Below are positions 1 through 64,000 of a DNA stretch of 64,000 nucleotides, piece after piece (the first letter of the stretch is position 1; each line of letters opens with the position of its first letter). The translations under genes were made by a program, and so were the position numbers. The DNA lies in contig JAJYUJ010000003.1 of assembly GCA_021792615.1 (NCBI GenBank), positions 1 through 64,000 of the forward strand, written 5' to 3'. The notes under the pieces were generated by a model. It made no database searches and was not told where the DNA came from. It was given only the letters and a program-made list of their open reading frames with translations. Origin of the DNA: a bacterium (GTDB lineage: Bacteria; JAMCPX01).

Positions 1-21
1 GATTAAATATGTTTTGTTGTG

Positions 22-300
22 TTATAACTTTTGAATAAACCGGTCTGCATCTTTTTTGTTTATAACCCGGAGAAGTATAACTTTTTTTCCCTCGATCATG
101 TAAAACACCCTGAATTTATCCACCCTTAGCCTGTAAAAATTCCTCTGTGTTCCTTTTAGCTTTTTTATCAGTTTGCCGCGCGGGAATGGATTTTCCTCAA
201 GCACTTTAAGGGCGTTGAGAATATGCCTGCTTATATGATCGTCAAGGCTGTTAAAGTCTTTTACTGCCTCAGGGGCAAGTATAATCTTAAACTCATCCAC
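22..300 (-). CDS. RelE/ParE-superfamily toxin
   Basis: Predicted toxin of a type II toxin-antitoxin pair, 92 aa, the normal size for RelE/ParE proteins. The compact fold is recognisable from the basic central strand around residues 50-70 (RNFYRLRVDKFRVFY) and the C-terminal strand ending RVINKKDAD, both typical of the family. RelE members cleave mRNA on the ribosome and ParE members poison gyrase; the sequence alone does not say which applies here. The gene starts inside the end of the upstream antitoxin gene (8-base overlap), the usual translationally coupled antitoxin-first order. It is probably repressed through the operator in front of the antitoxin. Family assignment is good; the target is unknown. 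Confidence 0.85.
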   Translation of the reverse strand: MDEFKIILAPEAVKDFNSLDDHISRHILNALKVLEENPFPRGKLIKKLKGTQRNFYRLRVDKFRVFYMIEGKKVILLRVINKKDADRFIQKL

Positions 301-556
301 GTTTTTTTGTTCTTCCGGAAAGATACTTCTTTAACGTGATGCCGCCTTTTTGGTTGTATTCATGTGCAGCCTTTTCAAGTGAGGACAGGAGAACAGGGCT
401 CTGCTCAAGCCGATAATCCTCAAAGTCCTCTTCGGATATGGCGGTTATTACCGCCCTCGGCTTGCTCCTTGACATAATAACTACGGTCTCCTTCTCGGCC
501 TTCCTAAGGATTTCAGAGGTATTATTCTTAAGCTCCCTTACATTTGCAAACTTCAT
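293..556 (-). CDS. Phd/YefM-type antitoxin
   Basis: Antitoxin partner of the RelE-like toxin, 87 aa. The N-terminal half (MKFANVRELKNNTSEIL, then VVIMSRSKPRAVI at about residues 25-38) is the Phd/YefM DNA-binding dimerisation module. The C-terminal half is charged and presumably wraps the toxin. The start is fixed by a good ribosome-binding site (AAGGAG) six bases upstream. It lies immediately downstream of a sigma-70-like promoter whose spacer is a palindrome, consistent with autoregulation by the antitoxin or toxin-antitoxin complex. Family known, pairing inferred from adjacency and overlap. Confidence 0.85.
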   Translation of the reverse strand: MKFANVRELKNNTSEILRKAEKETVVIMSRSKPRAVITAISEEDFEDYRLEQSPVLLSSLEKAAHEYNQKGGITLKKYLSGRTKKRG

Positions 557-571
557 GGCATTCTCCTTATA

Positions 572-615
572 GCTACATTCGTAGCCACTATTACATACTT
601 ATAGTATGCTGTCAA
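572..615 (-). promoter_or_regulatory. Promoter and palindromic operators of the RelE/Phd pair
   Basis: On the minus strand TTGACA (610-615) is followed after 16 bases by TAATAG (588-593). The spacer contains the perfect palindrome CATACTTATAGTATG (594-608), and a second palindrome, GCTAC-ATTC-GTAGC (572-585), overlaps the expected transcription start. Two dyads around one promoter is the arrangement expected for conditional cooperativity in toxin-antitoxin operons. Motifs are seen directly; binding by this antitoxin is inferred. Confidence 0.6.
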
Positions 616-779
616 ATTCCAAATTATTCAATGCACCATTTAACAATTCATTACTGTTTTGGCATACAAAAAACGCGATATGATCAAAATCCCTTTGTCC
701 AATGTCAAGGCTGCCACCTACTCCCTCTCAATTTCGAGGAGCAGCTTCTTAGCGCTGCGACGAAGCAATCCGTTAGTTT

Positions 780-882
780 ACCCCGTTAGAAAGCTACACC
801 ATTTATGGTGGGGTCAAAAAGATAATTGTTAAATGCCTTAAAGAAAGGGAGTGGTTTAAAGCCACATCCTTTCTAACGGGGT
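780..882. repeat. 103-base inverted-repeat element with nested hairpins
   Basis: The 578-base gap between the two toxin-antitoxin pairs holds no convincing gene. It contains a 14-base perfect inverted repeat ACCCCGTTAGAAAG (780-793) / CTTTCTAACGGGGT (869-882). Between the arms lie two smaller hairpins: CACCAT-TT-ATGGTG (797-810) and GTGG...CCAC (851-865). This architecture resembles a REP/MITE-like palindromic unit or an attachment-like remnant. No transposase is adjacent and no second copy was noticed in the window. The rest of the gap, apart from the promoters, shows nothing recognisable. Confidence 0.55.
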
Positions 883-1099
883 TTGATTTCTTTTCTTTGT
901 CATTTTGTACTTGATACGGAATCCAGATTCTTTTAAAAATAAAAGTGTCTTATCTCACGATTGACCATTTCCCCAACAAGTTTCAGATCTTATAGAGCGG
1001 TTTGAAAAAAACCAGCAGTTATTTATCAAAATGAAAGATATAACCCCGTTTCTCTTCCTGACATTTTCACTTGGCTATCACAATTCATAAACAGATGTA

Positions 1100-1131
1100 T
1101 TGACAATGTAACTACCGATGTCATATATAGT
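1100..1131 (+). promoter_or_regulatory. Promoter of brnT, probably leaderless
   Basis: TTGACA (1100-1105) is followed after 18 bases by TATATA (1124-1129), overlapping TATAGT (1126-1131). The brnT ATG begins only five bases after the -10 box and there is no Shine-Dalgarno sequence, so transcription would start at or next to the ATG. Seen in sequence; leaderless use is inferred. Confidence 0.5.
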
Positions 1132-1134
1132 ATT

Positions 1135-1428
1135 ATGCAATTTGAGTGGGATGAGAATAAGAGCAAAAGTAACATTAAAAAACATAAGATATCTTTTGCA
1201 GAAGCCAGGACAGTGTTTGATGATCCGCTGCATATTTCTATTCTCGATAAGCGGTTCGACTATTTCGATGAAAGATGGATCACTTTTGGAGCAACACAAA
1301 GTGGCAAAATTATCGCTGTCGATCATCTCTACTTTCTCGCCGATGACGGGGATGAACACATAAGAATAATAACAGCAAGGAAGGCTACAAAAAGGGAGTG
1401 TGAGCAATATGAAGAAATTAACCATTAA
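1135..1428 (+). CDS. brnT: BrnT-family ribonuclease toxin (DUF497)
   Basis: Toxin of a BrnT/BrnA type II module, 97 aa, normal length. The N-terminus MQFEWDENKSKSNIKKH is the hallmark of the BrnT (DUF497) family. The segment with FDERWITFG, HLYFLADDGDEHIRIITARKAT is the RelE-like RNase core, with the usual IRIITARKAT strand near residues 76-85. Known BrnT proteins inhibit translation by RNA cleavage and are neutralised by BrnA. The gene overlaps the 5' region of the antitoxin gene, toxin first, which is the typical brnT-brnA order. No ribosome-binding site precedes the ATG; see the promoter entry. Confidence 0.88.
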   Translation: MQFEWDENKSKSNIKKHKISFAEARTVFDDPLHISILDKRFDYFDERWITFGATQSGKIIAVDHLYFLADDGDEHIRIITARKATKRECEQYEEINH

Positions 1429-1657
1429 AGAGAAAGAAGATTTCGTGCTCAAGAAAGAGTACGATCTTTCAAAGGGCATAAGGGGCAGGTTTTATATACC
1501 GAAGAAAGTTTCCACAACTATAAGGATCGACGATGATATGATATTGCTTTTCAAGAAGCTCGCAACGGAGACAAAAATCGGATACCAGACCCTTATCAAT
1601 ACGGCACTCAGAGAATACTCCAGGAAAATACGGAAAAAAGCTGTAAAAGCCGGCTGA
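1409..1657 (+). CDS. brnA: BrnA-family antitoxin
   Basis: Antitoxin partner of BrnT, about 82 aa. The C-terminal half (TTIRIDDDMILLFKKLATETKIGYQTLINTALREY) is a ribbon-helix-helix DNA-binding module of the kind used by BrnA for autorepression. The N-terminal half is basic and likely contacts the toxin. An in-frame GTG nine bases upstream is possible, but the GGGAG at 1394-1398 is correctly spaced for the ATG and too close to the GTG, so the ATG was chosen. It overlaps the end of brnT by about 20 bases, indicating coupled translation. Confidence 0.83.
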   Translation: MKKLTIKEKEDFVLKKEYDLSKGIRGRFYIPKKVSTTIRIDDDMILLFKKLATETKIGYQTLINTALREYSRKIRKKAVKAG

Positions 1658-1797
1658 ACCTCTGTTATATTTTAAGGGTCCCGTTCAATTTGCTGACGAG
1701 AAGACATGTGGCCTGTCCTTGAATTGGGCATTGTAGAGAACCGGGGTTGCACCTATTGCCGTCCTGGATCCATTGTGCGGTTAATGGATGACGATTA

Positions 1798-2526
1798 ATG
1801 AACGATGATTATATGAAAAGTAGCGACCCTGAAGTTGACCATACTCATGTCAATATAAAACTACTTGCGGTGCAAACCGCCGGTATCTTTATCGTCTTTT
1901 CATTGGCTTTATTTCTTCCGGCTGGCACCATCGCATGGCTTGCAGGATGGGTCTTTGTCGTGCTGTTCTTTGGCTTTTATCTTGCTGTCTCTTTATGGCT
2001 ATTCCGGCACAACCCTGGATTGCTGCAAGAACGTACGCACCTGTGGACTTCCGACCAGCAAGGCTGGGACAAGGTGTTTTTCCCCCTGCTTCAGGTATTT
2101 ATCTTTGTATGGTTGATTTTCATATCGGTTGATGCAGTTCGCTTTCGCTGGTCACCGCTGCCAGTCTGGCTGCAATTGGCAGGGGCGATTGCGCTGGTGT
2201 GCTCGTTCTACCTCTTTTTCCTGACGTTTCGGGAGAACACTTTTCTGTCACCCGTAGTACATATTCAGGAAGAACGGGGACAAAAGGTGATCTCAACGGG
2301 TCCATATCATTACGTGCGGCATCCTATGTATTCCGCCATGGGTATCTTTTTTCTTGGGACACCCCTCTTGCTGGGATCGGGGTATGGAGTCCTCATTGGG
2401 CTGATTCTTGTGGTCGCAATTGCATGGCGGGCGGTGATGGAAGAGCGTATGCTGCGGGAGGAACTGTCCGGCTATGCAGCTTATATAACCCAGGTAAAAT
2501 ATCGTCTCATCCCACATGTCTGGTAA
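1798..2526 (+). CDS. Isoprenylcysteine carboxyl methyltransferase-family membrane protein
   Basis: Integral membrane methyltransferase of the ICMT/phospholipid methyltransferase superfamily, 242 aa. About five hydrophobic segments are visible from residue 20 on. The diagnostic SAM-binding region is present near the C-terminus: GPYHYVRHPMYSA (about residues 162-174), followed by EERMLREELSGYAAY. Bacterial relatives methylate lipids or small acceptors rather than prenylated proteins; the substrate cannot be read from the sequence. The gene is monocistronic between the BrnTA module and the convergent Kdo operon. The ribosome-binding site is weak, and an ATG five codons downstream is an alternative start. 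Confidence 0.75.
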   Translation: MNDDYMKSSDPEVDHTHVNIKLLAVQTAGIFIVFSLALFLPAGTIAWLAGWVFVVLFFGFYLAVSLWLFRHNPGLLQERTHLWTSDQQGWDKVFFPLLQVFIFVWLIFISVDAVRFRWSPLPVWLQLAGAIALVCSFYLFFLTFRENTFLSPVVHIQEERGQKVISTGPYHYVRHPMYSAMGIFFLGTPLLLGSGYGVLIGLILVVAIAWRAVMEERMLREELSGYAAYITQVKYRLIPHVW

Positions 2527-2624
2527 AGAAAAATATAACTAAAATGCAAGAAAGGCCCGGATCTAACTGTTGATAGCAGCGTGATAAGGGCAATTCCCGA
2601 ATCGTCCCTGCAGTATTGGGAGTG

Positions 2625-3614
2625 CTATACGATCCCGGCCTTCAGTATGTCATGGAGGTGGATTATGCCGATGGGCTTATCTTTATCTCCATTGCTGGTC
2701 ACGAACAGGGAGGTTATCGAGTATGTTTCCATAATGTTCAGAGCCTTTACTGCGAGAGCATTTTTCTCTATGCGTTTCGGGCTTTGTGTCATTATCTCCG
2801 AGGCTGTTTTTTCCAGCAGATCCGGATATTTCGCCAGTGCCCTTCTGAGATCACCGTCTGTTACGATGCCTGCAAGCCTGTCTTTTGAATCATAAACGCC
2901 CGTCAGTCCCATTCGTTTCGATGTAATCTCGACCAGCACATCTTTCATCTTTGTGTTTGTATAAACGGAAGGTATCTCTTCGCCGGTATGCATAAGATTT
3001 TCCACCTTGGTGAGGAGCTTCTTACCGAGTGCCCCTCCCGGATGGAACATGGCAAAATCATCTTTTGTAAAACCCATTTTCAGGAGCAGGACAACTGCAA
3101 GAGCATCTCCTATGGCAAGCTCTGCCGTTGTGCTTGCAGTCGGTGCAAGTCCAAAGGGGCATGCCTCTTTTTCTACCGGTACATGGATGATGACGTCTGC
3201 GCCCTGTGCAAGCGTTGATGTCTTATTCCCGACAATGGCTATAAGTTTTATCCCGAGTCTTTTGACGAAAGGGATGATCTTCAGTACCTCTTCCGATTCG
3301 CCGCTGTTGGATAGCGCTATCAGAATGTCGTCCTTATCCAGTATGCCGAGGTCCCCGTGCGCTCCCTCGGACGGATGCAGATAGTACGTGGGTGTACCGG
3401 TGCTTGTCATCGTCGATGCGATCTTTTGTCCAACGAGTCCCGATTTCCCGATGCCGGTTATGACCACTTTGCCCTTTGTGGCAAGGATCGCTTCTACCGC
3501 GATCAAGAATTGTCCGTCGATATGGTTTATAAGCCTGCTGACCGTATCGGCTTCTATCTTCAGTACCTTTTTTGCCTCTTTGAGAACATCAATCTTTTTT
3601 GACGATTTCATCAA
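2625..3614 (-). CDS. kdsD: Arabinose-5-phosphate isomerase (KpsF/GutQ/KdsD family)
   Basis: Interconverts ribulose 5-phosphate and arabinose 5-phosphate, the first step of Kdo synthesis for lipopolysaccharide. The 329 aa length is normal. Residues 45-180 form an SIS sugar-isomerase domain (GIGKSGLVGQKIASTMTSTG, HPSEGAHGDLG, SNSGESEE). The C-terminal 120 residues are a pair of CBS domains (RMGLTGVYDSKDRLAGIVTDGDLRR and SITSLFVTSNG). Last gene of the kdsB-pyrG-kdsA-kdsD operon: its start overlaps the end of kdsA by about 25 bases. The first two codons are both Met, so the start may be three bases shorter. No clear terminator follows. Confidence 0.93.
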   Translation of the reverse strand: MMKSSKKIDVLKEAKKVLKIEADTVSRLINHIDGQFLIAVEAILATKGKVVITGIGKSGLVGQKIASTMTSTGTPTYYLHPSEGAHGDLGILDKDDILIALSNSGESEEVLKIIPFVKRLGIKLIAIVGNKTSTLAQGADVIIHVPVEKEACPFGLAPTASTTAELAIGDALAVVLLLKMGFTKDDFAMFHPGGALGKKLLTKVENLMHTGEEIPSVYTNTKMKDVLVEITSKRMGLTGVYDSKDRLAGIVTDGDLRRALAKYPDLLEKTASEIMTQSPKRIEKNALAVKALNIMETYSITSLFVTSNGDKDKPIGIIHLHDILKAGIV

Positions 3615-4422
3615 TCACCTTTATGGTCTTCAATAATTTATTTAACCTGTCCAACCGCAGCGAGTTCGCGCCGTCGCTCAGGGCTTTTTGAGGATGCGGG
3701 TGCACCTCGAGAAAGAGACCGTCGATACCGACTGCAGCTGCTGCTTTTGCAAGCACTTCGATATATTCTTTCTGTCCGCCGGAAACCCCTCCTGCTGCGG
3801 ACGGCAATTGCACGCTGTGTGTAGCATCGAATACGACGGGATAACCAAAATCCCTCATGATGGGTATGACGCGGAAATCATTCACCAGCATATTATACCC
3901 GAAGGTGTATCCGCGTTCGGTGAGGATTATCTTATGGTTCCCGGTTGATTCAATCTTCTGGATTGCGTGCCTGATGTCCCAGGGTGCCATGAATTGCCCT
4001 TTTTTTATATTTACGATCCTGCCTGTTTCTCCTGCAGAAACCAGCAGGTCGGTCTGTCTGCTCAAAAAGGCCGGTATCTGGATTATATCCAGGACCTGCG
4101 CTGCAGCCTCTATTTGCTCCGTACTGTGAACGTCAGAAAGTATCGGAAGGTTGTAGGTTGTTTTTACCTTTGATAATATTTCAAGTCCTTTTTTCAGGCC
4201 CGGGCCCCTGAATGAGTTAATGGACGTTCTGTTCGCCTTGTCATACGAAGCCTTGAAAATAAGCTCAATGCCCAGCTCTGATGTGATGGATTTGAGCTGT
4301 CCGGCAATACGCAGCGTCATGGTTTCGCTCTCTATGACGCACGGGCCGGCAATGAGAACAACCCTGTTGTTCCCGCCAATCCTGAGTCCGTTTATGTTGA
4401 GCGTTTTGACAGTTACCGGCAT
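3589..4422 (-). CDS. kdsA: 3-deoxy-8-phosphooctulonate synthase
   Basis: Condenses arabinose 5-phosphate with phosphoenolpyruvate to give Kdo 8-phosphate. About 277 aa, the family norm. Recognisable segments are VLIAGPCVIES near the N-terminus, FKASYDKANRTSINSFRGPG, PILSDVHS, and DATHSVQLPSAAGG with the conserved phosphate and PEP contacts. A longer in-frame reading upstream would run 100 bases into pyrG. The ATG at MPVTVKTL is preferred because it sits eight bases after the pyrG stop with an AAAGAG sequence in front and matches the usual N-terminus. Confidence 0.95.
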   Translation of the reverse strand: MPVTVKTLNINGLRIGGNNRVVLIAGPCVIESETMTLRIAGQLKSITSELGIELIFKASYDKANRTSINSFRGPGLKKGLEILSKVKTTYNLPILSDVHSTEQIEAAAQVLDIIQIPAFLSRQTDLLVSAGETGRIVNIKKGQFMAPWDIRHAIQKIESTGNHKIILTERGYTFGYNMLVNDFRVIPIMRDFGYPVVFDATHSVQLPSAAGGVSGGQKEYIEVLAKAAAAVGIDGLFLEVHPHPQKALSDGANSLRLDRLNKLLKTIKVIDEIVKKD

Positions 4423-4429
4423 GGTGCAT

Positions 4430-6034
4430 TCATCTCTTTGCGGGTCTTCTTGCTGAAGCCTTGATGAATTGAACAAAAAGTGGATGAGGGGTAATAGGCC
4501 TTGACTTGAACTCCGGGTGGAACTGGCAGCCAAGAAACCACGGATGGTTCTTCAACTCTATGATTTCGACCAGCTTCTTTTCCGGGTATTCACCGCTTAT
4601 AACCAGGCCCTTCGCTATGCAATCCTCCCTGTAATCGTTGTTGAATTCGTATCTATGCCTGTGCCTTTCGTATATGATTTCTTTACCATAAGCCCTTGCC
4701 GCATGTGTACCGGGCTTGATCTTGCATTCGTAGGCGCCCAGTCTCATGGAGCCGCCGAGCTGCTTGCTGCTTTTTTGTTCCGGCATCAGGTCTATCACCG
4801 GATTTTTTGTTCTTGGATCAAACTCGCTGCTGTTTGCGTCTTTAATGCCCAGGACGTGGCGCGCAAATTCAATAACCGCGATCTGCATGCCCAGACATAT
4901 CCCGAAGTAGGGTATCTTCTTTTCGCGAGCATACTTTGCGGCGAGTACCTTGCCTTCTATTCCCCTGTTACCGAAACCTCCGGGGACGAGGATGCCGTCG
5001 ACATCATTTAAAAACTTTGCAGGGCCTTCCTTCTCTATCTCTTCCGAGTCTATGTACCGGTGGTTGATCTTTACGCTGTTGGCAATGCCTCCATGTGTCA
5101 GTGCCTCATGAAGGCTTTTATACGAGTCTCTCAAATGAACGTATTTACCCACAATACCGATGGTCACCTCATCCTTTATACCAGCGGTCTTCTTCGACAG
5201 GGACTCCCATCTTGAAAGGTCCGGAGCGCCCGTCCAGATGTGGAGCTTCTCGATGATTTTTTCATCGAGCCCCTCGTTGTGGAATTCGACCGGGACATCG
5301 TAGATGGATTCCACGTCTATGGCGGCGATCACGGCGTCTTGATCGACATCGCTGAAGAGTGAAATCTTCGCCTTCAGGTCTTTATCGATATGCCGGTCTG
5401 TCCTGCAGAGGAGGATATCGGGTTGAATCCCTATCGCCCTGAGTTCTTTTACGGAGTGCTGCGTCGGCTTGGTTTTGAGTTCACCGGAACCCTTGATATA
5501 GGGTACCAGGGTAAGATGTACATACAAAACATTCTCGGGACCGACATCCTTTTTGAGCTGCCGTATCGCCTCAAGGAACGGGAGGCTCTCGATATCACCT
5601 ACGGTACCGCCGATCTCGATGATGGCGATATCCTTGCCCTTGGCATTTTCCCTTATCCTGCGTTTAATCTCATCCGTTATATGGGGAATGACCTGCACCG
5701 TACCGCCGAGGTACTCGCCCTTCCTCTCTTTATTGATGACCGTGTCGTAGACCTGTCCTGCCGTTACATTGTTGGAATGCGTTATGCTGATGTTGGTAAA
5801 CCGTTCATAATGGCCGAGATCGAGGTCTGTCTCTGCTCCGTCTTCGGTGACAAACACCTCTCCATGCTGATACGGGTTCATTGTTCCCGGATCGACATTG
5901 ATATAGGGATCAAGTTTTTGCAGGGTTACATTCAGTCCCCGTGCCTGCAACAGGGCTGCAATGGAAGACGATGCGATTCCCTTGCCGAGAGAAGATACGA
6001 CTCCCCCCGTAACGAATATAAATTTTGATTTCAT
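4430..6034 (-). CDS. pyrG: CTP synthase
   Basis: Makes CTP from UTP, ATP and glutamine; 534 aa, full length. The N-terminal synthetase domain starts [17 protein letters not shown]. The C-terminal glutamine amidotransferase domain shows the catalytic Cys in [13 protein letters not shown] and the His/Glu pair in [13 protein letters not shown]. It sits between kdsB and kdsA, a conserved arrangement that supplies the CTP used by KdsB to activate Kdo. Its ATG overlaps the kdsB stop by four bases, so translation is coupled. Confidence 0.97.
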
Positions 6035-6789
6035 AATACCTTCCTTTCTTTCTTTAAAAAAGCCTTTGCCCTTTTCAAATCCGAAGCCGTATCAATGCCG
6101 GCCGGCGGATTACCGGTAACAGCAACCATAATTTTGTATCCGTTCTCGAGCAGCCTTAATTGTTCGAGCATTTCCATCTTCTCGAGCAGCGACTGCTTCA
6201 TGCGTACAAACTCCAGCAATGCCTCGCGCCTGAATATGTAGATACCGATATGTCTGTAATGTCCCCCGGGCCTTTTGACAAGCTTTCCTTTATCGTCCCG
6301 GGTGAAGGGAATGGGAAAACGCGAAAAATAAAGTGCATACCCCTGTTTATCAACGACGACCTTTACATTGTTCGGATTATCGAGTTCGTCAATGGATTTT
6401 ATCCTTGCCGCAAGCGTTACAACGGGTATATCCTTGTTTGACTGTGCCAATTCCAATGCTCTGTCAAAGAGGGAAGGTTTCAGAAAAGGCTCATCACCCT
6501 GCAGGTTCATGATAAGTCCGCTGTCTATGTCCTTTGCAACGTATGCTATCCTGTCTGACCCGCTCTTTATATTTCTAGGTGTCATTCTGCATTCGCCGCC
6601 GAAGCTTTTTACTGCCTCCTCTATACGCCGGTCATCGGTTGCAACGATTACCCGGTCCGCGTGCTTTGACGCCGATGCATTCTCATAAACATGTTGAATG
6701 ATAGTTTTGCCACCCAATTTTAGAAGGGGCTTTCCCGGCAGCCGCTTTGAACCGTAACGTGCGGGTATTATTATAGCAACCTTATCCAT
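6031..6789 (-). CDS. kdsB: CMP-Kdo synthetase (3-deoxy-manno-octulosonate cytidylyltransferase)
   Basis: Activates Kdo with CTP to CMP-Kdo for lipid A decoration; 252 aa, normal. The N-terminal nucleotide-binding motif [23 protein letters not shown] (about residues 97-103) and [14 protein letters not shown] are diagnostic. First gene of the operon. It has no Shine-Dalgarno sequence, and the promoter is so close that the mRNA probably begins at the ATG. Confidence 0.96.
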
Positions 6790-6795
6790 GTATCC

Positions 6796-6824
6796 ATATT
6801 AAATGTGTGTTTAAAACAAGTCAA
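6796..6824 (-). promoter_or_regulatory. Promoter of the kdsB-pyrG-kdsA-kdsD operon, probably leaderless
   Basis: On the minus strand TTGACT (6819-6824), a 17-base spacer and TAATAT (6796-6801) form a near-consensus sigma-70 promoter. Only six bases separate the -10 box from the kdsB ATG, putting the expected transcription start on the A of the ATG. Confidence 0.65.
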
Positions 6825-6961
6825 GAATTGGGAAACCTTCCTGTAAAAGGCATTGCCTCCGATCCAATAAAACACACTGAAATTGTTGCAATGAGCATTT
6901 AAAATATGGTTAAGTGTTTCGTATATTGCATTTTATAAATTGATAAACAGAAGGGACATGA

Positions 6962-7828
6962 ATGAGCACAATTGATACCGTAACTATCTCATGTATTATG
7001 CCCGCATACAACGAAGAAAAAAATATTCAAAGGGTGTTGGATGTTGTATCGACCTATAGCAGGTTCAGCCAGGTCATCGTCATAGATGACGGCTCGGACG
7101 ACCGCACGACACAAATAGCAAAATCGTATCAGCAGGCTTGTCCTGTATTGAAGGTCATCACACTCCCGAAGAAGAACGGGAAGGCGGGCGTGATAAAGAG
7201 GGGTGTATTTGAAGCAAAGGGCGATCTTATCGTTATGCTTGATTCAGACCTGATCGGGTTGACCCATAGAAACATCGATGCATTGATTGAGCCGGTCGTC
7301 AGTAAAGAAGTAGATCAAACGGTCCTGGACAGGGCGGGGGACAGGACACCAATATGGGGCTGGACAAACTGCGCAAAATACTTCGGCGGCGAACGTGCCT
7401 TCTGGAAAAAGGATTTCCTCGGGATCGATATACCGGACAACGCAGGATATTTGCTCGAGATAACGAGCAACCTCCATTATATACAACAGGGCAAAACCAT
7501 CAGGACGATCTTTTGCAGTAACCTCTATACGGTCCACCAATTCAATAAAATGGACATGATCTCCGGCCTCAGGAATTATGTCCAGATGTCCGTGGATATC
7601 ATCAGACATGCAACCGTTCCGGGTTTTGTGAAACAGTTCTTTTTCATAGAGAACCAAAATACGCACGGGCTGTTTCTTTTTTATCGGGATCACCCTTCCT
7701 TAAGGCCTTTATCCGGATTGACCATCATGCTGTTCCATCTGGGAGACGGCATTTCCTGGTTCGTGTTGCTCAATATGCTCAAGCTCATAAAGCTGCCGGT
7801 CAGGCTTGTGCGTCATTTTACAAAATAA
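6962..7828 (+). CDS. Family 2 glycosyltransferase
   Basis: Likely cytoplasmic-face glycosyltransferase with a GT-A fold, 288 aa. The N-terminal signature is clear: SCIMPAYNEEKNI, VIVIDDGSDDRT, KNGKAG and the metal-binding MLDSDL at about residue 92. The C-terminal third is hydrophobic in places (LTIMLFHLGDGISWFVLLNMLKLI) and may sit on the membrane. A good ribosome-binding site (AAGGGA) precedes the ATG. Acceptor and sugar are unknown; location beside the Kdo operon makes an envelope glycan plausible but not shown. Monocistronic, convergent with the macAB operon. Confidence 0.8.
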   Translation: MSTIDTVTISCIMPAYNEEKNIQRVLDVVSTYSRFSQVIVIDDGSDDRTTQIAKSYQQACPVLKVITLPKKNGKAGVIKRGVFEAKGDLIVMLDSDLIGLTHRNIDALIEPVVSKEVDQTVLDRAGDRTPIWGWTNCAKYFGGERAFWKKDFLGIDIPDNAGYLLEITSNLHYIQQGKTIRTIFCSNLYTVHQFNKMDMISGLRNYVQMSVDIIRHATVPGFVKQFFFIENQNTHGLFLFYRDHPSLRPLSGLTIMLFHLGDGISWFVLLNMLKLIKLPVRLVRHFTK

Positions 7829-7917
7829 AGGAAAGGGTGTTCATCAAATGATGCAGCAGGCTTCTACGGTCATGCCTGCAGGTGAATGATCTTTATAATA
7901 AAATCCCTTACTGCAAG

Positions 7918-7935
7918 CTCCGGGGTGAACCGGAG
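7918..7935 (-). terminator. Hairpin at the end of the macB operon
   Basis: A perfect six-base stem CTCCGG / CCGGAG with a six-base loop lies immediately after the stop codon of the MacB permease gene. The T-rich stretch that follows on the minus strand is weak, so termination strength is uncertain. Confidence 0.45.
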
Positions 7936-7936
7936 T

Positions 7937-9154
7937 TTACTCGTACCGCAGGGCCTCGATGGGGTTGAGCTTGGATGCCTTTGTTGCCGGGTACAGGCCG
8001 AAGAACACTCCCACTGCAAACGAGAAGAAGAACGCAATGACGATAGGGAATATATTTATGGTGATGGGGATTTTTATAAACGATCCAGCGGTAATGCTGA
8101 GGACAGAGCCGAGTATGATGCCTATGATCCCTCCTATGGTGCTGAGGGTGACAGCCTCGAGCAGGAACTGGAGCAGGATGTCCCTCCTTTTTGCACCGAC
8201 CGCCATCCGTATGCCGATCTCCCGCGTCCGTTCCGTTACGGAAACGAGCATGATATTCATGATACCGATACCTCCGACAAGTAGTGCTATAGATGCAATA
8301 CTCCCGAGGAAGATGGTCAGAATATTGGTTATATTCATAATCGCGGATAGCATATCCGTAACATTTCTGATTGTAAAATCATCATCAGCTTTTGATTTTA
8401 TATTATGCCTCTGCCGGAGGATCGATTCTATCTCCTGCTGTGCTGTATTGACTGCGGAACTTGAGATTGCTTTGACGAATATGAGATTGAGATAATCTAT
8501 GCCAAGCAATTTTTTTTGGATGGTTGTGTAAGGTGCAAGTATCATGTCATCCTGATCCTGGCCTATTCCAACAGTTCCCTTGGGTGTCATAACTGCAACT
8601 ACGCGAAAAGGTATGTTTGATATCTTTATAATCTTGCCAATGGGATCAATACCTCCGAACAACTGTTCTTTCACAACCTGGCCTATGGCGCAGACATTTG
8701 TTGCGGCCTCCACGTCTTCTTTATCGAAGAAATTTCCCTCCGCAATAGGCCAATCCCTTATCATGGGGAAGTTTGTACCAACGCCCATGATTGTTGTTGA
8801 CCAGTTTTGATTCTGATAGATCGTCTGGCCTACCCATCGGACAGCCGGCGATACATAGAGGACGTCGCGTGCCTCGTTAGCTATTGCTGTTGCGTCTGAC
8901 GGCATAAGGGTAATAACCGATCCAATGCCGCCGTGTACCCCGCCCATGGAGGTGCTTCCGGGAAAAACTATGAGGAGGTTGGAACCGAGTGATGAGATCT
9001 GATTTTCTATCTTTTTACTCACGCCCTGCCCTATGGAAACAAGAGCTACGACGGCCGCTATCCCGATGATAACGCCAAGGCCCGTGAGCACGGAGCGCAT
9101 CTTGTTTTTATAGAGGGCCCTGGACGATACTTTAAATGCTTCCGGTAAATTCAT
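7937..9154 (-). CDS. MacB/FtsX-family ABC transporter permease
   Basis: Membrane subunit of a MacAB-type tripartite exporter, 405 aa. The N-terminus [22 protein letters not shown] is the first transmembrane helix. A large periplasmic MacB-type domain follows (about residues 45-265), then three C-terminal helices with the FtsX signature ([28 protein letters not shown]). Unlike E. coli MacB, the ATPase is a separate gene just upstream, overlapping by four bases. Last gene of the sigma-factor operon. Substrate unknown. Confidence 0.9.
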
Positions 9155-9882
9155 AGGGTGTCCTTTTTAGTGTTCACCGTGTCCGATATGACAAGACCGT
9201 CTTTAAACGTTATAATCCTCTGTGCATACTCGGCTATATCATGCTCGTGAGTAACCAGTATTATTGTTACGCCCATTTCTTCATTCAGCCTTTTAAGAAT
9301 ATTCATGATCTCGTAGCTTGTTTTGCTGTCAAGGTTGCCTGTGGGCTCATCCGCAAGAATTATACTCGGAGAGTTGACAAGCGCCCTGGCTATTGCAATA
9401 CGCTGCTGCTGTCCGCCGGAAAGCTGCTGGGGAAAGTGTGTTTCGAACCCTTTCAATCCCATCATTTCGAGGAGTTCCAAAGCTTTTTTTTGCCGCTCAT
9501 GCCGGGCAACCCCTGCATATACCAGCGGGAGCTCGACATTTTCCATAGCACTTGTTCTGGCAAGCAGGTTGAAATTCTGGAATATAAAGCCTATTCTTTC
9601 GTTGCGTATTTCTGCGAGTCTGTCCGGTGTGAGCAAGGACACATCCGTGCCTTCCAGGATGTACTTTCCTTCCGTGGGTTTATCCAGACAGCCAAGGATA
9701 TTCATAAAGGTTGTTTTCCCGGAGCCGGATGCACCGGTTATGGAAACAAATGAGCCTTTTGGTATCTCAAGATTTACCTCTTTCAGTGCAGGTACAGCAA
9801 CCGCGTCAAGAAAGTAAGTCTTTTTCAAACCCACAGCCTTTACAACAATTCCATTATTGCCCTGTTTGATATCCTGTGACAA
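9151..9882 (-). CDS. ABC transporter ATP-binding protein (MacB/LolD type)
   Basis: ATPase subunit energising the adjacent MacB-like permease, 243 aa. All motifs are present: Walker [13 protein letters not shown], signature [15 protein letters not shown], Walker [13 protein letters not shown] and the H-loop VTHEHD. The only in-frame Met places the start 29 bases inside the end of the macA-like gene, so the two are translationally coupled. The family includes LolD and FtsE, but the MacA and TolC partners upstream point to efflux or export. Confidence 0.92.
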
Positions 9883-11041
9883 CCCCGTCTCCTTCTTTCA
9901 AATCGCCCCGAATGAGCTCTGTATAGTTGTTATCCCTTATGCCGGTTTGTATAGGGATGGGTATAAACCGATTGTTTCTGTATACCCATACCTTTGTGAT
10001 ACGATACCATTCTCTTTTTTCATCGGAGCTGCTTACTTTTACCCAATCGGGCAGTTTGTTGTGCAGACTGTATATCCGCAGTATGGTATCGGAATTTTTT
10101 GGTGCGAATCTCAGGGCTGCATTGGGGATCATCAGGATGTTATCCTTTTTACCGACATCTATAGTGACATACGACGTCATGCCGGGCTTCAGCATAAGGT
10201 CCTTATTGTCGACATATATGATAACGTCGTAGTTAACGACATTCTGAATTGTCATCGGTGCGTTCCTTACAATGGATACCGTCCCTGTAAAAACCGTATT
10301 GGGGTATGAATCGACAGTAAATTCCGCTTTCTGACCGACCTTTACCTTGCCGATATCCGTCTCAACAACATTGGTATCACTTTCCATTTTTTCGAGGTTC
10401 TCTGCAATATCGAAAAGGTCAGGCGTCTGGAATGCCGCGGCAACGGTTTGACCGTTGTTTACATCCCTTGTTATGACAACACCGTTGAGCGGGGAGAGTA
10501 TCCTGGTGTGTTCAAGGTTGAAGTTCGCTATTTTGTAATTTGCCTGTGCCTGGAGAAGTGCTGCCTGTGATGCTGAAAAATTTGCAGCAGCAACATCGTA
10601 GGTGGCCTTCAGTGTTTCCAGGTTTTGTTTCGATACGAGCTCAGGAGGGAGCGAAAGGTTTCTTTCATAATTCGATTTGTCGAGTTCCATGGTGGCCTTT
10701 GCCTGTGCGATCCCGGCTTTTGCACTGAGGAGGTTGGCGTTTGCCTGTGCTAATGCCGCCTTAAACGGTGTAGGATCTATCAATGCAAGCAATTGCCCTT
10801 TTTTTACAACGCTGTTAAAATCGGCATAGAGTTTGATAATTTGTCCTGACACCTGAGCTCCAACCTGTGCCCACACCACGGGGTTTATCTGACCGGTCGC
10901 ACTCACGGTCGCGGTGATATCTCCTCTTTTTATCTTTTCAAAGCTCAAGAGGGGCTTTTTATCCCTTTTGACGACGACAACGATTGCTATGATTACTATT
11001 ATCAGTGTTGCGCCTGCTATGACCCAATACTTATTCTTCAT
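9854..11041 (-). CDS. MacA-like periplasmic adaptor (HlyD/RND membrane-fusion family)
   Basis: Links the inner-membrane MacB-type pump to a TolC channel; about 395 aa. An N-terminal membrane anchor (KYWVIAGATLIIVIIAIVVVV) is followed by a barrel-sandwich half-lipoyl segment (ATVSATGQINPVVWAQVGAQ), a long alpha-hairpin (about residues 95-185) and beta-barrel regions. A longer in-frame start six codons upstream would place GGAGG inside the coding region. The ATG at MKNKYW has GGAGG eleven bases ahead and is preferred. Lies between tolC-like and ATPase genes. Confidence 0.9.
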   Translation of the reverse strand: MKNKYWVIAGATLIIVIIAIVVVVKRDKKPLLSFEKIKRGDITATVSATGQINPVVWAQVGAQVSGQIIKLYADFNSVVKKGQLLALIDPTPFKAALAQANANLLSAKAGIAQAKATMELDKSNYERNLSLPPELVSKQNLETLKATYDVAAANFSASQAALLQAQANYKIANFNLEHTRILSPLNGVVITRDVNNGQTVAAAFQTPDLFDIAENLEKMESDTNVVETDIGKVKVGQKAEFTVDSYPNTVFTGTVSIVRNAPMTIQNVVNYDVIIYVDNKDLMLKPGMTSYVTIDVGKKDNILMIPNAALRFAPKNSDTILRIYSLHNKLPDWVKVSSSDEKREWYRITKVWVYRNNRFIPIPIQTGIRDNNYTELIRGDLKEGDGVVTGYQTGQ

Positions 11042-11097
11042 GATACTTTTCGCCTCCATCCATACTATGGTTCCTGCATCGGTTAGATTGACTGAAT

Positions 11098-11178
11098 GCC
11101 AGTTCCGTTATTTCCGTGCAAACGGGAATCCAGAAAAACAAGACATGGAAACTGGATTCCTGCTTTCGCAGGAATGAC
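11098..11178. repeat. Dispersed palindromic repeat, copy 1
   Basis: The intergenic stretch between macA and tolC holds GGGAATCCAG (11124-11133) mirrored by CTGGATTCC (11152-11160), then the hairpin CCTGC-TTTC-GCAGG (11159-11172) and GGAATGAC. A related unit occurs at 47324-47390. The layout (GTCATTCC...GGAATCCAG...CTGGATTCC...GGAATGAC) is that of short interspersed repeats scattered through many proteobacterial genomes. Confidence 0.65.
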
Positions 11179-11232
11179 AAGTCGATTGTTGCATTCTTAT
11201 TATATATCAAATTATCAAATTATTTGTAGACA

Positions 11233-12552
11233 TCATTTACCCTGATATCCTGTAACGTATTCGAGGTTTGCCGTTGCTATGTTGTAGGATGCAAGTGCCG
11301 TTGCATAGGATGATTCGGCATTTTGATATGTGCTGACTGCGGTCAGGTAATCAAGGTAGTCGTTGATACCTGCGACATATCCCTTTGCTGTCAGCTCCAT
11401 ATTCGCCTCAGCTTGTTTTAAGGTATCCTTTGCAACGGATATACTTTTTTCTGCCTGTGCGACGTTATCGAGAGCCGACTGTACCGATAATTCAACGGCA
11501 AGCTTTTGCTGGTCAATCGTAAATTGAATGTTCAACATTTGAGCCTTTGCGACCTGCATTGCGGATGAGTTTTCAAACCCGGAAAATATATTAAAGTCGA
11601 GTTCGAGACCTATTGCCCAGTTCCAGGTAAGAGGAAAGTCCTGTCCGGCCCAGTTATAGGACGCATTGCCGGACAGCGTTGGAAAGTATGAACTGATGGA
11701 TTGTTTGTAAGAATACCGCGCTGAATCGAGCTGCTTTTTCAGGGACAGATAGTCTGGCCTGTTATCGAGCGCCTTTTGTATGTACATACCAGCATCCGCC
11801 GATACGGGAGCAGCCTCGAGCTGCCCCGTGAACGAAATGCCGGATGTAAGCGGCAGGCCCATGAGCGAAAGAAGATTGAGTATATAGACCTGTTTTGCGT
11901 TCTCTGCCGTAATAAGGCTTAACTTGATATTTCCCAGGCTCGTCCTTGCACTGAGCACATCGATCTTCGTTTTCAGGCCTGCTTTGTAGTAAGATTCCGC
12001 TTGTTGCAGCTGCGCCTCCATTTGCTTGAGCAGGTAGTTGTCGGATTCGATGATCATATTGTATTCAAGCAGATTAAAAAAATTCTGCTTCACATTATAG
12101 ATAAGCGTATTGCGCGTATTGATGAGATTGTATTTCGCCGCATTGACAAGTTCTGCCGATGACCGCATGCCGAAGTAATTCTTTCCAAAGCTCAGGAGCT
12201 GTTGTGTCAGGGTTACCGATGCCGTGTAGTACGGATAATTGGTATTATCCGGCTCTCTGTAGTACAGAGAGGCATAAGGGCTTTTTGATGTTATGGCAAA
12301 GTTCGAAGTTGCCCTCTGGGCATCTGCAACGGCGTTTATCTGCGGAAGAAGTGTAGATCGTGCCATACCGTAGCTGCCCTGGCTTGACAGTATGCTCATC
12401 TGAGAGGCCTTTAACTGCGGGTTGTTTTCAAGGGTGGTGCTGATACAGTCTTGCAGTGTCATAACCCGCTGCTGATCTGCACCGGCAGATGGAACTGCAG
12501 GGATCATCAATAATAAAAACAGGGAAAAGATAAACGTTATTTTATAAGTCAT
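11233..12552 (-). CDS. TolC-family outer membrane efflux protein
   Basis: Outer-membrane channel of the tripartite exporter encoded by this operon; 439 aa. A signal peptide (FIFSLFLLLMIPAVPSAGA) precedes two OEP repeats. Each repeat begins with the typical LQDCISTTLENNPQLKASQ or VQSALDNVAQAEKSI helical pattern, rich in Ala, Gln and Asn, with Tyr-rich strands between. Its position directly upstream of macA and downstream of the stress-type genes supports a dedicated channel. Confidence 0.9.
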   Translation of the reverse strand: MTYKITFIFSLFLLLMIPAVPSAGADQQRVMTLQDCISTTLENNPQLKASQMSILSSQGSYGMARSTLLPQINAVADAQRATSNFAITSKSPYASLYYREPDNTNYPYYTASVTLTQQLLSFGKNYFGMRSSAELVNAAKYNLINTRNTLIYNVKQNFFNLLEYNMIIESDNYLLKQMEAQLQQAESYYKAGLKTKIDVLSARTSLGNIKLSLITAENAKQVYILNLLSLMGLPLTSGISFTGQLEAAPVSADAGMYIQKALDNRPDYLSLKKQLDSARYSYKQSISSYFPTLSGNASYNWAGQDFPLTWNWAIGLELDFNIFSGFENSSAMQVAKAQMLNIQFTIDQQKLAVELSVQSALDNVAQAEKSISVAKDTLKQAEANMELTAKGYVAGINDYLDYLTAVSTYQNAESSYATALASYNIATANLEYVTGYQGK

Positions 12553-12597
12553 ATGAGACCTTTGTGATCTCCGTGGCTTATGGCTCTTATAAGATCT

Positions 12598-13071
12598 TCA
12601 ATGGTGCGGTCCACGCCTGCCGTCCTCTCTTCTCGTAATGATATTTTCTATGAACCCGAAGAACTTTTTCTGCTGGTCCTTATTCAGTATGGTTTTTACG
12701 TCGATGATGTGGGCTACGATTGTCTTCTGGATACCCTCCTGCATATCGCCGATTTCTTCAATGGTCCGATCTATCTTCTTGGTGTCGGGATTATCGGACT
12801 TCATCAGATTCAGAAGGAGCAAACGCTTCTTGAATATCTGTTGTCTCATGGTATCTATCTGTGAATGAAACGATTGCTGATTTTTTATCATCAGGTTTGC
12901 CTGTCCCGGATTCAAGGATAATTCCTTCATGAGGAACGCCCGCCGTCCCGGACCGAAGGGGAAAGGTCTGTTGCAGGTGTTCCGGTAATAGGAATACCCT
13001 ACAGTCCCGAGGATGGCTATATTCAGTATTACGGACAACAGCAGGAGGAACTTCAGTGTGCTATTTTTCAT
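12598..13071 (-). CDS. Spy/CpxP/ZraP-like periplasmic protein
   Basis: Small periplasmic or membrane-anchored protein, 157 aa. It has an N-terminal hydrophobic anchor (LKFLLLLSVILNIAILGTVGYSYY), then an all-helical domain with the LTXXQ-like pattern (LSLNPGQANLMIKNQ at about 51-65 and LNKDQQKKFFGFI at about 128-140). Relatives act as periplasmic chaperones or metal and misfolding sensors. It overlaps the end of the anti-sigma gene by 11 bases. The location in a sigma/anti-sigma operon suggests a sensor of envelope stress; that role is inferred. Confidence 0.75.
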   Translation of the reverse strand: MKNSTLKFLLLLSVILNIAILGTVGYSYYRNTCNRPFPFGPGRRAFLMKELSLNPGQANLMIKNQQSFHSQIDTMRQQIFKKRLLLLNLMKSDNPDTKKIDRTIEEIGDMQEGIQKTIVAHIIDVKTILNKDQQKKFFGFIENIITRREDGRRGPHH

Positions 13072-13510
13072 TGGTCCCCTCCATCATTGTCATATACGCA
13101 CCGCCCACGGAATCCGGCTGGACCGATGCAAAGGTATCGAGGGAAAGGGAGGATGCAATAGTCGTCTGCTGCCGGTTGAACGCCGTTCCGAGGAAGCTGC
13201 CCGCGCGTGTACCGATAATGATTATCACAAGGACAACCGCAGCTTCTATGAGCCTGCCGAGTACAGGGAACAATGACCATCTTTCTTCCCTTTTTTCTTC
13301 TAATCCGGTCATAACCCTGGTTGCAAACCCGTACGGTGCACGAACAGGTTCAAGGGAACCAAAGGCTGCATGTACAGCCAGCGTTTGCTCAAGCCCTGCG
13401 CGGCATTGTGTACAGGCTCCTATGTGGGCCTCGAACATCTCTGTTTCAGACTCCGTCAACATTTTGTCTATATATGGTGAGAAAAGCTTTCTTGCCTTTG
13501 AGCACCTCAT
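13061..13510 (-). CDS. Zinc-finger anti-sigma factor
   Basis: Predicted membrane-bound inhibitor of the sigma factor encoded just upstream; 149 aa. The N-terminal anti-sigma zinc-binding domain is seen in MRCSKARKLFSPYIDKML and the H-x3-C-x2-C motif (HIGACTQC, about residues 29-36). A single transmembrane helix follows (LIEAAVVLVIIIIGT, about residues 86-100), leaving a short periplasmic tail. This is the classic ECF anti-sigma layout. Overlap with the next gene suggests that signal and sensor are co-made. Confidence 0.88.
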   Translation of the reverse strand: MRCSKARKLFSPYIDKMLTESETEMFEAHIGACTQCRAGLEQTLAVHAAFGSLEPVRAPYGFATRVMTGLEEKREERWSLFPVLGRLIEAAVVLVIIIIGTRAGSFLGTAFNRQQTTIASSLSLDTFASVQPDSVGGAYMTMMEGTNEK

Positions 13511-13585
13511 ATCTGCCTCCTTATTCTATAAACGATCCTTGTTTACTTTTGTTCCGTAAGTATGGGAACTTTATATCCGGCTCTC

Positions 13586-14149
13586 TTATTGATTGAACCC
13601 TTTCATGAGTGACTTGAGTTCTTCCCGTGCCCTGGAGATCCTCGATTTGACCGTGCCAATGGACAGGTCGAGGGCATCTGCGATCTCTTCGTACGAGAGC
13701 CCTTCTATCTCTTTCATGACGATTACAGCCTTCAGCTTTTGAGATAATTTTCCAAGGGCTTCTTTGACAGCAACGGCAGTTTGCTTTGATCCATAGAGGC
13801 TTTCCGGTGAGGGATCGCCGGACGGCTCATTTTCAATGATATCTTCTTCGTGCTGCTGATGCCGGAACAAAGATTCGAAAGAGATCTTGCGTTTATAATC
13901 TATACAGGTGTTGACCGTTATGCGGTACAGCCATGTATAGATCGATGCATTCGGTTTGAACGTCTTGAGGTTCTGATACGCCTTAAGAAAGACGTCCTGT
14001 GCCACGTCCCGGGCATTGGCCGGGTCCCCGATCATATACGTACAAAGGCTGTAAATACTGTCCTGATATGCAAGCACAATCTCCTTGAACGCAGATGAAT
14101 CGCCATTTTTAAAACGCCGGAGTATATCGGTATCATCAAGTTTTTTCAT
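13586..14149 (-). CDS. ECF RNA polymerase sigma factor (RpoE-like)
   Basis: Extracytoplasmic-function sigma factor, 187 aa. Region 2 is clear (NARDVAQDVFLKAYQNL, IYTWLYRITVNTCIDYKRK). Region 4 is an intact helix-turn-helix (GLSYEEIADALDLSIGTVKSRI). It heads the seven-gene cluster that continues through the anti-sigma factor, Spy-like protein, TolC, MacA and MacB subunits, so it probably controls its own operon in response to envelope stress. No Shine-Dalgarno sequence is evident before the ATG. Confidence 0.92.
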   Translation of the reverse strand: MKKLDDTDILRRFKNGDSSAFKEIVLAYQDSIYSLCTYMIGDPANARDVAQDVFLKAYQNLKTFKPNASIYTWLYRITVNTCIDYKRKISFESLFRHQQHEEDIIENEPSGDPSPESLYGSKQTAVAVKEALGKLSQKLKAVIVMKEIEGLSYEEIADALDLSIGTVKSRISRAREELKSLMKGFNQ

Positions 14150-14181
14150 ATATTCGTCGTTTAGAAAAATTGAATATCGTG

Positions 14182-14210
14182 AATATAGTATCTGTTATGC
14201 TGTAATGCAA
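14182..14210 (-). promoter_or_regulatory. Candidate promoter of the ECF sigma operon
   Basis: On the minus strand TTGCAT (14205-14210), a 17-base spacer and TATATT (14182-14187) lie about 35 bases before the sigma-factor ATG. It looks like a housekeeping promoter. An additional autoregulated ECF promoter could exist but was not identified. Confidence 0.45.
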
Positions 14211-14282
14211 GAAGTCAGCAGGGCAGGGGGTGTTCCTTTTATTTTATGTTTTTTGCATTATCTTATGAGAAAAGGAAGAAAA

Positions 14283-14864
14283 ATGAAGTTAAAGCTTTCA
14301 AAGCCCGATGCGCTCATCGTCGTCGATGTTCAGAAGGATTTCTGTCCCGGCGGGGCACTTGCGGTGCCGTCGGGTGACAAGGTAGTACCGGCAGTAAACG
14401 GTTATATAGATAAGTTTACGGCAAAATCCCTTCCGGTTTTTGCAACCCGGGACTGGCATCCAAGGAACCATATCTCGTTCAAGGCATACGGCGGTATATG
14501 GCCTGTGCATTGCGTCAAAGAAACCGATGGCGCAGAGTTTCATCCGGATCTGAGGCTTCCTGCATCAGCGGTCATCATATCAAAGGCCACGAGGTCCGGG
14601 AAAGAGGCATATTCCGGGTTTCAGGGGACAAGACTGAAATCCATGCTTCGGCGCTTAAGCGTTCAACGGGTGTTTATCGGCGGGCTTGCCACTGACTATT
14701 GCGTAAAGAACACCGTACTCGATGCGCTCGTATCAGGGTTTACCGTGTTCTTTCTTATGGATGCCTCACGGGGCGTCGACGTAAACCCTCAGGACAGTGA
14801 AAAGGCGGTTGAACAGATGCTCGATGCGGGTGCTTCCGGCATCACGATCGAGGAGATTGTATAA
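14283..14864 (+). CDS. pncA: Nicotinamidase
   Basis: Hydrolyses nicotinamide to nicotinate for NAD salvage; 193 aa from the chosen start. The cysteine-hydrolase triad is visible: Asp in VDVQKDF (residue 15), Lys in ATRSGKEAYSGF, and the nucleophilic Cys in GLATDYCVKNT. The metal-binding DWHPRNHISF is also present. A longer in-frame reading extends 66 codons upstream into the sigma-factor promoter. The ATG with AAGGA directly upstream and the normal family N-terminus was chosen. Confidence 0.92.
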   Translation: MKLKLSKPDALIVVDVQKDFCPGGALAVPSGDKVVPAVNGYIDKFTAKSLPVFATRDWHPRNHISFKAYGGIWPVHCVKETDGAEFHPDLRLPASAVIISKATRSGKEAYSGFQGTRLKSMLRRLSVQRVFIGGLATDYCVKNTVLDALVSGFTVFFLMDASRGVDVNPQDSEKAVEQMLDAGASGITIEEIV

Positions 14865-14893
14865 ACCTGCAGGATGCGTGTATACTGATATCC

Positions 14894-16558
14894 GTGAAAC
14901 CGATACACCATGAAACCGGCGCAATAAAAAAGGAATGGGGCGGCAAGCTGTCTGTTTTGCTTGTCTACCCGGACACCTACAGAGCCGGAATGAGCAACCT
15001 TGCGGTGCATACCGTGTACCGGTTGCTGAACAGCATGGACAATGTTGTTTGTGAACGGTGTTTCTGGAGAAAAGGGCAGAAGGCCCCGGTATCCATAGAA
15101 AGCAACCGGCAGCCAAGTGATTTTGCGGTTATTGCCTTCTCAATCTCTTTTGAAACGGATTATATCAATGTCGTCGACTTTCTCAGGGCATCGAGCATCG
15201 AGCTTTATGCATCCCTTCGTACGCATGGGCCAATTATCATGGCCGGAGGTATTGCCGTAACCCTGAATCCGGAGCCTATTGCAGCATTCATGGATGCGTG
15301 CGTTATCGGGGAAGCGGAAGGTCTTGTGCAGGATAGTATGAATTGCATCTCTCAAAACCTTACCGCAAGAAAGGAACGAACTTTTATCCTGAAGGAGCTG
15401 GATAATCTGGATGGAGTGTATGTGCCTTTTCTTTTCGATGTTACCTATGGACAGGACGGAAGGATCGCAAAGATGGAGCATCAAACCAAAAAAGGTAAAA
15501 AGATCAGACGTCACCTGTCCTTCTTACCGGACAGAGTTCCGTCAACGGCCGTGTATACGGACGATACGACATTTTCGGACATGCACCTTCAGGAAGTCTC
15601 GAGGGGATGCGGCTACCGGTGCAGGTTCTGTATCTCAGGGTACGCATATTTGCCGCCCAGGCACAGGGAGCTTGACGGCTTGAAAAATAATCTGCGCTCT
15701 CTTCCCCCGGGGATTAAGAAAGTCGGTGTTGTCAGCCCTATGGTAACGGAATACCCTCATCTGAATGAACTGCTGGACCATATTCATTCCCTCGGACTGA
15801 AGGCTTCCCTGTCGTCCATGCGCGCCGATCGTCTTGCAGCACTCGATTTCAATAAGATAGAAATGTCTACGGATCAGTTTTCTGCTGCAATCGCACCGGA
15901 GGCGGGTACCGGCAGATTGAGAAGGATACTGAATAAACAGGTGAGTGACGAACAGATACTGCAAGCCGCACGGTTCCTTGGCGAACACAAGGTGAGCACC
16001 TTAAAGCTGTACTTTTTGATAGGTATACCGGGTGAAACGGATGATGACATAAAGGCAATTGCATCCCTTGCCTTGCTGGTCAAGGGAGCATTGAAAAGAG
16101 GGAAGGGCAAGGTAAGCATCAGCGTTAATCCCCTCATACCAAAGCCTTTTACCCCGTTTCAATGGCTCGGGCTTATACAGCAAGACGAGGTCAGGGACAA
16201 AATAAACCTTATCAAGGCAGCATTGAAATCCAGCGGTATAAAGATCGAATGGGAGAAGCATTATCTACTTCAGGCAATCCTTTCCAGAGGGGACAGGCGC
16301 CTTTCCGGGTTCCTCGTCTATCTTGCTGACACGGATAAATCGCTAAACCATGCCCTCCGGGAGAGCGGTGTTTCCCGTGAGTACTATGCACCGGAAGCGC
16401 GGGGACAGGATGAAGTATTGCCGTGGGACTTTATGGATTACGGGTTTAAAAAGAACTTTTTGCTCAATGAATTCCGATTGGGGATGAGGGGGCTTGTCAC
16501 CCCTGTCTGCAATCCGGATCGGTGCGATATATGCGGGGTATGCGGTCCACCCCGATAG
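14894..16558 (+). CDS. B12-binding-type radical SAM protein
   Basis: Radical SAM protein with an N-terminal cobalamin-binding-like Rossmann region (LSVLLVYPDTYRAGMSN; IIMAGGIAVTLNPEPIAAFMDACVIGEAE) and a radical SAM core whose cluster motif is CGYRCRFC near residue 237. 554 aa. It resembles the tRNA-associated TIGR03960-like family. The last 15 residues carry an extra Cys cluster (CNPDRCDICGVC) that could hold a second Fe-S cluster. GTG start, no strong ribosome-binding site, 29 bases after pncA. Exact reaction unknown. Confidence 0.8.
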   Translation: MKPIHHETGAIKKEWGGKLSVLLVYPDTYRAGMSNLAVHTVYRLLNSMDNVVCERCFWRKGQKAPVSIESNRQPSDFAVIAFSISFETDYINVVDFLRASSIELYASLRTHGPIIMAGGIAVTLNPEPIAAFMDACVIGEAEGLVQDSMNCISQNLTARKERTFILKELDNLDGVYVPFLFDVTYGQDGRIAKMEHQTKKGKKIRRHLSFLPDRVPSTAVYTDDTTFSDMHLQEVSRGCGYRCRFCISGYAYLPPRHRELDGLKNNLRSLPPGIKKVGVVSPMVTEYPHLNELLDHIHSLGLKASLSSMRADRLAALDFNKIEMSTDQFSAAIAPEAGTGRLRRILNKQVSDEQILQAARFLGEHKVSTLKLYFLIGIPGETDDDIKAIASLALLVKGALKRGKGKVSISVNPLIPKPFTPFQWLGLIQQDEVRDKINLIKAALKSSGIKIEWEKHYLLQAILSRGDRRLSGFLVYLADTDKSLNHALRESGVSREYYAPEARGQDEVLPWDFMDYGFKKNFLLNEFRLGMRGLVTPVCNPDRCDICGVCGPPR

Positions 16559-16765
16559 GAAGGCCTCCGGAGAATGATTAATCCTTTGGTTGAACCGGTA
16601 CTTTGAACCGTGCTCTTTCCTTGTCAGGCAACCGCTCATTGCACAAACACCACAGTTTTTTAAATGTAATTATTGGTAAAAAATATGCAGTTGCATTTTG
16701 ATTTGATTATGATAATTTAGACTTTACGTTTTATGCGAACTATAAAAACAAAAAACAGAAAGGCC

Positions 16766-19150
16766 ATGAAGCGAAAAAAGGATACTCCGGATAAAAAGAA
16801 TTTGTCGTCCGGCCATCCGCGTTCCGGTAAAGCTGTTTTACGGAAGGGCAAGTATAATCCGGACGATAATTTCAGAGCACTTGCCGAGGCATCTCCCGTA
16901 GGCGTGTACATTATCCAGGACATGGCCGTAAAATATGTCAATAAGAAAAGCGCAGAAATATTGGGTTACGCCAGAAACGAGATGGAGGAGAAACTACTGC
17001 TTAAAGATTTTATACCATCTGAAGATCTCCCGCGTGCTGAAGAAACCATAAGAAAACGCATGACCGGCGAGCTTCACTCGACGTATTATGCAGGAAAGTT
17101 TATCAGGAAAGACAAAAAACTTATCGATGTGGAGGTCTATGGCGCGCGGATTCTGTACCAGGGGAAGCCTGCCGTTATAGGAAACCTGATAGATGTCACA
17201 GAACGTAAAAAGTCCGAGCAGCAGCTTATGGAATCAGAGGAAAAGTTCAGGACACTGGCAGAGGCATCCGTCGTCGGTGTTTATATTTATCAGGACGGGA
17301 TCTACACCTATATAAATCCCAGGGCAGCAGAGATCATGGGATATACCGTTGAAGAGTCACTCGGTAAACTCGGTCCAAAAGATATCGTCGTTCCGGAAGA
17401 TATGCCGTTTCTGGAAATCGAGATCCAAAAGCGTCTTTCCGGTGAAGTTTTGTCCAGGCATTATGAGGTGAGGGCGATAAGAAAGGACAAAAAACGCATT
17501 TACTGCGATGTGTATGATGCGAGGATCACCTATCAGGGCAAGCCGGCGATCATGGGGAGTTTCGTCGATGTCACAGCGCGGAAGGAGGCAGAAGAAGACC
17601 TGAAGGAATCAGAACAAAAATTCAAGATGCTTACCGAGACATCCCTTGTTGGAGTTTACGTGTTACAGGACAATGTTTTCAGGTATGTTAACCCGGTGGC
17701 AGCAAAGATGTTCGGCTATTCTGTAGGCGAAGTGATCGATAAGATCGGTCCTTCGCAGGTGGTTATGCCGGAAGACCTGCCAGTTGTTCAGGAGAACATA
17801 CGAAAGCGGATATCCGGAGAGATCGAAACGAAACATTACGAATTCAGAGGGATAACAAGAGACAAACGGAACGTTGATATCGAAATATACGGCTCAAGGA
17901 TCCTGTATCATGGACGTCCCGCGATCGTCGGAAGTATTATCGACATAACCGAGCGAAACCGTGCAATCAGAGAAAAGGAAAAAATTCAGGCACAGGTCTT
18001 CCAATTACAAAAAATGGAGGCAATCGGCATTATGACGAGCGGTGTTGCCCATGATCTGAACAATATACTCACCGTGGTACAGGGGCACGCGGAACTCGGC
18101 ATCATGAGGCTTAATGAAGAACAAACTGTACGGCATGATCTGGAAGAGATCCTCGATGCTACCATAAAAGGTACAAGCCTTACCCATCAACTTCTCCTGT
18201 TTGGGCGTAAGAGCCCTTTGGAACTTGTTCCGGTCAACATCAACGCTATCATGAACAATTTACAGAAAATGCTGAAACGGCTTATCGGTAAAAATATGGT
18301 GATGTCGCTCGAACTCGCCGAGGACATCTGGATGATTAAGGCTGATGCGGGGAATATACAGCAGGTTATCATGAATCTGGTAATCAATGCGAGTGATGCT
18401 ATCATCGGCGAAGGTACCGTAACAGTCAGGACGGAAAATAGTGTTGTCGATGAGAAAAACAGCATTGATATGCCGGAGTCGCATCCGGGCAACTATGTAT
18501 GTCTTACGGTAACCGATACCGGAACAGGCATTGACCAGCAAATCATTCATCGTATCTTCGAGCCTTTTTTTACGACAAAGGACAAGGAGAAGGGGACGGG
18601 CCTCGGTTTGTCCGTGGTTTATGGTATTGCAAAACAACATAATGGATGGGTAAATGTTTACAGTACCTATGGGAGAGGGACTACATTCAAGGTGTATTTC
18701 CCTGCTGTTTTAAATATTCAGGCCGGAGAAGTTCAGGAACCGGTATCCCTGAAAGACCTGTACGGTAACGGCGAACGGATACTGCTTGTCGAAGATGAAG
18801 AGTCCATGCTGAACTTCGTCAAGATCGTTTTGAGCGAGAACGGCTATACGGTATTTTCCGCATCCAGTGCGCAAGAGGCCGTGAACATATTCAAGCAGGA
18901 GAATTATAATTTTCATCTTATATTCAGCGATGTCGTTCTGCCGGACTCAAGCGGTGTCCGGCTTGCGGAAGAACTGCTCTTCTATAAACCGGAACTTCTT
19001 TGCCTGCTCACAAGCGGCTACACGGACGAGAAGTCCCAATGGGCTTTGATTCAGGAAAAAGGATACCCTTTTCTTCAAAAGCCCTATACGCTGTATGATT
19101 TATTCAAGTCCATCAAAGATGTCTTAAGCACCCGGTTGGACTTGAAGTAA
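16766..19150 (+). CDS. Hybrid sensor histidine kinase with three tandem PAS domains
   Basis: Soluble multi-PAS hybrid kinase, about 794 aa. Three very similar PAS/PAC units (starting FRALAEASPVGVYI, FRTLAEASVVGVYI and FKMLTETSLVGVYV) occupy roughly residues 35-400. They are followed by a HisKA domain (phospho-His in GVAHDLNNILTVVQGH), an HATPase domain (NLVINASDA, DTGTGI, GTGLGLS) and a C-terminal receiver (phospho-Asp in LIFSDVVLPDSSG; Lys in LQKPYT). No transmembrane segment is seen. The ATG with AGAAAGG upstream was chosen over an ATG eleven codons earlier that has none. No partner regulator is adjacent. Confidence 0.9.
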   Translation: MKRKKDTPDKKNLSSGHPRSGKAVLRKGKYNPDDNFRALAEASPVGVYIIQDMAVKYVNKKSAEILGYARNEMEEKLLLKDFIPSEDLPRAEETIRKRMTGELHSTYYAGKFIRKDKKLIDVEVYGARILYQGKPAVIGNLIDVTERKKSEQQLMESEEKFRTLAEASVVGVYIYQDGIYTYINPRAAEIMGYTVEESLGKLGPKDIVVPEDMPFLEIEIQKRLSGEVLSRHYEVRAIRKDKKRIYCDVYDARITYQGKPAIMGSFVDVTARKEAEEDLKESEQKFKMLTETSLVGVYVLQDNVFRYVNPVAAKMFGYSVGEVIDKIGPSQVVMPEDLPVVQENIRKRISGEIETKHYEFRGITRDKRNVDIEIYGSRILYHGRPAIVGSIIDITERNRAIREKEKIQAQVFQLQKMEAIGIMTSGVAHDLNNILTVVQGHAELGIMRLNEEQTVRHDLEEILDATIKGTSLTHQLLLFGRKSPLELVPVNINAIMNNLQKMLKRLIGKNMVMSLELAEDIWMIKADAGNIQQVIMNLVINASDAIIGEGTVTVRTENSVVDEKNSIDMPESHPGNYVCLTVTDTGTGIDQQIIHRIFEPFFTTKDKEKGTGLGLSVVYGIAKQHNGWVNVYSTYGRGTTFKVYFPAVLNIQAGEVQEPVSLKDLYGNGERILLVEDEESMLNFVKIVLSENGYTVFSASSAQEAVNIFKQENYNFHLIFSDVVLPDSSGVRLAEELLFYKPELLCLLTSGYTDEKSQWALIQEKGYPFLQKPYTLYDLFKSIKDVLSTRLDLK

Positions 19151-19175
19151 CAGCGATTCCTTAAACGATTCAGGC

Positions 19176-20282
19176 ATGGGTACAGTCGAACAAATCATAA
19201 AAGATACCATACGGCTCAGCGGTCCTCTGCCATTCGAACGGTTTATGGATATGGCACTCTATTATCCGTCTCTCGGTTATTATACATCGGGCAGGCAAAG
19301 GCTTGGAGCAGAAGGGGACTATTATACTGCCCCGTATGCATCGTCGGTGATGAGCATGTTGATTGCACGCCAAATCGCACAGTTCTTCGAACTCCTCGGA
19401 AAACCATCTCCATTTTTTGTTGCAGAGATTGGCGGAGGAACCGGTAAAATGGCGGATGACATCGTAGAGTCTTTGCTGAGATGGCACAGGGCTTGTTATG
19501 ATGCTTTACGGTACTTATTGATAGAAAAGCATCCTGTGTCAGGTGTCGGACACACAGAGAAGATAGAAGTCCATGAAACGCTGTCCGGCATAAAGCCATT
19601 TACCGGATGCATTGTATCGAACGAGCTTTTTGATGCCCTGCCGGTACATATGGTCGCCATGAAAGACAGGCTGTATGAAGTCTATGTGGATCTTGAAGAC
19701 GATCGTTTTGAAGAGGTCCTTATGCCGGCTTCAGGGGATCTCGTCAGCCATTTTGATTTTATCGGCGTTCAACCGGTGGAAGGTATGTGGACAGAGGTTA
19801 ATCTCCGGGCAAGGGACATGCTCAATGCCATGGCGGATGTTCTCCTGAACGGATATATTCTGACGGTTGATTACGGTTACACTGCATCTGAATATTATGC
19901 CCCACAGAAAAAAAACGGCACCCTGGTTTGTTACCACAACCATAAAATAGATGATAATCCATATGAACTTATTGGAGAAAAGGACATAACAAGCCATGTT
20001 GACTTTACAAGCCTTGCACGGTGGGGCAGGGAACTCTCGCTTGATACAGCCGGTTATGTCAGACAGAGGGACTTTGTGCTGTCCATGGGATATGATGAGC
20101 TGCTTGCAAAGATCAAAGGCATCGTAAATGACCCGGTCGACTATTACCGCCTTACCTCTGCATCGAAGTTTCTGGTCATGCCCGGTGCAATGGGTGATAT
20201 ATTCAAGGTATTGCTGCAATACAAAGGTAGTGCCGTACTCCCCCTTCCAAGGGGATTTACCTGTAAGAACAACATCATTTAG
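19176..20282 (+). CDS. MidA/NDUFAF7-like SAM-dependent methyltransferase
   Basis: Member of the DUF185/MidA class I methyltransferase family, 368 aa. The N-terminus IIKDTIRLSGPLPFERFMDMALYYPSLGYY, the SAM-binding VAEIGGGTGKMADDI, and IVSNELFDALPVH are diagnostic. Eukaryotic NDUFAF7 dimethylates an arginine of the NDUFS2 subunit of complex I; bacterial substrates are less certain. Follows the kinase gene by 26 bases without a good ribosome-binding site, so it may be co-transcribed with it. Confidence 0.88.
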   Translation: MGTVEQIIKDTIRLSGPLPFERFMDMALYYPSLGYYTSGRQRLGAEGDYYTAPYASSVMSMLIARQIAQFFELLGKPSPFFVAEIGGGTGKMADDIVESLLRWHRACYDALRYLLIEKHPVSGVGHTEKIEVHETLSGIKPFTGCIVSNELFDALPVHMVAMKDRLYEVYVDLEDDRFEEVLMPASGDLVSHFDFIGVQPVEGMWTEVNLRARDMLNAMADVLLNGYILTVDYGYTASEYYAPQKKNGTLVCYHNHKIDDNPYELIGEKDITSHVDFTSLARWGRELSLDTAGYVRQRDFVLSMGYDELLAKIKGIVNDPVDYYRLTSASKFLVMPGAMGDIFKVLLQYKGSAVLPLPRGFTCKNNII

Positions 20283-20300
20283 GGCATTGGCCGTCCTTGC

Positions 20301-21665
20301 TTACCATTCCATTTTCTTCATTTGCTTCATGAGTTCTATCTTGTTGAGCTCGAGTTTATAGAAGCCGTGCCATAACTCGTAGTCAGGACCCTGCATGAAT
20401 GCACCGAACCTCGCACACCTGCCCTCATGGTGCCAGTATTCAAAGAATTTAAACTGGATGGGTGTCGAAAACGGCGTGCTGGGCCACCTGCCTTCTGCAA
20501 TAAGCTTTCGTTTCATGTCGAAAACCGGTTTGTAAAACCTGTTCTCATACACGTTTAATGTGGCGTCTGCCTGCTTAAAATAGTTTTGTGTCCATACGGT
20601 CGAATGGCAATGGTAACAGACCTCCTGCATATTTTCCTGTTTTGCATGCCAGTCAGGGTAATGGTAGCTCAATGGTGCCTGGAGCGCCCATGACAGATTC
20701 GCACTGAGATTGTGCGTTGTTTTCATGCCGGGCAGTCCTGCATCCATGTGGCAGGTAACGCAGACAGGGGCAGCGCCTGTTTTTAAAATGTCCCATTTCC
20801 CGGGCTGCGCATTCCAGTCCCAGTGTGTTCCCCGTGTGGCGTATATATTCCCGTGTTTTGATTCCATGTAAATCTCATACTGAGGATGGTCTGGACCAAT
20901 ATGGCAATTTGCGCAAGCCTCGGGCTTTCTCGCTTCTTCCAGGGAAAACCTGTGCTGCGTATGACACGTCGTGCAACTGCCGAAACTTCCGTCCGGGTTT
21001 ATCCTGCCGATGCCCTGATTGGGCCATGTATCGGACGTCGGCTGACCGTCTTTGCCGATCTTGACGACTGTTCCGTGACACGCCTGACAACCACGGATGG
21101 TTATAGTGTTCCCCATGGTAGCAAAAAGCGTGTTCTCACTGGTAACTTCGAGGCCCGGCACGCCCGCTATGAATTGTCTCGCGACCGCATGTCTGCTTTC
21201 CTCGAATTGTTTTGTCTCTTGAGGATGGCAGGCAGAGCAGTCTTTCGGAGATACCACGACATGGATTAAAAATCCGTTATGTTCGAATGCGCCGGGGGCA
21301 TTCTTGTCCGGACTCTCATGGCACTCAAAGCATCCGACATTCTCTTTTGCATGTTGGCTCTGCAGCCAGTCGGAAACGATACCCGGTGTCAGCTTATTAT
21401 GGCATTGAATGCATGCCTTTGTTTCAGGGCTTAAAACCTTGAAGGTCCTTTCTTTTGCAAGGGGGGCCATGCTTACGGTTACAGGATTGACGGTCACAAC
21501 AGGGGCTGGTTTTTCAATTTTGGTCCGGGATGGCTCCTGTTTGCGGTCACGTTTCATGAGGTCTTTTAGGGTCTGATTTACGATCTGATCGGCTTTTGCA
21601 GCATGTACCCATAAAAAACAGAGCGTCAAAATAAAAATAATTTTATTCAAAGGTATATCCTCCAT
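20301..21665 (-). CDS. Octaheme cytochrome c, hydroxylamine oxidoreductase family
   Basis: Secreted multiheme cytochrome, 454 aa. A signal peptide (NKIIFILTLCFLWVHAAKA) is followed by eight CXXCH motifs, with first cysteines near residues 85, 112, 143, 193, 231, 251, 302 and 350. GPDHPQYEIYMESKHG after heme 6 and the C-terminal GPDYELWHGFY resemble the HAO family. No CXXCK motif is seen, arguing against tetrathionate- or ONR-type octahemes. HAO relatives oxidise hydroxylamine or reduce nitrite; which applies depends on the heme-crosslinking Tyr, not resolvable here. GGAGG lies seven bases before an in-frame TTG five codons downstream, which is a good alternative start. Confidence 0.85.
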   Translation of the reverse strand: MEDIPLNKIIFILTLCFLWVHAAKADQIVNQTLKDLMKRDRKQEPSRTKIEKPAPVVTVNPVTVSMAPLAKERTFKVLSPETKACIQCHNKLTPGIVSDWLQSQHAKENVGCFECHESPDKNAPGAFEHNGFLIHVVVSPKDCSACHPQETKQFEESRHAVARQFIAGVPGLEVTSENTLFATMGNTITIRGCQACHGTVVKIGKDGQPTSDTWPNQGIGRINPDGSFGSCTTCHTQHRFSLEEARKPEACANCHIGPDHPQYEIYMESKHGNIYATRGTHWDWNAQPGKWDILKTGAAPVCVTCHMDAGLPGMKTTHNLSANLSWALQAPLSYHYPDWHAKQENMQEVCYHCHSTVWTQNYFKQADATLNVYENRFYKPVFDMKRKLIAEGRWPSTPFSTPIQFKFFEYWHHEGRCARFGAFMQGPDYELWHGFYKLELNKIELMKQMKKMEW

Positions 21666-21836
21666 CTCTATTGTATACTGTGTACACGTATGTTACTCTT
21701 TTATCCGCAGACAAGTCAAGGGAACGCTGGTTCAATAATCTGAAATCCGTATCCATACCACGGTCATGCCGGACTTGTTTCATCCGTACTTCGCTTTTGC
21801 TTGTCTTGCCGTCATTTTTGTCGCATAGTACCATGT

Positions 21837-24185
21837 ATGTTCAGAAGATTACTGTTACATTTTTCAAGAGCTACAGTGATCATTTTTTTATTGGGTATGC
21901 AGGCAGCCCATGCGGCTTCTGTGTCGGGAGTGATTACGGACGGTTATACCAATGCGCCTCTGCAGGGTGCAGAGGTTTATGTAAAGACCGGCAGCTCTGT
22001 TGTAAAGAAGGCTGTTTCCGATAAGAATGGCGCGTATACAATCGATGGCATACCTGCTGGCACCTATACCTTCGGAGCTCTGGATACGGATTATGAACCC
22101 GTCGAAAAGAACATATCCTTACAAGCGGAAGAAAACCTGAAACTCAGTGCACAGCTTGTACCGGTTTCTGTTATCGAAGGTAAGGAGTTTGTTGTTACAT
22201 CGAGCAAGATCCACCAGAAGCACATGAACAGGGTCCAACTGAGCAAACCATCCACCGAATATATTGTCGGCGGACAGGAGGCAAAGCGGATTGCGGCAGG
22301 TCTTGAGAACCCGATACAGGCCATTGTAACGCTTCCCGGCGTTTCGGATGCCGGTGAACTTTCATCGGATATGTATGTACTTGGGGGGGGGGCCGGCGAG
22401 AACACCTATTATCTCGATGGAATACCGCTGTTCGATCCAACGCATCTTGGCGGCACAACGAGTGTCTACAACGAAAATATGGTGAATGTCATGCACTTTT
22501 ATCCCGGCGGCTACCCTTCGTCTTATGGTAATGCATTGAGGGGTATCCTCGATGTTGATTACCGGGATGGAAACAAGGAGAAATATACCGGTAAGATAGG
22601 GCTGAGTCTTATAGACGGATCATTGCTGCTGGAGGGGCCTATAGCAAAAGGAAAGGCCTCCTTCATCGTTACCGCGAGAAGGACATATTATGACTGGCTT
22701 TTGAAAGCATTGAATCTTGCCAACAACTCGGTTATTCCGAGCTTCTATGACGTTCAGGCAAAGCTTTCCTATATACCCGACGACAAACTGAAGATTTATG
22801 CCGATTATCTTCTTGCAGGCGACAATGTATCTGGCTATTTGAAAGAGTCGAACCAATATAACCAGCCCGGATTTGGAAACGTTTACTATCTGCACCTTCA
22901 GAACATACTCGGCATCGGGCTTGAGTACAAGCCGGACAAATTCATCAGGTATAAACAGGTTATCTATGGAGTTACGGACAGAAACGACGGGTCCTTGATC
23001 GGATCAAGCTCGAATATCGTGACGACGTTGATTGAGCAGGCAGGAACGAGAGGGACGCTGGACATCTATCCGTCATCATGGGATGATCTGTTTATCGGAT
23101 ACGAGCTGGAATATGCACCTATATCAGCATCTGCATCCCTCATGAGTGCACTCATTGTCGGTTCTTCACAAAATCAGACGACGAATTACAATTCGAGAAA
23201 CCAGGGTCAGGCAAACCTTGCATTCAATGATATATATCGGCTCTACAGCGGATTTCTCGGCAATAGGTTTACGATAGCTCAAAAGTTTTATATAACGCCG
23301 TCTGTACGCTATGATTATTTTCAATTGAACGGTCAGACGACGTACAGTCCGAGGATCGAGCTGGGGTACCAGATCGATAAGCAACAGACGATAAAGTTTG
23401 TAACAGGTCAATACCACCAGCTTCCGCTTGCACAAATTGCATTGACGACCAACCAGTCGCTGCTCCCGGAACGGTCCACGCATTTTATCCTCACGTACGA
23501 GATTAACAACGACAATTATTTCGCCAGGGCAGATGCCTTTTACATTCTCGACAACAGTCTCGTTTATACATACATAAACCCGGCTGATATAACCTTTCCA
23601 ACCCCGTGCGAGCCCCTGGTGAAGATAAGCTCCGCGAATTCCGGCCGGAGGATGACCTACGGCGGAGACATCATGATCCAGCGCTATGTGACCGGCGAAT
23701 GGGACGGTTGGATAAGCTACACCTACCTGTTTACCAAGCAGCAGGACCAGTCCGGTGGTCCGTGGTATTTCCCGCAGCAGGATCAACGGAATACCCTGAA
23801 TATTGTTGCTGATTACAGGCCGTTTGTGAACTGGGAACTCTCCTTCCGGTTGAGTATGCATTCGGGTAATCCCTATACGCCGGTGACCGGTACCACGGTA
23901 ATACCGAATCCCTTGTCTCAATGTCCCAATCAGCCGAAGACCGTTACGCTGCCGCTTCAGGGGTATCCCGATTCAGAACGGTTCCCGTTTTACAACCGCC
24001 TTGATTTTAAAGTGCAGAGAAGCTTTGTGTATAGTGCTTCGACGCTCAAGGTATACCTTGATGTTATCAATATCCTTGATTATCCGAATGTTGCTGGTTA
24101 TTTCTATAATTCTGATTATACGCAGCGTAAAACCATTAACTCATTACCCATAATACCGTATATCGGCGCAGAGTATGATTTCTGA
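21837..24185 (+). CDS. TonB-dependent outer membrane receptor with N-terminal carboxypeptidase-regulatory-like domain
   Basis: Outer-membrane active transporter, about 782 aa. A signal peptide (LLLHFSRATVIIFLLGMQAAHAA) is followed by a CarboxypepD_reg-like beta-sandwich (SGVITDGYTNAPLQGAEVYV, GAYTIDGIPAGTYT), a plug domain (about residues 110-230) and a Tyr-rich 22-strand-type barrel ending EYDF. The longer reading begins at a TTG with no ribosome-binding site, so the ATG at MFRRLLL was chosen. The plug codons for LGGGAG contain a run of ten G (22383-22392). Its stop overlaps the tonB-like start. Substrate unknown. Confidence 0.88.
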   Translation: MFRRLLLHFSRATVIIFLLGMQAAHAASVSGVITDGYTNAPLQGAEVYVKTGSSVVKKAVSDKNGAYTIDGIPAGTYTFGALDTDYEPVEKNISLQAEENLKLSAQLVPVSVIEGKEFVVTSSKIHQKHMNRVQLSKPSTEYIVGGQEAKRIAAGLENPIQAIVTLPGVSDAGELSSDMYVLGGGAGENTYYLDGIPLFDPTHLGGTTSVYNENMVNVMHFYPGGYPSSYGNALRGILDVDYRDGNKEKYTGKIGLSLIDGSLLLEGPIAKGKASFIVTARRTYYDWLLKALNLANNSVIPSFYDVQAKLSYIPDDKLKIYADYLLAGDNVSGYLKESNQYNQPGFGNVYYLHLQNILGIGLEYKPDKFIRYKQVIYGVTDRNDGSLIGSSSNIVTTLIEQAGTRGTLDIYPSSWDDLFIGYELEYAPISASASLMSALIVGSSQNQTTNYNSRNQGQANLAFNDIYRLYSGFLGNRFTIAQKFYITPSVRYDYFQLNGQTTYSPRIELGYQIDKQQTIKFVTGQYHQLPLAQIALTTNQSLLPERSTHFILTYEINNDNYFARADAFYILDNSLVYTYINPADITFPTPCEPLVKISSANSGRRMTYGGDIMIQRYVTGEWDGWISYTYLFTKQQDQSGGPWYFPQQDQRNTLNIVADYRPFVNWELSFRLSMHSGNPYTPVTGTTVIPNPLSQCPNQPKTVTLPLQGYPDSERFPFYNRLDFKVQRSFVYSASTLKVYLDVINILDYPNVAGYFYNSDYTQRKTINSLPIIPYIGAEYDF

Positions 24186-24850
24186 TGATGCAGTTGCGGC
24201 CTCAGAGCATTATAGATAAAAGGTTTAAATATTTTTTAGGGGGTTCCCTTTTAGCGCATGTAATCTTCCTTTTTTTCGTGATCTTTTACCGGATATTTAT
24301 ACCAAACGTACAGATATCGACCATAACGCTTAATCTTGGGATGCCGGGAGGAAACGGTTTGCCTGTCCGGAAGGTGAAAACGGTAAAAGCACCCCGTGTT
24401 ATTCCCAGGCAAGAAAAGATGACCATCCCGGAAAAAAATGCCCGTCTGAAACAGGCTGCAGAGCAGGTAACACAGCAGACAGCGGCGGCGGCAGGGCAGA
24501 CCGGCACAACGGAAACCGGCTCCGGGGGGACCGGTACAGGAACAGGATTGGGCGGCGGGCAGGGCGTTGTTTCGTCCAATCAACTCGATAGTCAGCCTAC
24601 GCTTGTTACATTCAGGGATCCTGTTTATCCTGTCGATGCAAGAAAACAGGGCAGGGAAGGCGTTGTTGTGTTAAAGGCACTCATTGCACCTGACGGAAAA
24701 ATCAAAAAAATAAAAATAGTAAAATCTATTCCTGTCTTTGATAAATCTGCTGTAGATGCAGTCGAACATTGGCGTTTTTCAGCACTCACCTCACACGGCA
24801 GGCCTGTTTACGTGTGGATGATTATACCGATCCGGTTCCAGCTCAAGTAA
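24185..24850 (+). CDS. TonB-family energy-transducing protein
   Basis: Transmits proton-motive force to the receptor encoded just upstream; 221 aa. It has an N-terminal transmembrane helix (LLAHVIFLFFVIFYRIFI), a periplasmic linker rich in Lys/Pro then Gly/Thr (residues 60-130), and a TonB C-terminal domain (DPVYPVDARKQGREGVVVLKALI ... VDAVEHWRFSAL). The ATG shares a base with the receptor stop codon. ExbB and ExbD are not in the window, so they must come from elsewhere. Confidence 0.88.
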   Translation: MMQLRPQSIIDKRFKYFLGGSLLAHVIFLFFVIFYRIFIPNVQISTITLNLGMPGGNGLPVRKVKTVKAPRVIPRQEKMTIPEKNARLKQAAEQVTQQTAAAAGQTGTTETGSGGTGTGTGLGGGQGVVSSNQLDSQPTLVTFRDPVYPVDARKQGREGVVVLKALIAPDGKIKKIKIVKSIPVFDKSAVDAVEHWRFSALTSHGRPVYVWMIIPIRFQLK

Positions 24851-24876
24851 CCATGCAATCGGGAGGGATTTATCCC

Positions 24877-24906
24877 TTGACAAAGCGGCATCAATATTTT
24901 TAAAAT
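24877..24906 (+). promoter_or_regulatory. Candidate promoter of the YihY-family gene
   Basis: TTGACA (24877-24882), an 18-base spacer and TAAAAT (24901-24906) lie about 100 bases before the ATG. A small AGGGA/TCCCT hairpin just upstream may end the tonB transcript. Confidence 0.45.
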
Positions 24907-25005
24907 CATATTATTACGCAACCAATTCATAGTACGAAATCGACAAATAAAGCATAAGGTAAGTATAAGCTAGGAAAGTACAGAGGAGTAAATGAAGGCG
25001 GTACC

Positions 25006-26358
25006 ATGAAAGATGGCATTGGCAGGCATTCACTTGATAAGCTCGTTGAATATATTTTCGGTAAAGAACTTGTTGATATCAAAGGTCTGAGGCGTTTTTG
25101 GATAAAATGGACGAGAATATTCACAATTACGACAAAGGAATTTTTTAAAAACAAAATAAGCCTTAGAGCAGCATCATTGACGTATGTGACCCTCGTCTCT
25201 ATTGTCCCTGTTTTTGCCTTTGCATTCTCGATAGGCAAAGGACTCGGTTTCAGCGATAAACTTAAAGTTTTTCTGATAAGTAAGGTTGCGGCAAGCACAG
25301 CTTTGAATGCCGGCGACGAGGCGAACGGAGTTTCATTTGCCCTTGAAAAGGTTTTTAACTACATCGACAAAACGAATTTTGAAACCCTGGGGGCAATCGG
25401 TGTCATCACGCTTGTATATCTCGTTATTCAATTGCTCGGCAGCGTTGAAACGACGTTTAACGATATCTGGGGCGTTACCGTTCAGAGGAGCTTGAGGCGT
25501 AAATTCACCGATTATATCAGTGTCGTTGTCATATTCCCTTTTTTTGTACTGAGCGCCGCTACGTTTACTGCGGCACTTGCGAGCCATAAATTCACTGCTT
25601 TGCTGTACGCCAGGGGCAGTATAGGGTTTTTGATTAAAACTGCCATCAGTTATTCCTCTTATATTTTTCTGTGGATAGCATTTTTTGCACTGTATATGTT
25701 CATGCCGAATACCAAGGTTAAGTTTTCGTCAGCCCTTGTCGGCGGGATTATAGGAGGTACGTCATGGGAAATTATTCAATGGGTATATTTCCATTTTCAG
25801 ATCGGAATTTCGAAATACAATGTTATTTATTCGACAATGGCTGCGCTGCCCGTTTTTCTCGTCTGGCTTTACCTTTCGTGGGAGATATTGCTGTTCGGCG
25901 CCGTACTCTCGTTCGCCCATCAGACGGTTGGAACTTACAGGTTCCGTGACATCGGCAAAAAGCTCCAGAAGAAAGCAGCAGAGCTCCTTGCCTTATCGGT
26001 CGTTTTTAAGATAGCGAATAACTTTGCAGAAGGTAAGAAGCCCGTAGGTATCAAGCATCTGTCCGATGCGCTCGGTGTAAAGCCGGATGTGATCAAACCC
26101 GTTATCGATAATCTTAAAGAACAAGAAATCCTCTATGATGCAGCGGGTCAGGACCGTGCATTTCTCCTTGCAGTTTCACCCGATAAACTTTCGACATTTC
26201 ATGTCATGGATGCTGTTTCCGGAAATGGCGGAACCGGCACTTCCCTGAGCCTCATTGAACCCGAGGTGTACAAATTCTATGCAGAAATGAACGATGATGT
26301 ACGAAAGAAATACCAGGCACATACCATAGCTGACCTTTTACCGCATGGTGGGAAATAA
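25006..26358 (+). CDS. YihY/BrkB-family inner membrane protein with C-terminal winged-helix-like extension
   Basis: Integral membrane protein of the YihY/BrkB family, 450 aa, longer than the usual 290-330. About six transmembrane helices lie between residues 40 and 310 (ASLTYVTLVSIVPVFAFAFSIG; SALVGGIIGGTSWEII; VWLYLSWEILLFGAVLSFA). The C-terminal 120 residues are soluble and look like the helical/winged-helix tail found in many delta-type YihY proteins (IANNFAEGKKPVGIKHLSDALGV). Biochemical role unknown for the family. Good ribosome-binding site (AAGGCGG). Confidence 0.85.
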   Translation: MKDGIGRHSLDKLVEYIFGKELVDIKGLRRFWIKWTRIFTITTKEFFKNKISLRAASLTYVTLVSIVPVFAFAFSIGKGLGFSDKLKVFLISKVAASTALNAGDEANGVSFALEKVFNYIDKTNFETLGAIGVITLVYLVIQLLGSVETTFNDIWGVTVQRSLRRKFTDYISVVVIFPFFVLSAATFTAALASHKFTALLYARGSIGFLIKTAISYSSYIFLWIAFFALYMFMPNTKVKFSSALVGGIIGGTSWEIIQWVYFHFQIGISKYNVIYSTMAALPVFLVWLYLSWEILLFGAVLSFAHQTVGTYRFRDIGKKLQKKAAELLALSVVFKIANNFAEGKKPVGIKHLSDALGVKPDVIKPVIDNLKEQEILYDAAGQDRAFLLAVSPDKLSTFHVMDAVSGNGGTGTSLSLIEPEVYKFYAEMNDDVRKKYQAHTIADLLPHGGK

Positions 26359-26378
26359 CATTCCGAAGTGTCTTGTAA

Positions 26379-26455
26379 TGGTCGGGGCGGGCGGATTTGG
26401 ACCGCCGACCTTTCGGTCCCGAACCGAACGCTCTACCAGGCTGAGCCACGCCCCG
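26379..26455 (-). tRNA. tRNA-Pro (anticodon CGG)
   Basis: The minus strand folds into a complete 77-base cloverleaf: acceptor CGGGGCG/CGCCCCG, D arm GCTC...GAGC, anticodon stem TTCGG/CCGAA with loop TTCGGGA (anticodon CGG, G37 as expected for proline), T stem GGCGG/CCGCC, and encoded CCA. The T loop reads TCCAAAT rather than the near-universal TTCAAAT, so position 55 is C instead of U. Confidence 0.93.
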
Positions 26456-26635
26456 TATATAATCATGAACTACTCCGCAGCAATCCGCATGTTCAACAAT
26501 TCCTTTTTCTTTGTCTTTTGACAGAAGAGATCAAAGGGACGGTAAGAACAAGCTTTAAAATATCTTTTTATCAAATAACTCACCATTTTATGAAGGTCAA
26601 TAGAATAATGCATTCCATGAATGTACTCGCGTGAT

Positions 26636-26678
26636 AAAGGCAGGTTTTCGGGACTACCCCCCCGTGGCTCTTGCCTTT
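26636..26678 (-). terminator. Hairpin after the beta-barrel gene
   Basis: AAAGGCA (26636-26642) pairs with TGCCTTT (26672-26678). The loop is long and partly structured (CGGG and CCCG). It begins at the stop codon of the minus-strand beta-barrel gene and is followed by TTTATC, consistent with a modest terminator. Confidence 0.4.
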
Positions 26679-27682
26679 TATATACGGTAACTTATCCCTG
26701 CTATCCACACGGTCTGAGGCGTTGTGTAGACGGACCCCGATGTCCGGTTGAGCTTTCTTGATAAGGACAGTTCTGCTGCCAGTGCTATCCGCAGTCCGTT
26801 AACCGGTGTGTAAAAGATTATGCCGGGAGTAAGATACAATGGGTTCTGATCGAACGATACGTTTGCGAATGACGGGTCGTTTACAGCATAAGAGCTGTAA
26901 CTGTTTGCGAATTGAGAGGTAAACTCCAGCATAGGTTCTATGTAATAGTGCGGAAGCGGAAACAAAAGCGAGCATGCCAGTAAGGTACGGTTGTCTCCCC
27001 GTATGCCCATAGCATATTTGCCGGCCGGCGGAATAAAAATGTTGTCATTCGATGAAATAAGATTTTGCGTATTGTCCCACAAATATCCGAGACGCAGGTT
27101 GGCTATCAGGGGAAACGACAGAGATGAATGGAGCATATCATACGACGCCAGAAGGCTCAGTGTGTAGCTTGTCGCATTACCGTTGTATCCTGCATACCCG
27201 GCGCTTCCCGCTTTACTATAAGTTAAAATTTCACCGATCCCCCCCACACTGAGCTGCGGTAAGATGTTATAGCCCGTTTTAATGCCGATACGCAGGTCTC
27301 CCGAATAATTCAGGGTTTGCGAAGAGCTTATCCTGCTTGAAGAATAGAGGGAACCTATAGATACATCCAGATAGCGGACAGGAGCGTATGAGAATACTCC
27401 GTAGAGTGTATCATTCTTCAATGTGTCCCCTGTTCCAAGCATCGCCTGCTGATAGGTGTAGGCATTATAGAGGGCGACACCCGCGACACCAGGCTTTATA
27501 AAGGCAGAAGGTACTTGCAAAGAACCGTGCTGTCCTGTCATGGAAACACCCGTGCAGGCAGGGCTTTTCGTTTCTATTGCCGTGTAAGGAGGAGGTGTGA
27601 TTGTTTTTGTCTGATTTGAGTCTGCCTTTGCATAACCTGCAAGCGTCAGTATACCGAGAATCATTATGAAACATTTTCTCAT
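26678..27682 (-). CDS. Predicted outer-membrane beta-barrel protein, function unknown
   Basis: About 334 aa with a signal peptide (CFIMILGILTLAGYAKA) and then alternating hydrophobic/aromatic strands rich in Ser, Tyr and Gly. It ends in SYRI, close to the C-terminal aromatic signature of outer-membrane barrels. No named family was recognised. GGAGG precedes the ATG at MRKCF; an upstream in-frame ATG overlapping the radical SAM gene has no ribosome-binding site. Last gene of the operon with the radical SAM, HPr-kinase-like and nucleotidyltransferase genes. It could present or export a modified product, but that is inference. Confidence 0.6.
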   Translation of the reverse strand: MRKCFIMILGILTLAGYAKADSNQTKTITPPPYTAIETKSPACTGVSMTGQHGSLQVPSAFIKPGVAGVALYNAYTYQQAMLGTGDTLKNDTLYGVFSYAPVRYLDVSIGSLYSSSRISSSQTLNYSGDLRIGIKTGYNILPQLSVGGIGEILTYSKAGSAGYAGYNGNATSYTLSLLASYDMLHSSLSFPLIANLRLGYLWDNTQNLISSNDNIFIPPAGKYAMGIRGDNRTLLACSLLFPLPHYYIEPMLEFTSQFANSYSSYAVNDPSFANVSFDQNPLYLTPGIIFYTPVNGLRIALAAELSLSRKLNRTSGSVYTTPQTVWIAGISYRI

Positions 27683-27729
27683 GTAGCCTCCATTATTCAT
27701 CAGGCAGGCATTCCTGCAAGTATGCCGCC

Positions 27730-28800
27730 TCACCCTTTTTTCATTTCAGAGGGATGCTTTTTCATTCTGTGGCTGTGCTTTGTTTTTATGAAATCCGCTG
27801 CCCATGGGTCATTCTTATAAGATTCCATCCAATCTATCTTACCGAAATATTTTGAACAATAAAAACAGGGAAAGTAGTCGAGCCCGGTTATTTGTTCGTT
27901 TTTGATGAGATCTATCTTGTTAAGGTTGAACGTATGGATCGCATCTGCCCACATTTTATGGGCATCGAATAAACTGACGGTATTGAGATCCGCGATTACG
28001 TCGAGTTCTTCCTCGTGTGCTCCCGTATACCCGGATATCTGGCAGCAGAATGAAAGCCTGCCTTTATAGTCTATGTTCGGAGAATACATGGTCAGTGCCC
28101 TGCATTGGAAGAACAACAGGGGTTCGTAGTGACCGAGAGAAAAGTTTATTTCTATCTTCATGATGTTTTTCAGTTTTTCGACCCTCTTCTCCGCTTCCTT
28201 ATACTCCCCGGGCGACAGTACAAGGTCCTGCTCGAACGCAAGCGTCGTTGGCTCGAGATGTGCATAAAACAGCCTTTTTAGTCCGAGTTCCGATGCGAGA
28301 ACCGCCATCTGCTCTATTTCGTTAAAATTCTTTTTATTGACGGTGATCTGGACACTGATATCTATTCCCTTGATTTTCAGGATGCTGATTGCCTGCAGGA
28401 TTTTTTTGAACGAACCCTTACCCCGTAAATAATCGTGGGTCTTCTCGTTTGAGCCGTCAAGGGAGATCGAGACACCGGAAAGTTTACCGATGCGGCCGGG
28501 AAAACGCGGGTCATTCAGCATTTTCCAAACGGACAAGAAATTCCATGCATTTGTCACGAAATGATACGTATAACCATGCTGCACTACCGTATCGATGATT
28601 TGGGCGAAGTGCGGGTGGAGTGTTGGTTCGCCACCGGTAAATGCAATATGTTTCAGATTATACGCCTTTGCCTGTTTCAGTATGCTGTCGAACAGTTCGA
28701 TGGATATAAAGCTTCTCATGTCCGTTTTGTCCCGCAAACAGTGCAGGCAGCTTAGGTTGCATTTATTCGTCAGCTCGAAACTCATCTCATAAAACGACAT
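27730..28800 (-). CDS. Radical SAM protein with SPASM-like C-terminal cysteines
   Basis: Radical SAM enzyme, 356 aa. The cluster motif CNLSCLHC is at residues 14-21, followed by TGGEPTLHPHF and VSISLDGSNEKTHDYLRG, typical of the peptide- and cofactor-maturation branch. Additional cysteines (FQCRAL, FCCQIS, PCFYC) in the last third suggest a SPASM or twitch-type auxiliary cluster. The C-terminal tail is strongly basic (HSHRMKKHPSEMKKG). Lies 24 bases downstream of the HPr-kinase-like gene and has a G-rich ribosome-binding site. No precursor peptide gene is obvious. Confidence 0.8.
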   Translation of the reverse strand: MSFYEMSFELTNKCNLSCLHCLRDKTDMRSFISIELFDSILKQAKAYNLKHIAFTGGEPTLHPHFAQIIDTVVQHGYTYHFVTNAWNFLSVWKMLNDPRFPGRIGKLSGVSISLDGSNEKTHDYLRGKGSFKKILQAISILKIKGIDISVQITVNKKNFNEIEQMAVLASELGLKRLFYAHLEPTTLAFEQDLVLSPGEYKEAEKRVEKLKNIMKIEINFSLGHYEPLLFFQCRALTMYSPNIDYKGRLSFCCQISGYTGAHEEELDVIADLNTVSLFDAHKMWADAIHTFNLNKIDLIKNEQITGLDYFPCFYCSKYFGKIDWMESYKNDPWAADFIKTKHSHRMKKHPSEMKKG

Positions 28801-28824
28801 CGTCTTCCCCCCTTTTGTGTAAGT

Positions 28825-29784
28825 CTATTCATTACTTATCCTTTTAAAAATAATCAATGGATCTTTTAAAAGGTCCCTCCCGCAGAGGCAAAGGTATGCC
28901 TTTGTCTGGCGGGTGAGTGCATTCAGCGTACCGATGTGTTTGTCTGCCGTGCCCTTGTGAAAGAACATCATCAACGATTGCGGTATCAGAAGGGACATGG
29001 CCCGGGTGCTTTCAAGGGGCACTATCTCCGTATCCTGCCGCTTCGCGAGTTGTAAAAAGAAAATGGTTCGGGGGATCACACTGCGGACTGTCTTGAACCT
29101 GCTGTACGGGATCATGGCCTTTCGAAAGGGCGGTGCCGGAGGTTTTGTGCCTTTCAATTCATGCGCATACTGCAGGAGTGTTTTCCCGGTAACGTGCACG
29201 TCTTTCCTGAAACCGACGGCACGTATCGCTTTTCCTTCATGCTTCAGGAAGACGGCATCATCGGAGCACAGCGTATAACCCTTGAACACGAGTCCGAGGG
29301 ATAGTGTCGTTTTGCCGGACATACCCATCCCGCACAACAGGATTGAATCGTTGCCCTTTTTGACGGCGCTTGCATGGAGATAATAAAGCCCGCGGTGCCG
29401 GAGAAGTTCTATCAAAGCTATCGTGATAAAAATAGATACAAATTCCGTTCCCCTCTTCAGTACCGGTATATCCACATAGGCATCGGCCCTGTCATGCGAT
29501 GAGTCGACGAGGACTGCCGTGCGTTTGTCGGACAGCAATAAAATGCCGTTTTTCAATCTGTACCCGTTAATCCTGCCGTAGGAAAACAACACAGGATCGT
29601 TTTTACCGGGCACAACCGGGGTTTTTCTGCATGTGGTGGCACTGATTGTTATCCGGTGCTTTGTTCCGGCACTGCTCTGTACGTTGTAGCCCGAAAAAAA
29701 TGTCTTTAACGCGGCAAAGACGGCGGGGGCGTCTGCCCTCACGGACACGGCAACGTCCGATATCTTAAAGGTAAATTGTCTCAT
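28825..29784 (-). CDS. HPr kinase-like P-loop protein
   Basis: 319 aa protein whose central part resembles the C-terminal kinase domain of HPr kinase/phosphorylase. Walker A is GMGMSGKTTLSLGL (about residues 153-166), preceded by YYLHASAVKKG and followed by YTLCSDDAVFLK, which matches the HPrK pattern. The first 120 residues are a separate domain without recognised similarity. Proteins of this type occur in radical SAM cassettes such as SynChlorMet (ScmC), from memory. Its ATG overlaps the stop of the nucleotidyltransferase gene by four bases. Substrate unknown; a small-molecule or peptide kinase is possible. Confidence 0.65.
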   Translation of the reverse strand: MRQFTFKISDVAVSVRADAPAVFAALKTFFSGYNVQSSAGTKHRITISATTCRKTPVVPGKNDPVLFSYGRINGYRLKNGILLLSDKRTAVLVDSSHDRADAYVDIPVLKRGTEFVSIFITIALIELLRHRGLYYLHASAVKKGNDSILLCGMGMSGKTTLSLGLVFKGYTLCSDDAVFLKHEGKAIRAVGFRKDVHVTGKTLLQYAHELKGTKPPAPPFRKAMIPYSRFKTVRSVIPRTIFFLQLAKRQDTEIVPLESTRAMSLLIPQSLMMFFHKGTADKHIGTLNALTRQTKAYLCLCGRDLLKDPLIIFKRISNE

Positions 29785-30485
29785 CTTGATGCGAACATGC
29801 CCTTTTTAGCCTGCTCAAGGTTCTTCGGATTACCGATATCGATCCAGAATCCGTTATGCAGGTGACCCGCAATAAGCCTTTTGTTGCCGAGCATCCCGGG
29901 ATACATGTGCATGGTCGTCGACGGCTGGTGTATGTTTTCTGGAATATAGTTTATGGTATCGGGCTTCAGGAATTGAATGCCGGTGAATATGTAGGGGGCG
30001 GTATCCGGAGTGGGCTTGAAAAGGCCTTGGACATATCCGTTTCTGTCCATGTAGACATTCGCTAAACCCGCTTGTTCATGGTTTGCCTGATAAAGTACCA
30101 TAACCGCATCCGCTCCCTTCTCTTTTAATAAAGGGGGCAGGACCGCTAAATCAAGATCGAACAAAATATCCCCATTGATGAGATAAAACGGTTCGGTGAG
30201 GAATTTCCTTGCCAGTAACAGAGCTCCTCCCGTACCCTTGATTTCCGGTTCCGGCGAATATTGGATTGAAAGCCCGAACTGCGAACCGTTCCCGAGCCTT
30301 TGACGTATCATATCGCCAAGATGGTGGATGTTTATCACGATATCTTTTATACCCGCCTTTTTCAGGGCATCAAGCGTGTGCACGATTACCGGTTTTCCAT
30401 TTATTTCGATAAGCGGTTTGGGGATTGTCCCGGTGAGGGGGCGTAACCTCGTTCCAAAACCCGCCGCAAGTATCATAGCCTTCAT
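29781..30485 (-). CDS. Sugar-1-phosphate nucleotidyltransferase (MurU-like)
   Basis: Nucleotidyltransferase of the NTP_transferase family, 234 aa. The N-terminal motif MILAAGFGTRLRPLTGTIPKPL is diagnostic, with GTGGALLLA and YLINGDILFDLD (metal-binding Asp) following. Size and the C-terminal WIDIGNPKNLEQAKK match MurNAc-1-phosphate uridylyltransferase MurU and heptose-1-phosphate nucleotidyltransferases; the sugar is uncertain. A longer in-frame reading would cross the promoter and the inverted-repeat element. MKAMILAAG is the family start. First gene of a four-gene operon, with the expected transcription start at the ATG. Confidence 0.85.
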   Translation of the reverse strand: MKAMILAAGFGTRLRPLTGTIPKPLIEINGKPVIVHTLDALKKAGIKDIVINIHHLGDMIRQRLGNGSQFGLSIQYSPEPEIKGTGGALLLARKFLTEPFYLINGDILFDLDLAVLPPLLKEKGADAVMVLYQANHEQAGLANVYMDRNGYVQGLFKPTPDTAPYIFTGIQFLKPDTINYIPENIHQPSTTMHMYPGMLGNKRLIAGHLHNGFWIDIGNPKNLEQAKKGMFASR

Positions 30486-30491
30486 ACAGCT

Positions 30492-30519
30492 ATCGTACCA
30501 CAAGTGTTTTACTTTGCAA
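30492..30519 (-). promoter_or_regulatory. Promoter of the nucleotidyltransferase operon, probably leaderless
   Basis: On the minus strand TTGCAA (30514-30519), a 16-base spacer and TACGAT (30492-30497) end six bases before the ATG. No Shine-Dalgarno sequence is present. The spacer lies within the 16-base repeat that recurs at 30814-30829. Confidence 0.55.
30501..30516 (+). repeat. 16-base direct repeat, copy 1
   Basis: CAAGTGTTTTACTTTG. It differs by one base from the copy at 30814-30829 and overlaps the minus-strand promoter. The two copies flank the long inverted-repeat element. Could be an operator or the trace of an insertion. Confidence 0.5.
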
Positions 30520-30541
30520 TCGACCTTGCTACACCTCATGA

Positions 30542-30768
30542 TTAACCCGAAAAATGCATTTGAAAAATAAGAAAGTTTATGTGATGAGCGATAATCCCGC
30601 GTCAAATAAAGGTATTCTTCGAAAATCCGATGAGGAAACCAAACCTGGTAATAGCATATAAACATACAGAGGACTGAAATCTCGTTTCTATAAAGAAACG
30701 TATAGATATCAGGTGGATCGCGGGATTGAGCGAATAAGTAAACTTCCTTATTGCATTTTTCGGGTTAA
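30542..30768. repeat. 227-base element with 17-base perfect terminal inverted repeats
   Basis: This fills most of the 450-base gap between two divergent transcription units. TTAACCCGAAAAATGCA (30542-30558) is mirrored exactly at 30752-30768. Pairing continues inward with AATAAG-A/G-AAGTTTA and ATCCCGCG (30593-30601 with 30719-30727), giving arms of about 55 bases interrupted by a bulge and a bubble. The 117-base centre contains a CGTTTC-TATAAA-GAAACG hairpin and no ORF. It could be a structured RNA or a miniature inverted-repeat transposable element. The rest of the gap holds the two 16-base repeats and a TCCCGG/CCGGGA hairpin (30794-30809). Confidence 0.65.
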
Positions 30769-30813
30769 AACTGCTGTAATGAAAGACACCCGCTCCCGGA
30801 AACCCGGGATGTG

Positions 30814-30829
30814 CAAGTGGTTTACTTTG
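30814..30829 (+). repeat. 16-base direct repeat, copy 2
   Basis: CAAGTGGTTTACTTTG, one mismatch from the copy at 30501-30516. It lies about 105 bases before the divergent Cys-motif protein gene. Confidence 0.5.
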
Positions 30830-30934
30830 TTATTTTAGTGATATTTCAATGAACAGACAAGCGTTTCCATGTTTGCCAGGGGAGGAATTTAGTATTATAT
30901 TAAAAAATAAAGCTTTAGAAACGGAGAAAAAACA

Positions 30935-31816
30935 ATGGACCAGATGAACCAAATGAACCGAATGCAGATGATAAAAAACAGAATAGATTCTTTTCCCAGG
31001 GGGAGCTTATCGGCTTCAAACCATTATTGGTGCGTGACCTGTAAGAAATATTTTGTTCTGGATAAACCGGAGTGTCCGTATATGGCGGGGATGTGCATCA
31101 ATACCCCGATTGCGGTAGAAAATCTTGCTCCGGAGAGTACGGAAGCTCTTGAAAAATTCGGCTTATTTTATCCGAAAATACCGCAAAGGATTTTGAGCAG
31201 CGCCATCCACGACCATTTTCCCGAAACAGGGGAGCGATTGGCCGTGACCTATCTTGATTTTCTCAAGGAGTGGCGGTTTGATATTTCCGAACAACAACCC
31301 TTGCAAACCGTCAAAAGCTTCATCATCCTTTTAACCGGCTGTGAGACCGCGCAGAGAATAAATGAAAAATCCATAACATTCGTTCTGATGGATGCCGGGA
31401 AGATCTGGGAAAAAGATAAGATAAAGAAAATACTTGAGGGGAGTCTTGCGTATTTGAAAAACGTTTTAAAAATTGAACACGAGCTGCACCTCGACTTTAT
31501 CGATATTTTCGGGGAACGGGAGGTTGGCAAATATTACTGCGCAAAATGCGGAATGTTCTTCGAGTTCGGTATTAAACGGGATACCGTAACCTGTCCGCTT
31601 ATGTCCCAGAAATGTATGTTCGATCCGCAGCACATAGAAAAGGCATCGTACAGCACGGATAAATTCGTCAAACAGTTCGAAATAACGCCGGACATTTACA
31701 AACGCTTTATGCAAGGTATCGATAAAAAGAATATTTCTTCCGATGCTCTGAGCGCAATAGCGAAGGAATGGAAGATCGCAGACAGGCAAGACGAAATAAT
31801 GTCTAAATTCTTTTGA
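30935..31816 (+). CDS. Unrecognised protein with duplicated Cys4 motif
   Basis: 293 aa; family not recognised. Two equivalent cysteine motifs are present: C33-x2-C36-x10-C47-x6-C54 and C202-x2-C205-x14-C220-x6-C227. The second half of each reads CPYMAGMC or CPLMSQKC. Each motif is followed by a helical stretch ending in a similar FLKEWRFD / IAKEWKIA segment, so the protein looks like an internal duplication. Zinc or an Fe-S cluster could be bound. No signal peptide or membrane segment. The start follows CGGAG. The N-terminus is Met/Asn/Gln-rich. Divergent from the nucleotidyltransferase operon. Confidence 0.7.
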   Translation: MDQMNQMNRMQMIKNRIDSFPRGSLSASNHYWCVTCKKYFVLDKPECPYMAGMCINTPIAVENLAPESTEALEKFGLFYPKIPQRILSSAIHDHFPETGERLAVTYLDFLKEWRFDISEQQPLQTVKSFIILLTGCETAQRINEKSITFVLMDAGKIWEKDKIKKILEGSLAYLKNVLKIEHELHLDFIDIFGEREVGKYYCAKCGMFFEFGIKRDTVTCPLMSQKCMFDPQHIEKASYSTDKFVKQFEITPDIYKRFMQGIDKKNISSDALSAIAKEWKIADRQDEIMSKFF

Positions 31817-31858
31817 TCAATGCCGTTCAGACAGAACGGGGCTTTGTAAGAGGCAAAA

Positions 31859-31931
<73 letters not shown>

Positions 31932-31942
31932 ATGAGTGGTTT

Positions 31943-31970
31943 ATTATGGAGAAATTATTGGGATAGTCAA
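31943..31970 (-). promoter_or_regulatory. Promoter of tRNA-Phe
   Basis: On the minus strand TTGACT (31965-31970), a 16-base spacer and CATAAT (31943-31948) end 11 bases before the mature tRNA 5' end, an ideal position for a tRNA promoter. Confidence 0.6.
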
Positions 31971-32053
31971 GTATTTAATCCAAAAATTGTGCACAAAAGA
32001 TTTGCATGTGCTTTTTTTGAAAGAACCGTCTTCCGGCCGGACATCAGGGATCG

Positions 32054-33250
32054 TTAGCCGAAGAATATGGATTTTCTCTGCTTGAGCACTTCCATCAACA
32101 TTTCCTGGATACGTGTTCTTACATTTTCGGATAATTTGTTTATCAGGATATCATCCTCGATGTCTTCCTCGCTATACTTCGTCATGTCGATCGGTTCACC
32201 GAATTTTATATACCACTTAGTCGGGAGGGGGATTGCCCCGATGGGTCCGAGCCATGGGAAAAACGGCGTTATGGGAAGGTAGGGTGCACCTATGAGCTTT
32301 CCCAGCCAGTCAGCCCTGCCTATGATAGGAAAGGCTTCTTCGGCTCCTACAACGGCAACAGGTATAATGGGCGCGTGAGTCCTCATCGCGAGTTTTATGT
32401 ATCCCCCCCTGCCAAAGCGTTGTAGTTTATACCTGTCTTTGAACAGTTTTCCTATGCCCTTCAATCCTTCCGGGAACACGATAACGAGCTGGTCTTTTTC
32501 AAGCAGCCTTTCTGCATTCTCCTGTGCTGCACGGACAGCGCCGGTTTTTATAAGAAATGAGTTTATAAAGGGCATATAATAGGCGAAATCTTCGACAAGT
32601 GCCCTGGTGATCCTGCTTGCCGGGTGTTCGTTTAATATCGATGTAACTATCATGGCCCCGTCTATCGGTATTCCTCCGGAATGGTTGGAAACAAGCAATC
32701 CTCTGCCGGTAGCAGGTATGTTGTTAATGCCTATAGTCTGCACCCTCCACCATTTATTGTAGAGGAGATCGAAAAAAGGTTTTGCCTTCGCCGTAAAGAC
32801 AGGATCGAGTCCGAACTCGTCGATCTCTGTGGAAGTTGCCCACATTGCGACATTCGCGAGCTGTTCTTTAATCTTTTGCGTGGAGAATTGGGAAAGGAAC
32901 TCCTTCACTTTGCCGGTTACGGCATCGGCGAGATTAAACCGGATGGCATTGGTGTTTTTATTCAGGGTCTTTGTCGCGGATTTGAGCTTCTCGTCATAAT
33001 TGCGCGAAAACTCATCAAATTTGCCCTCGATTACTTTCATCAGTGCCGCAAATTCCTGGGAAGGGACTGCCGTGTATCGATCGTACTTGGACTTTTTTTG
33101 TTTTTTTAAATTAATAACATTAATCTTTTTAGCCTGCGGCGATAATTTTATCGTCTGTACCGCCACAGCCGTATCAGGTACGGTCAATCCTTTTAGCTGC
33201 ACCGGCCGTTTTGTTTTAGTTGATACTGCAGGTATATTGTTTTTAGGCAT
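32054..33250 (-). CDS. Lysophospholipid acyltransferase-like protein with long N-terminal extension
   Basis: 398 aa; the acyltransferase domain occupies about residues 165-385. The catalytic motif is SNHSGGIPIDG, a variant of HX4D with a longer gap, as in MGAT-like LPLAT proteins, with FPEGLKGIGK as the second motif. The first 165 residues are basic then helical (many K, then EEFSRNYDEKLKSATKTL) and have no counterpart in PlsC. Probably acylates a lysolipid or glycerolipid at the inner membrane. Upstream SDR gene 20 bases away on the same strand indicates an operon. Confidence 0.8.
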   Translation of the reverse strand: MPKNNIPAVSTKTKRPVQLKGLTVPDTAVAVQTIKLSPQAKKINVINLKKQKKSKYDRYTAVPSQEFAALMKVIEGKFDEFSRNYDEKLKSATKTLNKNTNAIRFNLADAVTGKVKEFLSQFSTQKIKEQLANVAMWATSTEIDEFGLDPVFTAKAKPFFDLLYNKWWRVQTIGINNIPATGRGLLVSNHSGGIPIDGAMIVTSILNEHPASRITRALVEDFAYYMPFINSFLIKTGAVRAAQENAERLLEKDQLVIVFPEGLKGIGKLFKDRYKLQRFGRGGYIKLAMRTHAPIIPVAVVGAEEAFPIIGRADWLGKLIGAPYLPITPFFPWLGPIGAIPLPTKWYIKFGEPIDMTKYSEEDIEDDILINKLSENVRTRIQEMLMEVLKQRKSIFFG

Positions 33251-33271
33251 GCTCTCTCCCCCTTATCGAGT

Positions 33272-34279
33272 TTACTCCACCAGTCTTAATTCTCTGAGCC
33301 GCTGTGTCCCCATAAAACTTTCCAGGGTGTCTTTTATTGGATAGCGCGCTTCAAACTTCATTATCTTTTTTGCCTTAGACCCGTCCGCAAGCCATGTGTA
33401 TTTCAGAAAATTAAGAAACGATGGGGGTACCGGTGATAGATTGGCTGACCACAGCATACTTATCATGGAATACGCGATTGGATACGGGATCGGAATACCG
33501 ATTTTACCCGATAGTTTCAGTATTGTACTGAATGGAAGCACCCCTCTTCCCACGATATTGAAGATACCGGGATAATCGTCCTCGATAGCCACCCGGAAAA
33601 CATCGATAACATCTTCTTCATGAACAAATTGGAACAACGGATCGAACCCGAGGATGGTCAGGATCACGGGACTTGCAAAGTATGCGGTCAAAAAGTTTTT
33701 TACGGTTGGTCCCATGATTGCACATGGACGTAAAACGGTTACGACGGCTTGCGGGTTCTTGTCTTTAAATCTCCGCACAAGATGTTCTACCTCTATCTTA
33801 TCTCTTAAATACGCCATTTTGGGGTCTGCCATCAAAGGATACTCTTCCGTAAGAAAGTTGGGGTTTGTCGCGTTTGCGCCGTATGCCATGGTCGTTGATC
33901 GTATTATAAATTTCTTTATTTTTACGGCTGCAGAAGCATGGAGTATATTGAGTGTGCCGATGACTTCCAGTTCATGGGAGAACGATGTATTCTTTACCGG
34001 GCTCGATAAAAAAGCAAGGTGTACAACCTCCTGGGTGCCTTCTTTTTTGAAGATCCCTGCAATGACAGCGTCAACCATGGGCTCTGTGAGATCGACCTTG
34101 TAAAATTTAATGTTCTTTTCGAGGAAGTCGGGTTTTCGTGAATCGAGTGCAATGATTTGGTAATCCGGGTTATTCGCAAGCCGTCTGACAAGATTTGAGC
34201 CTATAAAGCTGTTTATACCCGTAATCGCTATTTTTTTTGTTTTTTTAAAATTGTCTTTCGTGATCGTTTTATGCCGCAT
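33272..34279 (-). CDS. NAD(P)-dependent epimerase/dehydratase (extended SDR)
   Basis: 335 aa extended short-chain dehydrogenase. The N-terminal dinucleotide motif is IAITGINSFIGSNL, with VVHLAFL as the conserved strand and Tyr/Lys replaced in position by AYLRDKIEVE around residue 155. Sugar or sterol-like substrates are possible. The gene is immediately upstream of the acyltransferase, a pairing suggestive of lipid or glycolipid metabolism. The substrate cannot be deduced. The N-terminal 15 residues are Lys-rich. Confidence 0.8.
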   Translation of the reverse strand: MRHKTITKDNFKKTKKIAITGINSFIGSNLVRRLANNPDYQIIALDSRKPDFLEKNIKFYKVDLTEPMVDAVIAGIFKKEGTQEVVHLAFLSSPVKNTSFSHELEVIGTLNILHASAAVKIKKFIIRSTTMAYGANATNPNFLTEEYPLMADPKMAYLRDKIEVEHLVRRFKDKNPQAVVTVLRPCAIMGPTVKNFLTAYFASPVILTILGFDPLFQFVHEEDVIDVFRVAIEDDYPGIFNIVGRGVLPFSTILKLSGKIGIPIPYPIAYSMISMLWSANLSPVPPSFLNFLKYTWLADGSKAKKIMKFEARYPIKDTLESFMGTQRLRELRLVE

Positions 34280-34450
34280 AAAATTTTATCTTTTTCCCCC
34301 CGTTAAAGAATCGTCCCGCTTGTTCTAACCAAAATCCATGGAACACGTTCGTATCTCTCCGGCCTTGAACAGGTTTTATCATATATAAGTGACTGTAAAC
34401 GATTTCGAAGCTTTCTGTCAAGTGCGCTTCTGTAATTTATTACGGAATGT

Positions 34451-34479
34451 TTGAAAAAATGAAAAATATTATTTATAGT
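34451..34479 (+). promoter_or_regulatory. Promoter of the NarL-type regulator, probably leaderless
   Basis: TTGAAA (34451-34456), a 17-base spacer and TATAGT (34474-34479) end seven bases before the ATG, with no ribosome-binding site. Confidence 0.6.
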
Positions 34480-34486
34480 CATAACC

Positions 34487-35125
34487 ATGAACAATATTGC
34501 AGTAATGCTTGTCGACGATCATAAGGTTGTCAGAGAAGGCATCAAGTATATTATAAACAATCAGAACGATATGCGTGTCGTGGCCGAAGCAACGGACGGC
34601 AACGAAGTCCTCGATGTCCTTCATAAAATTAAGGTGGACGTGATGCTGCTCGATATAAAGATGAAAAACGTCGGGGGGATATCGCTTATCCCGAAAATCA
34701 TCAAGGATTTCAAAACGTGCAATGTGATCATCCTCTCGATGTACGATAACCCGAATTATGTTTTTGAATCCATACATGCCGGTGCAAAAGGATACCTCTT
34801 GAAGGACGTCGGATCTCTTGAACTTGTCCATGCGATCCGTTCCGTTTTCAACGGCAACGGCTTTCTCCAGTCGGCAGTCACACTGCCTGTTCTGAAAAAG
34901 ATAGCGATAGATATGCAGATAGAAAAAAGCAAGGTACTGACGAACATCGAGCTTGGCATATTGGCTATGCTTTCAGACGGAAAAAGGTACAAGGAGATTG
35001 CCTCGGCCTTTTCCATAAGCGAGGAAACGGTAAAGAGACATCTGAAAAAAGTGTATGAGAAACTGGGGGCATCGGATAAAACCGAAGCCGTGGCAATAGC
35101 GCTCAGACAGAGACTTATAGATTAA
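34487..35125 (+). CDS. NarL/FixJ-family response regulator
   Basis: Two-domain DNA-binding response regulator, 212 aa. The receiver domain (residues 1-120) has the acidic pocket in VMLVDDHKVVREG, the phospho-acceptor Asp in DVMLLDIKMK and Lys in GYLLKDVG. The C-terminal LuxR-type helix-turn-helix is KRYKEIASAFSISEETVKRHLKKVYEKLG. No histidine kinase is adjacent; the nearest is the triple-PAS hybrid kinase 15 kb away, so the partner is unknown. Confidence 0.93.
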   Translation: MNNIAVMLVDDHKVVREGIKYIINNQNDMRVVAEATDGNEVLDVLHKIKVDVMLLDIKMKNVGGISLIPKIIKDFKTCNVIILSMYDNPNYVFESIHAGAKGYLLKDVGSLELVHAIRSVFNGNGFLQSAVTLPVLKKIAIDMQIEKSKVLTNIELGILAMLSDGKRYKEIASAFSISEETVKRHLKKVYEKLGASDKTEAVAIALRQRLID

Positions 35126-35126
35126 T

Positions 35127-35159
35127 AAAATAAAATTATTGTCCTGATTGTTTTATTTT
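35127..35159 (+). terminator. AT-rich hairpin after the response regulator
   Basis: AAAATAAAA (35127-35135) pairs perfectly with TTTTATTTT (35151-35159) around a 15-base loop, directly after the stop codon. Weak stem energy; function uncertain. Confidence 0.3.
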
Positions 35160-35198
35160 CTTTAAAACTTTCCATTTTACTGATATAGAATTGATCTT

Positions 35199-35378
35199 AT
35201 GGATATGAAATGTCCTGTATGTAAAAAAACGATCCCGTGGGAACAAAATCCTTACAGACCCTTTTGTTCATACAGATGTAAAATGATAGATCTTGGTAAA
35301 TGGCTGAAAGAGGAATACCGTGTCCGGGGAGAAAAGCCGGATACGGAAAAAGCAGCAGATGAAAAAAAGAAAGACTAA
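35199..35378 (+). CDS. yacG: YacG-family zinc-binding protein (DNA gyrase inhibitor YacG-like)
   Basis: 59 aa protein with the YacG zinc-finger pattern: CPVC near the N-terminus (C5, C8), then PFCSYRCKMIDLGKWL (C23, C27), ending with the usual charged tail. In E. coli YacG binds GyrB and inhibits gyrase; the size and motif match closely. No Shine-Dalgarno sequence precedes the ATG and a TATAGA box lies ten bases upstream, so this too may have a near-leaderless mRNA. Its 3' end overlaps the start of the TamB-like gene. Confidence 0.88.
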   Translation: MDMKCPVCKKTIPWEQNPYRPFCSYRCKMIDLGKWLKEEYRVRGEKPDTEKAADEKKKD

Positions 35379-38300
35379 GGCATATATTTTCTACAGCGTA
35401 ATTCTGTTCCTCGTGCTTGTCATTACCGTAATACTCAGGACGGATATCATAGAAAATCTTTTCAAAGGAAGGATTGAAAAATTCATATCGGAGAAAACAG
35501 GTATTCATGTTTCCATCGGCAGAATTGATGTTTCCATTTTATCTTCGAGTGTAACGCTCTCGTCGCTCGTTCTCAAGGGGAATGCGGCCTATAATGCCGA
35601 TATCGGGAGATTGACCGTTGTGTTCGAACCGCCGAGTATTCTGAAAAAAAAGCCTCAGTTGAAGGTGGTTTCTGTCCATGATGCAAAGATAGCTCTCTTG
35701 ATAAGCAATAAACTTCCGGGTAAAATGCACGGCAAAACACCGGAAATAGATATGCGTACGATAGAAGCCATGCTCCCGGTTACTATCCGGCAGGTCGTGT
35801 TCAAAAATACGGCTCTTTCGATCAGCATACCCGGTTCCGGTACCGGCATTGAAGCAAAGAATATTTCCATGAGCCTCTATCCGGAGCTTGGCAGGAACAA
35901 GCTCAGCGGTGTCATAGACGCAAAAGGTGTGTCTGTTTCCCGCTATGGCAGTGCGTTCAGCCTTGCGGATGCCCAGTTCAGCGGTGCCTTAAGGAACAGG
36001 GATGTTTCCATAAACAGTCTGAGGCTGAATTCCAGTGCTTTGCATCTTGTTATGAGCGGAAACATAGACGATTACGAAAACCCGAACCTTGATGTGCGTG
36101 TAAAAGCATCGGTTGACGATGTGCAGCACTTTGATGCATTCATAAAAACCTTTCCCGTACCGATACCCGGGATGAGCGGGAGTTATACGTTTAACGGCAC
36201 GGTCAAAGGAAGTATATTGAACCCTTCGTCAACCGGAGATATAAGTTTTCGCAATATGGAAATAGCACACATCAAAGGCGGGACGGGGGATCTGTCGTAT
36301 GTGTTCAAGTCGAAAAAACTTTCCATAAAAAAGGCGGATGTGTCAATAGCAGACGGGACTGTTCAATTGAGCGGGGCCGTAGATTTTTCGGACAACAAAC
36401 TTCCTGCGGAATTTATTCTGGATCTCAACGGCATAAGTTTTGGAAAACTGCTCAGTGACTTGACGGTTCCGGACCCCTATGTCGATGCCGGCATAACCGG
36501 CCACGTAGAGGTTAAAGGCGGATTCAACCCGGTATATTTCTCTGGAAATGTTGATACGGAATTTAACCGGTTTTCCGTATACGATAATTTTTTCTTGAGT
36601 AAGAAAAAAAATACTATCATGGTCGTGAAGCCTGTTCATGTCCAATCAAGGCTTATCCTTACCAACCAGTGTGCTTATATCACGGACACGACCGTCAGTA
36701 CCGCACGTTCTCTTTTACAAACGTATACGGCGCTGTATTTTACCGGTGCCATGTTTTTGACCTTCGATTCGCACAAGCTGGACATGGAGGATGTAAGCCC
36801 GATAGCTTCCATTCCGTACACCGGTGAAGGCGATGCAACAGGCTTTATAGCCGGGCCTTTTACCGATATCGTTATTCATGGGGATGTTTCTTTCAAAGGT
36901 TACAGCATGGAGCATATAAAACTGGGAAATGTTACCGGGGGCATAACATTTGCCCGCAATGTATTGTCAATTGAATCTGTGCATGCTGTCAAAGATACGT
37001 CGAAGATGTACGTTAACGGCGGCATATCTTTTACAAAGGATGTTGAACTGCATCTCGATGCGAAACTCGAACCTGTTTCACTCAAGGATATTGCCGAAAA
37101 TATCGTGCCCGGCACATTTTACCCTCCGGAAACTACCCGGACGGAGTCCCCGTCATTTCTCGCGGGATTTACCACGGGAGGATACGTAACGGGCAGTGTG
37201 AGCATCGATGGCCCCCCCATGAAGATGAACGGCCGGGCGGACCTCTCTTTTCTGCATCCGGATACGTACTTCCAGTCGTTTGACAGCGGCTATGTTACCA
37301 TAGTCATGGAACACGGTGTTTTTCATATTGAAAATGCCGTTTTTAAAAAGGGAGAAGATACGTTCAATATCGGAGGGTTTATTTCTGAAAACGGCGATGT
37401 CGGTGTCACCTTCGATACGAAAGGTTTCAGTATAGAAAATATGGATACCATAACAAGATTGAACCCGAGTATAAAGGGGATTTCAGCCTTCACCGGCGCT
37501 ATTACCGGCACGGTCATGAACCCGGACGGCGGTATGAATCTCACCGTTCAGGATATAACGTATGATAAGATACGCATGCCGGATTGTTCTGCATCCGTCC
37601 GTTTTTCGGACAGTACCTTTTCCACAGTTGTCGAAGCGTTTAACAACACCTTAAAAGTCCGGGCCGCATTGAATATCCGGGACGGATACCCGTTCCGGCT
37701 CAGATCGAACTTCAATGCGTTTGATGCGCACGACATACTGTCGGTTTTCTCCGGCGGTGGTATAACATCCGATGTTACCGGGACCCTTTGGCTTGTCGGA
37801 AGGCTCAGGGATATGCCTGATTCTCTCGTTGGATATCTTTACCTTGATACGGTGTCCTTCGGCAACCGTTTTGCGGCATTCAGAAATGATAAACCGGTAT
37901 TTATAGATTTCGCAAAAGATAATCTCTTCTTCAGAACATTTTCCATAAAGGGAAAAAACAGCTTTGTCTCCCTGAGTGGATTTTATAATCTGCGGGGAAA
38001 TGTCGATACACTTGTTCATGCGGATATCGATCTGAGCTATTTGCCTCTCTTTACGAGCGTGTTTGCAGGTGCAAACGGTGCGTTCAAACTCGATGCGAGG
38101 ATATACGGTGAAAAGAAAAATATCTTGATCGACGGCAATGCCGCATTGAACGGTAATGCAACGCTGGCCGAACAACCGGTCACTTTTTCGGGTGTACACA
38201 TGTCCGTGCTCATGGCAAACAACAATATTGTTGTAAAAGACATAACCGGTAATATAAATTCGGGAAAAATGTCCGGTACCGGCAGGATCATCATGGCAGG

Positions 38301-39369
38301 GCTGTTGCCGAAATTGTTTGATATTTCCCTCGACTTCAAAGGTGTCGACTTTGTTTACAACAATACCGTATCCATGCAGTTAGACGGGGCACTCGGACTC
38401 AAGGGCAACTATCCGCAGCCGGTACTGGAGGGAAGCATAAAGATTGCAAATGCAACCTATACGGATTACATAAGCTGGGAAGATGAGATGCTGAAATTCC
38501 AGCGCAGGAAATACGAACCCCGGCGTATAGAACGGAAGAAGGGGCACCCGGTGAAGTTGAATGTTCTCATCGAAGCAGACAAGAGCATTTTTATAGATAA
38601 TAACATCGTGAACACCGTTTTGAGTGCCGATCTGAAGGTTGTTGGTGATGCCGACAATCCTGAAATAGTCGGTAATATTTCCACCAGCGATGGAAAACTG
38701 TACTATAGGTCGGCAGTATTTACCATAGACAATGCCGTTGTTACCTATACCCGCGAGCATCAGCGGAATCCCTTTGTTGATATACGGGCCGCCACTACCC
38801 AGCAATTTATGGTCAACACTGCATACTCGACTTACAATATCTACCTTACCATTGCCGGCCAGCTTGACAAATTGAATGTAAGCCTCACTTCGTACCCGCC
38901 CAATCTCGACGAGATGGACATCATAAGCCTGCTTACCTATGGTGTAACTCCCGCTGATCTCATGAAGAGCGGAATTAGTTCGGCCGCTGCATACGAAGTA
39001 GGAACTGCGGTTGGCAGTAAGCTCGCAAGGGATATTTTTTCGGAGTTGGTGGGCAATGAAAGTTACAGCAAATTCAGGAAGTTTTTCTGGATAGACAATC
39101 TTCAGGTAGAACCGTATTATCCGATCGGCGCTCCGACGACGAGTATACGGCTTACAATTACGAAGAGGATTACCAATGATCTGGATATTCTGTACTCATA
39201 CGATTTGAGCGGATACAACCTCCAGCGTTTTCAGGGGCAGTACCAGTTAAGCAGAAGACTTTATTTTATAGGAAGCTGGGATAATAACATTTCTACGGTA
39301 CAACCAAGCAACTCCAACAATAATGTCGGCAACTTCGGCGGTGATTTAAAATACAAATTTAAATTCTGA
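35359..39369 (+). CDS. tamB: TamB-like translocation and assembly protein (DUF490)
   Basis: Very large inner-membrane-anchored periplasmic protein, about 1336 aa, of the AsmA/TamB superfamily. It has one N-terminal helix (IFYSVILFLVLVITVIL), then a long beta-taco region of repeated amphipathic strands. The diagnostic C-terminal DUF490 domain contains LDEMDIISLLTYG, LARDIFSELVGNESYSKFRKFF and RLTITKRITNDLDILYSYDL. TamB partners with an Omp85 protein, and its stop codon overlaps the start of one here. The in-frame GTG 13 codons upstream lies deep in yacG, so the ATG was chosen. Likely role: outer-membrane protein insertion or phospholipid transport. Confidence 0.9.
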   Translation: MKKRKTKAYIFYSVILFLVLVITVILRTDIIENLFKGRIEKFISEKTGIHVSIGRIDVSILSSSVTLSSLVLKGNAAYNADIGRLTVVFEPPSILKKKPQLKVVSVHDAKIALLISNKLPGKMHGKTPEIDMRTIEAMLPVTIRQVVFKNTALSISIPGSGTGIEAKNISMSLYPELGRNKLSGVIDAKGVSVSRYGSAFSLADAQFSGALRNRDVSINSLRLNSSALHLVMSGNIDDYENPNLDVRVKASVDDVQHFDAFIKTFPVPIPGMSGSYTFNGTVKGSILNPSSTGDISFRNMEIAHIKGGTGDLSYVFKSKKLSIKKADVSIADGTVQLSGAVDFSDNKLPAEFILDLNGISFGKLLSDLTVPDPYVDAGITGHVEVKGGFNPVYFSGNVDTEFNRFSVYDNFFLSKKKNTIMVVKPVHVQSRLILTNQCAYITDTTVSTARSLLQTYTALYFTGAMFLTFDSHKLDMEDVSPIASIPYTGEGDATGFIAGPFTDIVIHGDVSFKGYSMEHIKLGNVTGGITFARNVLSIESVHAVKDTSKMYVNGGISFTKDVELHLDAKLEPVSLKDIAENIVPGTFYPPETTRTESPSFLAGFTTGGYVTGSVSIDGPPMKMNGRADLSFLHPDTYFQSFDSGYVTIVMEHGVFHIENAVFKKGEDTFNIGGFISENGDVGVTFDTKGFSIENMDTITRLNPSIKGISAFTGAITGTVMNPDGGMNLTVQDITYDKIRMPDCSASVRFSDSTFSTVVEAFNNTLKVRAALNIRDGYPFRLRSNFNAFDAHDILSVFSGGGITSDVTGTLWLVGRLRDMPDSLVGYLYLDTVSFGNRFAAFRNDKPVFIDFAKDNLFFRTFSIKGKNSFVSLSGFYNLRGNVDTLVHADIDLSYLPLFTSVFAGANGAFKLDARIYGEKKNILIDGNAALNGNATLAEQPVTFSGVHMSVLMANNNIVVKDITGNINSGKMSGTGRIIMAGLLPKLFDISLDFKGVDFVYNNTVSMQLDGALGLKGNYPQPVLEGSIKIANATYTDYISWEDEMLKFQRRKYEPRRIERKKGHPVKLNVLIEADKSIFIDNNIVNTVLSADLKVVGDADNPEIVGNISTSDGKLYYRSAVFTIDNAVVTYTREHQRNPFVDIRAATTQQFMVNTAYSTYNIYLTIAGQLDKLNVSLTSYPPNLDEMDIISLLTYGVTPADLMKSGISSAAAYEVGTAVGSKLARDIFSELVGNESYSKFRKFFWIDNLQVEPYYPIGAPTTSIRLTITKRITNDLDILYSYDLSGYNLQRFQGQYQLSRRLYFIGSWDNNISTVQPSNSNNNVGNFGGDLKYKFKF

Positions 39370-42224
39370 TGGCGCTATCGTTATTAAAAATTTATTGCAG
39401 AATAAAAAAGAGGCTGCACTATCCTGTGGCTTTCCTGCTCGTCATGGCGGGTATCTTGTCGGCATATCCGGCGTATGCCGATAATACTATCGGTCGTTAC
39501 AACGGCATGATCGTATCCGGTGTTACGCTGCAGTTTCCGCCCGATGTAAAAACGGAAGGGATCCGGGAGCTTATAAAAACCAAAGAAGGAAGCCCTTTCG
39601 CCGTCGCAGATGCCGATGATTCCATAAAACTTATATACTCGACCGGTCAGTGTGCCGATGTTCAGCTCGGGGTCGAGCCGGCAGGTAATAGAGTACATCT
39701 TGTTTATATCTGTAAACCCGTTATCAATGTCACAAAGATCACTTTTTCCGGGGTAAAAAGTGTACCGCTCAAGGATCTCGAACATGCTGTTATCATACAA
39801 CCGGAAACGCATTTTTACCCGGGACTTCTCGATATCGTAAAAGAGCATGCTCTGAAATTTTATAACGATAATGGTTATATGACCGTCAATGCGAAGGTAA
39901 CTTTTACCCAGACTTCCTACAATGCAGTTCATCTGATGATCGATATAACAGAGGGACACCCTGTCAGAATAAAAAAAATTGACATCACGGGTAATCCAGA
40001 AATAAAAACATCTCTGTTGCTCGGTAATTTGGGGATAGGGCCGGGAGATATTGCCGTAAAAAACAAAATAGATAATATCCCCGCTCACCTGGAGTCATAC
40101 TATCATGCCAGGGGGTACTGGCAGGCAGACGTGCATAAACCCTCGATTGTATATTCTGAAGATTTCCTCGAGGCATTTATAACCATACCAATAACTGCAG
40201 GTCCGCAGTACGTTTTGCAGTTTACCGGCGCCGGACACATGACGGATAGCGAGCTTATCGATATAACGGGAATAAAGAAGAGCGGAGGATTCATCAATTT
40301 CGAACTGTATAAGAACAGAATCGAAAATACCCTGAGGGACCGCGGGTATTATTTCTGCACGGTTGATTATACTATGATTAAAAAGAAGAGGATCCATGTT
40401 GTTTTCTCTATTCACAAAGGCCGTAAAGTGTTTATTGCCGGGATTTATTTCAGCGGGAATACGCATATCCGGACTTCGGCACTCAAAGCACAGATGCTCA
40501 CGTCTCCATGGAGGATGTACGCTTATCTCTATAACTACAAATACAACGGGATATTAGCACCTGCAAGGTTCGAAAATGATCTGAAAGCCATTATCTATCT
40601 CTATAAATTAAACGGTTTTCTGAACGTCAGGATAAAGGGCGTAAACCTTGCCTTTGCTGATGCGCGCAAAGAGTGGATCAATGTCACGATCTCTCTGGAG
40701 GAAGGCATACAGACCATCGTGAACAGCGTTAGTGTAGAAGGTGTATCAGAAAGTATGAATGAGCGGGTAATGCGTTTGATAGAAAAGATCAAAATGGGCG
40801 TGCCGTTCAATATGTGGGGTGTGCAGAACATTAAAAGACAGGTGGAACAGCTTTATTTCTCCCATGGTTATATCAATGCATCGGTGGATTATAATTACAC
40901 CATACATGATGGTCAGGCAGCCATTGAGTTTAAAATAAATGAGGGGAACAGAATACGTATCGGCAAGATTATCATAGCAGGCAATGTCAAAACGGCGGAC
41001 TGGGTCATCGTAAAAAATCTGGATTTTAAAACAGGCATGTATTTTATACCGGACAATATCATACAGAGCAGAATAAACCTGTTGAGAACCGGTTATTTCG
41101 AAAGTGCCGACATAAGGCCCATACCGGAAACAAGACATAAGAACGTTGTTGATGTTGCCGTTATCGTTAAGGAGCGAAAAACCCGGGGTGTAACGGTATC
41201 CATTGGATACGGCACGGTTGAAGGATACCGGGCAGCCGTGGACGTGTATGATAATAATATCATGGGAAGTGCAAAATCCATTGATCTCCATGCCGGTGGA
41301 GGTGTGCAGCCCATGGTGTATGCGTTGAAACCCATGTTCAATCACGGCAATTACCTGACCAATGAACGTGATCTTGAGCTCGGGTATACCCAGCATTACA
41401 TCTTTAATACGAGCATGACCGGCAGAGTAGATCTTATAGATTCATACATCAGAAACTACTGGGTAGGGTACGGGTTAAAGACTGAGAGCGGGGTTGTAGG
41501 TATTGACAGGAATGAAGGGTCTGCCGTAAAGCTTTCGTTACAGTATGATTTTGAAATACGGGAACCCATGGACGTTCAGCCTAATGCCGTTCTTACTCCT
41601 GCAGACTTTGAACAAAGGCAGCTCGGTATCGTGTCACCAATTATATCGGTAGACGAGAGGAACAATCCGTTTAATCCTACAAACGGGTTTATTCAGATAT
41701 TCAGACTCGATTGGGCAAAGAACTGGTTTTTATCGCAGGAAGAGTATGTAAAGCTCTATACTGCAACAACAAAATATGTTCCTATAAACGATAGCATTAC
41801 GTATGTACTTTCTTTGAGGGGCGGTTATGCGTGGCCGCTTGGTACAACAACCGCTCTGCCCATAGAAAAAAGATTTTATCTTGGCGGCGGGTCTACCATA
41901 CGGGGTTTTGCCGAGGACAGCGTGGGCCCTATGGTAGGGAATACACCTATTGGCGGAGACATCATGCTGAACTATCAGACCGAGTTCCGCATTAAATTGA
42001 TAGATAGTTTTGACGGCGTTGTATTTACGGACGGCGGTAATGTGTGGCCGTCTTCAGCCGATTTCGTGCTGAAGGGCATGCACGATATACGGAAGACCGC
42101 TGGTTTTGGTATACGATATGTGACACCCGCGGGTGCCCTTAATCTTGACATTGGATTTAAGCTCGACAAAAGGCCGAATGAGCCTCTTACGGCATGGAAT
42201 TTCTATATAGGAACAATTCTGTAA
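39369..42224 (+). CDS. Omp85-family outer membrane protein (BamA/TamA-like) with long POTRA region
   Basis: 951 aa. A signal peptide (FLLVMAGILSAYPAYA) is followed by about 560 residues of POTRA-type repeats with the recurrent pattern KITFSGVKSVPL, KKIDITGNPEI, IGKIIIAGNVKT, and then a C-terminal barrel starting near residue 600 (RGVTVSIGYGTVEGYRA). The barrel includes the lid-loop signature STIRGFAEDSVGP. The POTRA region is longer than the five domains of BamA or three of TamA. Coupled to tamB, so probably the TamA equivalent, though a BamA role cannot be excluded. Confidence 0.9.
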   Translation: MALSLLKIYCRIKKRLHYPVAFLLVMAGILSAYPAYADNTIGRYNGMIVSGVTLQFPPDVKTEGIRELIKTKEGSPFAVADADDSIKLIYSTGQCADVQLGVEPAGNRVHLVYICKPVINVTKITFSGVKSVPLKDLEHAVIIQPETHFYPGLLDIVKEHALKFYNDNGYMTVNAKVTFTQTSYNAVHLMIDITEGHPVRIKKIDITGNPEIKTSLLLGNLGIGPGDIAVKNKIDNIPAHLESYYHARGYWQADVHKPSIVYSEDFLEAFITIPITAGPQYVLQFTGAGHMTDSELIDITGIKKSGGFINFELYKNRIENTLRDRGYYFCTVDYTMIKKKRIHVVFSIHKGRKVFIAGIYFSGNTHIRTSALKAQMLTSPWRMYAYLYNYKYNGILAPARFENDLKAIIYLYKLNGFLNVRIKGVNLAFADARKEWINVTISLEEGIQTIVNSVSVEGVSESMNERVMRLIEKIKMGVPFNMWGVQNIKRQVEQLYFSHGYINASVDYNYTIHDGQAAIEFKINEGNRIRIGKIIIAGNVKTADWVIVKNLDFKTGMYFIPDNIIQSRINLLRTGYFESADIRPIPETRHKNVVDVAVIVKERKTRGVTVSIGYGTVEGYRAAVDVYDNNIMGSAKSIDLHAGGGVQPMVYALKPMFNHGNYLTNERDLELGYTQHYIFNTSMTGRVDLIDSYIRNYWVGYGLKTESGVVGIDRNEGSAVKLSLQYDFEIREPMDVQPNAVLTPADFEQRQLGIVSPIISVDERNNPFNPTNGFIQIFRLDWAKNWFLSQEEYVKLYTATTKYVPINDSITYVLSLRGGYAWPLGTTTALPIEKRFYLGGGSTIRGFAEDSVGPMVGNTPIGGDIMLNYQTEFRIKLIDSFDGVVFTDGGNVWPSSADFVLKGMHDIRKTAGFGIRYVTPAGALNLDIGFKLDKRPNEPLTAWNFYIGTIL

Positions 42225-42261
42225 TAGAATGGAGTATGGTTGATACCTGGTACCATAATAC

Positions 42262-42924
42262 ATGATGAGAAATAAAAGGATACTATCATTCCTGATCTTT
42301 GCTGCGGTCTCTTGCACGGGGCTTGCTGATGCCTCTGCAAAGCCTGTAATACTTGACCGCATCGTTGCCTCAATTCAGGGGGCCGGTGTCATAACCGACG
42401 TACAGCTTGTGCAGTATGCAGCCGTACGTTCGGTATTTGAATCCGGATACCATAAGTCCGTTCAAGAACAACTGAACGATCGTCAGTTTATGAAATCTAC
42501 CCTGGACATGCTTATTGACAGAACACTTATGCTGAAAGATGCGCAATTATTATCCATCATACAGCCGGGAAAGGAAAAGGTTAACAACATGGTTGCCCAA
42601 TTCAGAGCGAAATTCAATTCAGAAAACGATTTCAACGATTATTTGAAGCGGTATGCCATAACCCCTGATTATCTCAACAAGTACATGACTGATGAACTCA
42701 TAGTCCGGCAATATTTAAATGATGAGATTAAGATGCTTGTTAAGGTCAGTAATCATGATATAGAGCAATACTATGAGAATAATAAGGATGCATATAACGG
42801 TATCAATAAGAAAGATGCAGAGAAGGACATCAAGGCGCTGCTCCTGAAAAAAGAATACGGTAAGCAGTTGAAATCCTGGATAAAAACACTGACGCTCAAC
42901 AGGGAAATTGTGATAATGTACTGA
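42262..42924 (+). CDS. SurA-like periplasmic chaperone lacking a PPIase domain
   Basis: 220 aa secreted protein. Signal peptide ILSFLIFAAVSCTGLADASA, then a SurA N-terminal-type helical domain (VILDRIVASIQGAGVITDVQLVQYAAV; FMKSTLDMLIDRTLMLKDAQ). No parvulin peptidyl-prolyl isomerase domain follows, unlike E. coli SurA. Related short SurA_N proteins act as holdases for outer-membrane proteins. Follows the Omp85 gene by 37 bases, consistent with a shared envelope biogenesis role. Its stop overlaps the start of the RimK-like gene by one base. Confidence 0.75.
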   Translation: MMRNKRILSFLIFAAVSCTGLADASAKPVILDRIVASIQGAGVITDVQLVQYAAVRSVFESGYHKSVQEQLNDRQFMKSTLDMLIDRTLMLKDAQLLSIIQPGKEKVNNMVAQFRAKFNSENDFNDYLKRYAITPDYLNKYMTDELIVRQYLNDEIKMLVKVSNHDIEQYYENNKDAYNGINKKDAEKDIKALLLKKEYGKQLKSWIKTLTLNREIVIMY

Positions 42925-43814
42925 TGCGCATACTCATATTATCAAAAAAAATCGGCATCTATTCTACCAGAAGACTTGCAGAAGCTGGTCGGGAAAGAGG
43001 TCATGCCGTAAAGGTGATAGATCCCCTGAAATTCAATATAGCACTCCTGAACGGCAGGGCTGTTGTCACGTACAGGGACAAGCATGTCTTGCTACCCGGT
43101 ATCGTCATTCCGCGCATTTCCGGCACGATCAACAGCTTTGGCATGTCGGTCGTCAAACAGTGTGAGCTTCTGAATGTTCCGGTGATAAACAGATCCTCTG
43201 CCATAGCGCTTGCGCGGGACAAGTTCATGAGTGCCCAGTGCCTGGTTGCGAAAAAGATAGATGTTCCGGCGACAGCGATGATCCGGAATCCCGAGGACAT
43301 AGAGACAGCTTTAAATCTGGTAGGCGGTCCTCCGGTTATTCTCAAGCTTATTGAAGGTGCGCAGGGGATAGGCGTTATGCTTGCCGAGTCCAGGGATTCG
43401 ATAGAATCTACCATCAATGCCTTTTTCAGTCTTGGACAGAATATTATTATCCAGCAGTTCGTTTCGGAATCAAAGGGCAGGGATATCAGGGTACTCGTCG
43501 TCGGCGATAAGGTGGTAGCTTCCATGCGCCGGGTTGCAAAGGCGGGGGAGTTCAGAACCAATATCCATCGCGGCGGACAGGGAGAAACGATAGCGCTCCC
43601 TCGCTTGTACGAGGATATAGCGATACAGGCAGTCAGGACACTCGGGCTTGATGTAGCAGGTGTCGATATTATAGAAAGCACCGATGGTCCGAAGGTACTG
43701 GAGATAAACCCGTCTCCGGGTATCGAGGCACTGGAGAAGATAAACAAGCAGGATATCGCAACCGAGATAATCAGGTATGCGGAACATTTGGTTAAGCCCC
43801 GCCAATCACCATAA
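42924..43814 (+). CDS. RimK-family ATP-grasp ligase
   Basis: ATP-grasp amino-acid ligase, 296 aa, the size of RimK. Visible features are the N-terminal pre-ATP-grasp domain (ILILSKKIGIYSTRRLAEAG), GPPVILKLIEGAQGIGV as the nucleotide-binding loop, QQFVSESKGRDIRVLVVG, and the metal ligands in VLEINPSPGIEALE. RimK adds glutamates to ribosomal protein S6; others make small peptides or cofactors. Position after an outer-membrane assembly operon does not identify the substrate. Confidence 0.85.
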   Translation: MRILILSKKIGIYSTRRLAEAGRERGHAVKVIDPLKFNIALLNGRAVVTYRDKHVLLPGIVIPRISGTINSFGMSVVKQCELLNVPVINRSSAIALARDKFMSAQCLVAKKIDVPATAMIRNPEDIETALNLVGGPPVILKLIEGAQGIGVMLAESRDSIESTINAFFSLGQNIIIQQFVSESKGRDIRVLVVGDKVVASMRRVAKAGEFRTNIHRGGQGETIALPRLYEDIAIQAVRTLGLDVAGVDIIESTDGPKVLEINPSPGIEALEKINKQDIATEIIRYAEHLVKPRQSP

Positions 43815-43902
43815 AAGCAGCGTAACGGTCAGCATAGCCTGTCCAATAGTATTCGTATTCCGTAACGACGGTAAGAAAGTATAAAAAAAATATTACTTTT
43901 TG

Positions 43903-43932
43903 TTGACAACTTTAAAAATCAACTTGTATACA
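43903..43932 (+). promoter_or_regulatory. Promoter and palindromic operator of the TCA gene cluster
   Basis: TTGACA (43903-43908), an 18-base spacer and TATACA (43927-43932) form a strong promoter about 150 bases before the aconitase ATG. The -10 box lies inside the perfect palindrome TTGTATACAA (43924-43933), a shape used by GntR-family repressors. The leader then contains a CCCTG-TATGG-CAGGG hairpin near 43966-43980 and a proper GGAGG ribosome-binding site. Confidence 0.55.
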
Positions 43933-44080
43933 ATATTCAAGTTCACCCCGTGAGAAAGTTCCGCCCTGTATGGCAGGGATGCTATGATGAATTATAAATC
44001 GTTATAGAATGGGCATGGCTGAAAGTCGAATCTTGGCTAAGGGGTAGATTGAATAGAGAATAGATAAAAATGGAGGCAAT

Positions 44081-46006
44081 ATGGGTCAAAACATTGTACA
44101 AAAGATAATTTCATCCCATCTCGTTTCTGGCAGGATGAATGCGGGTGAGGAGATCGCAATAAAAATCGATCAAACCCTTACGCAGGATGCAACGGGTACT
44201 ATGGCTTACCTTCAGTTCGAAGCCATGGGTATACCCAAGGTAAAGACCGAATTATCAGTAAGTTACGTAGATCACAATACCCTTCAGACAGGCTTTGAGA
44301 ATGCCGATGATCATCGATTTCTTCAAACAATAGCTGCAAAACACGGTGTATTTTTTTCCAAGCCCGGAAACGGTATATGTCATCAGGTCCATCTTGAAAG
44401 GTTTGGAATCCCTGGCAAGACCCTGCTCGGCTCGGACAGTCATACCCCAACAGGCGGCGGTATCGGTATGATAGCAATAGGAGCCGGAGGGCTCGATGTT
44501 GCAGTGGCAATGGGTGGTGGACCTTTTTACCTGAACATGCCGAAGGCCATACTGGTACGGTTGAAAGGCAAATTGAAGCCATGGGTGAGTGCAAAAGACA
44601 TTATCCTTGAGCTGTTGAAAAGGTTAACGGTAAAAGGCGGCGTAGGGAAGATCTTCGAGTATGGCGGCGAAGGTGTAAAAACCCTCTCTGTTCCAGAACG
44701 GGCAACGATAACCAACATGGGTGCAGAGCTTGGTGCAACCACCTCTGTATTTCCAAGTGATGATATGACGAAGGCGTTTATGACGGCACAGGGCAGGGCG
44801 AAACAGTGGAAAAGGCTCGAGGCGGATAAGGACGCTGCGTATGATGAGATCATAGATATTGATCTGTCAAAGCTCGTTCCGATGGTGGCACAGCCGCACA
44901 GCCCTGATAACGTAGCCGAGATAAAGACCATAGAAGGTTTAAAGATCAATCAGGCTGCAATCGGAAGCTGCACAAACTCTTCTTATAAGGATATGTCGAC
45001 CGTTGCAAAGATCCTGAAGGGCAAACACGTTCACCCTGATGTCAGTCTCGTTATATCGCCGGGTTCAAAACAGGTATTGAATATGATATCAAAATCCGGC
45101 GCATTGTCCGATATGCTTACAGCCGGAGCAAGGATCCTTGAGACGGCATGCGGACCGTGTATCGGCATGGGACAGGCTCCTTCGAGCGCCGCAGTATCCC
45201 TGAGAACATATAACAGGAACTTTGAAGGCCGCAGCGGTACACCGGACGCCGGTGTATACCTGCTGAGCCCGGAAACAGCCGCGTTCTCAGCCATAAAAGG
45301 TGTCGTTACGGATCCAAGAAAAATGGGCAAACCGGTCAAGGTCATGATGCCGAAAAAATTTATTATCGATGACAGCATGATTATTCCTCCTTCAAAACAC
45401 CCTGAATCTATCGAGGTCGTGCGGGGCCCGAATATCAAGCCTCTTCCAAGGAAAGAACCCATGGCAGACACAATGCAGGGTATCATTATACTCAAGGTTG
45501 GCGATAATATTACCACAGACCATATAATGCCCGCAGGCGCAAAGATCCTTCCTCTTCGCTCGAATATACCCGCGATAGCCGAACATGTGTTCGAGCGGGT
45601 TGATCCTGAGTTTGCAAAAAGGGCAAAAGCAAACAACGGCGGATTTATCGTCGGTGGTACAAACTACGGTCAGGGGTCAAGCAGGGAACATGCTGCACTT
45701 GCTCCTATGTACCTTGGCATCAAGGCCGTCATTGCCAGGTCGTTTGCAAGGATACATTATGCAAATCTCGTCAACTTCGGAATTATGCCTCTGGTCTTTG
45801 CCAATGAAACGGATTATGAAATGGTGTCCCAGGGAGATACTATCGAGATTAAGGACATAAAAGCACAGATAAAGAGTGGAAATACGGTTCAGGCGAAGGC
45901 TGGTTCCGGGAAGGAACTTGTTTTAAGGCATAGCTTGACACCCCGTCAGGTAGACATCATAATTGCCGGTGGATTGTTGAATTACACAGTGAAAAATAAC
46001 GCATAA
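44081..46006 (+). CDS. acn: Aconitate hydratase
   Basis: Isomerises citrate and isocitrate with a [4Fe-4S] cluster; 641 aa, the compact type common in deltaproteobacteria, shorter than AcnA/AcnB. Cluster cysteines are in IGSCTNSS and the ACGPCIGMG pair. [14 protein letters not shown] and the C-terminal [16 protein letters not shown] carry active-site residues of the swivel domain. First of the TCA genes. Ribosome-binding site GGAGG is well placed. Only 13 bases separate it from the isocitrate dehydrogenase gene. Confidence 0.96.
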
Positions 46007-46019
46007 AGGAGAACATATA

Positions 46020-47267
46020 ATGTCAAATGAAGGAACCAAGATAGGCTTTAAAAACGATAAGATAGTAGTTCCGGATGATCCGATAATACCTTTTATAGAG
46101 GGCGACGGAACAGGGGTTGATATATGGCGCGCATCCGTGATGGTTTTTGATGCAGCCGTTCAAAAGGTCTACCGGGGCAAGAAAAAAATAGTCTGGAAAG
46201 AAATATATGCCGGTGAGAAGGCATTTAAAAAGTTCAATACGTGGCTTCCCGATGAAACCCTGAAAGCAATCGAAGAATACATAGTTGGAATAAAGGGACC
46301 TCTGACAACACCGGTCGGCGGTGGTATACGGAGTCTGAACGTTACCCTCAGGCAGAAACTCAACCTGTTTGCATGCGTTAGACCCGTCAAATACATTCAG
46401 GGCGTGCCAAGCCCTGTGAAACACCCGGAGAAGATGGATGTCATCATATTCAGGGAGAACACCGAGGACGTTTACTCAGGTATAGAATGGGCACAAGGCA
46501 CACCGGAGGCTGTTAAGGTCATAAAGTTTCTGAAAGAAGAAATGGGTGCAAAAATGCGGGATGATGCCGGCATTGGCATAAAGCCCATCAGTATTACCGG
46601 AACAAAGCAGCTCATGCGTATGGCAATACAGTATGCACTGGACAAGAAGAGAAAGAGTGTCACCATCGATCATAAAGGTAACATCATGAAATATACGGAA
46701 GGTGCGTTCAGGGAATGGGCGTATCAGGTTGCAAAAGAGGAATTCAGAGACAAGATAGTGACCGAGGACGAGATAGAGAAGCAGTACAATGGCAAGGCAC
46801 CGGCGGGGAAATTGATAGTCAAGGACAGGATAGCAGACAATATGTTCCAGCAGGTCCTCACAAGGGCAGATGAGTACGATGTAATCGTTACACCGAACCT
46901 CAACGGTGATTTCCTCTCGGACGCATGTGCAGCCCAGATCGGAGGACTTGGTATGGCACCGGGAGGCAATATCGGTATTCCGTATGCCATGTTTGAGGCA
47001 ACTCACGGCACTGCGCCGAAGTATGCAGGCCAGGACAAGGTAAATCCTGGCTCCGTGATACTGTCGGGGGCTATGATGTTTGAATATCTCGGGTGGGACC
47101 CGGTGAGCGAGGTTATCAAAGAAGCCCTTGGAGAAACGATAAAACAGAAGAGAGTTACCTACGACCTTGAAAGACAGATGGAAGGTGCGACCCTGCTGAA
47201 ATCATCGGAGTTCGGCAAGGCCATTGTTGAAAATATGGACAGCGCGATAAAGAAACTCAAGATTTAA
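46020..47267 (+). CDS. icd: Isocitrate dehydrogenase (NADP-type)
   Basis: Oxidative decarboxylation of isocitrate to 2-oxoglutarate; 415 aa, the E. coli Icd size. [18 protein letters not shown] contains the substrate-binding and regulatory serine loop. [13 protein letters not shown] and [15 protein letters not shown] are diagnostic of the bacterial homodimeric family. NADP preference is inferred from overall similarity to Icd. Product feeds directly into the Kor enzyme encoded downstream. A 183-base gap with a palindromic repeat follows. Confidence 0.95.
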
Positions 47268-47323
47268 GAAATGGTCAAGTGAGAAGGACAAAAGTGCAGT
47301 TCATCAATAAGGATACGTATGAT

Positions 47324-47390
47324 CGTCATTCCCGCGGAAGAGGGAATCCAGAAAAAAAAGAATGGATTCCATGTCAAGCCCGGAATGACA
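47324..47390. repeat. Dispersed palindromic repeat, copy 2
   Basis: Between icd and mdh. GTCATTCC and GGAATGAC form the outer arms; GGGAATCCAG and TGGATTCC form the inner arms. Same design as the element at 11098-11178 but less well conserved in the hairpin. Confidence 0.65.
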
Positions 47391-47450
47391 GAAATAGGGT
47401 AGTTCGCTGAAGCGGGCTTAGAAAGAAACAAAGAATAAAAAGGAGGTTTT

Positions 47451-48389
47451 ATGGCAAGAAAAAAAATAACGGTAGTTGGTGCCGGACGTGTCGGTGAGTC
47501 AACAGCAGCATTGCTTGCAGAAAAAGAGGTAGGAGATGTTGTTGTTGTCGATGTTGTTCCGAATATGCCCCAGGGTAAGACCCTTGACCTTATGCAGGCG
47601 AGGCCGGTTTATAAATCCGACGTAAATGTTGTCGGTTCAAACGGATATGACGAGACAAAGAATTCCGATGTTATCGTCATAACGTCAGGCATGCCGAGAA
47701 AACCCGGTATGAGCAGGGAAGACCTGCTTACGACAAACGTCAAGATTGTGCAGAGCGTCACGGATAATGTTGCAAAGAGATCCCCCAACGCTATCATAAT
47801 CGTTGTAGCGAACCCGGTTGACGGTATGACCTACGTTTCCTACAAGGTCAGTAAGTTCCCGAGAGAAAGGGTCATGGGCATGGCTGGTGTACTCGATTCC
47901 GCCCGGTTCAGGACGTTCATAGCAATGGAATTGAACGTATCCGTCGAGGATGTGAGTGCATTTGTTATCGGTGTTCACGGCGATGAGATGGTGCCGTCGG
48001 TCCGATACACGAATGTCGCGGGTATACCCGTTGCAGAGCTTATTGCCAAGGACAAACTGGATGCAATCGTTGCACGGACGAGAAAGGCAGGAGGAGAGAT
48101 AGTGAACCTGCTGGGATTCAGCGCATATTATGCCCCTGCAGCATCAGCCGTAGAGATGGTCGAAGCGATACTCAAAGACAAGAAAAAGATTCTTCCCGCT
48201 ATCACGCTATGTAACGGAGAGTTCGGTCTCAAGGACGTATTCATGGGCGTACCAGTAAAACTCGGTGAAAAGGGTATTGAGAAGATCTTCGAGATAAAGA
48301 TGAGTGAAGAAGAGGCAGCTGCACTGAAGAAGTCTGCGGAAGCCGTCAACAGGCAGAAGAACGAAATAGACGGATTGAAGCTTCTGTAA
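47451..48389 (+). CDS. mdh: Malate dehydrogenase (LDH-like type)
   Basis: Interconverts malate and oxaloacetate with NAD; 312 aa. Rossmann motif [15 protein letters not shown], substrate loop [13 protein letters not shown] with the arginines that select malate, and catalytic His in GVHGDEMVP. Belongs to the lactate-dehydrogenase-like tetrameric MDH group of delta-type bacteria rather than the E. coli group. AGGAGG ribosome-binding site just upstream of the ATG. Confidence 0.96.
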
Positions 48390-48412
48390 GAATAAAGAGA
48401 ATAAACGGTAGA

Positions 48413-48429
48413 GGCGGGGTTTCTCCGCC
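48413..48429 (+). terminator. Hairpin between mdh and fumarase genes
   Basis: GGCGGGG pairs with CTCCGCC (one G-T) around a TTT loop. Few Ts follow, so it may be an attenuator, processing site or repeat rather than a full terminator. Confidence 0.4.
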
Positions 48430-48456
48430 CTTAATTGCTCATATACAAAATTGTAC

Positions 48457-48485
48457 TGCAGGGGCGGGACAATACAGCCCCTGCA
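48457..48485 (+). promoter_or_regulatory. Perfect 9-base hairpin next to the fumarase ribosome-binding site
   Basis: TGCAGGGGC (48457-48465) and GCCCCTGCA (48477-48485) end two bases before the AGGAAGG ribosome-binding site of the fumarase alpha gene. It could stabilise the downstream mRNA or tune translation. Confidence 0.4.
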
Positions 48486-48496
48486 CAGGAAGGTAA

Positions 48497-49342
48497 ATGA
48501 AAATGCGAGAAATAAACGCAAAACAGATAACCGATGCTGTGAGTGATCTCTGTATGAAGGCAAATTTCGACATTCCGGATGACGTCATACAAGTTATCAA
48601 AAAAGCTTATCAGGAAGAGCCCTCTCCCCAGGGAAAAGATGTACTCAAACAGATCATCGATAATGACGAGATAGCCCACAATGAACAGGTCCCCATGTGC
48701 CAGGATACCGGTCTTGCTGTGTTTTTTGTGGAACTTGGACAGGATGCACACATAGCGGGAGGCCTGCTGAATGACGCAATCAATGACGGTGTCAGAAAGG
48801 GCTACAAGGACGGTTACCTGAGAAAATCGACCTGTAACCCGTTCACAAGAAAGAATGTTGGAGACAATACGCCTTCCATCATTCATGTCGAGGTTGTGCC
48901 GGGAGATAAAGTGAAGATCATCATGGCAGCAAAGGGCGGGGGCAGCGAGAATATGAGCAGGGTTATGATGATGAAGCCTTCGGACGGTCTTGAAGGCATA
49001 AAAAAATATATAATTGATCGCGTACGGGAATCCGGTTCGAACCCCTGTCCTCCAATAATCGTCGGGGTCGGCATCGGCGGCACATTTGAGCGCTCTGCTT
49101 TAATAGCAAAGAAATCATTATTGCGTCCGCTCGGCACGCCAAACCCGGATCCGGAACTTGACAAACTCGAAAAAGAATTGCTTACATCAATAAATAAACT
49201 TGGTATCGGTCCCATGGGACTCGGGGGAAGAACGACAGCCCTCGCAGTTCACGTGATTGTCGAACCATGCCATATCGCAAGCCTGCCGCTTGCTGTAAAT
49301 ATTCAGTGTCATTCTGCACGACACAAAGAAATAACGATATGA
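48497..49342 (+). CDS. fumA: Fumarate hydratase class I, alpha subunit
   Basis: N-terminal half of a two-subunit, [4Fe-4S] fumarase (TtdA-like), 281 aa. VPMCQDTG, NPFTRKNVGDNTPS and IGIGGTFERSALIAKKSLLRP are family hallmarks, and cysteines for the cluster are present (about residues 73 and 193, plus EPCHIASLP). Start ambiguous: the AGGAAGG ribosome-binding site fits better with the ATG two codons further on (MREINAK). The beta subunit gene follows after seven bases. Confidence 0.93.
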   Translation: MKMREINAKQITDAVSDLCMKANFDIPDDVIQVIKKAYQEEPSPQGKDVLKQIIDNDEIAHNEQVPMCQDTGLAVFFVELGQDAHIAGGLLNDAINDGVRKGYKDGYLRKSTCNPFTRKNVGDNTPSIIHVEVVPGDKVKIIMAAKGGGSENMSRVMMMKPSDGLEGIKKYIIDRVRESGSNPCPPIIVGVGIGGTFERSALIAKKSLLRPLGTPNPDPELDKLEKELLTSINKLGIGPMGLGGRTTALAVHVIVEPCHIASLPLAVNIQCHSARHKEITI

Positions 49343-49349
49343 GGCGGTT

Positions 49350-49910
49350 ATGACGGATATATTAAAAATAAAAACTCCTTTGACGGACGAGGTTGTTTCG
49401 AAGCTGAAAAGCGGCGATAGTGTGTTGATAACGGGTGTTATGTATACGGGCAGGGATGCTGCGCATAAAAGGATGATTGATGCACTGAACAAAGGTGAAA
49501 AATTACCCTTTGATATACAGGGACAGATTATTTATTATGTCGGACCTTCACCCGCAAAGCCCGGCAAGCCTATTGGTTCGGCAGGTCCTACGACCAGCTA
49601 CAGGATGGATGCCTATGCTCCAACACTGATAAAGCTCGGATTGAAAGGCATGATCGGCAAGGGCTGGAGGGCGAAAGATGTTATCGATGCCTGTATAAAA
49701 TACAAGGCAATTTACTTTGGAGCGACCGGCGGCGCAGGTGCGCTCATAGCAAGAGCGATAAAAAAAGCCGATATTATTGCTTATGACGATCTCGGTCCTG
49801 AGGCTGTCCGGAGGATTGAGGTCGTAGATTTCCCTGCAATAGTCATTAACGACGCCTTTGGTAACGACCTTTATGTGAAAGGCGTAGAACAATACAAACA
49901 AACGATATGA
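49350..49910 (+). CDS. fumB: Fumarate hydratase class I, beta subunit
   Basis: C-terminal half of the two-subunit fumarase (TtdB-like), 186 aa. GPSPAKPGKPIGSAGPTTSYRMD and KYKAIYFGATGGAGALIARAI are diagnostic. Together with the alpha subunit it hydrates fumarate to malate, completing the step between SdhABCD and Mdh. The oxygen-sensitive class I enzyme fits an anaerobic or microaerobic lifestyle. A tartrate dehydratase function is less likely given the surrounding TCA genes. Confidence 0.93.
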   Translation: MTDILKIKTPLTDEVVSKLKSGDSVLITGVMYTGRDAAHKRMIDALNKGEKLPFDIQGQIIYYVGPSPAKPGKPIGSAGPTTSYRMDAYAPTLIKLGLKGMIGKGWRAKDVIDACIKYKAIYFGATGGAGALIARAIKKADIIAYDDLGPEAVRRIEVVDFPAIVINDAFGNDLYVKGVEQYKQTI

Positions 49911-49912
49911 AG

Positions 49913-49953
49913 AAATTCAAGATTCAAAATTCAAGATTCAAGTTCAAAATAAA
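49913..49953 (+). repeat. 14-base tandem repeat
   Basis: AAATTCAAGATTCA occurs twice in perfect tandem (49913-49926, 49927-49940), followed by a decayed third copy. Lies between the fumarase and sdhC genes. Short AT-rich tandem array, possibly slippage-prone; no function evident. Confidence 0.6.
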
Positions 49954-49993
49954 AGATTAAGAAACCAAATATTTTAATAGAGGAGAACAATAT

Positions 49994-50359
49994 ATGAAAA
50001 AGAATGTTTATGAATTAAAATACAGGTATCACACGGGCTCTGTGGCGTGGGTACTGCACAGGTTGTCGGGTCTTGCCCTGATACTGTATCTCGTCTTGCA
50101 TATCTGGGTTATCAGTAACCTTAATAACCCTGCCGGTTTCAACAAGGTAATGGCCTTCCTCAACGAACCGCTCTTTAAGCTGCTGGAGCTGGGGCTATGG
50201 GGTGTTATTATTTACCACGCAATAAACGGACTGAGGGTTATTCTTGTCGATTTCTTCGGCGGCTCAAAAAATCAGAAAAAGCTGTTCTGGGGCGTGGTCG
50301 TTGTGGGCATAGTCGTGTTTATAGCAGGTGCGGTCCCATTCATCGGAAACTTAAAATAG
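49994..50359 (+). CDS. sdhC: Succinate dehydrogenase cytochrome b subunit
   Basis: Membrane anchor of complex II, 121 aa with three transmembrane helices. The conserved HRLSGLALILYLVLHIW near residues 22-38 and IIYHAINGLRVILVDF near 72-87 carry histidines positioned to bind heme b and quinone. Small two-subunit anchor design (SdhC plus SdhD), unlike the single large cytochrome b of many delta-type fumarate reductases. AGAGGAG ribosome-binding site. Confidence 0.92.
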   Translation: MKKNVYELKYRYHTGSVAWVLHRLSGLALILYLVLHIWVISNLNNPAGFNKVMAFLNEPLFKLLELGLWGVIIYHAINGLRVILVDFFGGSKNQKKLFWGVVVVGIVVFIAGAVPFIGNLK

Positions 50360-50369
50360 GAGTAATAAA

Positions 50370-50750
50370 ATGAATATAAAATTTGTACCAGGTGATTCGG
50401 GCATGAGACGATGGTTTTTTCAGAGGATTACGGGTATCTTCCTCGTTGTTCTCTTGTTGGTACATTTTACCATCATGCATTTTATAGGTACCGGAGAAAC
50501 GACGTATCAAACGGTTGCTTCACGGCTCGCTTCCCCATTATGGAAGACATTCGATCTGGCGTTTCTTGTCTTTGCGCTTTATCACGGGCTGGCGGGTTTA
50601 TGGGTGGTTGTTGACGATTATGTGCACAAAGACGGGTGGAGGATATTCATCTATTCACTCATCGTGCTCGGCGGAGCCCTCTTGCTGGCGCTTGGGGCGC
50701 TTACGATAATCACGTTTTCCCCCCAGATGTTAACAACAGTAAAGATGTAA
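50370..50750 (+). CDS. sdhD: Succinate dehydrogenase membrane anchor subunit
   Basis: Second anchor of complex II, 126 aa with three transmembrane helices. Key features are [21 protein letters not shown] and the helix [21 protein letters not shown], whose His is the likely heme ligand. Starts ten bases after sdhC. The next gene, sdhA, begins 11 bases after the stop; an overlapping longer reading of sdhA exists but has no family support. Confidence 0.9.
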
Positions 50751-50761
50751 GGAGAATATAC

Positions 50762-52495
50762 ATGGCAATAAACATTGAAACACATTATCATGATGTACTG
50801 GTCATCGGAGCCGGGCTTGCCGGTACCATGGCAGCACTGAAGGTTGCTCCCATAGCCGATGTAGCAGTATTGACTAAGGTTTTTCCGACTCGGTCGCACT
50901 CGACAACAGCACAGGGAGGCATGGCAGCAGCATTGAATAACAACAAGTCCCAGGGTGAGGATTCATGGGATCTTCACATGTTCGATACGGTAAAAGGCAG
51001 CGATTATTTAGGGGACCAGGACGCGATAGAAACCCTTGCCAAGGATGCAATAGAGGTTGTGTATGAACTTGAACATATGGGCACGCCGTTTTCGCGCACA
51101 GCGGACGGCAAGATTGCACAAAGGCCGTTTGGCGGACATTCAAGGCCGAGGATAGCATACTCTGCCGACAGGACGGGACATGTTGCTCTCCATACACTGT
51201 ATGAGCAGAGTCTGAAAGAAAAGGTGAAGTACTATCCTGAGTTTTTCGTGACCAAGCTTATTATGGAAAACAACACGGCTAAGGGTGTGGTTGCCGTCGA
51301 ATTAAGGACAGGGACCGTGCACGTGTTTACATCAAAGGCCGTTATGATCGCGACAGGGGGCGGAGGCCGTATATACAGGATTTCTTCCAATGCGCATGAA
51401 TCAACCGGCGATGCTCTTTCCATGCTCTACAGGGAAGGATTGCCCCTTATGGACATGGAATTTACCCAGTTCCATCCAACGGGTATCTATCCGCTCGGCA
51501 TACTGATTACGGAAGGTGTGCGGGGTGAAGGCGGATATCTTGTCAACAGCAAAGGTGAACGGTTTATGGAGAAGTACGCGCCTGACATGAAAGACCTTGC
51601 ACCGAGAGATATTACGTCAAGGGCAATATACACCGAGATCCAGGAAGGCAGGGGTGTAGGACCAAAGAAGGACCATGTACTTTTACAGATACACCACATA
51701 GGCAGGGAAAAGATACTCGAAAAGCTTCCTGAGATTTACAAATTTGCCATCACCTATGCAGGCGTTGACTGTACAAAAGAACCCATTCCTGTGGCACCGA
51801 CTGCGCATTATTTCATGGGAGGCATACCGACAGACTCGCACAGCAATGTAATAAGGGATGAAAAGAGTTCACCGGTCATGGGGTTGTATGCAGGTGGTGA
51901 GGCTGCCTGTGAATCCGTTCACGGTGCAAACAGACTTGGAGCCAATTCTCTGGTGGATACAACGGTATTCGGCAGGCGCGCAGGCAAGCACATGTACGAT
52001 TTTGTCCAGCAGGCAGACAGGCCGGTTGTACCGAAAGACGCTGCAGAGAGCACCATAAAAATGGTTGAGTGGCTTTTAAGCGGCAAGGGTAAGGAAAACG
52101 TATCAAAGCTGCGGGAAGATATGCAGTCGCTGCTCTGGGAGACTGCCGCTGTTTTCCGCGAAGAAAAACTTTTAAAGAAAGGCTTAAAGGATATAAAGGT
52201 TTTGCAGGAGCGGTATAAGAATATCGGCATCACCGATACCGGCAAAAACTTTAACATGCAGCTGAAAGATGCAATAGAACTTGGCAATATGCTCGAGTAT
52301 GCAGAGGTCGTTCTCGCGTCTGCGGATTTCAGAAAGGAGAGCCGCGGTGCTCATTCAAGAACGGATTATCCGAAGCGCGATGATGTAAAATTCCTCAAGC
52401 ACACGCTTGCCTCGAGAGGCAAGGACGGCAGGCCCGAGATGAAACAAAAAGATGTTTCCATTACCAGGTATCAACCCCAAGAAAGAAAGTACTGA
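50762..52495 (+). CDS. sdhA: Succinate dehydrogenase flavoprotein subunit
   Basis: Catalytic subunit of complex II, 577 aa. The FAD-binding fold starts [17 protein letters not shown], the covalent FAD histidine is in [15 protein letters not shown], and the active site is in [23 protein letters not shown] and the [14 protein letters not shown] region. A longer in-frame reading extends 42 codons into sdhD; the ATG preceded by AAGGAG and starting MAINIE was chosen. Can in principle work as succinate dehydrogenase or fumarate reductase. Confidence 0.97.
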
Positions 52496-52507
52496 GGAGG
52501 TATAAAC

Positions 52508-53209
52508 GTGAAGGTAACTTTTAAAATACAACGGTTCATTCCGGAAAACGATACAAAACCGAGTTTCAAAGAATATGTTGTTGAGGCGCAGCCGAACACA
52601 ACAATTCTTGACTGTCTGAACGACATCCGGTGGCACTATGACGAAACACTCTCGTTCAGAAGATCGTGCGGCCATGCTATCTGCGGGTCATGCGCGATGA
52701 ATATAAACGGGAAAAACGGTCTCGCATGTCAGACCCACGTACAGGACCTTAAATCAGGCGCGATAACGGTCAAACCGCTTCCATCGTTCCCGATTATCAA
52801 GGATCTGGTTGTGGACCTCGATAAGTTCTATGAGAAATTCAATAAGATAAAACCTTATCTAATCAATGACGGACCTGTACCGGAGAAGGAAAGACTGCAG
52901 TCTCCGGAACAACAAAAACTTATAGAAGAATCAACGACATGTATCCTGTGTGCTGCGTGTACTTCTTCGTGCCCGTCATTCTGGGCTGATGATGACTATC
53001 TCGGACCGTCGGCGTTGCTGAAGGCCTACCGGTACATATTCGATACAAGGGATACCTCGGCTGAAGAAAGACTCAGCGTCGTGAATGATAAACATGGTGT
53101 TTTCAGATGTCACACCATATTTAACTGTAATGAAGCGTGTCCAAAAGACATCAACATTACGAATCATATAGCGAAGCTCAAGACCGCACTCGTTACGACA
53201 AAACTATAA
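52508..53209 (+). CDS. sdhB: Succinate dehydrogenase iron-sulfur subunit
   Basis: Electron-transfer subunit of complex II, 233 aa. The [2Fe-2S] cysteines are in RRSCGHAICGSCAMNING and LACQT. Those of the [4Fe-4S] and [3Fe-4S] clusters are in CILCAACTSSCPS and CHTIFNCNEACPKDIN. Length and spacing normal. GTG-like upstream context, ATG chosen by the GAGGAGG ribosome-binding site. Thirteen bases before sucC. Confidence 0.97.
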   Translation: MKVTFKIQRFIPENDTKPSFKEYVVEAQPNTTILDCLNDIRWHYDETLSFRRSCGHAICGSCAMNINGKNGLACQTHVQDLKSGAITVKPLPSFPIIKDLVVDLDKFYEKFNKIKPYLINDGPVPEKERLQSPEQQKLIEESTTCILCAACTSSCPSFWADDDYLGPSALLKAYRYIFDTRDTSAEERLSVVNDKHGVFRCHTIFNCNEACPKDINITNHIAKLKTALVTTKL

Positions 53210-53221
53210 AAAGAGGTTACT

Positions 53222-54391
53222 ATGAATATTCATGAATATCAGGCAAAAGAATTAATGGTGAAGTTCGGCGTGCCGGTTCCAAAGGGTAAACCCGCGTTTA
53301 CCGCTGATGAGGCGTATAATGTTGCACAGCAGCTTGGGGTAAGCAGGTTTGTGGTAAAAGCCCAGATTCATGCGGGCGGAAGAGGCAAGGGCGGCGGAGT
53401 AAAACTGGTCAACTCTCCGGAAGAGGTCAAAGAGGTTGCAGCGAAGATGATCGGTATGAACCTTGTCACGCATCAGACAGGACCCGAAGGCAAGACGGTA
53501 AAAAAGGTATACATTGAAGAGGCCGGCGCAATTGCGAAGGAACTCTATCTCGGGATGATTATTGACAGGACAACAAAGCAGATCGTTGTCATGGCAAGTA
53601 CAGAAGGCGGAATGGAGATAGAAGAGGTTGCATCAAAGACGCCGGAGAAGATTATAAAAGAGTATATCGATCCCGTTGCCGGTATACAGGATTTTAATGG
53701 AAGGAAGATTGCCTATAAACTGGGACTGAGCGGCGATCTTGTCGGTAAATTTACAAAATTTGCAAAGGCGCTCTATAAGATGTTTTTGGAACTCGACTGC
53801 AGTCTTGTCGAGATAAACCCTCTGGTGCTTACAAAGGATAATAATATATTTGCACTCGATGCGAAGATCAACTTCGATGATAATGCCCTGTTCCGGCACA
53901 AGGATGTAGAAGCACTTCGGGATATAAATGAAGAAGATGCAAAAGAACTTGATGCAAAATCTCACGGCCTGAGCTATGTCAGTCTCAGCGGTAACATAGG
54001 GTGCATGGTCAACGGTGCGGGACTCGCAATGTCTACAATGGATATCATTAAGTTTTACGGCGGTGAGCCGGCAAACTTCCTCGACGTCGGGGGCGGTGCG
54101 TCAAAAGAACAAGTGACGCATGCATTTAAAATTATCCTGTCCGATGAGCACGTCAAAGGTATCCTGGTGAACATATTCGGCGGTATCATGAAATGCGATG
54201 TGATTGCAGCCGGTATTATAGCTGCAGCAAAAGAGGTGAACATCAATGTGCCTCTTGTTGTGAGGCTGGAAGGAACGAATGTCGAGCTCGGAAAGAAAAT
54301 GCTTGATGAGTCAGGACTGAATTTAATAACTGCCTCAAGTATGGGAGATGCTGCCGGGAAAGTTGTAAAGGCTGTGAGAGGTGAGATATGA
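53222..54391 (+). CDS. sucC: Succinyl-CoA synthetase (ADP-forming), beta subunit
   Basis: Forms or cleaves succinyl-CoA with the alpha subunit; 389 aa, family length. The ATP-grasp domain begins [20 protein letters not shown], with [15 protein letters not shown] as the nucleotide loop and the C-terminal CoA-ligase domain [21 protein letters not shown]. Sits between sdh and kor, exactly where the pathway needs it. Its stop overlaps the sucD ATG by four bases. Confidence 0.97.
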
Positions 54392-55362
54392 GTATATTTG
54401 TCAATAAGAATACAAGGGTAATCGTACAGGGTATCACCGGTAAAGACGGTATGTTCCATACATTGCAGTGCCGTGATTACGGTACCAAGATAGTTGGCGG
54501 CGTGACCCCGGGCAAGGGTGGATCCAATGTAGAAGGTATCCCTGTTTTTAATACGGTAGGCGAGGCTGTTGCTGCTACGAAACCGACTGCTTCTATGATC
54601 TTTGTCCCGCCTCCTTTTGCAGCGGACGCCATCATGGAGGCTGCTGATGCGGGCATAGAGCTTGTCGTCTGCATTACCGAGGGTATACCGACTCTTGATA
54701 TGCTGAAAGTTTCCGCTTATCTTAAAGGTAAGAAGACGAGGCTTATAGGTCCCAATTGCCCCGGTATTATTACGCCGGGTGAGGCAAAACTGGGTATTAT
54801 GCCGGCGAAGATACATAATCCCGGTAAGGTGGGCATTATATCGAGGAGCGGAACACTGACCTACGAGGCTGTATACCAGCTTACCGTTCTTGGACTCGGT
54901 CAGTCTACGGCTCTTGGTATCGGCGGCGATCCTATAATAGGTACGAATTTTGTTGACGCACTGGAAGCATTTAACAATGATCCAAAAACAGAAGCCATTA
55001 TCATGATTGGAGAGATTGGCGGCACAGCGGAGGACGATGCTGCGCAGTATATAAAGAAGCATGTTAAAAAGCCTGTTGTCGCCTTCATAGCAGGCCAGAC
55101 TGCACCGAAGGGAAAGAGAATGGGACACGCCGGAGCTATTATAACCGGCGGAAAGACCACTGCACAGGACAAGATTGAAACCCTGGAGTCCGTTGGTATA
55201 AAGGTTTCGAGAAGTCCTGCGGAGATTGGTCAGACCATGTATGACCTGCTGAAAAAGATTAAGGCAAAGAAGGCACCGGTGTCTAAATCCAAAAAACAGG
55301 TTAAAATGATGAAAAAGTCAAAGCCGGCAGGGAAGAAAAAGATTGGGAGAAAGGGGAAATAA
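54388..55362 (+). CDS. sucD: Succinyl-CoA synthetase, alpha subunit, with lysine-rich C-terminal tail
   Basis: CoA-binding and phospho-histidine subunit, 324 aa. [18 protein letters not shown] and [19 protein letters not shown] are diagnostic; the phosphorylated His is in [11 protein letters not shown]. The family is normally about 290 residues. Here an extra 35-residue tail made mostly of Lys, with a few Ser, Pro and Gly, follows KKIKAKKA. The tail has no counterpart in SucD proteins I know. Confidence 0.95.
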
Positions 55363-55365
55363 TAA

Positions 55366-55599
55366 ATGGTTGAAACACAAACGGTAGAAAAAAAACCACA
55401 ACAAAAGCATAAAATAAAAATTATAGGAGAACGCTGTAAAGGCTGTGAAATATGTGTTGTTTACTGTCCGGAAGACGTTCTTGCTATGAAAGATCTCGTA
55501 GTAGCGGTTTCTAATCTGGACAAATGTACGGGGTGTATGAGATGCGAACTTTTCTGTCCTGATTTTGCAATATATGTAGATCTGCCGGAAAAATCTTAA
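55366..55599 (+). CDS. korD: 2-oxoglutarate:ferredoxin oxidoreductase, delta (ferredoxin) subunit
   Basis: Small ferredoxin-like subunit, 77 aa, with two [4Fe-4S] motifs: CKGCEICVVYCPE and CTGCMRCELFCPD. An N-terminal Lys/Gln-rich lead-in precedes them. Begins four bases after sucD and 36 bases before korA, so it belongs to the Kor complex that links 2-oxoglutarate to succinyl-CoA. It passes electrons between the TPP centre and soluble ferredoxin. Confidence 0.92.
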   Translation: MVETQTVEKKPQQKHKIKIIGERCKGCEICVVYCPEDVLAMKDLVVAVSNLDKCTGCMRCELFCPDFAIYVDLPEKS

Positions 55600-55634
55600 T
55601 CGAAAATCTTGTTAAAAAACCTTGAGGAGGAACA

Positions 55635-56786
55635 ATGGAGAAAAAGGCATTGCTTATATCAGGAAATGAAGCTTGCGTCGAAGGCGCGTTATATGCAGGA
55701 ATCCAGTTCTACGCAGGTTATCCGATAACACCTTCATCAGAAATACCGGAAGGACTTGCAAGAAAGTTGCCGAAGTATGGCGGCGTTATGATACAAATGG
55801 AAGACGAGATTGCGGCAATGGCTGCAATTATCGGTGCTTCACTGGCAGGTAAAAAATCCATGACAGCGACCAGCGGACCTGGCTTTTCTTTAAAGCAGGA
55901 GAACATTGGTTTTGCTTCTTTTAATGAGATTCCCTGTGTTATCGTGAACGTTATGAGAGGAGGTCCGAGTACCGGTGCGCCGACAGGACCGTCTCAGGGA
56001 GATGTTATGCAGGCGAGGTGGGGTACTCACGGAGATCATCCGATAGTTGCCCTTGCACCAAATTCGATACCCGAGATCTTTACGGAGACAGTACGGGCAT
56101 TCAATATCTCGGAGAAGTTTAGAATACCGGTCATCCTATTGCTGGACGAGATCATAGCCCATATGAGAGAAAGAATTATTTTCCCGGAAAAAGGTGAGCT
56201 CGAAGTTGTAGACAGGCTCAAGCCGACTGTTCCTCCGGATCAGTACAAACCATTCGATGTTACAAATTCACCTTTGCCGATGGTACCTCCCATGGCTGCT
56301 TACGGAACGGGATACAGGTTTCATGTCACCGGCTTGAACCACAGGATCGATGGATTTCCGACCAATAACGGCGAGCTGATAGAAAAGGAATTGCACCGCA
56401 TTATGGACAAAGTTGAGCTTTACAAAAAAGACATGTTCAAGACCGAAGCATACATGCTCGATGATGCAGAGATCGGCATTGTAGCGTACGGCTCATCAGC
56501 GAGGGCTGCCAAGTACGCCGTAAATGAGCTTCGCAAGCAGGGTGTAAAAGCCGGTATGCTCAGGTATATTACGATATGGCCGTTTGAAGATAATGCCGTC
56601 GAGAAGCTTGCGCAGAAGGTCAAGTTTATCGTTGTTCCCGAGCTTAATTTCGGACAACTTATCCTTGAGGTAGAGCGGGCTGCAAAGGGGAAGACAAAGG
56701 TATACGGTGTAAACAGGGTGAATATCGAGATTATACATCCGCATGAAATAATAGAAAAGATAAAGGAGCTGCTCCATGGCATTTGA
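55635..56786 (+). CDS. korA: 2-oxoglutarate:ferredoxin oxidoreductase, alpha subunit
   Basis: Alpha subunit, 383 aa. The pyruvate/2-oxoacid ferredoxin oxidoreductase N-domain is clear (LLISGNEACVEGALYAGIQFYAGYPITPSSEI; TATSGPGFSLKQENIGFA; MRGGPSTGAPTGPSQGD). The Kor assignment, rather than Vor or Por, follows from the small KorD neighbour and position beside sucCD. Ends overlapping the start of korB by 11 bases. Confidence 0.93.
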   Translation: MEKKALLISGNEACVEGALYAGIQFYAGYPITPSSEIPEGLARKLPKYGGVMIQMEDEIAAMAAIIGASLAGKKSMTATSGPGFSLKQENIGFASFNEIPCVIVNVMRGGPSTGAPTGPSQGDVMQARWGTHGDHPIVALAPNSIPEIFTETVRAFNISEKFRIPVILLLDEIIAHMRERIIFPEKGELEVVDRLKPTVPPDQYKPFDVTNSPLPMVPPMAAYGTGYRFHVTGLNHRIDGFPTNNGELIEKELHRIMDKVELYKKDMFKTEAYMLDDAEIGIVAYGSSARAAKYAVNELRKQGVKAGMLRYITIWPFEDNAVEKLAQKVKFIVVPELNFGQLILEVERAAKGKTKVYGVNRVNIEIIHPHEIIEKIKELLHGI

Positions 56787-57594
56787 ATATGAAAAATATA
56801 TAAGAAAAGGCACACTTCCGCATATATGGTGTCCGGGATGCGGTCATGGTATCGTTATGAAATCGCTTCTCAGGGCGATCGACGGTCTGAAGCTTGACAA
56901 GAACGACATCGCCGTAGTTTCCGGTATTGGCTGTGCTTCACGGCTGCCCGGCTACCTCGATATGAATACGCTCCATACAACACATGGACGCGCACTCGCC
57001 TTTGCAACAGGTATCAGGCTTACAAATCCAAAATTAAAGGTTATTGTCGTGAGCGGTGATGGTGATGCAACGGCAATCGGCGGAAACCATTTTATCCATG
57101 CTGCGAGACGCAATATCGAGATAACACTGCTTGTGTTCAACAATTCGATCTACGGTATGACCGGCGGACAGGTGGCCCCGACAACCCCGCTCGGAGCTAT
57201 TGCTACGACAATGCCGTACGGTAATATAGACCCGCCCTTCGACGTCGTTAAACTTGCAGAGGGTGCGGGCGCGACGTTTGTGGCGAGGACAACCTCGTAC
57301 CATACTGCACAAACGGAACAGTTGATCAAACAAGCTATCATGCATAAGGGGTTCTCTGTTATTGACATTATCGATGCATGCCCTGTTCAATTCGGCAGGA
57401 GGAATAAGCCAAAAGAAGCTCCTGATATGATGCAGTTGCAGAAGGACAATGCAATCCCGTTACAACTTGCCCAGAAAAAGAAACCGGAGGAACTTACCGG
57501 TAAGATTATAACGGGTATTTTTGTAAAGAAGGACTTACCCTCGTATACAGACACCTATTACAATACGATAATACCCAAGGCTCAGGCTAAATAA
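56776..57594 (+). CDS. korB: 2-oxoglutarate:ferredoxin oxidoreductase, beta subunit
   Basis: TPP-binding subunit, 272 aa. IWCPGCGHGIV holds cluster cysteines near residue 20. The TPP motif is VVSGDGDATAIGGNHFIHAARRN followed by LLVFNNSIYGMTGGQ. TPLGAIATTMPYGNIDPPFDV matches 2-oxoacid oxidoreductases. The reaction is reversible, so the enzyme could run in the oxidative or the reductive TCA direction. Confidence 0.93.
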   Translation: MAFEYEKYIRKGTLPHIWCPGCGHGIVMKSLLRAIDGLKLDKNDIAVVSGIGCASRLPGYLDMNTLHTTHGRALAFATGIRLTNPKLKVIVVSGDGDATAIGGNHFIHAARRNIEITLLVFNNSIYGMTGGQVAPTTPLGAIATTMPYGNIDPPFDVVKLAEGAGATFVARTTSYHTAQTEQLIKQAIMHKGFSVIDIIDACPVQFGRRNKPKEAPDMMQLQKDNAIPLQLAQKKKPEELTGKIITGIFVKKDLPSYTDTYYNTIIPKAQAK

Positions 57595-57614
57595 AGAGGA
57601 TACAGGAGTAACCA

Positions 57615-58166
57615 ATGAGTAAAAATACAGAGATTAGATTAAGCGGTGAAGGCGGTCAGGGGCTTATTCTCGCAGGGGTTATACTCGCATCGGCGGCTCT
57701 GCTGGAAGGAAAGAATGCTGCCCAGTCGCAGTACTACGGCCCGGAATCAAGGGGCGGCATCAGCAAGTCCGAGGTCGTTATCAGTGACGGGGATATCATC
57801 TATCCCGAGGTTGCCGACCCGGATCTCGTGCTTGTGTTATCGGATGTGGCGAGTGTGCCCTATACAAAAGACATCAGACGCGATGATACAATGGTAATAT
57901 TCGATTCCAATACCGTGACAAAAGTTCCCGAGCTGAAGCACGGCAAAATATACAAACTCCCTTTTACCATGACAGCTCACGACAAACTCGGCAAACCATT
58001 TATCGCAAATATCATAGCCCTGGGAGCAATCGTTGCCTTGACCGATGTTGTCAGTAAGGAATCTATAGAAAAGGCAGTGCTTGCGAGGGTCCCGAAGGGT
58101 ACCGAAGAATTGAACAAAACCGCATTATTAGAGGGCTTCGAGCTCGCTAAAACAATTAAAAAATAG
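57615..58166 (+). CDS. korC: 2-oxoglutarate:ferredoxin oxidoreductase, gamma subunit
   Basis: Gamma subunit, 183 aa. LSGEGGQGLILAGVILASAALLEG and AAQSQYYGPESRGGISKSEVVIS are the hallmark of the family. Completes a four-subunit Kor complex in the order D-A-B-C. Last of the TCA genes on this strand; the next gene follows after 13 bases and probably shares its transcript. Confidence 0.93.
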   Translation: MSKNTEIRLSGEGGQGLILAGVILASAALLEGKNAAQSQYYGPESRGGISKSEVVISDGDIIYPEVADPDLVLVLSDVASVPYTKDIRRDDTMVIFDSNTVTKVPELKHGKIYKLPFTMTAHDKLGKPFIANIIALGAIVALTDVVSKESIEKAVLARVPKGTEELNKTALLEGFELAKTIKK

Positions 58167-58179
58167 AAAGGATGAATCT

Positions 58180-59313
58180 ATGAAAAAATATTTATTAACA
58201 CCGGGTCCGACAGAACTGCCGTCGAGAGTATTGCTTGCAATGGCGCACCCCATAATCCATCATAGGGCGCCCGAGTTCTTACCTGTGCTGGAACAGGCAC
58301 GGGAAGGTTTAAAATGGCTCTTCAAGACCAAAAATGAGGTGCTGATACTTGCAGCATCCGGCACCGGAGCAATGGAGGGCGCTGTCACCAACTTTTTATC
58401 AAAAGGGGACAAGGCAATCACCGTCAACGGCGGGAAATTCGGTGAACGGTGGGGACAGATTTGCAAGGCTTACGGCGTTGAGGCGAATGTTATTAATGTC
58501 GAATGGGGACAGGCTGTTGATCCTCAAAAGATTAAAGAGGAGCTCCAAAAACACCCGGATACAAAAGCTGTTTATTTCCAGGCAACGGAAACATCTACGG
58601 GCGTTGTACACCCTGTCAAAGAAATTACAAAGATCGTACACGACAACAGCAATGCACTCGTGGTCGTTGATGGTATTACCGGCGTTGGTGTCTTCGATCT
58701 TCCCATGGACGATTGGGGGATTGACATACTTCTCACGGGTTCCCAAAAGGCGCTCATGCTGCCCCCGGGACTTGCTTTTATCGGTATCAGTGACAGGGCA
58801 TGGAAGATGAACGAAACATCGACATTACCGAGGTTTTATTTCAATTTCAGCAAAGAATTGAAGAACATCGTCAAGAACCAGACAGCATATACACCCGCAA
58901 TATCCCTCATCGTAGGGCTCGGCGAGTCATTGCGAATGATGAAAGAGGAAGGCCTTGACAATGTCTACAAGCGTCATTCCCTGCTTGCAGAGGCAACGAG
59001 AAAAGGGGTACAGGCCATGGGACTGAAACTTTATGCGGCGAAGTCGCCATCGAACTCCCTGACGGCAGCCATTGCACCGGAAGGTTTAGACTCGGGTAAG
59101 ATAATCAGCGCACTTGAAAAGGATTTTGGCATAAGGATCGCCAATGGTCAGGATCAGGCAAAGGGCAAGATATTCAGGGTTGCACATATGGGATATTATG
59201 ATAAGTCGGACATACTCTTTGCACTCGCCTCATTGGAGATTGTGCTGAACAAGCTTGGTTATAAAGTTGAATCCGGTAGTGGTGTGGGTGCTGCGGAAAA
59301 GGTGTTCATCTGA
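58180..59313 (+). CDS. Class V PLP-dependent aminotransferase (alanine-glyoxylate/serine-pyruvate type)
   Basis: 377 aa aminotransferase. LLTPGPTELPSRVLLAMAHPIIHHRAPEF is the family N-terminus, VVVDGITGVG supplies the PLP-binding Asp, and the Schiff-base Lys is in LLTGSQKALMLPPG. Standing directly before serA, it likely transaminates phosphohydroxypyruvate in place of a normal SerC, a substitution known in some anaerobes and archaea. Alanine-glyoxylate activity is the alternative. Confidence 0.85.
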   Translation: MKKYLLTPGPTELPSRVLLAMAHPIIHHRAPEFLPVLEQAREGLKWLFKTKNEVLILAASGTGAMEGAVTNFLSKGDKAITVNGGKFGERWGQICKAYGVEANVINVEWGQAVDPQKIKEELQKHPDTKAVYFQATETSTGVVHPVKEITKIVHDNSNALVVVDGITGVGVFDLPMDDWGIDILLTGSQKALMLPPGLAFIGISDRAWKMNETSTLPRFYFNFSKELKNIVKNQTAYTPAISLIVGLGESLRMMKEEGLDNVYKRHSLLAEATRKGVQAMGLKLYAAKSPSNSLTAAIAPEGLDSGKIISALEKDFGIRIANGQDQAKGKIFRVAHMGYYDKSDILFALASLEIVLNKLGYKVESGSGVGAAEKVFI

Positions 59314-59402
59314 TAAAAAGACTCAATATTCAATAGAGATAAAGGTTGAAGTAAAGAAAAACAAAATTCAAAATAAACGTCAATATTTAAAAGGGGCAGA
59401 AC

Positions 59403-60983
59403 ATGGTTAAGGTACTTATTGCGGATGGAATTGCAGATGAAGGGTTAAAGATTCTTACATCTTCGAATATACAGGTTGATGTAAGAAAAAAAACATCTGC
59501 AGAGGAGCTGGCATCGATTATTCCCGACTATGAAGGGTTGGTTGTACGGAGCGCAAGCAAGGTTACGAAAGATATCATAGCAAAGGCGGTTAAGTTAAAG
59601 ATCGTCGGCAGGGCAGGCATCGGTGTTGATAATGTTGATGTTTCAGCTGCGACAAAACGTGGTATCGTGGTTATGAACACCCCCGGAGGAAACAGTGTTA
59701 CCACTGCAGAGCACACACTTTCCATGATCATGGCCATGGCAAGGCGCATACCGCAGGCAACTGCTTCTTTAAAAGCTGATAAATGGGAAAAAAGCAAGTT
59801 TGAAGGTGTTGAACTTTACAATAAGGTGCTTGGTATTATAGGTTTTGGGAACATAGGCGGTATACTTGCCGACAGGGCGCTGGGATTAAAGATGCAGGTC
59901 TTTGTTTATGACCCGTTTATTTCCGAAGAAAAAGCTATCAATCTCGGCGTAAAAAAGGTTTCTCTCGAGGAAATTTATGCAAACGCCGATATCATCAGCG
60001 TACATACGCCAAAAACCAAAGAAACAGCCGGTATGATAAATAAAGCGGCAATCGAGAAAATGAAAAAGGGTGTCATGGTTGTGAACTGTGCCCGCGGAGG
60101 CATAATTAATGAGGCGGATCTTCTGGAAGCCTTGCAGTCCGGCAAGGTAGCTTCGGCTGCCCTTGATGTTTTTGAAGTTGAGCCTCCGGTCGGCAATCCA
60201 TTGTTAAAACTGGACAATGTCATAGCAACCCCTCACCTCGGTGCTTCTACGCATGAGGCACAGGTTAACGTATCTGTTGATGTTGCAAAACAGTTTGTGG
60301 ATTACTTTACAAGGGGGGCAATTAAAAATGCCGTGAACTTCCCTTCCATTAGCGGCGAAATGTATGCATTTCTTGAGCCCTATATAAGGCTTACGGAAAA
60401 ACTCGGCAAGTTCCTCGGACAGCTCCATAAAGATCATGTGGAAGAAATAACCATAGAATACGGCGGTGAAATAACGGATCTCAACACGCAACCCCTGACC
60501 CTTGCCTGTGTAAAAGGATTCTTACAGCACATATATGGAGACGACGTTAATTACATAAATGCAAGCGTTATCGCAAAAGAGAACGGTATAAACATCGTTG
60601 AATCCAAAACAGGCCAGAGTATCGATTTTACCAACCTTATAACCGTCAAGGTCAAGGCAAAGGACGGTATGAGCAAGATATCCGGAGCTGTTTTTGGTAA
60701 AAAACACATACGGCTGACCATGATCGATAATTTTTATATAGAAGCTATTCCCGAAGGCCATATCCTTGTTTTAAGAAATATAGACAAGCCCGGTGTCATA
60801 GGAAGGCTTGGGACATACCTCGGTACGCATAGTATAAATATAGCAAGGATGGAGCTTGGCAGAGAATCGGTTGGAAGCGAAGCCATTGCATTGTTAAATA
60901 TTGACGATGAACCTTCAGAAGAAGTGATGCAGGGACTGAGAAAGCTCGAAAATATTATCTCTGCGGAGAAGGTTAACCTTTAG
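59403..60983 (+). CDS. serA: D-3-phosphoglycerate dehydrogenase
   Basis: First committed enzyme of serine synthesis; 526 aa, the long type with extra regulatory domains. The catalytic part has GRAGIGVDNVDVSAATKRGI, the NAD-binding LGIIGFGNIGGILADRALG and the active-site HLGASTHEAQ. The intervening ASB-like domain and a C-terminal ACT domain (GHILVLRNIDKPGVIGRLGTYL) suggest serine feedback. Stop and next start are adjacent (no gap) to hisZ. Confidence 0.96.
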   Translation: MVKVLIADGIADEGLKILTSSNIQVDVRKKTSAEELASIIPDYEGLVVRSASKVTKDIIAKAVKLKIVGRAGIGVDNVDVSAATKRGIVVMNTPGGNSVTTAEHTLSMIMAMARRIPQATASLKADKWEKSKFEGVELYNKVLGIIGFGNIGGILADRALGLKMQVFVYDPFISEEKAINLGVKKVSLEEIYANADIISVHTPKTKETAGMINKAAIEKMKKGVMVVNCARGGIINEADLLEALQSGKVASAALDVFEVEPPVGNPLLKLDNVIATPHLGASTHEAQVNVSVDVAKQFVDYFTRGAIKNAVNFPSISGEMYAFLEPYIRLTEKLGKFLGQLHKDHVEEITIEYGGEITDLNTQPLTLACVKGFLQHIYGDDVNYINASVIAKENGINIVESKTGQSIDFTNLITVKVKAKDGMSKISGAVFGKKHIRLTMIDNFYIEAIPEGHILVLRNIDKPGVIGRLGTYLGTHSINIARMELGRESVGSEAIALLNIDDEPSEEVMQGLRKLENIISAEKVNL

Positions 60984-61973
60984 ATGCCAGAGCGGCAGCT
61001 TATTAACAAGCATGCGTTGAACCGTCATGAGATCCCATTTGGTGTAAAAGACTACCTGCCTCCGGATTCCTATAAAATTAAAGAGATCGAGGACATTGTT
61101 TTAGAAACATTCAAACAGTGGGGATACAGCTATGTAATAACGCCATTGCTTGAGTATCTTCCCGTTTACAATAACGGAGACAGCGGCTTTGATGACGATG
61201 AGCTTGTGAAAGTGATAGAAAGAGAAACGGGGAAAACAATGGTCCTCAGAGCTGATTTTACCCCGCAACTGGCTCGGATAGCAAGTTCGAAGATACGCAG
61301 TAAGAAGGCTTTAAAGTTGTCGTACAGCGGCATCGTCGTGAAACACTATAAGGATAAAGGTAAAAAAGAGATCTATCAGGCCGGTATAGAGCTCATGAAT
61401 TCAGCAGGGATAGAAGCCGATGCGGAAATAATCAAGATAGCAGTGCAAATCCTAAAAAAATTGGGCATCCACGACTTTGTGATTTCTTTAAGCCATGCCG
61501 GGTTCATCAATACCGTGCTTGCAAACCTTGCTCTCAAGGATAACACACGCACTATCATCGATTCCCTTATACAAAAGGATTATTCTTCAATTGATGATGT
61601 AAGAGGATTATCAAAAGAACAACGAAAAATACTTAAATTGTTGTTTGAACTCTATGGTAATCCCGATGATGTCTTATTAAAGGCAAGAAACACCTTTAAA
61701 GACAGGAAATATGTTTTCTTTATAAATGAGTTAAGGCATATTACGAGAATTGTCGAAGAATTTGATGCAAACAACAAATTTATCCTTGATCTGCGCGAGA
61801 TGCACAGTGTGGATTATCACACCGGCGCTGTTTTTCAAATATTTATACCTGGATATGGAGAAGAAATTGTAAACGGCGGAAGGTATGATGGGTTTTTAAA
61901 AAAATATGGTTACGATGTTCCTGCTACCGGGTTTGGCATTAATCTGTCGGCCCTGTTAAATAGAATACCGTAA
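60984..61973 (+). CDS. hisZ: ATP phosphoribosyltransferase regulatory subunit (HisZ-like)
   Basis: Histidyl-tRNA synthetase-like protein without the anticodon-binding domain, 329 aa. Features: RHEIPFGVKDYLPPDSYKI, VITPLLEYL, LRADFTPQLARIA and LRADFTP-type class II core, and GGRYDGFLKKYG at the end. HisZ activates the short form of HisG. No hisG is present here, and the length is at the low end for the family. A paralogous role is therefore possible. Directly abuts serA and precedes purA. Confidence 0.82.
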   Translation: MPERQLINKHALNRHEIPFGVKDYLPPDSYKIKEIEDIVLETFKQWGYSYVITPLLEYLPVYNNGDSGFDDDELVKVIERETGKTMVLRADFTPQLARIASSKIRSKKALKLSYSGIVVKHYKDKGKKEIYQAGIELMNSAGIEADAEIIKIAVQILKKLGIHDFVISLSHAGFINTVLANLALKDNTRTIIDSLIQKDYSSIDDVRGLSKEQRKILKLLFELYGNPDDVLLKARNTFKDRKYVFFINELRHITRIVEEFDANNKFILDLREMHSVDYHTGAVFQIFIPGYGEEIVNGGRYDGFLKKYGYDVPATGFGINLSALLNRIP

Positions 61974-61994
61974 CAGGGAAATAATTTATGATAG

Positions 61995-63302
<1,308 letters not shown>

Positions 63303-63323
63303 CCCAAAAAATGCAGACGCTCT

Positions 63324-64000
63324 ATGTCTGAATTAAGATTTAATTTTGTAACAGGGGACTGGGTTATTATAGCGCCGGAACGCGCGAAAAGGCCGGAAGA
63401 TTTCAAATCGACAAAAAAACAAGAAGAATTGCCTGATTATATAGCAACCTGTCCTCTCTGTGCAGGGAATGAGGATCAAACGCCCCCAGAATCATTCCGG
63501 ATAAAAAAAGACGGCACCTGGTTGGTCAGGGTTGTTCCCAACAAATTCGCTGCAGTGAATCACGAAGAGAGCATAGTCCGGCAGAGTACAGGAGCAAAAA
63601 AATTTATGACAGGCGCAGGCTTGCATGAAGTCATCATAGATACCCCGCTGCACAATACATCTATAGCGAACCTTCCTATCTCAAATGTCGAGGCCATTCT
63701 GACGGCTTACAAAAGAAGGTTCCTTGATTATTATCAGATACCTTACATAGAACATGTGATCATATTTAAAAACCACGGTTTGCGCGCCGGCACTTCACTC
63801 CAGCACCCGCATTCACAGATTGTCGGGACACCGGTCATACCCGGCCGGCTGAAAAGCCGGATAGAAGATGCGTTGAAGTATTACGATGATTTCGGTGAAT
63901 GCCTGTATTGTCTGATCCTCAGGGAAGAACTCGATGAGGGTGTGAGGGTTATTTCTCAAAACGATTCTTTTGCCGCTTTCATACCATACTCGGCTCTATC
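63324..64000 (+). CDS. galT: Galactose-1-phosphate uridylyltransferase (partial, cut by window end)
   Basis: The first 225 codons of a GalT/HIT-superfamily protein normally about 340 aa. The N-terminus MSELRFNFVTGDWVIIAPERAKRP, zinc-type cysteines in CPLCAGNEDQTPPE and the catalytic HPHSQ (in LQHPHSQIVGTP) are clear. Interconverts hexose-1-phosphate and UDP-hexose; related enzymes also act as ADP-glucose phosphorylase or sulfate adenylyltransferase analogues. The reading frame is open to the window end, so it is cut, not broken. Confidence 0.88.
   Translation, partial: MSELRFNFVTGDWVIIAPERAKRPEDFKSTKKQEELPDYIATCPLCAGNEDQTPPESFRIKKDGTWLVRVVPNKFAAVNHEESIVRQSTGAKKFMTGAGLHEVIIDTPLHNTSIANLPISNVEAILTAYKRRFLDYYQIPYIEHVIIFKNHGLRAGTSLQHPHSQIVGTPVIPGRLKSRIEDALKYYDDFGECLYCLILREELDEGVRVISQNDSFAAFIPYSAL

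Follow-up and report, generated by a model that had tools for sequence, protein, structure and literature searches.

Four kinds of described system come closest to the locus reported here. In lasso peptide biosynthesis the B1 protein is of the PqqD type and has been shown to present the leader. The SynChlorMet cassette brings together the kinase-like ScmC, the PqqD-like ScmD and the radical SAM (rSAM) proteins ScmE and ScmF, and HprK-related A and B systems (TIGR04352, TIGR04355) are also relevant. Lasso leaders carry a motif at positions -17 to -12 and a threonine at -2 (PMC10368454). The kinases PadeK and BsfK of phosphorylated lasso peptides act on Ser/Thr, and PsmN of pseudomycoidin was reported to extend the phosphate (PMC9266682, PMC10368454). 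Linear polyphosphorylated peptide (LPP) systems, described as restricted to Bacillota, have the leader motif YxxPxVLxHQxIxFETxxS, an SpI-like leader peptidase and an MsbA-like transporter (Popov et al. 2026, PMC13381572). In the open-access literature searched, we found no description of the kinase/rSAM/PqqD/B2 combination presented below.

The window analyzed is a stretch of 64,000 nucleotides from a bacterial genome (GTDB lineage Bacteria; JAMCPX01; G000 below). The HprK-like kinase and rSAM enzyme that it encodes very probably act in trans as tailoring enzymes in a RiPP system whose leader is handled in the lasso manner. The parts of this proposed system are divided among three loci: the window locus and loci on contigs C2 and C22. 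An earlier note, made from the letters of the window, had instead proposed a single four-gene operon that may modify a small molecule or glycan. The minus-strand quartet was borne out at 26678-30485 (Table 1), as was the 4-base overlap (ATGA) of the kinase-like gene into the nucleotidyltransferase gene. The rSAM gene starts 24 bases after the kinase gene, and 27682 is the best start for the fourth gene. The single leaderless promoter that had been proposed found no support in a consensus scan: shuffled sequence would be expected to give 7.8 promoter-like sites and the actual sequence gave 6, with none at 30485. No RNA families other than two tRNAs were detected near the locus. On the opposite strand, a 293-aa protein (30935-31816, +) with no Pfam match has two similar Cys-containing segments (PECPYMAGMC and TVTCPLMSQKC).

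Table 1. Genes of the window locus, with positions counted from the first letter of the window
Product	Coordinates	Strand	Remarks
Sugar-1-phosphate nucleotidyltransferase, MurU-like, 234 aa	29781..30485	-	NTP_transferase 2.7e-32
HprK-like kinase, 319 aa	28825..29784	-	Pair with rSAM kept across phyla
Radical SAM enzyme, 356 aa	27730..28800	-	CX3CX2C plus five other invariant Cys
Exported protein, probably beta-barrel, 334 aa	26678..27682	-	Signal-peptide-like start; no family match

The four genes are two modules, one consisting of the nucleotidyltransferase and the barrel protein and the other of the kinase and the rSAM enzyme. Within the window's own family (f1), the block is kept in the same order in G004, G005, and G002, but the co-occurrence breaks down in G006 and G007. 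In G006, orthologs of the nucleotidyltransferase and the barrel protein (64% and 63% identity) adjoin across a short gap and neither kinase nor rSAM is found there; in G007 the two also adjoin, and the kinase and rSAM genes lie on a different contig. The barrel gene of G008 directly borders the final part of an rSAM gene, the rest of which is lost at the contig end. Based on these three neighborhoods, the kinase and rSAM genes are retained or lost jointly, independently of the other pair, and the nucleotidyltransferase and barrel protein are not core to the peptide system. The separation in G006 and G007 is close to the scattering in relatives that the earlier note had named as its own refuting result, and we dropped the idea of a four-gene system on the strength of these two neighborhoods.

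It is thus very unlikely that nucleotidyltransferase, kinase, rSAM enzyme, and barrel protein are jointly responsible for producing a modified small molecule or glycan and exporting it. The 4-base overlap, the conservation of the block in three relatives and the MurU-like character of the nucleotidyltransferase would suit such an operon; against it stand the separate pairing in G006 and G007 and the fact that distant phyla combine the kinase and rSAM genes with PqqD and B2, without this nucleotidyltransferase or barrel. The nucleotidyltransferase itself scores 170.1 bits with the MurU model NF045761, below its curated cut-off of 250. The term outer-membrane barrel had been based on composition; a signal-peptide-like start agrees with export, but the protein has no Pfam or NCBIfam match and its AlphaFold model (from four sequences) is unusable at pLDDT 30.8. 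Paralogs occur in f1 genomes.

A scan of named genomes with an rSAM alignment returned 19 near-full-length relatives, 3 from the window's family and 16 from outside it. The outside genomes belong to Schekmanbacteria, Sericytochromatia, Deltaproteobacteria, Nitrospira, anammox planctomycetes, Thermodesulfovibrionia, one gammaproteobacterium, Desulfosarcina, and Trueperaceae. At nearly all 16 outside loci, PqqD and Transglut_core3 (lasso B2) genes stand beside the rSAM ortholog, and at about two-thirds there is also an NTP_transf_5 gene; L089 and L083, both short contigs, show only a partial cassette. The earlier note was right to place pairs of HprK-like and rSAM proteins in peptide-modifying cassettes. 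The kinase and the rSAM enzyme form an ancient pair, and their distances are correlated (Mantel rho 0.65, permutation p 2e-4). Cys77 and His114 of B2 are invariant (17/17).

Related arrangements were also seen. G049 has a second HprK-like/PqqD/rSAM locus (L035 7614-10212), with a 67-aa Cys-containing ORF, a candidate precursor, right after the rSAM gene. Six further cassettes (L036, L192, L198, L199, L202, L204) combine another rSAM subfamily with PqqD or B2 and mostly an HprK-like kinase, and their precursors have a YxxP- or FxxP-type leader, such as MTIKKKYIKPVLTKYEKVRDVTTATVALEGTASAADCTLTRCTSEPPAIKG. A Paceibacterota contig (L098 2203-7650) carries a run of five radical SAM genes.

The earlier note had suggested looking for short ORFs near homologous loci, and this search was productive: an ORF of 48-62 residues, usually with a ribosome-binding site, lies directly upstream of the kinase gene at 14 of the 16 outside loci. 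The typical product reads ...FxEPKLTFIEPKLTKHGDATKITG-GFFGTFVP. No small ORFs were found beside Schekmanbacteria-type cassettes, and none with the motif inside the window locus or the C2 locus. A profile of 13 outside precursors gave a weak match in the window's genome (E 2.06), with 0.067 in G005 and 1.06 in G002; these three matches are related to one another. The candidate in the window's genome, on contig C22, has 63 aa, MSEKKLNKRTAKPQKAESKPAGINQTSKKTFIEPELKEYPSLTEVTL before the predicted cleavage site and LTVPGVSGATFFKTFK after it, and its gene, with its own 11/12 promoter, GGAGGAG and a terminator of 10 pairs, makes up a transcription unit by itself. The G005 precursor has the same flanking genes and shares with it FIEPEL(K/R)EYPSL(T/K)EVTLLT...SGATFFKTFK. 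A second profile, built from three family precursors, retrieved G007 (4e-17) and G008 (3e-17), neither of which is in the profile, and four copies in G049 (3e-8 to 3e-5), also unused in building it. G049, whose lineage is unrelated, encodes a close ortholog of the rSAM enzyme, and its precursors are unlinked.

Precursors and rSAM orthologs occur together. Among 386 genomes, the ortholog (E<=1e-35) is present in 16, and 11 of these have a precursor match (E<=1e-3; Fisher p 4e-12); once the seven genomes that contributed to the profile are set aside, a precursor is found in 4/9 genomes with the ortholog versus 11/370 others (p 1.8e-4). Precursor matches below 1e-10 are confined to eight genomes, all eight with the ortholog; one of them, G194, is in no profile, and its precursor is unlinked too. 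Several of the precursor-like matches in the 11/370 genomes lacking the ortholog stand beside other rSAM/kinase/PqqD genes, and in G113, G127, G232, G249, and G264 the neighbors belong to other radical SAM subfamilies. The leader motif alone is therefore unspecific, and this leader type is wider than the family. No NCBIfam model names the precursor of the window's genome or most relatives tested; the one from Trueperaceae matches a general lasso-leader model.

All 23 aligned precursors have [FYW]xxPx[LIVMT] at -17, where the residue is mostly Phe rather than Tyr, and Thr at -2; as the Thr column fixes the register, the independent observation is the constant spacing between motif and Thr. The motif takes the form FIEPELxEYPxLxEVTL or FIEPKLTKHGDATKIT. 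Predicted cores have 6-22 residues (the 5-residue core of L092 was shortened by the coordinates used, and its ORF continues), with Asp/Glu at positions 7-9 in none of the 23. Phe-Phe is found in 21 of the 23, G047 and G002 being the exceptions, and is also missing from the out-of-sample cores of G197 and G324. Across precursors the core is most often Phe-Phe-x-(Thr/Ser)-Phe; examples of short cores are SFFGTF in Loosdrechtia and GFFGTFTPNNLS in Desulfosarcina.

Large secreted proteins recur near the precursors. Most unlinked precursors (L174-L180) adjoin a large secreted lipoprotein, and the four precursors of G049 are accompanied by several related partners of 1048-1071 aa, of which the one tested has no Pfam match. 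Near anammox precursors (L087 4687-8250; L089 435-1712 and 5146-9519; L090 5848-8652), large secreted proteins end in a Lys/Arg-rich linker and FFGRF(R/Y)P, the precursor motif (FFGTFVP) with the leader absent. The secreted neighbors have a common domain within the anammox/Nitrospira/Deltaproteobacteria group. Between f1 and G049 the relationship is only suggestive (hhalign E 5e-4, probability 32%), and the shared domain was not found in the precursor-adjacent secreted protein of G047; we therefore abandoned the idea of one common domain over all lineages.

The earlier note had reported PqqD-like partners and a precursor peptide as missing, and this is true at the window locus, but both are encoded elsewhere in the same genome. 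That genome is 99.55% complete; above cut-off, it contains a single PqqD protein and a single Transglut_core3/B2 protein. Both lie on contig C2, in an operon of overlapping genes for PqqD, a PD40 beta-propeller lipoprotein, B2 and NTP_transf_5. The PqqD protein matches PF05402 with 48 bits (cut-off 23.4) and the lasso PqqD NCBIfam models at 2.8e-14, under their own cut-offs; B2 passes the lasso_biosyn_B2 model NF033537 (35.1 bits, cut-off 33). The same type of operon occurs in G001, G002, and G004, and is divided between two contigs in G005. In G047 the rSAM and B2 genes have a PD40 gene between them, and on a Sericytochromatia contig a PD40 gene adjoins rSAM; these two cases connect the C2 operon with the window pair. 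About 27 kb separate the window locus from the end of its contig, and 15 kb or more the C2 and C22 loci from the ends of theirs, so the three are genuinely apart. Directly upstream of PqqD, a 917-aa secreted lipoprotein with no Pfam match (L072 10236-12986, minus strand) is kept in the family genomes that carry the C2-type operon.

As the gene for the peptide and the remaining parts are found elsewhere in the genome, the partners that seemed to be missing are scattered, not absent. With partners on other contigs, there is no need to postulate a small molecule or glycan as substrate, and the one proposed by the earlier note is left unsupported. In the window's genome, the link between the three physically unlinked loci consists of homology, single copy number and co-occurrence. 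In G006 kinase, rSAM, PqqD, and precursor were undetected and no Transglut_core3 exceeded the cut-off, so that all five components are missing. PqqD is present and kinase and rSAM were undetected in G001 and G003, both about 80% complete; G004, an assembly of 410 contigs, has the rSAM gene and no significant precursor match. One could also imagine that, in the window's phylum, the kinase and rSAM enzyme were recruited to another substrate and that the loci on C2 and C22 are a remnant, independent or in decay. The loci are indeed unlinked here and linked in most other phyla. We nevertheless hold this to be very improbable, given that leader and core (FIEPEL...TFFKTF) are kept across f1 genera, that the catalytic residues are intact, that all parts are jointly missing in G006 and that G049 and G194 likewise combine an intact cassette with unlinked precursors.

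The kinase matches Pfam Hpr_kinase_C weakly (8e-4, below cut-off) and the NCBIfam models HprK_rel_B (1.1e-12, 47.8 bits) and HprK_rel_A (1.9e-8, 33.8 bits), far below their cut-offs of 200. Residues H137, G157, K158, G169, D175, D176, K222, and D304 are invariant in 22/22 relatives. A fold search in the PDB with its AlphaFold model (pLDDT 90.2) returned PEPCK as the best match (8e-9) and also HPr kinase; the PEPCK matches span most of the model at a TM-score of about 0.6 and an rmsd of 6-8. This is consistent with a predicted PEPCK/HprK-type P-loop fold, and we count the fold search as support only. The N-terminal 120 residues, which the earlier note called unrecognized, are common to the whole subfamily, and in the predicted structure they fold into a lobe rich in beta structure, with pLDDT mostly at 73-94.

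The rSAM enzyme matches Pfam Radical_SAM at 3.2e-22, and its best NCBIfam match is ScmF. Eight cysteines are invariant in 22/22 relatives: C14, C18, and C21, and C233, C252, C253, C312, and C315. They go some way toward the earlier description as SPASM-type, but they are fewer than the full SPASM set and the window protein has no Pfam match to SPASM; judged from this cysteine set, one auxiliary cluster would fit better than two.

For the scattered RiPP system that we favor, the following pathway can be proposed. The genome's single PqqD, encoded on C2, would bind the FIEPEL leader motif, as its homology and the motif suggest. The kinase is predicted to phosphorylate Ser/Thr of the precursor, probably in the core, by virtue of its homology to lasso kinases and its His-Lys-Asp-Asp residues. 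The rSAM enzyme is predicted to modify the core, and its association with precursors would point, family-wide, most often to the Phe-Phe-x-(Thr/Ser)-Phe segment; that the reaction is a cross-link at aromatic residues is a guess, and a doubtful one. NTP_transf_5 may then lengthen the phosphate, like PsmN in pseudomycoidin, and the B2 cysteine peptidase would cleave after residue -1. We speculate that the large secreted protein beside most precursors may partner the extracellular product.

A further, very improbable reading is a true phosphorylated lasso peptide of the paeninodin/Bsf type, with the cyclase encoded elsewhere and the rSAM enzyme as extra tailoring: PqqD/B1, B2, HprK-like kinase, NTP_transf_5, and leader layout all fit and PF00733 proteins are present in the genomes, but we rejected it, because no asparagine-synthetase-type protein occurs in the window, at C2 or C22 or at the distant cassette loci searched, the inspected PF00733 copies start with (M/V)CGI and its amidotransferase Cys, like asparagine synthetases, and the ring acid at 7-9 is missing from every core, some cores having just 6-8 residues. 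More tentatively, and with the odds somewhat against it, the scattered system could constitute a distinct RiPP class, in which a lasso-related core (RRE, B2, kinase, NTase) has an auxiliary-cluster rSAM enzyme replacing the macrolactam cyclase and introducing a novel linkage into a short Phe-Phe-x-(Thr/Ser)-Phe core; scattered precursors would share a single cassette, and each would be paired with a large secreted protein.

From a broader perspective, an orphan operon becomes a testable peptide pathway with a named precursor, a predicted cleavage site and enzymes, and this pathway reaches an unclassified bacterial lineage as well as Nitrospira and anammox bacteria. The findings suggest a union of lasso-type leader machinery with radical chemistry, and they suggest that RiPPs are overlooked by gene-cluster mining where the precursor gene lies at a distance from those of the enzymes.

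Compared with known systems, the HprK-related A/B systems share the HprK-like kinase, and type A also has a small PqqD-like protein, but with the window kinase the models for these systems give just 33.8 and 47.8 bits, their cut-offs being 200. SynChlorMet likewise unites HprK-like, PqqD-like, and radical SAM proteins; here, however, the ScmF and ScmC scores (90.8/400 and 16.1/125 bits) are both far under the equivalog cut-offs, and there is a single rSAM gene, plus B2 and NTP_transf_5. LPP systems resemble ours in the discrete RRE, HprK-like kinase, NTP transferase, YxxP-like leader, and absence of a macrolactam cyclase, and differ from it in that we find a B2 cysteine peptidase and an rSAM enzyme, another leader motif and other phyla. 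With the phosphorylated lasso peptides (paeninodin PadeK, pseudomycoidin PsmK/PsmN, Bsf) the system shares the split B1 (PqqD) and B2 (Transglut_core3), an HprK-like kinase with His-Lys-Asp-Asp, an annotated nucleotidyltransferase, the -17 to -12 motif and Thr at -2. Unlike in those peptides, the cyclase is absent at the loci, the core has no acid at 7-9, and, in the window's phylum, the parts occupy three separate loci; an rSAM enzyme is found instead, and the best reading is that it occupies the place of the lasso cyclase.
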